34,561 nucleotides of DNA from Synechococcaceae bacterium WB9_2_112 (GTDB taxonomy: Bacteria; Cyanobacteriota; Cyanobacteriia; PCC-6307; Cyanobiaceae). Positions 1 through 34,561 of this stretch are shown in pieces. A model generated the notes under the pieces. The model was not told the origin of the DNA. It saw only the letters and a list, made by a program, of their open reading frames with translations, and ran no database searches. The stretch covers positions 1 through 34,561 of the forward strand of contig RGUW01000005.1 in the NCBI GenBank assembly GCA_010027605.1. Direction: 5' to 3'. Positions within the stretch are counted from its first letter, which is position 1; every line of letters starts with the position of its first letter. The position numbers and the translations under genes were made by a program.

Positions 1-2478
1 CTGCGCATGGAAGGCAGGCTGCGCACCCCCGCCGAATTTGAACAGCTGGTGGTGGCCCGCGATGGCAAGACCGGGGGCCTCACCCTGCTGCGCGATGTGG
101 GCCGGGTCGAGCTGGGCAACGAGAGTTACGACGCCATCGCCACCAATCTGGCCGGCAACCCGGTCGTCGCCCTGGTGATCAACCAGCGTGATGGCAGCAA
201 TGCGATCACCGTCAGCGCTGCGGTCAATGCAGCCCTGAGGGAACTGGAGCCCCGGTTCCCACCGGGCATCACGATGCAGCAGATCGTCGATGAAGCCGAC
301 TTCGTCAAGGGCAGCATCGACAACACCACCGCCAGCCTGCGGGACGCGGTGCTGCTGGTGTTTCTGGTGTTGCTGCTGGGCCTGGGCAACAGCCGTCTGG
401 CCCTGGTGACCGCCGCAGCGGTGCCGGTGGCGCTGATCGGCTCCCTCAGCGTGCTGTACCTCACAGGACAGTCGCTCAACAGCCTGACCCTGTTCGGCAT
501 GGTGCTGGCTTCGGGGGTGCTGGTCGACGACGCCATCGTCGTCAGCGAAGACATCGGCCGCAGGCTGGAAGCCGGCAAGCCGCCTCTGCTGGCAGCGCGT
601 GAAGCGATGGCCGAGCTGGGCAGCGCCCTGATCGCCACCTCCCTGGTCCTGATCGTGGTGTTCGTGCCGGTGCTGGGACTGGGGGGCAGCGCGGGCCGGC
701 TCTATGCGCCGATCGCGATCACGATCACGGCGGCGATCATCTTCTCGACGTTCAACGCCCTCACCTTCACGCCGGTGCTGGCCAGCAGAGCCGTGGGCCC
801 GAACCGTTCGGAACCGCGCTGGTTGCTGCGCTGGATCGACCCTCCCCGGCGCTGGCTGGAGCGCCTCGAAGCCCCCTATGGCCGGCTGCTGGGCTGGGTG
901 ATGGCCCACGCACGCCAGGTGGTGGCGCTGTTGCTGGCAGGCATCCTGGTCACGGCCCTGGCGTTGCAGGTTCTGCCCAAGAGCTTCATTCCGCAGGAGG
1001 ACACCGGCCAGCTGCGGGGGGTGGTGATCCTGCCCGATGGCTACGGCCTGCAACAGACCCAGGCGGTGCTGGATCAGGTGCGTGAGGTGGTGCGCAGCGA
1101 GCCACTGATCACCCGAGCCACCTTCTTTGCAGGCCGTTCGTTCGGCGACAGCAGCCCGAACAAAGGGCTCCTGTACCTGCGCCTGGCCCCGATCGAGCAG
1201 CGAACAGGATCCGAGCAGACCACGGCAGCCGTGGGCGATCGGCTCAACGCCAAGCTGCGCCGCCGGATTCGTCAAGCGATGGTGCAGCTGAGCGAGCCCC
1301 CGAGCGTGCGGGGGTTCAGCAGCGAAGGAGGGCTGGAACTGGAACTGCTCGATGTGAGCAACGGTCAGCTCAGCCTCGCCGACTTCGAACAACAGGTGCA
1401 ACGCTTCATTCGGGAGGCGCGAGCCACCGGTGCGTTTGAACGGGTTTCGACGCGCTTCAGCGCCGGTGCTCCTCAGCTGCAATTGATTCCCGACCGGCTG
1501 CAACTCGCCTCACTCGGGGTCGACCTGGCCACTGTTGTCGACACGCTGGGGGCGAGCTTCGGCAGCGATTACGTCAACGACAGCTTTGAAAGCGAGCAGG
1601 TGCGCAAGGTGATCGTGCAGCTCGACGGGGCCAGGCGCCGCGACGCCGATGACGTGCTCAACCTGATGGTGCGCAACCGCGAGGGCAAGCTGATCCCCTT
1701 GCGGCAGCTGGTGCGTCTCGAACAGAGCAGCGGGCCGACCAGCATCAATCACACCCGGCTGGTGCGCTCGATCAGCGTGCGCGCCCTGCCCAAAGACGGT
1801 GTGAGCAGTGGCCAGGCCATGGCCCTGCTCGAACGGGCGCAACAGCGTCAAGCCGGTATCACCGAGCTCGAATGGGCTGGCCTGGCCCGCGAGGAATCAC
1901 GGGCTTCCGGCAGCAACGTGCGGGTCTTTGCCCTGGGCGTGCTGGTGATGCTGCTGGTTCTCGCGGCCCTCTACGAGAACTTCATCGATCCGCTGATCAT
2001 CGGTGTCACCGTGCCGCTGGCGCTGCTGGGAGCCGTGATCGGGCTGGGCCTGCGCGGCATCCCGCTGGATGTCTACGGCCAGATGGGGCTGCTTGTGTTG
2101 GTGAGCGTGGCGGCCAAGAACGGGATCCTGATCGTCGAATTCGCCAACCAGCGCCTCGCGGGTGGTGAACCGCTGGACCAGGCGATTCGCGAGGCCTCGA
2201 TCGCGCGTCTGCGGCCCATCCTGCTGACTGCGATCGCGTCACTGGCGGGGTTCATTCCGTTGCTGCTGGCGAGCGGCTTCGGCTCGGGCAGCCGCATGAG
2301 CATCGGCGTCGTCGTGTTCAGCGGTCAGCTCGTCTCCACCGCCCTCAGCCTGCTGGTGGTGCCGGTGGTTTACCGGCTGGTCAAACGCCGGGAGCTGGAG
2401 GGCTTCCAGTTCCAGCTCGCGCCATGGCGCTCGTTCGTGTTCAGAAGACCACCATCAGGATCGCCACCACCACGCTGA
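1..2478 (+). CDS. RND-family efflux transporter, inner-membrane pump (5' end missing)
   Basis: This is the C-terminal ~825 residues of an AcrB/HAE-1-type proton-driven pump that would export hydrophobic or amphiphilic compounds across the inner membrane with an adaptor and an outer-membrane channel. The frame is open to the left edge, so about 200 residues are missing. Visible hallmarks are the TM4 segment with adjacent Asp-Asp in [10 protein letters not shown] (about residues 173-182 of the visible part) and, in the second half, [13 protein letters not shown] near 703-715. These match the AcrB proton-relay aspartates and lysine. The large periplasmic loops between the two TM blocks are present. 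The C-terminus runs into a Pro/Ser/Arg-rich tail and overlaps the end of the convergent small gene by 38 bases. The substrate cannot be told from sequence. Confidence 0.93.
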
Positions 2479-2782
2479 TCAACAACAGCACCAGCAAGGC
2501 CCCTCCAGCCAGCAGGAGCACACCGGCCATCCGACCGAAGCGCCTGGTGGTGCGCGGAAACAGCAACAGCAGCGAGAGTCCCAGGGCCAGCGGCCACAGC
2601 GGTGGCATCAGCAAGCAGACCCCTGTCAGCAGGATCAACCTGCGGCGCGTCCGACGCTGCCCCTGCGCCCGCTCAAGGGCCTTCTGGTGCTCAAGGTCGA
2701 GGGCGGCGAGTTCATCGTCGACCAACCAGCGGCCATGCCGGCGCGCCGCTTCGAGCTCGCGTTCCAGCTGCGGGTCCGGCAT
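2441..2782 (-). CDS. Small membrane protein of unknown function (113 aa)
   Basis: I do not recognise a family. The protein has a charged N-terminal helix of ~45 residues rich in Glu, Arg, Gln and Leu (possibly coiled coil), followed by two or three hydrophobic segments: [20 protein letters not shown], a second hydrophobic stretch, and a long terminal one ending in [10 protein letters not shown]. An upstream in-frame Met at 2866 would extend it, but that extension is the translation of the tRNA-Leu gene, so the ATG at 2782 is preferred. This ATG lies six bases past the tRNA 3' end, so the two are probably co-transcribed. Its 3' end overlaps the RND pump gene tail by 38 bases, tail to tail. Confidence 0.7.
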
Positions 2783-2788
2783 CACCGA

Positions 2789-2872
2789 TGGGGGCAGGGG
2801 GACTTGAACCCCCACAGCCTTGCGGCCTGCAGATTTTAAGTCTGCTGCGTCTACCGGTTTCGCCATGCCCCC
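2789..2872 (-). tRNA. trnL: tRNA-Leu (anticodon UAA), no intron
   Basis: The 84-nt minus-strand sequence folds as a class II tRNA. The acceptor stem is GGGGGCA pairing with TGCCCCC, with discriminator A. The anticodon arm is GCAGA-CTTAAAA-TCTGC, giving anticodon TAA. A variable arm (GGCCGCAAGGC region) and a T arm GGGGG-TTCAAGT-CCCCC follow. The 3' CCA is not encoded; the bases after the discriminator are TCG. Many cyanobacteria and plastids carry a group I intron in the anticodon of this tRNA, and here the anticodon loop is uninterrupted. Upstream on the minus strand a TAAGCT near 2885-2890 could be a weak -10 box, but I see no good -35. Confidence 0.96.
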
Positions 2873-2989
2873 AATCGGCGCAGCTTAGGCCGGGCCTTCG
2901 TGCGTCAGGAGCCCTCGAGCCACCCCGGATGGGATCGGGGCGCACGACTGGTCAGCGCACACCACGACCGATGCCCAACACAACGCTCC

Positions 2990-2995
2990 TATGCT
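2990..2995 (+). promoter_or_regulatory. Possible -10 box of the ndhL operon
   Basis: TATGCT (2990-2995) lies 21 bases before the GTG start of ndhL in the 144-bp gap between the divergent tRNA-Leu and ndhL genes. It is the best sigma70-like -10 match in the gap. The hexamer 17 bases upstream is ACCGAT, a poor -35, so this is only a candidate. Confidence 0.22.
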
Positions 2996-3016
2996 TCGCG
3001 GAACTGTGCTGAGCCA

Positions 3017-3268
3017 GTGCCCTTGCCCGGCTTCCTGAGTGCCATCTCGCCCGAGACCCTGCTGGTGCTGGGGCTCTATGTCGTCCTGGGCGGTGCCTAT
3101 CTGGTGGTGGTGCCGCTCCTGCTCTACGGGTGGATGGTGAAGCGCTGGACCACCATGGGCAAGCTTGAACGCCTGGGTGTCTATGGACTGGTGTTCCTGT
3201 TCTTCCCAGGACTGATCCTGTTCGCTCCCTTCATCAACCTGCGCATGGCCGGCCAGGGGCAGGTCTGA
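3017..3268 (+). CDS. ndhL: NAD(P)H-quinone oxidoreductase subunit L
   Basis: NdhL is a small cyanobacteria/plastid-specific subunit of the NDH-1 complex in the thylakoid membrane, which serves cyclic electron flow, respiration and CO2 uptake. The 83-aa protein fits the usual ~70-85 residues. It has two hydrophobic helices, at about residues 12-38 ([20 protein letters not shown]) and 56-74 ([20 protein letters not shown]), separated by a conserved-looking basic [16 protein letters not shown] loop. No ATG is suitably placed; the GTG at 3017 gives the right length, with a TTG at 3023 as the alternative. The frame upstream is open but has no family-like sequence. The order ndhL, DUF3007, trpA is the typical picocyanobacterial arrangement and supports the call. 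Confidence 0.93.
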
Positions 3269-3273
3269 CATCC

Positions 3274-3651
3274 ATGACCAAAGGAGGTGCCCTGCTGCTG
3301 GGCTTGGCGGTGCTCGGCTTGGGTGCCGCGGGTTATGCAGCCTTTGCAGCCACGGGCTTTGAAGGTTTTTCGGCCGGCATCGCCGCCTCGGCCGTGCTCA
3401 TGCTGGTGGTGGTCCTGTGGACCGGCAGCTACCTGTTTCGGGCGGTCACCGGCCGCATGACCTACATGCAGCAACGCCGCGACTACCGCCAGGCCTACGA
3501 CGCCTTCACCGACGCGGAGCTGCTGCGGCGCTTTGAATCCCTCAGCCCCGAGGAGCAGGCCAGGCTCCTGGCCGAAACCGGGGCCGGGTCCAGCGACCAG
3601 TCCGGAGAATCCGACCCCATAGGCTCAGGGGCATCCGAACAGCAGGCGTGA
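3274..3651 (+). CDS. DUF3007 family membrane protein
   Basis: The 125-aa protein has two N-terminal transmembrane helices (about residues 5-28 and 32-55), a cytosolic helical part with the motif [16 protein letters not shown], and a Ser/Gly/Glu-rich tail. This layout and the position between ndhL and trpA match DUF3007, a cyanobacterial and plastid family whose role is not established in my knowledge. It begins 5 bases after the ndhL stop. Its 3' end overlaps the trpA GTG start by four bases (GTGA), so the three genes are likely one translationally coupled operon. A link to NDH-1 is suggested only by the gene order. Confidence 0.88.
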
Positions 3652-4454
3652 CGGCGATCCAGCAGCGTTTTGAGACCCTGCGGCAGCAGCAGCGCTGCGC
3701 CCTGATGCCGTTTGTGATGGCGGGGGATCCCGATCTCACCACCACAGCCGCAACCCTGCTGGCCCTGCAGGCTGGCGGCGCCGACCTGATCGAACTGGGC
3801 ATTCCCTACAGCGATCCCCTGGCCGACGGCCCGGTGATCCAGGCGGCCGCAGGTCGCGCCCTGGCCGCTGCCACCACCCCGGCCAAGGTGCTGGCCATGC
3901 TGAGCGGCCTGAAGGGCCAGCTCACCAGTCCTGTTGTGCTGTTCACCTACAGCAACCCCCTGCTCAACAAGGGCATGGACGCCTTCTGCGAGGAAGCCGC
4001 CGCGGCCGGCGCCGCGGGGCTGGTGGTGCCCGACCTGCCGCTCGAGGAAGCCGAGAAACTCTCCGCCATTGCCACAAGCCACGGCCTCGACCTGGTACTG
4101 CTGGTGGCTCCCACCACCCCGGCCGAACGGATGCACCGCATCCATGCCGCCAGCCGCGGTTTCACCTACCTGGTGAGCGTCACCGGGGTGACCGGGGTGC
4201 GCACCAACCTGCAGGAACGGGTCGCGCCGCTCGTGCAACAGCTCAAGGCCCAGGGAGGCACGCCGGTGGCCGTGGGTTTCGGCATTTCGGGCCCTGAACA
4301 GGCCCGCCGTGTGCGCGACTGGGGAGCTGATGGCGCGATCGTTGGCAGCGCCCTGGTCAAGGTGATGGCGGAGGCCCAAAGCTGCGGTCAAACGGTGGCT
4401 GACGCCGCCGGCCGGTTCTGCGCCGAGCTGCGCCAGGCCCTGGATCAGCCCTGA
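3648..4454 (+). CDS. trpA: Tryptophan synthase alpha chain
   Basis: TrpA cleaves indole-3-glycerol phosphate to indole and glyceraldehyde-3-phosphate, and the indole is channelled to TrpB for tryptophan synthesis in the cytosol. The protein is 268 residues, the same as the E. coli enzyme. The two catalytic acids are in the standard positions: Glu49 in [12 protein letters not shown] and Asp60 in PLADGP. The phosphate-binding region [10 protein letters not shown] and the conserved [10 protein letters not shown] are intact. Start is a GTG inside the DUF3007 stop overlap; a start at this point gives exact family numbering. trpB is not in the window, as is usual where trp genes are dispersed in cyanobacteria. 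Confidence 0.98.
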
Positions 4455-4483
4455 TCACGAGGCCCGTCGTCACGCTGCCAACC

Positions 4484-5197
4484 GTGCTGTTTTCTGAGGC
4501 CTGCGAACGCAACAAACAACCCATCGCCCAGGCATTGGAGGGCTGGTTGCCGCGGCCTGCACGGGTGTTTGAGGTGGGCTCGGGCAGCGGCCAGCATGCC
4601 GTTCACTTCACGCGCCAGCGCGACCGGTTGCACTGGCATCCGAGCGAGCGGCCTGGGCAGTTGGCCGGTCTTCAGGAGCGCATCGACCGTGAGGGCCGCG
4701 GGGCGCTGGCCCCCGGCAGCGCGCTGGCCGATGCGGTTGCCCTTGATGTGACCACAGGGCCCTGGCCTCCCGGTCCCTTCGATGCCGTCTTCACAGCCAA
4801 CACGGCCCACATCATGCCGGCGTCTGCGGTGCCCGATCTGGTGGCCGGAGCAGCCGCGCTGCTGGGTCCCGGCGGCCTGCTGCTGCTCTATGGCCCCTTC
4901 AGTGATGGAGGCCGGCACACCGCCCCCAGCAACGCCGCCTTCGACGCCCACCTGCGCAGCATCGACCCCACCATGGGGGTGCGCGATGCCGACTGGATTA
5001 TTGCACTCGCCCGCAGGCACGGCATGCAGCCGCGAGCCGATCAGGCGATGCCGGCCAACAACCGCCTGCTGGTGTTTGCCGCAAACGGCGACACGAGCGG
5101 CAACAGTGACACGAGCGGCAGCGGTGACGCCAACTGCAGTGCTGCCGTCAGCGGCGGTCGCGCCAGCAGCAGGGGGCGCTCCACCAACAGGCGATGA
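4484..5197 (+). CDS. DUF938 (UPF0585) SAM-dependent methyltransferase-like protein
   Basis: The 237-aa protein starts with the family signature FSEACERNKQPI and has a SAM-binding glycine loop VFEVGSGSGQH at about residues 28-38. FTANTAHIM and GPGGLLLLYGPF correspond to later methyltransferase motifs. These mark the DUF938 family of class I methyltransferase folds, whose substrate is unknown. Family members are about 200 residues; here a ~35-residue low-complexity Ser/Gly/Asp/Arg tail follows, containing an 18-base tandem repeat. The GTG at 4484 is the start. The stop overlaps the ATG of the next methyltransferase by four bases (ATGA), so both are probably made together. Confidence 0.87.
   Translation: MLFSEACERNKQPIAQALEGWLPRPARVFEVGSGSGQHAVHFTRQRDRLHWHPSERPGQLAGLQERIDREGRGALAPGSALADAVALDVTTGPWPPGPFDAVFTANTAHIMPASAVPDLVAGAAALLGPGGLLLLYGPFSDGGRHTAPSNAAFDAHLRSIDPTMGVRDADWIIALARRHGMQPRADQAMPANNRLLVFAANGDTSGNSDTSGSGDANCSAAVSGGRASSRGRSTNRR
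5087..5122 (+). repeat. Two-copy 18-bp tandem repeat in the DUF938 gene tail
   Basis: Two consecutive 18-base units (5087-5104 and 5105-5122) share the core GACACGAGCGGC and encode G-D-T-S-G-N and S-D-T-S-G-S. A third partial unit starts GGTGAC. The repeat falls in the non-conserved C-terminal extension. Confidence 0.6.
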
Positions 5198-5997
5198 ACC
5201 AGCCGTTGACGCCTGCCGCCGCCGCCGATCTGTTCGGCACCGTGGCAGCGGCCTATGGGCGCCACCGCCCCACCTACCCGGAGGCCTTCTTCGATGCCTT
5301 TGTGGCGCGCCTGCAGCCGGCTCCCGATCAGGCTCCGCAGGTGTGGGACTGCGGCTGTGGCAGTGGCCAGGCGTCGCTGGCCCTGGCCACCCGGAGCGTG
5401 CGGGTGATCGCCACCGATGCCAGTGCGGCCCAGCTGGCTGAGGCCGACACCCACCCGCTGATCCGTTATGTCCTGGCGCCGGCCGGCGCCAGCGGCCTCG
5501 ACGCTGCCAGCGTCGATGGCGTGTTGGTGGCGGCCGCCGTGCACTGGTTTGCCGGAGAGGCTTTCAACGCCGAGGTGCGACGGGTGTGCCGGCCCGGCGC
5601 CGTGATGGCCTGGATCGGCTACCTGCCATTCCAGCTGGGGGCCGGAGGCCCAGGCTCGGCCATGCCACTGCAACGGGCACTCGATCGCTTCTACGGCGAG
5701 ACGCTTGCGCCCTGGTGGCCGCCCCAGCGCCGCTGGGTCGACCAGAGCTATGCGGGACTTGTCTTCCCAGGCCAGGAGTGGCCCTTTCCAACCGACCTCT
5801 GGATCGAGCGCCACTGGGATCTGCAGCAGCTGCTGGGTTACCTGGGCACCTGGTCTGCGGTGCAGGTCGCACGGCAGTCCGGCCACGACCCGCTGCCCGA
5901 ACTGAGTGCGACGCTCACCGGGCTGTGGCCCCAAGCCGGCACCCAGGCACTCACGGTGCGCTGGCCGTTCATGGGGCGCTGGGGCGCCGTGCGCTAG
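5194..5997 (+). CDS. Class I SAM-dependent methyltransferase
   Basis: The 267-aa protein has the class I methyltransferase fold. It begins with ADLFGTVAAAYGRHRPTYPE, the N-terminal pattern of the trans-aconitate / CRG1-like methyltransferase branch. Motif I is VWDCGCGSGQAS (about residues 50-61), followed by an acidic-loop VIATDAS near 70-76 and DGVLVAAAVHWF near 109-120. The C-terminal half is rich in aromatic residues. The small-molecule substrate cannot be deduced. The ATG overlaps the DUF938 stop. The gene ends 32 bases before the convergent 6030-6443 gene, and no hairpin plus T-run is visible in that gap. Confidence 0.87.
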   Translation: MNQPLTPAAAADLFGTVAAAYGRHRPTYPEAFFDAFVARLQPAPDQAPQVWDCGCGSGQASLALATRSVRVIATDASAAQLAEADTHPLIRYVLAPAGASGLDAASVDGVLVAAAVHWFAGEAFNAEVRRVCRPGAVMAWIGYLPFQLGAGGPGSAMPLQRALDRFYGETLAPWWPPQRRWVDQSYAGLVFPGQEWPFPTDLWIERHWDLQQLLGYLGTWSAVQVARQSGHDPLPELSATLTGLWPQAGTQALTVRWPFMGRWGAVR

Positions 5998-6029
5998 AGC
6001 TCGGTGAGGTCAGACGCCGTGCACCGGGC

Positions 6030-6443
6030 TCAGCGCACCAGATCAAGGCAGCGGGCCGTCTGGTAGTCACTGCTGAGCTTGACCAGCTGCTCACCGGCGT
6101 CGGCAACGGCATCGACCTTGGTGGCGACCTTCTCCGAATAGTTGACGTAGGCCGCCGGGTCGGTGCTGCGCAACAGCCGCGCCTGATCGGGGTTGAGCCG
6201 GCTCTGGCGCATGTCACGGGTCGTCGCATCCAGTCGGCCCTTGGTCTGACTGAGCTGGTCACGCAGGGTGTTGCAGCGGGCGAGCTGCTGCCTGTAGGCC
6301 AGATGGGCCAGCAACCACTGCAGCCCCAGCACCACCACAGCCACGGCGACGATCACACCACCGGCTGCGATCGCCTTCTGCCTGAGGGTCACCGGCTCAC
6401 GCACAACTGGGTTCAATGCTGATGCCGGCCTCGAGGGTGTCAA
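6030..6443 (-). CDS. Single-pass membrane protein of unknown function (137 aa)
   Basis: I do not recognise the family. There is one strong hydrophobic helix at about residues 25-47 (AIAAGGVIVAVAVVVLGLQW), then a likely coiled-coil region with the pattern LARCNTLRDQLSQTKGRLDA and a helical C-terminus containing two Cys-flanked segments. The likely topology is N-in with the soluble part outside the cytosol. The only suitable start is TTG at 6443, overlapping the TGA stop of the aminotransferase (TTGA), which suggests translational coupling. A GTG about 12 codons in is the alternative. Confidence 0.62.
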   Translation of the reverse strand: MTPSRPASALNPVVREPVTLRQKAIAAGGVIVAVAVVVLGLQWLLAHLAYRQQLARCNTLRDQLSQTKGRLDATTRDMRQSRLNPDQARLLRSTDPAAYVNYSEKVATKVDAVADAGEQLVKLSSDYQTARCLDLVR

Positions 6444-7708
6444 GCCTCGCTGAGCAACGCGCCGATGCCGCCGAACAACCGCTCCAGCGCGACGGCCAGG
6501 GTGGGGCCATCGACCATGCCGGTGCTGAGCCGCAGGGCATGGCCGACCAGGCCGAAGGCATCGCCACTCAGGCAGGCCACGCCGTGCCCGCTCGCCAACC
6601 GCACCATGAGGGTTCGCCCATCGACACCCGCCGCCGACAGTCGCTGCGACGCCTCGGGCTCCAGCGCCAGCAGGCCGTAGAAGGCGCCATCGGGCTCAGC
6701 CAGAAGCCGCAGCGGCAGGCCGCCGGCGCGGGCCCGGGCAACGGCGGCGACCAGTTGCTGCTGCAGGGCTGCAAGCCGGGCGACCCGGGGCCGGCACCAG
6801 TCGGGGCCGGCTGAAAGAGCCGCCACCGCCGCCCGCTGGGTGATCCGGGGCGGGCAGATCAGCACCGTGTCCTGCACCTGGGCCAGCCCCGGGCTCAGCT
6901 GGACCGGCACGACCGCATAGCCCAGCCGCCAACCCGCCATGCCATAGGCCTTGGAGAGCGAGAACAGGCTGATGGTGTGCTCGCCCGAACCGGCCTCGGA
7001 GCCGGGGCTCCAATGGGGCGTCTGGCCGTGCACGAAGTGCTCGTAGGCCTCGTCGTGGATGTGAAACAGGCCCTGCAGCGCACACAGCCGATTGATCGCC
7101 TCCAGCACCGCACGGGGCATCACCACGCCGCTGGGGTTGTTGGGGGAGACGGTGACGATTGCCCGGGTGCGGGGAGTGATCGCCGACGCCAGCTGGTCGG
7201 GGTCGGGGATCAGGCCGGCATCCACCGGCACCGCCACACCGCCGGCCAGCTGCACCGCCATCGCATGGTTGAAGTAACAGGGCAGCGGCAGGATCAGCTC
7301 ATCGCCGGGATCGGTGATCACCTGGGCAATGGCGTTGAAGGCCATGTTGCTGCCTGCGGTGACCAGCACCGTGGCGCCGTCGAGCTGCAAGGGAGCGCCG
7401 GGGCGGTCCGGTGCCGTGAGGTTGCGGCGAATGGCCTCCAGCAGCGCGGGATCACCGGCCATGGCCCCATAGCGGTTCAGCGCCGCAGCGTCATCGGCAC
7501 CTGCCATTGCATCGGCAGCCGCGGCCAGCAGGGCGGCCACCCCCGGCGGCGGTCCCCAGCTCACCATGCCCTGGGCCAGCGACAGACAGCCGGGGGTGTC
7601 GCGCACCAGGGCACTGATCACGGGAATCACCGGTTGCAACACGCCCTCGAGGCGCCGGGCCGGGCCAGGCCGTTCAGGCGACCCGGATCTGGGAGGATCC
7701 ACACGCAT
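6440..7708 (-). CDS. PLP-dependent aminotransferase class I/II
   Basis: A fold-type I aminotransferase of 422 residues. The PLP lysine is in SLFSLSKAYGMAGWRLGY (Lys near residue 253). The cofactor-ring Asp is in HIHDEAYEHF, the substrate/cofactor Asn in VSPNNPSG, and a C-terminal Arg in LRLSTG would bind the substrate carboxylate. It falls in the broad aspartate/aromatic/methionine aminotransferase group; the actual amino acid cannot be read from the sequence. I chose the ATG at 7708. A second in-frame ATG at 7729 would overlap the divergent YciI-like gene start. Either way only ~14 bases or fewer separate the two divergent starts, so at least one promoter must lie inside a neighbour's coding region. 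Confidence 0.92.
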   Translation of the reverse strand: MRVDPPRSGSPERPGPARRLEGVLQPVIPVISALVRDTPGCLSLAQGMVSWGPPPGVAALLAAAADAMAGADDAAALNRYGAMAGDPALLEAIRRNLTAPDRPGAPLQLDGATVLVTAGSNMAFNAIAQVITDPGDELILPLPCYFNHAMAVQLAGGVAVPVDAGLIPDPDQLASAITPRTRAIVTVSPNNPSGVVMPRAVLEAINRLCALQGLFHIHDEAYEHFVHGQTPHWSPGSEAGSGEHTISLFSLSKAYGMAGWRLGYAVVPVQLSPGLAQVQDTVLICPPRITQRAAVAALSAGPDWCRPRVARLAALQQQLVAAVARARAGGLPLRLLAEPDGAFYGLLALEPEASQRLSAAGVDGRTLMVRLASGHGVACLSGDAFGLVGHALRLSTGMVDGPTLAVALERLFGGIGALLSEA

Positions 7709-7722
7709 CACGGCACGCTGGC

Positions 7723-7995
7723 ATGGCATCGCGGTTCGTTCTCTGGGGCACCTACTGCGACGATGTTCTCGAGAAGCGAGTCCCCTTCCGCGAGGAACAC
7801 CTGGCCCGGCTGCAACAGCTCAAGGACGGCGGCAGCCTGATCACCCTGGGACCCACCACCGACCTTAGCCGGGTGTTCGGCATCTTCGAGGGGGACTCGG
7901 CCGAGGCCATCGAAGCCCTGGTCAAGGCCGACGTCTACTGGCGTGAAGGGATCTGGACCGACGTCGCCATTCACCCCTGGACCCAGGCGTTCTAG
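7723..7995 (+). CDS. YciI family protein
   Basis: The 90-aa protein matches the YciI-like fold (small ferredoxin-like dimers related to muconolactone isomerase). It starts FVLWGTYCDD, has FREEHLARLQQLKDGGSLITLGP in the middle (with the conserved R..HL..L pattern), a VFGIFEGDS strand, and ends VYWREGIWTDVAIHPW, where aromatic and acidic residues normally line the pocket. The biochemical role of the family is mostly unknown. Its TAG stop and the TAG stop of the convergent cytochrome gene share the palindrome CTAG (7992-7995). Confidence 0.9.
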   Translation: MASRFVLWGTYCDDVLEKRVPFREEHLARLQQLKDGGSLITLGPTTDLSRVFGIFEGDSAEAIEALVKADVYWREGIWTDVAIHPWTQAF

Positions 7996-8354
7996 GCGGG
8001 CGGCCAGCCGGCCTGGGCCTGCTGCCACACATAGGCCGCCACGGCTTCGGGGCCACCCTCACCGAGGCTCGTGGCATAGCCGCCCATCTGTCCGATGCCG
8101 GCGGCGGCCACCTGGGCGATCGCCTCGGGGCTGGCCAGCCCCTGGCGCTCCAGGGCGGTCAATCGCAGGGTCTTGCCCCGGCGGATGATGTTGCCGCCAT
8201 GGACGTGGCAACCGGCGCAGTGGTTCTCAAACAGCACCGCCCCATCAGGGCTCGCCTCGGCCGGCAGGGGCCACCAGGCCAGCAGCACGACCAGCAGCAG
8301 GGCCATGACCCGGAGGATCCGGGTCTGCAGCGCGCGGCCGAAGTGAGAAGCCAT
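7992..8354 (-). CDS. c-type cytochrome, cytochrome c6-like
   Basis: A 120-aa exported mono-haem cytochrome. Residues 1-34 form a Sec signal peptide: basic n-region, hydrophobic MALLLVVLLAWWPL, and cleavage-like AEA-SP. The haem site is CAGCH at residues 46-50, and Met90 in GQMGGY is the likely distal ligand. The sequence NHCAGCHVHGGNIIRRGKTL resembles the low-potential-type c6 paralogues (c6B/c6C group) more than the classical plastocyanin-replacing PetJ. It would act in the thylakoid lumen or periplasm; the electron-transfer partner is unknown. The ATG at 8354 has AGG about nine bases upstream. The internal Met17 is an alternative start but would leave no basic n-region. Confidence 0.88.
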   Translation of the reverse strand: MASHFGRALQTRILRVMALLLVVLLAWWPLPAEASPDGAVLFENHCAGCHVHGGNIIRRGKTLRLTALERQGLASPEAIAQVAAAGIGQMGGYATSLGEGGPEAVAAYVWQQAQAGWPPA

Positions 8355-8419
8355 ACCGACTGCCTGGGTGCCGTTCCAGTCTGGGGCTTCAGGCGCTAGA
8401 CAGGGCCCTTCGAGCGTGG

Positions 8420-9575
8420 GTGGACTCCCAGGTGCCGACAGCCATCACCGTGCTGCATACGGCCGACTGGCAGATCGGCAAGCCCTATGGCCGGATCAGC
8501 GACCCCGACAAACGCAGCCGGCTGCGTCAGGTGCGTCTTGAGGCCATCGATCGCATCGCGGCGGCCGCCGCGGCCTCGCAGGCCAGGGCCGTGGTGGTGG
8601 CCGGTGACCTGTTCGATTCGCCCACACCAAGCCCGAGCGACGTGAGCCGTGTGTGTGCCGCCATCGGCCGCATCGGTTGCCCCACCGTGGTGATCCCGGG
8701 AAACCACGACCATGGCGGCCCCGGGAGCATCTGGCAGACGCCGTTGCTGGCCGACGAGCGGCAGCGCCGTGCACCCGGTCTGGCGGTTCTGGATCAGCGC
8801 GAGCCCCTGGAACTCGACGATCTGGTGATCCTTCCCTGCGGCCTGGAGCAACGCCACGACAGCAGCGACCCCTGCGGCTGGCTCAACCGACTCGACTGGC
8901 AGAGCCTGCCGGCGAGCAAGCCGCGGTTGGTGCTGGCCCACGGCGGGGTGAGCGGATTTGCCGGCAGCGATCTCGATGACGACAATCCAAGCGCTCCCGC
9001 CAACCTGATCGATCTGCGGGCCCCCTGGCTGGAGCAGGTCGACTATGTGGCCCTGGGCGACTGGCACGGCTGCAAACAGGTGCATCCCAGGGCCTGGTAC
9101 AGCGGCACCCCCGAAGCCGATCGCTTTCCCCGCCATGCTGACTACCGCAGCGGTCAGGTGCTTGAGGTGGAACTGACCCGTGGGGCCCCAGCCCGGGTCA
9201 GCCCCCAGGCCTGCGGCGCGGTGGGCTGGCATTCGCTGCAGATCGCCCTCAGCGGCGATGGCGACCTCGCGACGCTGGAGCGCCAGGTCGAAATGCTGCT
9301 GGGGGGCCGGGTGGGCTCCGATCTGCTGTTGCTCGAGCTGAGCGGTCAGCTGAGCATCCGCGGCCAGCAGCGGCTTGACGGCCTGCTGCAGCGCTGGGAG
9401 GCCCAGCTGCTGCGGCTCAAACGACGCCTGCGCGTGGGGCTCAGTCCAGAGGCTGACGAGCTGCGCGCTCTGGCCGAGCTGGCCGACGCGACGGCTCGCG
9501 CAGGAACCGGGCAGCGAAACCCTCGACCAGGCCCTGCTGGAGCTGCACCGCAGCGTGAGCGACGCATGCGCCTGA
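8420..9575 (+). CDS. SbcD/Mre11-like DNA repair exonuclease (apparent single-base frameshift near 9,494)
   Basis: A calcineurin-like metallophosphoesterase of the SbcD/YhaO type, expected to cut DNA ends together with the ATPase encoded next. The metal-binding motifs are complete: HTADWQIGK (Asp16), VVAGDLFDS (Asp63), PGNHDH (94-98), LAHGG and GDWHG. The frame from the GTG at 8420 has good coding character until about 9493, then turns into Pro/Arg/Gly-rich sequence with poor codon choice. The +1 frame carries a natural ending (LAQEPGSETLDQALLELHR then SVSDACA and TGA at 9573-9575). That TGA overlaps the ATG of the ATPase. Removing one base gives ~384 residues, normal for SbcD-like proteins. 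As printed, the frame instead reads into the ATPase as a 1273-aa fusion ending at 12241. Confidence 0.85.
9487..9500 (+). other. Putative frameshift position between SbcD-like and ATPase frames
   Basis: Up to about 9493 the frame of the nuclease has G/C-ending codons (GAC GAG CTG CGC ... GCC GAC GCG ACG). From 9495 the same quality appears one base later (CTC GCG CAG GAA CCG GGC AGC). One surplus base in this interval, for example one G of the GG at 9493-9494, would explain the switch. It may be a sequencing error, a natural mutation or a programmed +1 shift. Confidence 0.7.
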
Positions 9576-12241
9576 TCGCTGCCCGGCTGGAGCGGGTGCG
9601 CCAGCACCGGCTGCTGGAGCTGAATTTCGCCCCGGGATTCACGCTGATCGGCGGCCCCAACGAAGCCGGCAAGAGCACGGTTGTCGAAGCCCTGCACAAA
9701 ACGCTGTTCCTCAAGGCCACGGCCAGCGGCCGCGGTGTCGAGGAGCTGCGCTCGCTGACCCACGGAGGTCTGCCTGAGGTGGAGTTGCGCTTTGAGGCCG
9801 CAGGCCTGCAGTGGCTGCTGCGCAAACGCTTTGCCGGCGCGGGGGGCACCTGCCAGCTGAGCAGCGATGGCGGCGACACCCTCCAGGGCAGTGCCGCCGA
9901 AACCAGGCTCGCGTCGCTGTTGCAGGTGCCCGGTCCGGTGGAGGGGCGCCGCATCGCCCAGCTACCCCTGCGCTGGGCCCATCTGTGGGTGCGTCAGGGA
10001 GAAGCGGGCAGCGATCTGCTGGCGGCAGGGGGTGAGAGCTACGACCTGGCCCTGCTGGTGCAGCAACTGCAGGGGAACGGCAACCCGGAGGAGGCCCTGC
10101 GGGCCACCGCCACGGCGCTGGAGTCACCCCTCGACCGGAAGGTGCAGACCCTGCTGCAACAGCGGCTCGACGAGCAGCTCACCGCCACCGGCAAAGTGCG
10201 GGCAGGCTCCCCCCTGGCTCTGGCCCAGACCCGTGAAGCCGAAGCGCTGAACGCGCTGCACCGGGGTCAGGCCCGCCTGGCCGAGCTCGAAGCCGCCATG
10301 GTGCAACTGGCTCAGATCAGCGACCGGCTCGCGGCGATCGAACAGCAGGAGCAGGCGCTCAACCAACTGCAACGCCTGCAGAGCGAGGCCGAACCCCTGC
10401 GCCAACGGTTGCAGCAGTTGCTGAGCGTGCAACGGCAGCAGCAGGCCCTGCAGCAGCAGCGCCAGGCCGACCAGGCCCAGCATGACCGGTTGCAGCAGCA
10501 ACTGCAGCAGCACCGGCTCAGGCTGGAGCAGCTGGAGCATGCGACGGCGGCCGGGCGAAGCCGGCGGCAGGCCCTGGAGCGCAGCAGCAAGACCCTGGCA
10601 CAGCAGCAGGAGCGCGTCTCGGCTCTGCTGGATCTGGCGGCCCTTGAGCGTGAACAGGACCAGCTTCTGGCTCACAAGAGCCGCTTTGACGCGCTGCAAC
10701 AGCAGGCCAGTGCGATCAAGGACCAACTGCAGCAGCTGCCCGCGATCAGCGGTGCCCAGGTGCGCGAACTCCGCCAGGCCGAACAACAGCTGGCCCAGGC
10801 CGAGGCCCGCTGCCAGGGCATGGCAACCCAGGTGGAGCTGCTGGCGAGCACTGCGCCGGTCAGTCTCGATCGGCGTCCGCTCGCGGTCGGGCAACCGGAA
10901 CGACTCGACCACGCTGCCGAACTGAGCCTCGACGGTGGCCGCACTCGGCTGCTGATCAGCCCCGGTGGAGGTCAGGCCATGGACACGGCCGTGGCCCAGC
11001 GCCAACAGGCCCAGAGCCGGCTGCAGACGCTGCAGCAGCAGCTGGGCCAGAGCAGCAGCGATGCCGCCGAGAGCCTGGCCCAGCAACGGCTGGTGCTCGA
11101 GAGCGAACTGGCCAATCTGCGCAAGGCGGCCGCCACGATTCCATGGGCCCGCCTTGACGCCCAGCTGGCCGACCTGGAGCCCCGGCGCCAACGGTTGATG
11201 CGTGCCCTGGCGGCGCTGGGTCCTGACGCCAGACCAAGCAGCAACGGTGTTGAGCTGGCCGCCCTGGAGGCCGAACAGGACACCCTCAGGCAGGAGCAGC
11301 AGGACCTCGCCCAGCAGCAGATCCGACAGGACGCCGAGCTCGAGACAACGGCGCGCGAACGGGACCAGCTGCTCCAGAGCCAGGGGCAGCAGCAGGCCGA
11401 GGCAGGCCGGCTGGCGGGGTCCCTGAGCGCCAACGCCCAGCAGCTGGAACAGCTGGAGCGCGCGCACGGCTCCTCGCAGCAGCTGGAACAGACCCTGGGC
11501 CAGCTGCGGGAGCAAGTGGAACGCCTCAGCGAGCAACTGGCCGCCGTGGAGTCGCCGCTGCAGCCCGGTGGCAGCGACCCCGGGCAGACCCTGCGCCTGC
11601 TGGCCGCCGAAAAGGAGACCCTGCTCACCGGTCGCGGGCATCAGGAGCAGATCTGCCGCAGCCTCGGGGCCGGCGATCCGACAGCCGAGGTGGAACTGCT
11701 GCAGGCCGCGTGGGAACAGAGCCAGACCGAGCGCCAGAGCCTTGAGCGCAGCACCGCAGCCCTGCAGTTGTTGTTGCAGGCCTTTGCGACCGCCCAGCAG
11801 CAGGCGGCCAACCGCTACTGCCTGCCGCTGCAACAGGCCCTGCAGGGCTACCTTGATGCCCTGGCGTTGCCGGCAGCCGCAGCTGCCGCCCTGCAGTTCA
11901 GCCCGCAACAGGGCATCAGCGCGCTGCAGCTGCAGCAGGGTGCCGTGCGATTCGACTTCGGCCAGCTCAGCGGCGGCATGCGTGAACAGCTCAACACGGC
12001 CCTGCGGCTGGCCCTGGCCGACGTGCTGCTCGGGGCCTACGACGGCTGCCTGCCCCTGGTGCTCGACGATGCCTTCAGCAACAGCGACCCCACGCGGCGT
12101 GCAGGCCTGCTGCGGATGCTCGAGCGGGGCGTGCAGCGGGGGGTGCAGGTGCTGCTGTTCAGCTGCACCCCGGCCGACTTTGCTGCGCTGGCGGCAACAC
12201 CGGGCCGGCAACTGAACCTGCCCACAGGCCATGGCCACTGA
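9566..12241 (+). CDS. YhaN/SbcC-like AAA ATPase with long coiled coils
   Basis: An SMC/Rad50-type ATPase of 891 residues, the expected partner of the upstream nuclease in processing DNA ends. The N-terminal half of the ATPase has Walker A GGPNEAGKST (residues 29-38). The central ~550 residues are extremely Gln/Leu/Glu/Ala-rich heptad-like coiled coil. The C-terminal half has the signature LSGGMREQ (801-808) and Walker B PLVLDDAFSNSD (about 831-841). The N-terminal sequence and size resemble YhaN more than E. coli SbcC, and no CxxC zinc hook is visible. The ATG at 9566 overlaps the nuclease TGA in the +1 frame, the usual linkage of such pairs. It is also in frame with the nuclease start at 8420, so automatic calls may show one fused gene. 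Confidence 0.87.
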   Translation: MRLIAARLERVRQHRLLELNFAPGFTLIGGPNEAGKSTVVEALHKTLFLKATASGRGVEELRSLTHGGLPEVELRFEAAGLQWLLRKRFAGAGGTCQLSSDGGDTLQGSAAETRLASLLQVPGPVEGRRIAQLPLRWAHLWVRQGEAGSDLLAAGGESYDLALLVQQLQGNGNPEEALRATATALESPLDRKVQTLLQQRLDEQLTATGKVRAGSPLALAQTREAEALNALHRGQARLAELEAAMVQLAQISDRLAAIEQQEQALNQLQRLQSEAEPLRQRLQQLLSVQRQQQALQQQRQADQAQHDRLQQQLQQHRLRLEQLEHATAAGRSRRQALERSSKTLAQQQERVSALLDLAALEREQDQLLAHKSRFDALQQQASAIKDQLQQLPAISGAQVRELRQAEQQLAQAEARCQGMATQVELLASTAPVSLDRRPLAVGQPERLDHAAELSLDGGRTRLLISPGGGQAMDTAVAQRQQAQSRLQTLQQQLGQSSSDAAESLAQQRLVLESELANLRKAAATIPWARLDAQLADLEPRRQRLMRALAALGPDARPSSNGVELAALEAEQDTLRQEQQDLAQQQIRQDAELETTARERDQLLQSQGQQQAEAGRLAGSLSANAQQLEQLERAHGSSQQLEQTLGQLREQVERLSEQLAAVESPLQPGGSDPGQTLRLLAAEKETLLTGRGHQEQICRSLGAGDPTAEVELLQAAWEQSQTERQSLERSTAALQLLLQAFATAQQQAANRYCLPLQQALQGYLDALALPAAAAAALQFSPQQGISALQLQQGAVRFDFGQLSGGMREQLNTALRLALADVLLGAYDGCLPLVLDDAFSNSDPTRRAGLLRMLERGVQRGVQVLLFSCTPADFAALAATPGRQLNLPTGHGH

Positions 12242-12734
12242 GCCGAGCCATACCCTGCGCCCCGCAGAACCGGGGGATCTGGCGGCCCTGCTGGGTGTCT
12301 ATGCCGCGGCGGTGCGCAGCCAGTGCCCCGGTCTCTACAGCCCCGGGCAGGTCGAGGCCTGGGCCAGACACGGCTCACCCGAAGGGGCGGTGGCCGCCAC
12401 GATCAGGCGCGGGTTCACCCTGGTGAATCCGGTGGCCCCCGGCGATGGACGCATCGCCGCCTTTGCGGTGCTCGATCCGGCCGATCGCCTGGCCCTGCTC
12501 TACTGCGACGGCCGCTGGAGCCGCCAGGGGCGCGCAGCCGCCCTGGTGCGCGCCCTGGAACAACGAGCCCGCCAACAGGGTCTGCACCAGCTGCGCAGCG
12601 AAGCCAGCCAGCTGTCAAGACCGTTGCTGCTGCGGCTGGGCTGGCAGATCGAGGCCAGCGAAACCGTGCCCTATGCCGGCGTGCTGTTTGAGCGCTGGCG
12701 CATGATCAGGGCTCTCACCGCCGGCCATGGCTGA
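12231..12734 (+). CDS. GNAT family N-acetyltransferase
   Basis: The 167-aa protein opens with the GNAT pattern TLRPAEPGDLAALLGVYAAAV and has YSPGQVEAWA, typical of the YafP-like branch. A central strand IAAFAVLDPADRLALLYCDG precedes the acetyl-CoA loop, here RQGRAAALVRALEQRARQQG (motif A region, about residues 98-117). It ends with LLLRLGWQIEASETVPYAGV, as in small-molecule acetyltransferases. The acceptor is unknown. It starts inside the ATPase gene (11-base overlap), and its own stop overlaps the Nif11-cupin start by eight bases, so it belongs to the nuclease-ATPase transcript. Confidence 0.86.
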   Translation: MATEPSHTLRPAEPGDLAALLGVYAAAVRSQCPGLYSPGQVEAWARHGSPEGAVAATIRRGFTLVNPVAPGDGRIAAFAVLDPADRLALLYCDGRWSRQGRAAALVRALEQRARQQGLHQLRSEASQLSRPLLLRLGWQIEASETVPYAGVLFERWRMIRALTAGHG

Positions 12735-13269
12735 AGCGCAGCTGCAGCAGTTTCTGGAGAAGGTCCGCCAGCTCAATGCGTTCGTGGCCCTGAGCGAGGC
12801 CGACCCGACCGTGCGCGCCGCCCTGGCCGCCTGCAGCAGCCACCACGAGGTGGTCAACCTGGCCAGCCGCTTCGGCTTCGCCATCGGCCGTCGCTGGGGT
12901 GAACCCGACGCTCAGGTGGGGGGAACGGCCAGCCTGCTGGGGGGCCAGCTGCCACCCCCCGGCCAGGAGCACGTCTCAGTGCTGCTGAGCCATGACCACC
13001 TGCGGCTTGAGCGCATCCATTCGAACCAGGCCTGCAGCCCTGAGGGCTTCTGGTACGACCAGAGCGAGCACGAATGGGTGGTGCTGCTGCAGGGCAGTGC
13101 CCTTCTCGCCCTGGAGGGCGAGGCCCAGCCCCGGGCCCTGAGCCGTGGCGACCAGCTGCTGATCCCCGCCGGCACCCGCCACCGCATCGAGGCGACGGAT
13201 CCCGATCCAGGCACGGTCTGGCTGGCCCTGTTCTGGCCTGGAGACTCCACCTCCGGGGCGACGCAGTGA
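12727..13269 (+). CDS. Nif11 domain / cupin domain fusion protein
   Basis: The 180-aa protein joins two domains. Residues 1-60 match the Nif11 domain: QLQQFLEKVRQLNAF, then ADPTVRAALAA and VVNLASRFGFAI. Residues ~80-175 form a cupin: GFWYDQSEHEWVVLLQGSA, then LSRGDQLLIPAGTRHRIEAT. The EHE and the late TRHR His provide possible metal ligands. Nif11 domains are best known as leader sequences of ribosomal peptides in cyanobacteria, but here the following part is a folded cupin, so this is not a peptide precursor. The interdomain stretch has QVGG and LLGGQ, reminiscent of leader ends, but cleavage is not implied. The partner or ligand is unknown. Confidence 0.88.
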   Translation: MAEAQLQQFLEKVRQLNAFVALSEADPTVRAALAACSSHHEVVNLASRFGFAIGRRWGEPDAQVGGTASLLGGQLPPPGQEHVSVLLSHDHLRLERIHSNQACSPEGFWYDQSEHEWVVLLQGSALLALEGEAQPRALSRGDQLLIPAGTRHRIEATDPDPGTVWLALFWPGDSTSGATQ

Positions 13270-13287
13270 TCAGACAGCGGCGGGGGC

Positions 13288-13665
13288 TCATCCGCGATGG
13301 GAGCGGAAGACAGGGCTCTCGGCCTGGCCTTCGCCCAGGATCACATCGGCGATCCCTCCCAACGAGGCCGTGAGATCCACCTGGGCGTGAACCACCTGCT
13401 CCTGCCCGCCGACGAGATCGGGAGAGCCGTCAGGGGCATTGTGAGCACCGAAGACCACCGGATCGTGGCTCAAGGCATGGGTTCCGCTTTGGCCCGGGGC
13501 GTCATGCACGGCGCCGATGTGAAACCGCTCGAGTTGGTCGTAGACATAACGACGGATCTCCTGCCCCAACGCTCCTGCCTGGAAGCCTCCTGGATGATGG
13601 AAGAAGTCTTTGCCTTCGAGAAAATCAAACAGGCTCTGGCCGAGTGGCTGGGTAAAGGCAGACAT
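13288..13665 (-). CDS. Conserved-looking hypothetical protein (125 aa)
   Basis: I do not recognise a family. The soluble protein begins SAFTQPLGQSLFDFLEGKDF followed by FHHPGGF, continues RRYVYDQLERFHIGAVHDAP, and has many His residues (HDAPG, THALSHD, FGAHNAPDG). There is no signal peptide or membrane segment. Codon use is less GC-biased than in the neighbours. A perfect AGGAGG seven bases before the ATG, and natural amino-acid composition, decide for this strand over the overlapping plus-strand frame. It converges with the Nif11-cupin gene and diverges from the TPR-glycosyltransferase gene. Confidence 0.72.
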   Translation of the reverse strand: MSAFTQPLGQSLFDFLEGKDFFHHPGGFQAGALGQEIRRYVYDQLERFHIGAVHDAPGQSGTHALSHDPVVFGAHNAPDGSPDLVGGQEQVVHAQVDLTASLGGIADVILGEGQAESPVFRSHRG

Positions 13666-13672
13666 GGCTACT

Positions 13673-13678
13673 CCTCCT
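13673..13678 (-). promoter_or_regulatory. Strong Shine-Dalgarno sequence of the 13288-13665 gene
   Basis: AGGAGG on the minus strand, within AAGGAGGAG, lies 7 bases before the ATG at 13665. It is the best ribosome binding site in the window, where most genes rely on overlaps or weak sites, and suggests high translation. Confidence 0.75.
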
Positions 13679-13693
13679 TGGAACAGGGAAGCG

Positions 13694-13716
13694 ACTGGAC
13701 CGCGAAGGGGCCCAGT
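13694..13716 (-). promoter_or_regulatory. Possible 5'-UTR hairpin upstream of the 13288-13665 gene
   Basis: On the minus strand ACTGGGCC (13716-13709) can pair with GGTCCAGT (13701-13694), including one G-U pair, around a 7-nt loop. It sits about 28 bases upstream of the start codon, so it would be in the leader if transcription starts further upstream. No known riboswitch consensus is recognised. Confidence 0.35.
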
Positions 13717-13764
13717 CCGCTCGTGTTGACCTGAGGAGCTTCTGATCAGCCGCAGTTGTGCAGC

Positions 13765-13784
13765 AAGGGATTTGTAAATCCCTT
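13765..13784. repeat. Perfect inverted repeat in a divergent promoter region
   Basis: AAGGGATTT-GT-AAATCCCTT is a 9-bp perfect palindrome with a 2-base spacer. It extends outward as GC...TGC with one bulge. It lies 20 bases before the ATG of the TPR-glycosyltransferase and about 100 bases upstream of the divergent gene. The AT-rich, symmetric form and location fit an operator for a dimeric regulator. A 2-nt loop is too short for a good RNA hairpin, and no T-run follows. Confidence 0.55.
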
Positions 13785-13804
13785 TGCCCTTTCAGGCTGG
13801 CTTC

Positions 13805-15163
13805 ATGCGTGCAGCTGGGGTGGTCCCCCTCGCCCCCGCCGTGGACCCGTCACTCCTGCGCCGATTGCAGCAGGCCCGGCAACACGAGCAGCAGGGCAAC
13901 TGGATCAACGCGGCCGCCATCTATGCCGAGCTCCAGGGCGAGCACCCCAGGGACCATCGCCTGAAGGCGAACCAGGGCAATGCCCTGTGGCTCGCCGACC
14001 TGCCGGAGGCCGCCAGCCACTGCTACCGCCAGGCGCTGGACCTGCAGCCCGACTGTCCCATCAGTCGTCGGGGCCTGGCCCAGTGCCTTCGTGACCGCAA
14101 TGACTTTGCGGGGGCTCTGGCCATCCATGCGCGACTGGCCCAGGAGCTCCCCCTGAATTGCGGCGATGGGCAAGCCAACCTCTGGGCCCACAGCCAGGTG
14201 TTGCTGGGCCTGCAGCAGTACCGCCAGGCCTTTGCGCTGATGGCCGCCCACCGTGCCCTGCAACCCCACCAGACCCAGGCACCACAGTCAGGCGCAACAG
14301 CCTCACCCCTGCAGCGGCGGCTCACCCTGGTCAGCGACCAGGGGTTTGGAGACACGCTCCAATACGTGCGCTTCGTGATCCTGTTGCTGCGCAGCCGTCG
14401 TGTCGCAGGCCTGCAGGGCGGCGTGGAGCTGGTGGTGGAGCGAGCCCTGGTGACGCTGCTGCGCGAGGGACTGGGCTGGTTGGAGGAGCCCCCAGCCGTG
14501 CACGCCAAGGACGACGGAGGGCGAACCCCAGAGCGCGGCATCTCGCTGCTGGCTCTGCCGCACCTGCTCAAGCTCGACAGGCCTGATCTGCCAGTGCCTG
14601 GAGCGGCCTACCTGCGCTCCCCCCTGTGGCAGCGGCACACCCAGCGGCAGGCGCCGACAGCAACACAGCGGCTGAACATCGGCCTGGTGAGCGCCGCGGG
14701 CCGGAAGCTCGATGACCCTTTCTGCGCCCGGGAGTACCACAAACGCTCCCTGCCTGAGCCGGTGCTGTGGCTCCTGGTGCAGGGTCTGCGCGCCTGCGGC
14801 GCCACGGTGTTCGACCTGCAGTTCGGCCCCGATCGCGAACGGAACCGCGCCCTGGGACTGGAGCTGCTCGATCCCGACAGGGCGCTGGCGGGCTTCGCCA
14901 GCTCAGCACGGGTGCTGGCGCAGCTGGATCTGGTGATCACCGTGGATACCGCCATGGCCCATCTGGGTGGGGCACTGGGCCATCCGACCTGGGTGCTCCT
15001 GCCGTGGAGCGCTGACCCCCGCTGGCTCTGCAACACCTGCACCAGTCCCTGGTATCCCAGCCTGCGCCTGTTTCGGCAACCGCGAAGCGGGGACTGGCAC
15101 CCTGCTGTTGATCAGCTGCTGAGTGCCTTCAAGGCTCAGCCCCATCTCTACGGTCGCTGCTGA
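13805..15163 (+). CDS. TPR protein with C-terminal GT9/GT41-like glycosyltransferase domain
   Basis: The 452-aa protein has TPR-like helical repeats at about residues 15-150 (for example QGNWINAAAIYAELQGEHP and LPEAASHCYRQALDLQPDCP) followed by a GT-B-like domain. The latter starts LVSDQGFGDTLQYVRF and ends with ITVDTAMAHLGGALGHPTWV then LLPWSADPRWL near residues 378-405, the nucleotide-sugar half typical of heptosyltransferase-like (GT9) and TPR-linked transferases. TPR-glycosyltransferases often modify proteins, so a role in glycosylating an exported protein is possible but inferred. The ATG at 13805 is preferred to the TTG at 13784, which lies in the palindrome. It precedes the 15186 gene by 22 bases on the same strand. 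Confidence 0.85.
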   Translation: MRAAGVVPLAPAVDPSLLRRLQQARQHEQQGNWINAAAIYAELQGEHPRDHRLKANQGNALWLADLPEAASHCYRQALDLQPDCPISRRGLAQCLRDRNDFAGALAIHARLAQELPLNCGDGQANLWAHSQVLLGLQQYRQAFALMAAHRALQPHQTQAPQSGATASPLQRRLTLVSDQGFGDTLQYVRFVILLLRSRRVAGLQGGVELVVERALVTLLREGLGWLEEPPAVHAKDDGGRTPERGISLLALPHLLKLDRPDLPVPGAAYLRSPLWQRHTQRQAPTATQRLNIGLVSAAGRKLDDPFCAREYHKRSLPEPVLWLLVQGLRACGATVFDLQFGPDRERNRALGLELLDPDRALAGFASSARVLAQLDLVITVDTAMAHLGGALGHPTWVLLPWSADPRWLCNTCTSPWYPSLRLFRQPRSGDWHPAVDQLLSAFKAQPHLYGRC

Positions 15164-15185
15164 GCCCCTGCCTCACCAGCGCACC

Positions 15186-16328
15186 ATGGCCTCCCTGCTC
15201 CAGACCCTTGGCTGGGGCTGGTTCCATCGCCGCAAGCTCCCACCATCGGTGCACTTCAGCGAACGGGTCCATCCGGCGGAGCTGCCCCCCCTGGAGCCAG
15301 GCGATCCAGGGGAGCCGCCTGAGCTGGCCTTCCTCCCCTGGTCGGTGGCACGCCTGGATGCCATCGCCACCGCCCTGCAGGAGCGCCCGGATCGCAGCGC
15401 CCTGGATGCCGCCCGCGCCTCGCGCACCTGCCTGTCGCGCCTGTGGCTGGCCGCACCGGTTGACGGGCTGGAGACCCTCTATGCAGGGGCGATCGGCCAG
15501 GTCTACCGCAAGTTTCTGGCAGGGGTTCTGCCGGCCCTGCCCCTGGATGGGGAGGAGGCCGCCTGGCGCACCGCCCTCTCCCAGTACCTGCTGGGGGGCC
15601 TGGAACGCAGCGGCAGCCTCAACGTGCTGCTGGCCCTGCTTCCCTATGTGGACCGCCACGGTCTCCAGGTCTCTGATCCCTTCAACCAGCTTCCCGCCTG
15701 GATCCTGCCGCTCTATGCCGAGCGCTGTGATCCGGCCATCGCCGACCGGCTGAACCACAACCCAGACCAGCCACGTGCCCTGCTTCAACCGGCAGCCCCC
15801 GCCACGGTGCCCGCCACAGTGCCGGCCGCGGTGCCCGCGACAGCTTCAGCCAGCGCCCCGCTGCCGGTGCTGGCCCCGCTGACCGGGAACGCCTGCATGG
15901 CCCTGATCAGCGACCAGGATTTTCTTGGCCGGGTCAGTGCGCTGATCAACCTCTATGCCATCGAACCCCAGGACCCCGAGGTCTGCCGCGACCTGGACCG
16001 CAGTCGTCGTCAGGTTGCACAGGTGTGGCTGGATGTGGAGCCCGACCAGCTCGAGGTCCTGTACCGCACCCCCTTCGGCCAACTCACCGACAATCTGATC
16101 GCCTCCAACTTCGCCGTCGAACCGCTCCATCAGGAGGACCTCAACAGGCGCCATCAACTGGCCGAACTGGCCGCAGACCTGCGCCATCCCCATGCCCTCA
16201 ATGCCCTGATGGCAGCGCTTCTGTATTACCCCATCCGCCAGGTGAGGCTGCCCACAAGCCGGGAGCTGCTCCCCACCTGGCTGGTCGCGGGCTTGACGCG
16301 CCTGGGGGCCCGGATGGATGGCGGCTGA
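15186..16328 (+). CDS. Unknown protein made of two ~120-residue repeat units
   Basis: I do not recognise a family. The 380-aa protein carries an internal duplication. Unit A (about residues 58-177) and unit B (about 251-369) share the order LSRLWLAAPVDGLETLY / VAQVWLDVEPDQLEVLY, then GQ, then LNVLLALLPY / LNALMAALLYY, then LPAWILPLY / LPTWLVAGL. The units are alpha-helical in character and are joined by a ~70-residue linker with an Ala-Thr-Val-Pro repeat. There is no signal peptide. The ATG at 15186 is chosen because the earlier GTG at 15123 would overlap the upstream gene by 41 bases with no visible homology. It follows the TPR-glycosyltransferase and faces the secretion operon, so a role in the same surface pathway is suggested by context only. 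Confidence 0.78.
   Translation: MASLLQTLGWGWFHRRKLPPSVHFSERVHPAELPPLEPGDPGEPPELAFLPWSVARLDAIATALQERPDRSALDAARASRTCLSRLWLAAPVDGLETLYAGAIGQVYRKFLAGVLPALPLDGEEAAWRTALSQYLLGGLERSGSLNVLLALLPYVDRHGLQVSDPFNQLPAWILPLYAERCDPAIADRLNHNPDQPRALLQPAAPATVPATVPAAVPATASASAPLPVLAPLTGNACMALISDQDFLGRVSALINLYAIEPQDPEVCRDLDRSRRQVAQVWLDVEPDQLEVLYRTPFGQLTDNLIASNFAVEPLHQEDLNRRHQLAELAADLRHPHALNALMAALLYYPIRQVRLPTSRELLPTWLVAGLTRLGARMDGG
15801..15836 (+). repeat. Three-copy 12-bp tandem repeat encoding Ala-(Thr/Ala)-Val-Pro
   Basis: Three units (15801-15812, 15813-15824, 15825-15836) follow the pattern GCC-ACG-GTG-CCC with single-base changes, and a decayed fourth follows. They encode the flexible linker between the two repeat units of the 15186-16328 protein. 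Confidence 0.75.
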
Positions 16329-16382
16329 GACGCCGCGGTTCATGGGCAATCCGCAGTGGCGTGCCGCTCGCCTATGCACCGC

Positions 16383-16649
16383 TCAGTTGTGGAACTCAGT
16401 CCACACCAACCACCACACCAGCCACCCGAGCCAAGGGGCCAGGAGCAGCTGCAGCACCACCAGCGCCCCGACCATGGCCCCGGTTCCAGCCCCAAGCAGC
16501 GCCGCGAGCCCCAGCTCCAGCCCCAGCAACCCCACCAGCCACGACCGGGGCTCCCGCAACCGTGCCCACCAGCGTTGCCGGGTGCGGCGGCGACGGGCGT
16601 GCCGCCGCTGCTCCTGTGGCAACAACCCAACCCAGTCCCACGGATGCAT
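16383..16649 (-). CDS. Small membrane protein at the end of the secretion operon (88 aa)
   Basis: I do not recognise a family. The N-terminal 35 residues are strongly basic (RRHARRRRTRQRWWARLRE), followed by two hydrophobic helices: about 38-58 (LVGLLGLELGLAALLGAGTG) and 62-82 (LVVLQLLLAPWLGWLVWWLV). Topology is probably both ends in the cytosol. The ATG is two bases after the HlyD stop, so it belongs to the same transcript. Many Trp residues lie at the membrane borders. It might be an accessory part of the exporter, but that is inferred from position alone. Confidence 0.7.
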   Translation of the reverse strand: MHPWDWVGLLPQEQRRHARRRRTRQRWWARLREPRSWLVGLLGLELGLAALLGAGTGAMVGALVVLQLLLAPWLGWLVWWLVWTEFHN

Positions 16650-16651
16650 GG

Positions 16652-18019
16652 CTACCGCAAGCGCTCCAGGCTGCGCAGCTTGTCTTCGAAGAACGACGTC
16701 AGCACACTGATGAACGGTCGCTCCCGCAAGCGGATGTCGGCGGTCAGGGTCATGCCCGCCTTCAGGGGGATGACACGGCTGCGGGCCTGCAGATGCTGCC
16801 GCTGCAGCTGCAGCACCACCGGATAGAAAAGACCGCTGGCCTCAGCCCCCAGGCTGCTTTTCATCTCCTGAGAGGTCAGGGCATCGGAGCCGATGCTGCG
16901 AACCACCGCCGGCACCCGCCCGTAATCGGTCGAGGGAAAGGTGTCGATCGAGATGTTGGCCGTCTGGCCCGGCAGCACGAATCCGATCACCCGGCTGGGC
17001 ACCAACACCCGGGCGTCCAGAGAATCGCCGGGCACCACCGCCATGAGCACGCCGCTGGTGGGCACCACACTGCCCGGATTGACCAGCAGATCGAATACCA
17101 CGCCACTGCTGGGCGCCGTCAGCTGCCCGTACTGGATCTGCAGGCGCGCCTGACGAATCTGTCCTTCCAGTTCACTCATCTGACGCAGGTTGGCCTCGAT
17201 GCGGCCACGCAGATCAGCAGCAGGCCCTGCCTGGGCCTGGATCAGGGCGGCCTGCAGGCGAGCTTCGACGCGCCGTTCCTCGAGCAAGCGGGACAGCAGC
17301 TGGTTGGCCGCATCCCGGGTCTGCAACGCCTGCACCCCGCTGACGGCCCCTGCCTGGGCCAGGGCCTGATAGCGATTGGCAATGTCATGGGACGTCGCCC
17401 ACGACTGCCGCAACCCGGCAAGCCGCTGCTGGCTCTGCCGCAGCTCCTGCTGGGCTGCACGCAGACGGCCCTGCAGATCGGCCCGCTGGTTCTGCAGCTG
17501 CAGCTTCTGATTCAAGGTCAGACGGCTGGTCGCGCGATCGCCCAGGGCTGCGGCATAGATCCTGTTCTCACTCGCGAGCCTGGCCCGGATGGCTTCGGCG
17601 GCGACCAGGCGACTGCGGGCATCGCGCAGGTCAAAGCGCACCAACAGCTGCCCTTGGCGCACAGGCTCCCCTTCCTTGACGAAGATCTCGGCCACGACAC
17701 CGGCCACCGGCGCCTCAACCTGCTTGACCCTGCTGCCGGGTTGCAGCTTGCCCTGCACGGCCACCGTCTCGGCCAGGGGAGCCACCAGGGCCCACACCAG
17801 CAACAGCGCTGATCCTCCGACAAACGTCCAGACCAGCACCGACGACGCCCGGGGGCTTCGCCGCAGCAGCACCGGTTGGTTGAACTGCCAGGGCTCGCTG
17901 CCGGCCGGCCGCCCAACCTGAGGCTCGCGAGATGGATCCGGCGTGGACTCTCCCACCAGATCCACCGCAGGCGTCGGGGATCGCGGCACCTGACCTGGGC
18001 GTGGTGGAGGAGCGCCCAT
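16652..18019 (-). CDS. HlyD family type I secretion periplasmic adaptor
   Basis: The 455-aa membrane fusion protein bridges the ABC exporter and an outer-membrane channel. It has a ~60-residue cytosolic Pro-rich N-terminus and one transmembrane helix at about 62-84 (VLVWTFVGGSALLLVWALVA). A first biotinyl-lipoyl half follows (VKQVEAPVAGVVAEIFVKEG, near 102-121), then ~170 residues of coiled coil rich in Gln, Arg, Leu and Ala, the second lipoyl half (LTAPSSGVVFDLLVNPGSVV), and a beta-barrel with the HlyD-family ending PLKAGMTLTADIRLRERPFI. The ATG shares one base with the ABC gene stop (TGATG). The outer-membrane TolC-like partner is not in this window. Confidence 0.93.
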   Translation of the reverse strand: MGAPPPRPGQVPRSPTPAVDLVGESTPDPSREPQVGRPAGSEPWQFNQPVLLRRSPRASSVLVWTFVGGSALLLVWALVAPLAETVAVQGKLQPGSRVKQVEAPVAGVVAEIFVKEGEPVRQGQLLVRFDLRDARSRLVAAEAIRARLASENRIYAAALGDRATSRLTLNQKLQLQNQRADLQGRLRAAQQELRQSQQRLAGLRQSWATSHDIANRYQALAQAGAVSGVQALQTRDAANQLLSRLLEERRVEARLQAALIQAQAGPAADLRGRIEANLRQMSELEGQIRQARLQIQYGQLTAPSSGVVFDLLVNPGSVVPTSGVLMAVVPGDSLDARVLVPSRVIGFVLPGQTANISIDTFPSTDYGRVPAVVRSIGSDALTSQEMKSSLGAEASGLFYPVVLQLQRQHLQARSRVIPLKAGMTLTADIRLRERPFISVLTSFFEDKLRSLERLR

Positions 18020-21000
18020 CAGAGCCCCTGCTCCTGCTGCTGGCTCTGATAGAGGGCGAAGTACCAGCCCTGACGGGTCATCAGGCTCTGGTGCGTGCCC
18101 ACCTCCATCACCGCGCCCCGATCCATCAGCACGATCAGATCAGCCGGCTGCACCGTGGTCAGCCGGTGGGTGATGAAAAACACGGTGCGCCCCCGAAAGG
18201 CCTCGAGCAGGTTGAGGCACACCTGGCGTTCGGTCCGGGCATCAAGCGCACTGGTGGCCTCATCGAGGATCAGCAGCCGGGGGTTCTGCAACACGGCCCT
18301 GGCCAGGGCCAGGCGCTGTCGCTGACCACCGGAAAGGCCCGCGCCGCGCTCCCCCACATCGGAGTTGTAACCCTTGGGAAGATTCATGATGAACTCGTGG
18401 GCACAGGCGATGCGCGCCGCCCCGATCAGTTCTGCGGCCGAGGCATCGGGCTTGACCAACAACAGGTTGTCGCGGATGGTGCCGTCAAACAGCACCGTGT
18501 CCTGGGGAACGACCCCGATCTGCCGTCGCAGCGAGTAGAGCTCCACTTTGTTGATATCCAGTCCATCCACCAGCACCCGACCAGCCGTAGGTCGGTAGAA
18601 ACGCGGCAGCAACTTCAACAGCGTGCTTTTACCGCTACCGGAGCCACCCACCAATCCCACAAAGGAACCGGTGGGAACCTCCAGATTGACGCCATTGAGG
18701 ATCGGCTCCTGCTCTTCCTCGTAGCTGAACATCACCTCGATGAACTGAACCCGACCCACCAGGGGTGGCATGGGAATGTTCAACGATTCCAGTTGACTCT
18801 GCTCGGTGGGGCGGTCCACCACATCGGCGACCATGCGCAGCGAAGCGGTGGATTGTTGAAACTGCTGCCAGGTCTGGACCATCTTCACGAGTGGTCCGGT
18901 GATGTAACCACTCAGGATCCGAAACGCGATGAACGAACCGATGGTCAACTGGCTTCGCATCACCAGAAAAATCCCCACACCAACTACCACAAGGGCGTTC
19001 ACGTCCTGGATCAATCCAGCGATGTTGGCCAGGGCCTCACGACTGACCTTCAGCTTGAAATCCTCTCCGATGAAGCGGGCGTAACGATTCTGAAACTCCC
19101 AACGCGTCTTCAACTCGGCATTCTGTGACTTGATCGTTTGAATGCCAGTGATGGATTCGTTGAGATAGGAATAGGTCTTGACCGCCTCAGCCATGCTGGA
19201 ATTGATCTGGCGACGCACCAAAGGATTGCTGACAATCGCCAGAACCAGCATCAACGGCACCGTTGCCAGCATCGCCAATGTCAATGGCACGCTCATCACC
19301 AGCAGAATCGCAAGGTAGAGAAAGCTGAACAGGAAATCGACGGTTGTAGTGATGCTCTGACCCACCAGAAATTCACGCAATCGATCCAGCTGATGGAAAT
19401 AGTGAATCACCTGTCCCACAGGACGGTGATCAAAGAATCCCTGCGGCAATCGCACCAATTGATCGAGAATCGTGGCTTTGGTCGCCTGATCAATACGATT
19501 CGCCGTATCGGCAAAGATGTACCCACGCAGCGTCTTGAGAAGACCCCGCACAATCGCAGCCAACAGCAATGCTGCAGAGATGCTGATCAGGGCATTGAGG
19601 TTGTCCTGATGCACCACCTGATCAATCAGCTGCTGAAGCCCCAAAGGCGTCGCGAGGTTGAGCAGATTGATCACAACGGAAACCGCCAGCACCTCCACCA
19701 GGGCGCGACGGTGCTCGCCCAGAAACGGGGCATACCAGCCCCAGCTGAAGCGTTGCTGTTTGGCATCCTGCTTGCGCTGCAGCACCAGCACCGGTATCGA
19801 CCCGCCCCAGGCCCGACCCAGCGCGGCCGCGTCGAGCCGGATCGGCCCCAGTTCGGGTTCGAGCAGTCGCAACCGCCCATCAGTCTCCACGCCTTCGAGC
19901 AGTGCGAACTGTCCGTCTCGCTCCAGCACCGCAGGCACGGGCACCCGCCCCAGCCGGTCCCAGGGGAACGACACCAGCAGCACCCGCAAGCCCAGGGCAT
20001 CGAGCAGCTCGCCCAGGTTCATCAAGGTCAGATGGTCCTGCCGTTGGAGCAGGGCAGCAATCCGATCGTTCAGGGCGTCGCGATTGACCGGCACATCGAA
20101 GTAATTGGCCAGGGCGATGCACAGCGCGCGCGGGATCTCGCGCGGTCCGCTGGCCGGCTGGAGCTTCAGCCGGCCCGGATGGGTCAGGGTCGGCGGGGGC
20201 TCCAGAGGTGACATCGCATAGCTGGATGCGGGCGCAACAACCGCCTGGGCAGTGCCCCCTGATGCCATGGGATCAGGGGGCACCGGCGGCTGACCGATCA
20301 CCAGCTCCGCCGCGACCGGTGGGTGTGCGCTGGGCGGCTCAATCTGACGGGGCAAGCCGATCCATCGCCACCAGGGCTCCCCGGCAACCGGTGCTGACAC
20401 CTGCTGGCCAACGGGCCATGGCTGGCCCAGCGGAGCACCACTGCTGACGAACCAGTCGCAGTCAGGATCGAGGTCGGGAAACACTCCCCCAGGAGCCAGA
20501 CTGCGCACGCGTGCCTGGCGCCGCAGGGTCGACCAGTCCCGCTGGGTCAACAGGGGGCTGGCCTGCTTCGACCCGATGGCCTCCAACAGGCCATGCAATT
20601 CAGCCGCGGAGGCGTGACGGCCGTACCACAGCTGCAGCGCCTCGTTCTCCTCGACCACCCGGGTCCACACCCCCGCCGGCAGGGCCAGCACCTCGACCTC
20701 GGTGGAGGCGCGCAGATGCTCACAAGGGGTCTGACACAACAGACCACTCCAACCGGCGCTGCCGCCAGCCTCGATCAGTTCCACCGTGTGCAGCTCGCCG
20801 TCGATGGGGTCGCGTGCCAGGGAACGCAGGCTGCCGCTGCGCACCAGCAGCACCGCATCGGGCGGCACATCGGGCCGCAGAACCGTCTGCCCCAGTCGAT
20901 AGCGGCGCGGTTCCAGGGCCAGTTCGAGGGCCGCAGCCCGATCGGCGCTGAGTGCATCAAACGGGCGAAAGCGACGCAACAGCTGGCCCGGCTGCTCCGA

Positions 21001-21030
21001 TGCCTGGATCGCTGAGACAACCCCATTCAT
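18019..21030 (-). CDS. ABC exporter with cyclic-nucleotide-binding and inactive C39-like domains
   Basis: The 1003-aa protein is a type I secretion permease/ATPase. In order: a cNMP-binding-like domain (about residues 20-125, with YRLGQTVLRPDVPPDAVLLVRSGSL-like cupin strands), a variable Pro/Ala-rich part, a C39-peptidase-like domain (about 293-418), a six-helix membrane domain (433-733) and the ATPase. Walker A is GGSGSGKST (795-803), the signature LSGGQ (899-903), Walker B LLILDE (919-924), and the H-loop His is near 955. The C39-like region lacks the catalytic Cys (IPRALCIALANYF where the Cys-Gly pair should be) and His (ERDGQFALLEG), as in HlyB, so it probably docks substrate without cutting a leader. 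The ATG at 21030 overlaps the PpiC stop (ATGA); an upstream start at 21111 would intrude into ppiC. The DNA of the membrane and ATPase part is visibly less GC-rich than the N-terminal part. Confidence 0.93.
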   Translation of the reverse strand: MNGVVSAIQASEQPGQLLRRFRPFDALSADRAAALELALEPRRYRLGQTVLRPDVPPDAVLLVRSGSLRSLARDPIDGELHTVELIEAGGSAGWSGLLCQTPCEHLRASTEVEVLALPAGVWTRVVEENEALQLWYGRHASAAELHGLLEAIGSKQASPLLTQRDWSTLRRQARVRSLAPGGVFPDLDPDCDWFVSSGAPLGQPWPVGQQVSAPVAGEPWWRWIGLPRQIEPPSAHPPVAAELVIGQPPVPPDPMASGGTAQAVVAPASSYAMSPLEPPPTLTHPGRLKLQPASGPREIPRALCIALANYFDVPVNRDALNDRIAALLQRQDHLTLMNLGELLDALGLRVLLVSFPWDRLGRVPVPAVLERDGQFALLEGVETDGRLRLLEPELGPIRLDAAALGRAWGGSIPVLVLQRKQDAKQQRFSWGWYAPFLGEHRRALVEVLAVSVVINLLNLATPLGLQQLIDQVVHQDNLNALISISAALLLAAIVRGLLKTLRGYIFADTANRIDQATKATILDQLVRLPQGFFDHRPVGQVIHYFHQLDRLREFLVGQSITTTVDFLFSFLYLAILLVMSVPLTLAMLATVPLMLVLAIVSNPLVRRQINSSMAEAVKTYSYLNESITGIQTIKSQNAELKTRWEFQNRYARFIGEDFKLKVSREALANIAGLIQDVNALVVVGVGIFLVMRSQLTIGSFIAFRILSGYITGPLVKMVQTWQQFQQSTASLRMVADVVDRPTEQSQLESLNIPMPPLVGRVQFIEVMFSYEEEQEPILNGVNLEVPTGSFVGLVGGSGSGKSTLLKLLPRFYRPTAGRVLVDGLDINKVELYSLRRQIGVVPQDTVLFDGTIRDNLLLVKPDASAAELIGAARIACAHEFIMNLPKGYNSDVGERGAGLSGGQRQRLALARAVLQNPRLLILDEATSALDARTERQVCLNLLEAFRGRTVFFITHRLTTVQPADLIVLMDRGAVMEVGTHQSLMTRQGWYFALYQSQQQEQGL

Positions 21031-21782
21031 GGCTCCTGGGACCTCCCAGGCCAGGGAACCGGTGCCATTGGCACCCCCTGCAGCAGCGCCGCCACCTGCT
21101 CCTCGAGCCAACGTTCAAACAGCTCATGCACCAGCTGCTGCACCACCAGCCAGCGATCACCGATGGCAAACGGCCGCCACAGCTGCCCTTCCTGGCCGGC
21201 CCGCAGCCGGGCCGCCAGCTGCGGATGGGCGGCAGACAACGGCACCGGTCCCACCAGCCCGCCGGTTTCGGCTTCGGGGCTGGAGCCGAAGACCACAGCC
21301 AGGTCCCAGAAGTTGGCAGCCTGCTCCCTGAGGCGGAGATGGAGCTCCTCGGCCAGTTCGCGTTCCTCGACCCGCAGCAGCGAATACACCACCCGATCGA
21401 GATCAGGTTTGCGATCGAGAAAACGGACCTCCACCTCGGCCTCAAAGCGCCAGTGGCTCCAGCGCCGCAGACGCTCGGCCAGACCGGCAATGGCCCGCAG
21501 GTCATCGAGCTCCCAGCCGCGCGCAGCCAACCAGGCCTGCCGCTCGGCCGGGGTGCTGAGCCCCTGTTGCTCCAGCAGAGCAACGCTGAGGGCCTCCTCC
21601 TCGGCCAGGGTCAGGGGGACCACGGCTGCGACCGCCTCCTGCACGACAGCCCGGGCCAAGGCTCGGTTCAGCCCATGGCGCACCAGCAGGCGGTTGGTCT
21701 CCGCCACCGACAGCAGCGGCTGGCCCGGCGCCAGGGCAATGGCCCGTTCGGGCATCACCCCCGAGAGACAGGGCGGATCCAT
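21027..21782 (-). CDS. Peptidylprolyl isomerase, parvulin (PpiC/SurA-like)
   Basis: The 251-aa protein has a SurA-N-like helical segment (LVRHGLNRALARAVVQEAVA and following) and a C-terminal parvulin domain at about residues 135-235. Parvulin signatures are LAEELHLRLREQAANFWDLA, GGLVGPVPLSAAHPQLAARL and RPFAIGDRWLVVQQLV. Such proteins fold or hold secretion substrates. No signal peptide is visible from the ATG at 21782, so it may act on the cytosolic side of the exporter or leave by the exporter. An upstream in-frame extension to 21905 would read inside the glycosyltransferase gene. The ATG shares one base with that gene's stop (TGATG), and its own stop overlaps the ABC start. Isomerase genes next to ABC/HlyD pairs are common in cyanobacteria. 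Confidence 0.85.
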   Translation of the reverse strand: MDPPCLSGVMPERAIALAPGQPLLSVAETNRLLVRHGLNRALARAVVQEAVAAVVPLTLAEEEALSVALLEQQGLSTPAERQAWLAARGWELDDLRAIAGLAERLRRWSHWRFEAEVEVRFLDRKPDLDRVVYSLLRVEERELAEELHLRLREQAANFWDLAVVFGSSPEAETGGLVGPVPLSAAHPQLAARLRAGQEGQLWRPFAIGDRWLVVQQLVHELFERWLEEQVAALLQGVPMAPVPWPGRSQEP

Positions 21783-24628
21783 CACTGCGCCTCCCGGATC
21801 GGCAACCCCAGCCGGTTCAGGGCGCCGGCCATCAAGGCAAGACCCTGGCTGCGGCTGTAGTGGCTGCGGGCATGGGCCAGGGCTGCCCTGCTCAGCCGCC
21901 GCCACAGGGCATCGTCAGCCAGCAAACGGTCAATGGACTCTGACCACTGCTGGGGAGACTCGGCGATCAAGACCTCATCGCCATGGCGCAGCGCGGTGCC
22001 CTCGGCTGCAACCGGGCTGAGCACCTGGGGAACACCCCTGGCCAGGGCGGCGATGACCTTTCCCTTGAGGCCGGCTCCGCAGCGCAGCGGTGCGATGAAC
22101 ACCCGATGGTTGTCATAGACCGCTGCGGTGCTGGGAACCCAACCCACCACCCGCACCCCCGGCTGCGCTCCCCAGGCCAGGGTCTGCTCGGCATCGAGAC
22201 CACTGCCATAGAGGTGCATCTCGAGCGCAGGGTGGCTGCTGCGCAGCGAGGGCCAGACCTCGGCCAGAAAGCTGTCGACGGCATCGACATTGGGGGGATG
22301 GCTGTAGCTGCCGAGGAACGCCAGTCCAGAGCGCCCCTCCAAAGCTGCCGGATCTGCCACGGACTCCACCACCCAGGGACAGGGGGCCGTGGCGATCTGG
22401 CCCAGACTCTCGACTTCGATGAGGCTGCGTTCCACCGTGCTGTAACTGAGGGTCAGGTCCACCTGACCCATGGCCTCGAGCTCCTCCTGCCGGGTGCGGG
22501 CCACCGTCTCGAGAGCCCGCTCACGGGCCGGCCCCTCGAGCCGCGCCGCCAACGCCTGACGCAGTTCTCTCAGGTAGTGAAGATCGGCGTTGCAGAACAG
22601 CAACCGCGCCTGGGGAGCCTGCTGGCGAATGCTGTCGATGTGGTCACGGACCGTCGTGTAGCGGGTGAGGTAAATCAGCTCGAAGTCACGCCCGCGCTCC
22701 CGCAGCAGCTGCTCCACCGACAGCACAAACGGGGCATGCAGCGACTCGATGCCGCTGCGCTGGAGTTCATCGTTGTATCCCCCCAGCCAGGCCAGATTGG
22801 CCGGCAGGAAGGTGACTTTCCAGCCCAGCTCCTGCAGCAGGGTCATCTCCGTGAGAGCCGCCTGACCCCCGGCGTCGCGATCAGGCCTGGGCACCCCATG
22901 GTCCAGAACCAACGCTCTGCCCAGAACCCCTCGATCCTTCAGGCGCTCGGCCTCGGCTGCAGACGGGGGCCCCGACGGCTGCAGAGCGTGGCGCCATTTG
23001 CGCTTGAACACGGGCGCATGGTCGCGCTGCAGGCGTTTGACGCTGTCGGCATCGCCAGGATCACAACCTGAGGTGGTGCCCTCGTGGTGCACCACCCGCG
23101 CCAGCGGGGCACAGCGCACCTCACGCCCCAGCTCCCTGACCTTGAAGGCCAGATCCGTGTCTTCGAAGTAAGCCGGCGCAAACTCGCTGCTGAACCCACC
23201 CACCTGCCGCCACAGGTCACGTGGAATGGCCAGTGCGGCCGCACTCACATAGTCGACCTGACGGGTGTAGCTGACCCTGGGGTCGTAGGGGTTGCCGCCC
23301 CGGCCGTAATTCCAGGGATCACCGTTGCCCCAGACAATCCCGCCCGATTCCTGCAGGCGGCCATTGGGGAACACCAGCTGGGCGCCCACGATCCCGGTGG
23401 CGGGCCAGCGGCGAAACGGCTCCAACAGTTCCTCCAACCAGAGACAGCAGGGCTGGGTGTCGTTGTTCAGCAGCACCAACACCTCTCCGAGGGCTTCAGC
23501 CACCCCGCTGTGGCAGGCCTGGTTGAAGCCGCGCACCGCGTCGTGACGCACCACACGGCAGCCCTGCACCTCCCGCGCCAGGGCCTCGGCGGTGCCATCG
23601 GATGAACCGTCGTCAACGACGATCACCTCAAACGCCACCTGGGTGGGTGCGAAGGCCAGTGACGCCAGACAGCGGCGGGTCACGCCGTAGTGGTTGTGGG
23701 CTGGAATGACCACCGACACCAGAGGGCGGCCGCAGCTCGGCAACTGCAACGGGCACTCCAGGGGTGCCATGGAAGGAGGATCGCCACCGGCTTCGAGCAA
23801 CAGTCGGTGCAAGCGAGGCAGCTGGATCGGGAGATCCCGGATGCCGCTGTCGGCCCAGAGCAGCCAGGTGCTGAGGCTTCGGTAATGCTCACGCACCAGG
23901 GGCTGGAGCTGATCGGGAAATGGCGGCGGCCCGTGCTCCAGCAGGGCCGGCCAGGGCGTCAGCACCAGAGGCGTGAGCTCGATCCGCGCATCGAGAACGG
24001 TTCCGTCCTTCGATTGGAGTTCAAGGTGATGCGGGCAGCCATCACAGAACGCGGCCGGCAGGCTCTGCTGAAAGCGACCCTGGCCATCGACTTGCAGACT
24101 CTGGGCCTTGCCGCCGTCGAGCAGCAGTTGCAGCGACGCGTCGGGTAGCGCCCAGCCCTGGATCCAGGGACCCTCCAACGGGTACAGGCCTCCCAACTGG
24201 CCCCTGCCCCGACGCACCAGAGCCTCCAGGCAGCGGTAGCGACGGGGGTTGAGCCGCTGGGGGCTGCCGCTCAACTCGAAGGGTCCATCGGCCGTGTCGA
24301 CAAAGGCCCTGAGCACGGTTCCGGTGCCGCGCACCGGCAAGGGAAGCGACAACGGCCCCTCCAGCAGAAAACCGCAGTTGGCGGCAACCCCCTGCAGATC
24401 CAGATCGGGGCGATGCCGCATGGCCGGCACCACGGCCAGCGGCCAGCTCTGGCCTGGTCGGAGCAGGTCCTCGATCACAACGCGCACCTGCAGAGGGGCC
24501 TGGTCGGCAGCGGGATGCAGGACGCAGGCCCAGCCGCTCACCTGGCCGACAGCGACCAGGTCATCGAGCCGACCGGCCCAGGAGCCCCGGCTGTGGGCGG
24601 TGATCGCGACCGGCAATGGGGTCGGCAC
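21782..24628 (-). CDS. Large bimodular glycosyltransferase (GT2 plus GT4-like)
   Basis: The 948-aa protein has two N-terminal beta-rich modules marked by GQVSGWACVL (near 28-37) and PWIQGWALPD (near 154-163), a type often seen in front of cyanobacterial glycosyltransferases. A GT2 domain follows at about 303-540 with SVVIPAHNHYGVTRRCLASL, VVDDGSSDGTAEAL, LLNNDTQP (the metal-binding acidic motif) and FEDTDLAFKVRELG. The C-terminal ~370 residues are a GT-B (GT4-like) domain with LAFLGSYSHPPNVDAVDSFL and APLRCGAGLKGKVIAALARG. It would build at least two linkages of a glycan on the cytosolic face of the membrane. Start is GTG at 24628; no better in-frame ATG is close. It is the first gene of the five-gene secretion operon. 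Confidence 0.92.
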   Translation of the reverse strand: MPTPLPVAITAHSRGSWAGRLDDLVAVGQVSGWACVLHPAADQAPLQVRVVIEDLLRPGQSWPLAVVPAMRHRPDLDLQGVAANCGFLLEGPLSLPLPVRGTGTVLRAFVDTADGPFELSGSPQRLNPRRYRCLEALVRRGRGQLGGLYPLEGPWIQGWALPDASLQLLLDGGKAQSLQVDGQGRFQQSLPAAFCDGCPHHLELQSKDGTVLDARIELTPLVLTPWPALLEHGPPPFPDQLQPLVREHYRSLSTWLLWADSGIRDLPIQLPRLHRLLLEAGGDPPSMAPLECPLQLPSCGRPLVSVVIPAHNHYGVTRRCLASLAFAPTQVAFEVIVVDDGSSDGTAEALAREVQGCRVVRHDAVRGFNQACHSGVAEALGEVLVLLNNDTQPCCLWLEELLEPFRRWPATGIVGAQLVFPNGRLQESGGIVWGNGDPWNYGRGGNPYDPRVSYTRQVDYVSAAALAIPRDLWRQVGGFSSEFAPAYFEDTDLAFKVRELGREVRCAPLARVVHHEGTTSGCDPGDADSVKRLQRDHAPVFKRKWRHALQPSGPPSAAEAERLKDRGVLGRALVLDHGVPRPDRDAGGQAALTEMTLLQELGWKVTFLPANLAWLGGYNDELQRSGIESLHAPFVLSVEQLLRERGRDFELIYLTRYTTVRDHIDSIRQQAPQARLLFCNADLHYLRELRQALAARLEGPARERALETVARTRQEELEAMGQVDLTLSYSTVERSLIEVESLGQIATAPCPWVVESVADPAALEGRSGLAFLGSYSHPPNVDAVDSFLAEVWPSLRSSHPALEMHLYGSGLDAEQTLAWGAQPGVRVVGWVPSTAAVYDNHRVFIAPLRCGAGLKGKVIAALARGVPQVLSPVAAEGTALRHGDEVLIAESPQQWSESIDRLLADDALWRRLSRAALAHARSHYSRSQGLALMAGALNRLGLPIREAQ

Positions 24629-24696
24629 GGGCTCGGGCCTTCATCGCAGAACGATCTCCACAAACTGATGAATGTCCCCAGCGGCGGGGAGCACCG

Positions 24697-26877
24697 ATGC
24701 AGGAGCGCGCGATGAACGGCGTTGAAGTGCTGCGCAGACCAACCGGGGATGCGGCAGGCGAGCTGGGTCTCTGGCTCAGCCTGCCGAGCCTGCTGCAGAT
24801 CCCCCTCGAGGAGCAGGCGCGGGTGATGCTCTGGAACCACCTGCTCCAGGCCCTCAGCAGCAGGACCGGGGGACTGGATCAGGCTCCTGGGCTCGACAGG
24901 CCTGAGCTGGAGCAATGCCGAGCCGGCCTGCTGGCGGCGCTGACCTCACTGGAGCCCCTGCTGGCCTGCCGGGCTCTGGAGAAAGGGGCCTGGGATGAGG
25001 CCAGCGCCCTCTGGACCGCCGCCCTGGAGCACCATCAGCAGCTCGGAACCCGCCACCCCGAAGCCGCCGCAGCCCAGGCATCAGCCCTGAGCGACGGGCT
25101 CGTGCAGGTTCTGGCCCGGCTCGATCAGGTGCTCACCCATGGGCAGTGGGTGGCGCCATGCTCAACCGCGGAAGCCGCCCGCCTGCACGCTCTGGCCTGC
25201 GACCTGCTGAGCGCGATCAGGGGGCTGAAGCGGCCACTGCCGGACTGGCTTCCCGTCGTGGAAGAGGGACTGGTGCGCCGCGGTGCACTGGCCCTGCTGG
25301 AGCAGCCGGAGCGGCAGTCCAGGCTGCAGGCCGTGGCGCTGCTGCTCCGGCTGGCCCAACTGGTCGACCCCATGCCCGAGTGGCTGCCGGCGCGCGTGGA
25401 GCAGACCCTGGTGGATCTGCTGGAGGAACTGGCGGTGCAACCTGGCTTCTCAACCGGGCCAGCCGAAGCAGGTGCCCTGGTGAACAGTTGCCGTCAGCTC
25501 ACGGCGCTGGTCAGCGACCCCCGGCGCCAGGCCGCCATTGCTGAGGCACTGGAGCGGGCCCGACTGAGCCTGGAACTGGGCCGGCAACCGAGCACTTCCC
25601 ATGCCGACGAAGTCCTGAAGGCCGAGCAGCTATCCGAGCTGGTGCGGCAGTGGCTCGAGGACCTGGAGCTCGACAAGGACCAGGCCGCTCCTGACCTCAT
25701 CGAGCTGGGGCTGGTGTGGATCCCAGGCGCCCGGGCCCTGCCCCACGGCACCGGCAGGCTCGACCTCAACCTGGCCGCCCTCACCAGCGCAGAGCAGGCC
25801 GACCCCGTGGCCCTGCAGCGGGGCATCGAGGCGTTCTTCGCGCCGTTGCAGCAGGCGGACGCGAGCGGGCTTGGATTCCGTCTGCAGCACCCTCTGGCCA
25901 GCCTGCTGGAGTCGCTGTCTCACCTCTGGGGCGCGGGGGGGAGCCTCAACGGCACCGCCTGCAGTGCCCTGGGCTGGGCCCAGGGGACCTGGAACCGCTG
26001 CGGCGGTCCCGGCGCCCTGGGGGCCCAGCTGCTGCCGATGCCCTACCCGGCAGCGCGCCTCGAACCCGGCAGCGCCGTGGTGCGCCCCTCAGCCATCCAG
26101 CTGGCGGCGCTGCGCAGCTGGCTGCTGGATCGCGAGGCACTCGAGCAGGCCTTGGGCACGATTCGCCGCCACCACCACGACCGGGCGTTTCTGCAGCGTT
26201 GCCGTGCTGAACGTTGGTGGGACCCCGGCGATCCACTCGAAAATCTCTGCCAACTGGTGCTGCGGGAGGGCTTCTACGAGCACACGGCAAGCCCCATGGC
26301 CAGCCTGGCCGCCTGGGCCGAGCCGAGCCTTGCAGAGCTGGCCAGCGCCCAACTGATCGTGGACCCCCAGCAACCTGGCAGCGCTCTGTTTGCCGTGCTC
26401 CAGGGTCTGTTTCAAACCCATGGCCGCCTACCCGCGCTGGTGCGTCATCCGGCTGATGCAGCTTTCTACCGACTGCTGGCTGGCCGGGAAGTCCTGCTGA
26501 TCTCCCCGCAGGCAGCCCAGGTGGAGGCTCAACACCGCAGCGGCCGGGCCTTCGCCCTGACGCCCGGGCAACCGATCGCTCCCTATGGCCTGCGCTGCCT
26601 TGCCGCCGCGGACTCCCGGCACCTGCTGCGGCCCGACCAGGGCTTTGAAGCCAGCCTGGCCCACTGCCTGGATGCGGTGGAGTTACGGGCCAGAGAGCGC
26701 TCCTTTGACGTCGTGCTGAGCGCCTGGGGGGCCTACGACCTGCCGCTGTGCGAGGCGATCGGCCGGCGCTATGGCTGCACCACCCTGGCCCTGGGATCCG
26801 AGGTTCTGACCCGTTTCGGTGTCACGCCTGAACGCGAGGACGAACGGCTGCAGCCAAACCCTGGACTCGCCCTGTGA
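24697..26877 (+). CDS. Unknown large protein, first gene of the plus-strand cassette (726 aa)
   Basis: I do not recognise the family. Residues 1-400 look like an all-helical repeat or scaffold rich in Leu, Ala, Gln and Glu, with no membrane segment. The C-terminal ~300 residues have an alternating alpha/beta character (LPALVRHPADAAFYRLLAGR, VLLISPQAAQVEAQH, FDVVLSAWGAYDLPLCEAIG, CTTLALGSEVLTRFG). The pattern with AWGAYDLPL late in the chain vaguely recalls GT-D/DUF1792-type glycosyltransferases, but this is weak. The ATG at 24697 has GGGGAG five bases upstream; another ATG at 24712 also has a good site (AGGAG). It diverges from the secretion operon across 68 bases. The setting implies a role in surface glycan work. 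Confidence 0.75.
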   Translation: MQERAMNGVEVLRRPTGDAAGELGLWLSLPSLLQIPLEEQARVMLWNHLLQALSSRTGGLDQAPGLDRPELEQCRAGLLAALTSLEPLLACRALEKGAWDEASALWTAALEHHQQLGTRHPEAAAAQASALSDGLVQVLARLDQVLTHGQWVAPCSTAEAARLHALACDLLSAIRGLKRPLPDWLPVVEEGLVRRGALALLEQPERQSRLQAVALLLRLAQLVDPMPEWLPARVEQTLVDLLEELAVQPGFSTGPAEAGALVNSCRQLTALVSDPRRQAAIAEALERARLSLELGRQPSTSHADEVLKAEQLSELVRQWLEDLELDKDQAAPDLIELGLVWIPGARALPHGTGRLDLNLAALTSAEQADPVALQRGIEAFFAPLQQADASGLGFRLQHPLASLLESLSHLWGAGGSLNGTACSALGWAQGTWNRCGGPGALGAQLLPMPYPAARLEPGSAVVRPSAIQLAALRSWLLDREALEQALGTIRRHHHDRAFLQRCRAERWWDPGDPLENLCQLVLREGFYEHTASPMASLAAWAEPSLAELASAQLIVDPQQPGSALFAVLQGLFQTHGRLPALVRHPADAAFYRLLAGREVLLISPQAAQVEAQHRSGRAFALTPGQPIAPYGLRCLAAADSRHLLRPDQGFEASLAHCLDAVELRARERSFDVVLSAWGAYDLPLCEAIGRRYGCTTLALGSEVLTRFGVTPEREDERLQPNPGLAL

Positions 26878-26943
26878 CCCGTCAGGCACCGAAAGCGTGA
26901 ACACAGTGGGGCCCCGAACCTGCCCCACGGTGGTGCGCTGACG

Positions 26944-27831
26944 ATGGCCCCGTCCCTGAGGAGTGAACAGCCGCTGCCCAGCCTGCGGCCGGCGCTGTTG
27001 CAGCTGCACGATGACCATCGCCGCTACACCAGCTTCGAAGCCTTCCAGGAGCAACTGCCGGAACTGCTCCAGCTGGCCGGTCAGGTCGCTGGGGCCACGA
27101 CCTGCATCGGCCTGCTGGGACTGCTGGAACCCCTGACCCAACGGCAGCTCGAGCCCCGGGACATCAACCTGACCGGTACCAACCTCCGGGAAGGGCTGGA
27201 GGCCGGAGGATGCCTGTCGCGCCATCGGGGCCTGACCCGGGTGCTGGAGCTGCTGGGGGAATCGCTGGGCAGCCTGCAGCGCAAGGCGGTCTACATGCCG
27301 GAGACCGGCACCGGATTCGCGGCCTGGCTGCAGCGCCTGATCCCCCGCAGCCTGACCCTGAGTGACTTTCTGCAGGATGCCGAACTCTGCCCCCATGGTG
27401 ATGGCGAGCACCAGGACCTCTGTGCACTCACCTATGCCTCGGACAGCTTCGATCTGGTGATCTGCAACGAGGTGTTCGAACACATCTACGACCTTCCCAG
27501 AGCGCTGGAAGAGATCCACAGGGTTCTGCGTCCAAAGGGCCGCTTGATCGCCACCTTTCCGATGGCCTTCGGCCAGCGCGAGAGCATCATCAAAGCCAGC
27601 TACATCAGTGCGGGCGAACCCGTTCTGTTTCGCGGCGAGCCCGAGTACCACGGCGACCCCATCAGGCCCACAAAGGGCTCACTGGTGTATCAGATCCCCG
27701 GCTGGGACATTCTCGATCTGGCCGCCACGGTGGGATTCAGCGCTGTGGCCCTGCATCTGGTGAGCAGCTGGAAGCATGGGGTGCTGGGAGCCGACCTCGC
27801 CGGGGTGCTGGTGGCCGAGTTCCAGCACTGA
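26944..27831 (+). CDS. SAM-dependent methyltransferase (Methyltransf_11-like)
   Basis: The 295-aa protein has a class I methyltransferase fold in its second half. A weak motif I (VYMPETGTGFAAWL, near residue 116) is followed by a strong later region: DSFDLVICNEVFEHIYDLPR, then ALEEIHRVLRPKGRLIATFP near 161-195, typical of Methyltransf_11 enzymes. The first ~100 residues are helical and not recognised. The glycine loop is E-T-G-T-G rather than the usual G-x-G-x-G, so SAM binding should be confirmed. In glycan loci such enzymes often cap or decorate sugars. It starts with ATG 66 bases after the previous stop, and the next gene begins two bases after its TGA. Confidence 0.85.
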   Translation: MAPSLRSEQPLPSLRPALLQLHDDHRRYTSFEAFQEQLPELLQLAGQVAGATTCIGLLGLLEPLTQRQLEPRDINLTGTNLREGLEAGGCLSRHRGLTRVLELLGESLGSLQRKAVYMPETGTGFAAWLQRLIPRSLTLSDFLQDAELCPHGDGEHQDLCALTYASDSFDLVICNEVFEHIYDLPRALEEIHRVLRPKGRLIATFPMAFGQRESIIKASYISAGEPVLFRGEPEYHGDPIRPTKGSLVYQIPGWDILDLAATVGFSAVALHLVSSWKHGVLGADLAGVLVAEFQH

Positions 27832-27833
27832 CC

Positions 27834-28820
27834 ATGGCGACCCTTGCCGACCTGCCGCGGCTGCGGCGTGCTCTGTTGCTCCGCCCCGGCGACGTCAACC
27901 GCTGGCAGGAGCTTGTCGGCCTGATCACCGCGCTGGGCGGAGAACTGCTGCTGCGGGATCTCGACGGGCTGTTCGAGCAGCCCTTGATCGCGCCCGCCGC
28001 CTTGACAAGCGAGCCGCCGCGCGAATCACGGGACACGCTGCTTGTCGAGCAGGCACTCGAGGCCCACCGGGGTGGTGATGCTGCTGGCCTGGAGCAGGCG
28101 ATCAACCAGCTCAGCGCGCTCCAACCTGCCCACACCTGGCTGCATGCACTGCGGGGACTGGCAGCCGAGATGGCCCGCAGTGATAGCTACGCCGAATTCG
28201 CAAGGGCCCTGGAGCGAGAACCCGCCAACCCGTGGTTCCGCTACTGGAAGAGTGTGGCCGCCCTGCGGCGGCGCGACTGGCTCGATTTCAGCTTCGAGGC
28301 CCTGCTGCTGCACGACTCCGAGATCATCCAGCACCAGGCCCTGGTGCTGGCAGCGGTGCATCACCTGAGCGCCGCTGCCATCGCCCGACTGGCACCTGCG
28401 CAGAGCCAGGCCAGCGATCTGCGGGTCTTCGACCTCATCCATCCCGATCGGATCAGCCGCAACACCGAGGAGCTCGGACGATTCAGCCTGCGCTTCCTCA
28501 ACAAGGAACGGCGCAAGATGCTGCGGATCCTGCTCAGCCTCCTGACGGATCCGACAGCCACCAGCCGCGGCGGCGGCGACAGCCTGGTGGTGCATCCGCT
28601 CTTGGATCTGCTGCGTTGGCGGTTGATCGGACTGGCCGAACCAGCGCTGAGTTCCTGCCTGTACGGGGCATGCCTGGACCGTCTGAAGAGCCTTCCCTGG
28701 CAGCCGCGCCCCGAGACATCGCTCCTCGGACTGCTGCCCCAGCGACCGGATCTGAGGTTTGATACCAGGCGCCTCGAGATCTGGCACGGGTTCAGGCTGG
28801 AGCTGGGAGGGCCGGTGTGA
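27834..28820 (+). CDS. Helical protein of unknown function (328 aa)
   Basis: I do not recognise a family. The sequence is mostly alpha-helical with TPR-like character in the first half: LRRALLLRPGDVNRWQELVG, LHALRGLAAEMARSDSYAEF and ALEREPANPWFRYWKSVAAL. The second half is helical with several Arg-rich stretches (RFSLRFLNKERRKMLRILLS). There is no signal peptide or membrane helix. It lies between a methyltransferase (two-base gap) and the beta-propeller gene (TGATG overlap), so the three are very likely co-translated and may form a complex. That is context inference. Confidence 0.73.
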   Translation: MATLADLPRLRRALLLRPGDVNRWQELVGLITALGGELLLRDLDGLFEQPLIAPAALTSEPPRESRDTLLVEQALEAHRGGDAAGLEQAINQLSALQPAHTWLHALRGLAAEMARSDSYAEFARALEREPANPWFRYWKSVAALRRRDWLDFSFEALLLHDSEIIQHQALVLAAVHHLSAAAIARLAPAQSQASDLRVFDLIHPDRISRNTEELGRFSLRFLNKERRKMLRILLSLLTDPTATSRGGGDSLVVHPLLDLLRWRLIGLAEPALSSCLYGACLDRLKSLPWQPRPETSLLGLLPQRPDLRFDTRRLEIWHGFRLELGGPV

Positions 28821-31018
28821 TGCGCCCCACCAGCGCGAGCCTCGCGGCAACACCATCCCTGACCCAGCTGGCCCGCGAGCTTGGCAACCTGATCACGGTC
28901 TCCGACCACTTCACCGCCGTGGCGGGGGGGGCACTGGCCGAGGGCCTCAAGGCCCTCTCTGGAACGGATCTGAACACCGAGCTTCAGGCAGGCCTGGGGG
29001 AATGGCTTCTCGTGGCCTTCTACAAGGCTCTGACACTGCTGGAGCCTGAGCAGCCCACGGTCGCGCTGGTCACCGATCTGTATCTGCGTCTTCGCTTTCT
29101 GTGCTCCCTGCATGACCTCATCGATCAGCCAGCGCAGGACTTCCTGCTGCGTCATGGGCTGGACCGCGAACTGCAGGAATCCACCGCACTGCACGCAGCG
29201 GCACGGCTGAGCACCGCCCGTGCGGTGGAGTCGCTCGGCTTCGGGCAGGAGCTGGCCGCCTACTTTCACCTGGTCCCTCTGGGCACGGAAACCCCGGCCC
29301 CGGGCTTGGCCGCAGCAGACGACAACAGCGCAGCGCTCGGCCTGGACCTCCATCACTGGTATGGCCACCTGTGGCGATTCCAGCCGCGATCTGGCAGCCC
29401 CGAGCCCGGCCACCACGCCTATCTGCTGGCTCCTGCAGGCCACCTCGCCATTCTCTCTGCAGAGACCCTCTGCCATGTGGTCGCCCGGGTGTTGTCCTCT
29501 CTGGCGGGCCTGGCCCAGGAACCGAACGATCTGATCTGTGCCCCGCTGGGAACCCGCAAGCTGTCGTTGTCCAAACCCGGCGACCTCAGCACCTCCACCT
29601 ACTTCGATGGAGCCAAACCGGTTCCCTTCAGCCTGAACCGAGCCCTGGAGCCCTACCTGCTGCTGCGGGCCACGCCCCTGGAGGGACCCGAACAGCTGAC
29701 CGAGCTTCCCCTGCGCTTTGGTCCTGTCATCGACAGCGGATCATCGCTGGCCTACCGGGACCCCCAGGACTATCGCCTGGGAGAGGCAGCCTTCTTGCAC
29801 CAGCCCCTGCAGCTCAGCGGTACGGCGTCGTTGCTGGGTCAAGCCAGACCAGGTGGCCAGCTTGATGCCGCCAGCCTGTCCCGTTGCCTGGTGGAAGGTC
29901 TGCTGGTGCGCGCAGATCACACCTGGTTCGAGATCAGCCCGTGCCACCAACTGGCGGATCGCTATGCCCGCGCCCAGGGCTATTCGGGCCATGGCCCATC
30001 TGGAGTCCTGAACCAGTCGTTGTTGGTCACCTCCGAAGGACAACTCTCAACCTGGCGCTACGAGCGCAACTTCGACAGCTGGTCAGGCCGCAGCGCCGAT
30101 GTGGGCCGGCACCCGTCGCTGAACTTTCTGGCGTGGCAGGCCGGTCACAGCGACTCCAGTGCACCAGCCCAGCCGCTGAAGCTCCAACCGTTGCTCTATG
30201 CAGGATTTCCCTGCGAATGCAAGGTGGAGGATCTGCGGCTGTTCAGCCATCGGGGCTCGATCCACGCCACAGCAGCTCTGATCCTGTCGCGGGCTCGCTA
30301 CCGGGATTGGTGTGCGGAGATCTCGGCCGAAGCCTCAGCGCACAACACCATCGACGACATGCTGGTGGTGCAGGCCCTGGGCCGGATCGACCCCCGACGC
30401 GGCGAGCTGGCGTTCAGCGGCCTGCCCGTTCTGGACGGCACGGCAACCGCGTCAGTGGAGACGTTCGGCCTGCCCAGCGGCTTCGAGAAGAACTGGCTGA
30501 TCCACTGCAACGAGCGGGGCAACTGGTTGCTCTATTCGGTGCAACCCTGGCGCCTTTTTCAGACCACCTCTGGGCTGGTTGGCCCCTGGATCCCCCAACC
30601 GCCCCAGCACCTGAATCTTCCAGCCGATCTTCCCCAGACCCTGCGCAACAGCGCAGCCCCGTTCCCCCTGGGTGGCCCGGGGCAGGTTGAGCGACTCGGA
30701 CTGGTGGTGCACCACCGCAGGAGCGGCACCTACATCTACGACCAGTACCTGATGGCTCTGGATGCCGAGACCCTGCAACCCCTGCGCATCAGCCGCAGAC
30801 CGATCCTCTCGGTGAATCAGCAGGCCTTGCGCGCTGATGGAGGCTTCCGCAAAAACGATGGTGTCTGCTACGTCTCGGCTGCCCTTGTCGATGGTGGCGC
30901 CTTGCGTCTGTATTTCAACCTGTTCGACTGCCGCACCTGTGTGCTGACCGTGAACAGGGATGACCTGCTGACGCTGATCGATCGCGACGACACCTTTGCT
31001 GCGGTTTCACCGGGCTGA
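28820..31018 (+). CDS. Protein with C-terminal GH130/GH43-like beta-propeller signature
   Basis: The 732-aa protein has an unrecognised N-terminal half (residues 1-~370). Its C-terminal half resembles the five-bladed beta-propeller of GH130/GH43-like glycan-active proteins. VEDLRLFSHRGSIHATAALI corresponds to the E-D-P-R-I-F blade motif, and GFEKNWLIHCNERGNWLLYS then VQPWRLF to the E-K-N-W ... Y-S-x-x-P motif; LVVHHRRSGTYIYDQYLMAL follows. In glycosidases and phosphorylases of this fold an Asp would replace the Leu in ED-L-R, so the catalytic apparatus cannot be confirmed. A carbohydrate-binding or transferase role is as likely as hydrolysis. The ATG at 28820 shares a base with the previous stop; a GTG at 28817 is also in frame. 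Confidence 0.75.
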   Translation: MRPTSASLAATPSLTQLARELGNLITVSDHFTAVAGGALAEGLKALSGTDLNTELQAGLGEWLLVAFYKALTLLEPEQPTVALVTDLYLRLRFLCSLHDLIDQPAQDFLLRHGLDRELQESTALHAAARLSTARAVESLGFGQELAAYFHLVPLGTETPAPGLAAADDNSAALGLDLHHWYGHLWRFQPRSGSPEPGHHAYLLAPAGHLAILSAETLCHVVARVLSSLAGLAQEPNDLICAPLGTRKLSLSKPGDLSTSTYFDGAKPVPFSLNRALEPYLLLRATPLEGPEQLTELPLRFGPVIDSGSSLAYRDPQDYRLGEAAFLHQPLQLSGTASLLGQARPGGQLDAASLSRCLVEGLLVRADHTWFEISPCHQLADRYARAQGYSGHGPSGVLNQSLLVTSEGQLSTWRYERNFDSWSGRSADVGRHPSLNFLAWQAGHSDSSAPAQPLKLQPLLYAGFPCECKVEDLRLFSHRGSIHATAALILSRARYRDWCAEISAEASAHNTIDDMLVVQALGRIDPRRGELAFSGLPVLDGTATASVETFGLPSGFEKNWLIHCNERGNWLLYSVQPWRLFQTTSGLVGPWIPQPPQHLNLPADLPQTLRNSAAPFPLGGPGQVERLGLVVHHRRSGTYIYDQYLMALDAETLQPLRISRRPILSVNQQALRADGGFRKNDGVCYVSAALVDGGALRLYFNLFDCRTCVLTVNRDDLLTLIDRDDTFAAVSPG

Positions 31019-31041
31019 TGCTGGCCATGCAGCAGCATCAG
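31015..31041. terminator. Inverted repeat between convergent genes, possible bidirectional terminator
   Basis: CTGATGCTG (31015-31023) and CAGCATCAG (31033-31041) are perfect 9-bp arms around a 9-base loop. Each arm contains the TGA stop codon of one of the two convergent genes (31016-31018 on plus, 31040-31038 on minus). There is no T-run, so intrinsic termination would be weak, but the position fits. Confidence 0.45.
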
Positions 31042-32174
31042 CTCCACAGGCCCGGAGTCGCAAAGGCCGCAAGGATCGCTTCATGGGCCAGGCGCTGGGT
31101 TTCGGCCAGGGATGTGCCGTATTCCGGCGACTCCACCTGTTTGAGCGCCTGAAGAAAGCGTGGCACCGTGAACTCCTCGGGCAACACTGACAAGAGACCC
31201 ATCTGTTGCGCCAGATCACGGTTCTTCTTGGAGGAGCCAAGGTTCATCACTGGCACACCCGCCGAAAGGGGGAAGACCAGGCCATGGAATTTCATCGAGA
31301 TTGCCGCATCGAAGTAAGACATCAGATCCAGGATCTCACCAGGATCCAGATAACGATTGACCAGGTTATAAAAGGGCGCCAGCCTGGAGAAACGAGCCAA
31401 CCGATAAGCGACGTACACATCAATCGAGTTGAACCAGTAGCTGAGGCTGAAAAAGTACAGATTGTAATATTGCAAAATCTCATCCAAAGCCTGCCGAAGA
31501 CGACTCAGATAGAGCGTATCAGCAGCATTTCTCTCGATACCTTCAAGAACATTTGAGCTGGCAATCGTACGATAATCATAGTAATGATCAGACAGGAAGA
31601 TGGCCATGCTTTTCTGACGCAACTGCTCGGGGGCCACCGTGTTCTCGCAGTGAGCGGCCATGCGTTCCAGCAAGGCCCGCGAGCGGTCCAGGGGAGCCAT
31701 GGCGCTCACCCGAGCAATGGTGCTTGCCAAAGGCCGTACAGAATGCACGATGTCTGGCAGGAACTGAATCGGCCCTGCGCCTGGAGCCAACCCGCTCAGC
31801 AGCTCTGCATCGGCCTCACTGCGGATCCAGGAGACACGCGCCATTCCAAGTGATTGCTGGTAGCGGCTGAGTAAAAAATCCCTGGAGCCAATATCAGCAC
31901 TGATGATGTGAAACGGAGTCCCCGCAGGAAGATGTTCCCAGAAGTATGGCTCGCCGATGATCGCCCCACCACCCACAATCAATCGGGCCTGCCCCTGCTC
32001 CACCCGGCGCCGGATCAGATCAGCAAGATCACGGTCCCCCGCCAGCTCCGAGGGCCTGAGGAAACGCAGCTCAGAACCCGATGGCAACAGGGAGCGAAAG
32101 GCCAGTTTGAAAGCCTCATCACCGGCATTTTTCGAACCGTAATAGCCAAAAATGTAAAACAACGGATTGGCCAT
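31038..32174 (-). CDS. Polysaccharide pyruvyl transferase family protein
   Basis: The 378-aa protein starts FYIFGYYGSKNAGDEAFKLA, the N-terminal G-x-x-G-x-x-N-x-G-D-E pattern of the CsaB-like pyruvyl transferase family. It has a glycine-rich IVGGGAIIGEPYFW and ends with SMKFHGLVFPLSAGVPVMNL, the conserved His/Gly region that binds the donor. Such enzymes transfer pyruvate ketals from phosphoenolpyruvate onto sugars of exopolysaccharide or wall glycans, though some members act otherwise. The ATG at 32174 is preferred to the TTG at 32189. Bases 31,300-31,620 are clearly richer in A+T than the rest of the window, suggesting transfer or relaxed composition. A hairpin separates it from the next upstream gene. 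Confidence 0.85.
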   Translation of the reverse strand: MANPLFYIFGYYGSKNAGDEAFKLAFRSLLPSGSELRFLRPSELAGDRDLADLIRRRVEQGQARLIVGGGAIIGEPYFWEHLPAGTPFHIISADIGSRDFLLSRYQQSLGMARVSWIRSEADAELLSGLAPGAGPIQFLPDIVHSVRPLASTIARVSAMAPLDRSRALLERMAAHCENTVAPEQLRQKSMAIFLSDHYYDYRTIASSNVLEGIERNAADTLYLSRLRQALDEILQYYNLYFFSLSYWFNSIDVYVAYRLARFSRLAPFYNLVNRYLDPGEILDLMSYFDAAISMKFHGLVFPLSAGVPVMNLGSSKKNRDLAQQMGLLSVLPEEFTVPRFLQALKQVESPEYGTSLAETQRLAHEAILAAFATPGLWS

Positions 32175-32189
32175 CACATCCCGATGCAA

Positions 32190-32215
32190 AGCCTCTGAGT
32201 GAACCTAAAGAGGCT
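32190..32215 (-). terminator. Possible weak terminator/attenuator hairpin upstream of the pyruvyl transferase gene
   Basis: On the minus strand AGCCTCT (32215-32209) and AGAGGCT (32196-32190) form a perfect 7-bp stem with a 12-base loop, followed by TTTGC. It lies in the 65-bp gap after the GT61-like gene stop and ends 15 bases before the pyruvyl transferase start. Confidence 0.4.
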
Positions 32216-32239
32216 GGAAACCGGCAGCAGCTTTCGCCT

Positions 32240-33721
32240 TCACTTTGGAGCGAATGACGTCGGAACTGCAGCATCAATGCAGGCTGTGATCAGCGCCATC
32301 GTCCATTCCACGGCACGCGCAAGGTCGCCAACTCGGAACGGTTGGTTGCGAATCTCCAGCACTGGCAGGTCCTCTGCTGGAGGGTCCTGGGCCAACAGGA
32401 CCGAGGGCAGCGTCAACAACGGAGCCGCCCCCTCACACTGCTGACGGTGCCAGTCGGCAATGGCCCCGGCATTGGCACCGGCCACCAACAACAACCCGGG
32501 AATCTCGGGCCGCAGCCACCCCAGCTTGTGCTGCATCGTGCCCTCATGGGTCACATAAAACCGCAAGCCCTCGCTGCGCTGCAGCCAACTGGCGAAGTCA
32601 AGACCCGAGAGACACTCCAGGCCCTCGCCCCCACAGCTGGCGATGATCCGCTTCACCCTCGCAGTGCAGGCACGCTCGCGCTGGCGCATTGCCTCATTCG
32701 CCTGATTGTCATGTTGGTAGGTGAAGCCATCCAGCAGGATCAGAGGATGGTCAAAGCGCTCTCGCAGTGCTGCGATCAGAGCCACATAGAAGGGCTCTTC
32801 GTTGCGCAGCTCACGCCGCCCAGGACCGCGGACCCCCAGGAGCACCAGGGGGCGGGGCCGCCCGGGCGACAGGGATGCGACCGGCTCGGCAGCCAGGGCG
32901 GTGAGCACCGCAGCACGGGCGGCAGCGGTGACCAGAGTTCCGCCCAGGCGAACGCTGGGCCGCTGCGACAGGACAGCAGGATCGAGACGACGCATTCCAG
33001 CGAGCTGGCCCAGGTCGAGAACCGAGTCACAGTCCTGCACGACCTCCAGCTGGTGGTGCGTCGTCAACGCCTGCAACAGGGGGTCGAGCTCGTTCCAGAG
33101 GAAGTGGGCAAAGTTGTCGTTGCCCGCCCGGGCCACCACACGACCTCGGAGTGCTGCGGTGACGTCCTGATCCCCTGGCAGCACGAGCGGCTGATCGGCA
33201 AGGGCATACGCCTCTCCGCATTCGCTGGAGAGCAGTGACCACAGGCTCCCATCAGCGTGGCGCTGCAACAGCAAGCGGTTGCGCTGACTGTCGGCCCGGC
33301 AGGACAGCAGTGCATAGACCCCGTCATCCAACTGCAGCCGAAACCGCTTGCCCCGCAACAGCCAGTCCTGGTAGAGGCGAATCGAACGGGGAAAGACCCA
33401 ACGGTCGAGGGTCATCCGATCCAGCAGCGGCCCCTCCTCAGGGGCACCCAGGGCCCCACAACGCCAAGCCGCCCCATGCAGGTCGGCCTGCGCAAGCGCC
33501 TGAGCCAGACAATCCAGCGCGGCTGAACGGGCGAGCTTCTCCAGGGTCGAGGGCGAAGCCCCCAGAGCCCTGGCCTGCGCCAGAGCCTGGAGGGCACGGC
33601 GCTGGCGCGGCGCCGAACGTCCAGGCCCTGGAGCGACCATCAGCTCATGGGCCAGCGCCAACCAGGGCTCAGCGCCCCCGAGGTCGGATGCGGGAGAACG
33701 GCCGATCACCGGCTCAGCCAC
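32240..33721 (-). CDS. GT61/DUF563-like glycosyltransferase
   Basis: The 493-aa protein has an unrecognised Ala/Leu/Arg-rich helical N-terminus (~100 residues) and a C-terminal domain resembling DUF563/GT61. NDNFAHFLWNELDPLLQAL near residues 200-218 corresponds to the family's N-Y-x-H-W-L-x-E motif. LVLLGVRGPGRRELRNEEPF is the nucleotide-region strand. VTHEGTMQHKLGWLRPEIPG matches the late H-G-A-x-L-x-N-x-x-F/W region. GT61 enzymes transfer xylose or related sugars to glycans or proteins; the sugar here is unknown. Start is GTG at 33721, overlapping the stop of the upstream glycosyltransferase by eight bases, so the two are coupled. No signal peptide is seen. Confidence 0.75.
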   Translation of the reverse strand: MAEPVIGRSPASDLGGAEPWLALAHELMVAPGPGRSAPRQRRALQALAQARALGASPSTLEKLARSAALDCLAQALAQADLHGAAWRCGALGAPEEGPLLDRMTLDRWVFPRSIRLYQDWLLRGKRFRLQLDDGVYALLSCRADSQRNRLLLQRHADGSLWSLLSSECGEAYALADQPLVLPGDQDVTAALRGRVVARAGNDNFAHFLWNELDPLLQALTTHHQLEVVQDCDSVLDLGQLAGMRRLDPAVLSQRPSVRLGGTLVTAAARAAVLTALAAEPVASLSPGRPRPLVLLGVRGPGRRELRNEEPFYVALIAALRERFDHPLILLDGFTYQHDNQANEAMRQRERACTARVKRIIASCGGEGLECLSGLDFASWLQRSEGLRFYVTHEGTMQHKLGWLRPEIPGLLLVAGANAGAIADWHRQQCEGAAPLLTLPSVLLAQDPPAEDLPVLEIRNQPFRVGDLARAVEWTMALITACIDAAVPTSFAPK

Positions 33722-34561
33722 ACCACTGCGTCAACCAACGATGCCGCCAGAGGCCGCCGGGCAGCCAACGGCTGGCTGGCCCCCGCTGCCGATGCAGATA
33801 CCAGAGTCGGTTGAGCTGAAAACTGCGGGCGTTGTACCCAGCCAGAACGGGATCCTCGGCGATGGTGCAACTCTGCTGCGGATTGGACGCGACCATGGCC
33901 GCATGGGCGAACCGACCATCGAGCCACTCCACATCGGGGCTGGCCAGCAAGCGGTCGCGGTAATCCAGGTCCTCCCAGTAGGCGGGGTAGTAACGCTCGT
34001 CGAAGACGCCGACCCGGTCCCAGGCCAGAGCGCTCAGCAGGAACGCCGAAAACGCCCGCTCGCCCGGCAACAGCGCCAGAAACTGCGGACGCCCCGGATC
34101 CATGGCGGCCAGGGCCCGGGCCAGCACCCCTGCAGGAAACACCACATCGTGGTTCGCGATCAACGCCAGGGGGGCGTCAGGAAAGGCCAGCAGGATCTGG
34201 TTCCAGGCGCTGGCCACCCCGCTGTTGCCAAAGGGCCGGGCCACACGCACCACCTGCACGCCGGGACAACCCTGCTGCTCCAGGTCAGACAGCGCCCGAC
34301 GCAGTGCCTGGGCCTCGGAATCGCCCCGATTGCCACTCTGATCGACGATCGCCAGCGTATGCACCGGCACGTCAAGGCTCTGCAGCAGCCGCTGCAGGTG
34401 GGCCAGACCGTTCACGACCGGCACCCCGAGCAGCGGTAACACCCCAGGCTCTGACGCTGGGGGCTGCAGCCGTGCCAGCCCTTGCCAGAACACGTCGAGC
34501 AGCTGGCCGTCGGCACTGCGTTCGCAGACATTGGCCAGCGTGCGCCAGAGCGGCACGCAAC
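33714..34561 (-). CDS. GT-A fold glycosyltransferase (5' end possibly outside the window)
   Basis: About 280 residues are visible. The GT2-like pattern is LLGVPVVNGLAHLQRLLQSL, LAIVDQSGNRGDS, RPFGNSGVASAWNQILLAFP and LALIANHDVVFPAGVLARAL (acidic HDV in place of DxD). PAYWEDLDYRDRLLASPDVE is the typical C-terminal W-E-D-x-D-Y-x-x-R motif. It would add one sugar to a surface glycan on the cytosolic face. A GTG at 34556 could be the start, but the frame stays open to the window edge, so the 5' end is uncertain. It is the first visible gene of a minus-strand group with the GT61-like and pyruvyl transferase genes. Confidence 0.85.
   Translation of the reverse strand, partial: CVPLWRTLANVCERSADGQLLDVFWQGLARLQPPASEPGVLPLLGVPVVNGLAHLQRLLQSLDVPVHTLAIVDQSGNRGDSEAQALRRALSDLEQQGCPGVQVVRVARPFGNSGVASAWNQILLAFPDAPLALIANHDVVFPAGVLARALAAMDPGRPQFLALLPGERAFSAFLLSALAWDRVGVFDERYYPAYWEDLDYRDRLLASPDVEWLDGRFAHAAMVASNPQQSCTIAEDPVLAGYNARSFQLNRLWYLHRQRGPASRWLPGGLWRHRWLTQWCG

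Follow-up and report, generated by a model that had tools for sequence, protein, structure and literature searches.

The window (the whole 34,561-nucleotide stretch analysed here) contains a single open frame of 1273 codons with a GTG start that runs from 8420 to 12241 on the forward strand, bearing out the original prediction that a nuclease frame stays open into an ATPase gene. Residues 1-356 (8420-9487, + strand) correspond to an SbcD/Mre11-like nuclease in its normal frame, with phosphoesterase and capping domains, as judged by the Pfam Metallophos model, identity to the congeneric genome G005 and a fold match. Residues 383-1273 (9566-12241, + strand) correspond to an intact SbcC/Rad50-like ATPase of 891 amino acids that retains its own conserved ATG at 9566, as judged by AAA_23, conservation of the ATG and identity to G005. 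Between the two lies a joint of 26 codons (9488-9565, + strand; residues 357-382) with no counterpart in the nuclease frame of relatives and a coding score near zero. The native C-terminus of the nuclease persists as a remnant in the +1 frame (9489-9575, + strand; translated as RRLAQEPGSETLDQALLELHRSVSDACA and a stop), where the second C-terminal helix, matching the C-termini of congeners, is followed by a TGA at 9573-9575. The breakpoint, at which the window is 35 bases shorter than G005 and G004 according to MAFFT and BLAST, falls within 9486-9490, its exact site being uncertain by a few bases. Downstream, positions 12231-13269 encode a GNAT acetyltransferase and a Nif11-cupin protein; this region also aligns with G005 and G004.

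Family membership was examined with domain models and structure prediction. The window nuclease scored 33.4 bits against PF00149 (Metallophos; cut-off 21.5), identifying a calcineurin-like phosphoesterase domain. It scored 56.9 bits against the curated SbcD model TIGR00619, under the cut-off of 77.65, and we therefore refer to it as SbcD-like rather than SbcD proper. A model of the G005 orthologue (pLDDT 93.4) adopted the Mre11/SbcD fold with its capping domain (Z about 21-25 against Mre11/SbcD chains), most superpositions covering some 280-300 residues and most alignments ending near residue 337. The ATPase carries a Rad50-type N-terminal domain (AAA_23, 40.2 bits; cut-off 27) and a C-terminal Walker B lobe (SbcC_Walker_B, 27.5 bits; cut-off 27). 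The nearest nuclease was that of G005 (90% identical over residues 4-356), and the ATPase was 84% identical to its G005 counterpart. The locus resembles the SbcD-SbcC (Mre11-Rad50) pair in that a calcineurin-like nuclease gene precedes an adjacent gene for a P-loop/coiled-coil ATPase, and in the predicted fold of the nuclease's orthologue. It differs from that pair in the divergence of the window nuclease, which falls short of the TIGR00619 cut-off, and in the absence of the C-terminal helix pair from the window copy.

Comparison with five other genomes of the genus, which to judge from the names of related MAGs is probably freshwater, revealed separate nuclease and ATPase genes in every case, lying in different frames with a 10-base overlap. 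Separate genes, with the ATPase ATG at the matching place, were found at all 15 other junctions that were read. Between matched flanks the window has 78 bases, compared with 113 in both G005 and G004 (35 more) and 122 to 128 in the other three congeners. DNA alignment with MAFFT placed a single clean 35-base gap after 9488 relative to G005 and G004, while BLAST against G005 placed 25 of the missing bases after 9486 and 10 after 9490. A loss of 35 bases, one short of a multiple of three, makes the nuclease frame skip its own stop and enter the ATPase frame. The same shift would follow from one extra base, which explains why a single surplus base had been proposed from the window alone; that proposal is contradicted by the alignment and by the count between flanks. 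A true fusion had been expected to show itself in sister genomes of equal base count with alignable fusion-frame residues, whereas all five congeners differ in base count and carry two separate genes. Identity to G005 was level around the breakpoint (0.90, 0.90, 0.91 and 0.89 in 90-base bins). Over the approximately 12 kb aligned to G005, the gap at 9486-9490 was the only one judged to be a net frame-changing indel inside a gene, setting aside minor differences right where the nuclease gene begins (8409 and 8426).

The C-terminus of the +1 frame in the window, ending in TLDQALLELHRSVSDACA before the stop, matches that of the G005 nuclease, which ends in TLDQALLELHRSVGDACA before the stop. The TGA at 9573-9575 gives a 10-base overlap with the ATPase ATG at 9566-9568, so that the prediction of a natural C-terminus whose stop overlaps the ATPase start proved correct. 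Over 9488-9565 the +1 frame scored 0.39 bits per codon and remained open through to this TGA. The merged frame over the same 26 codons scored -0.02 bits per codon, where true-frame windows average 0.27 (sd 0.30), in line with the poor coding character originally ascribed to the joint, although 41 of 212 true-frame windows scored as low and the coding statistic alone is thus weak.

The missing bases encode a conserved part of the nuclease. Among 49 full-length nucleases from several phyla the C-terminus was conserved: L384 (G005 numbering) was invariant, and P355, V360, L364, A380 and L381 were nearly so. AlphaFold places these residues inside two C-terminal helices of the G005 nuclease, 355-370 and 375-391. 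From their position, and from a published account of Mre11-Rad50 (PMC3175470), the two helices are probably the element that binds the Rad50 coiled coil. The helix-loop-helix is absent from the merged window protein, its first helix being deleted and its second out of frame. A model of residues 1-622 of the merged protein predicted that the nuclease and the ATPase N-lobe both keep their folds, the joint between them being disordered (residues 364-379 below pLDDT 50; first ATPase strand at 384); this model is a rough guide only, its alignment having mixed nuclease-only and ATPase-only rows.

We also searched more widely for fused relatives. None of 80 named relatives carried a fusion: in 79 the nuclease frame met a stop no more than about 290 bases from the match end, and one (L110) reached its contig end before the stop could be read. 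The P-loop pattern was unmatched in 27 of these loci, 26 of which were judged by the nuclease stop alone, the 27th being the truncated L110. In a search of 300 family genomes, 179 of which had a match, no other comparable open frame occurred among the matches listed; the window's open frame measured 1310 codons in this search, and the next largest among the matches listed was 694. An ancestral true fusion was considered and rejected. G015, G023 and G033 seemed fused by open-frame length but hold stop codons at their junctions. An Mre11/Rad50 fusion common to related genomes was not found in any of the five congeners or the 80 named relatives, one of the latter being unreadable at its end.

Taken together, these data indicate that the merged frame arose by accidental loss of 35 bases and is neither a programmed nor an established fusion (probability roughly 0.9). 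The proposed course of events starts from separate, neighbouring SbcD/Mre11-like nuclease and SbcC/Rad50-like ATPase genes, the state seen in all sampled relatives. With 35 bases near the 3' end of the nuclease gene missing from the assembly, the nuclease frame, as read from the assembled bases, passes its own stop and continues into the ATPase frame. If the loss is real in cells, it would yield a nuclease-ATPase polypeptide of 1273 residues that lacks the presumed Rad50-gripping helices at the nuclease C-terminus, and perhaps also a separate ATPase from the kept ATG. Two genes have thus been merged in the assembled sequence, and perhaps in living cells as well. A false fusion by error or mutation, as originally suggested, was right in kind and wrong in detail, the change being 35 missing bases and not one extra. 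Several points weigh against an accidental loss: identity to G005 is level on both sides of the breakpoint, with no sign of a chimeric join, 35 bases exceeds the usual single-base assembly error, no obvious repeat at the joint accounts for the gap, and a normal pN/pS would fit a selected fused protein equally well.

Selection on the two genes was compared along the window and G005 branches by parsimony counts, which were small, with G004 as outgroup. The pN/pS of the nuclease was 0.19 on the window branch and 0.18 on the G005 branch; the corresponding values for the ATPase were 0.33 and 0.32. Relaxed selection on the window branch was thus not seen at the level of these small counts. The unchanged pN/pS, together with a +1-frame C-terminus that still matches relatives, indicates that the event is recent or artificial. 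A chimeric join of two strains was rejected in the absence of any identity step against G005 at the breakpoint, and a repeat-mediated deletion was not supported, with about one base common to the joint and the G005 flanks as read from the alignment.

As to the cause of the accidental loss, a recent mutation or strain variant has about an even chance. The other half of this reading, to which we assign a somewhat smaller but still substantial chance, is a local error of the draft assembly, in which case the cells do carry the 35 bases and both genes are normal. The window, contig 335, belongs to a draft genome (G000) of 2.35 Mb in 460 contigs that is 73% complete; this draft state and its further internal frame breaks, one of them of 31 bases, favour an error, as does the unrelaxed constraint on the window branch. 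Assembly is a documented origin of spurious frame breaks (PMC11017572). Level identity to G005 across the joint argues against an error, as does the lone position of this gap as a net frame-changing indel judged in-gene over the approximately 12 kb (8409 and 8426 aside).

The background of such breaks was estimated from G005 frames that do not overlap and that have an orthologue within a sampled 0.56 Mb of G000. This analysis revealed two clear internal frame breaks in G000 (1 base and 31 bases) in addition to that of the window among 141 comparable G005 frames (about 2%), and one in G005 (L251) among 139 comparable G000 frames. In the rows compared, G005 was the intact partner in 10 and G000 in 9. 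The clear G000 breaks were a 755-aa gene, a 542-aa gene and the window, the last seen through an antisense frame displacing the sense frame; frame ends, antisense frames, the messy pair L141 and pairs present in both directions were excluded. At L219 (G000:C102, 12934) one base is missing relative to G005 from a conserved 755-codon frame, and at L194 (G000:C25, near 10124) 31 bases are missing, again relative to G005, from a conserved frame some 540 codons long. The window break is therefore near the background rate of the G000 draft and of a kind common enough in such drafts. It is like the spurious or recent frame breaks of draft assemblies (PMC11017572) in being a non-triplet indel in a conserved gene at close to the background rate, and unlike them in being longer, at 35 bases, than a simple base error would lead one to expect. 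The main lesson is one of caution: a 1273-codon frame spanning two repair genes can look like recoding or a purpose-built fusion, whereas sister genomes show a plain 35-base loss.

A real and very young deletion could instead have produced a working SbcDC-like fusion, in which direct attachment of the two proteins makes up for the missing docking helices and is kept by selection; we consider this improbable. Mre11/Rad50-type fusions in nuclease-ATPase order are described from several organisms (Mimivirus R555, a Clostridium kluyveri plasmid, Deferribacter and others; PMC3175470), and the window frame resembles them as one polypeptide with the nuclease N-terminal and the ATPase C-terminal. Both halves of the window frame are open and under normal constraint, and the nuclease and ATPase N-lobe are predicted to fold in the 622-residue model on either side of a disordered joint; these features would suit a working fusion. 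Most of the fusions in that account, however, keep a region as long as capping plus helix-loop-helix, which the window frame, known from one sequence in a single draft genome, has lost. The arrangement was not found in any relative examined (among the matches listed, for the 300-genome family search), and the former C-terminus can still be read in the +1 frame, so that any fusion would be young. If the deletion is real and the protein works, the locus would show, as an experiment of nature, whether covalent attachment to Rad50 can stand in for the Mre11 helix-loop-helix that otherwise holds the nuclease in place.

We regard as highly improbable the originally suggested programmed +1 frameshift, by which the cell would make the nuclease alone as well as a fusion: the +1 frame does lead into a natural C-terminus, but the main frame contains no stop there at which to pause or induce a shift, no slippery run was evident by eye in the codons at 9476-9580, the congener nuclease frame just ends at its TGA with the arrangement found in no relative examined, and the product of a shift would be without the deleted helix all the same. 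The locus thus lacks the marks of programmed frameshifting (a zero-frame stop or pause at a slippery site, conserved in relatives), slippery motifs being judged by eye only.

A second, divergent nuclease copy was present in three of the six genomes of the genus (L030 on G000:C49; L055/L125 on G002:C13; L041 on G003:C125), accompanied by an ATPase on G000:C49 and G002:C13. The G000:C49 nuclease is 50% identical to that of the window and clusters with those of G003:C125 and Umea1_bin-0606. The tetranucleotide make-up of this contig lies toward the far end for the genome (32nd of 35 contigs of 3.5-7 kb), which makes contamination possible. The second copy is a paralogue or a contaminant, and the pair on G000:C49 might serve as a backup for the damaged window copy.

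The exact 10-base overlap of nuclease stop and ATPase start was found within the genus at L028, L029, L031, L032 and L033. It recurs in several Synechococcus and other loci (L078, L086, L089, L096, L106 and L112), which suggests that the two genes are translationally coupled.
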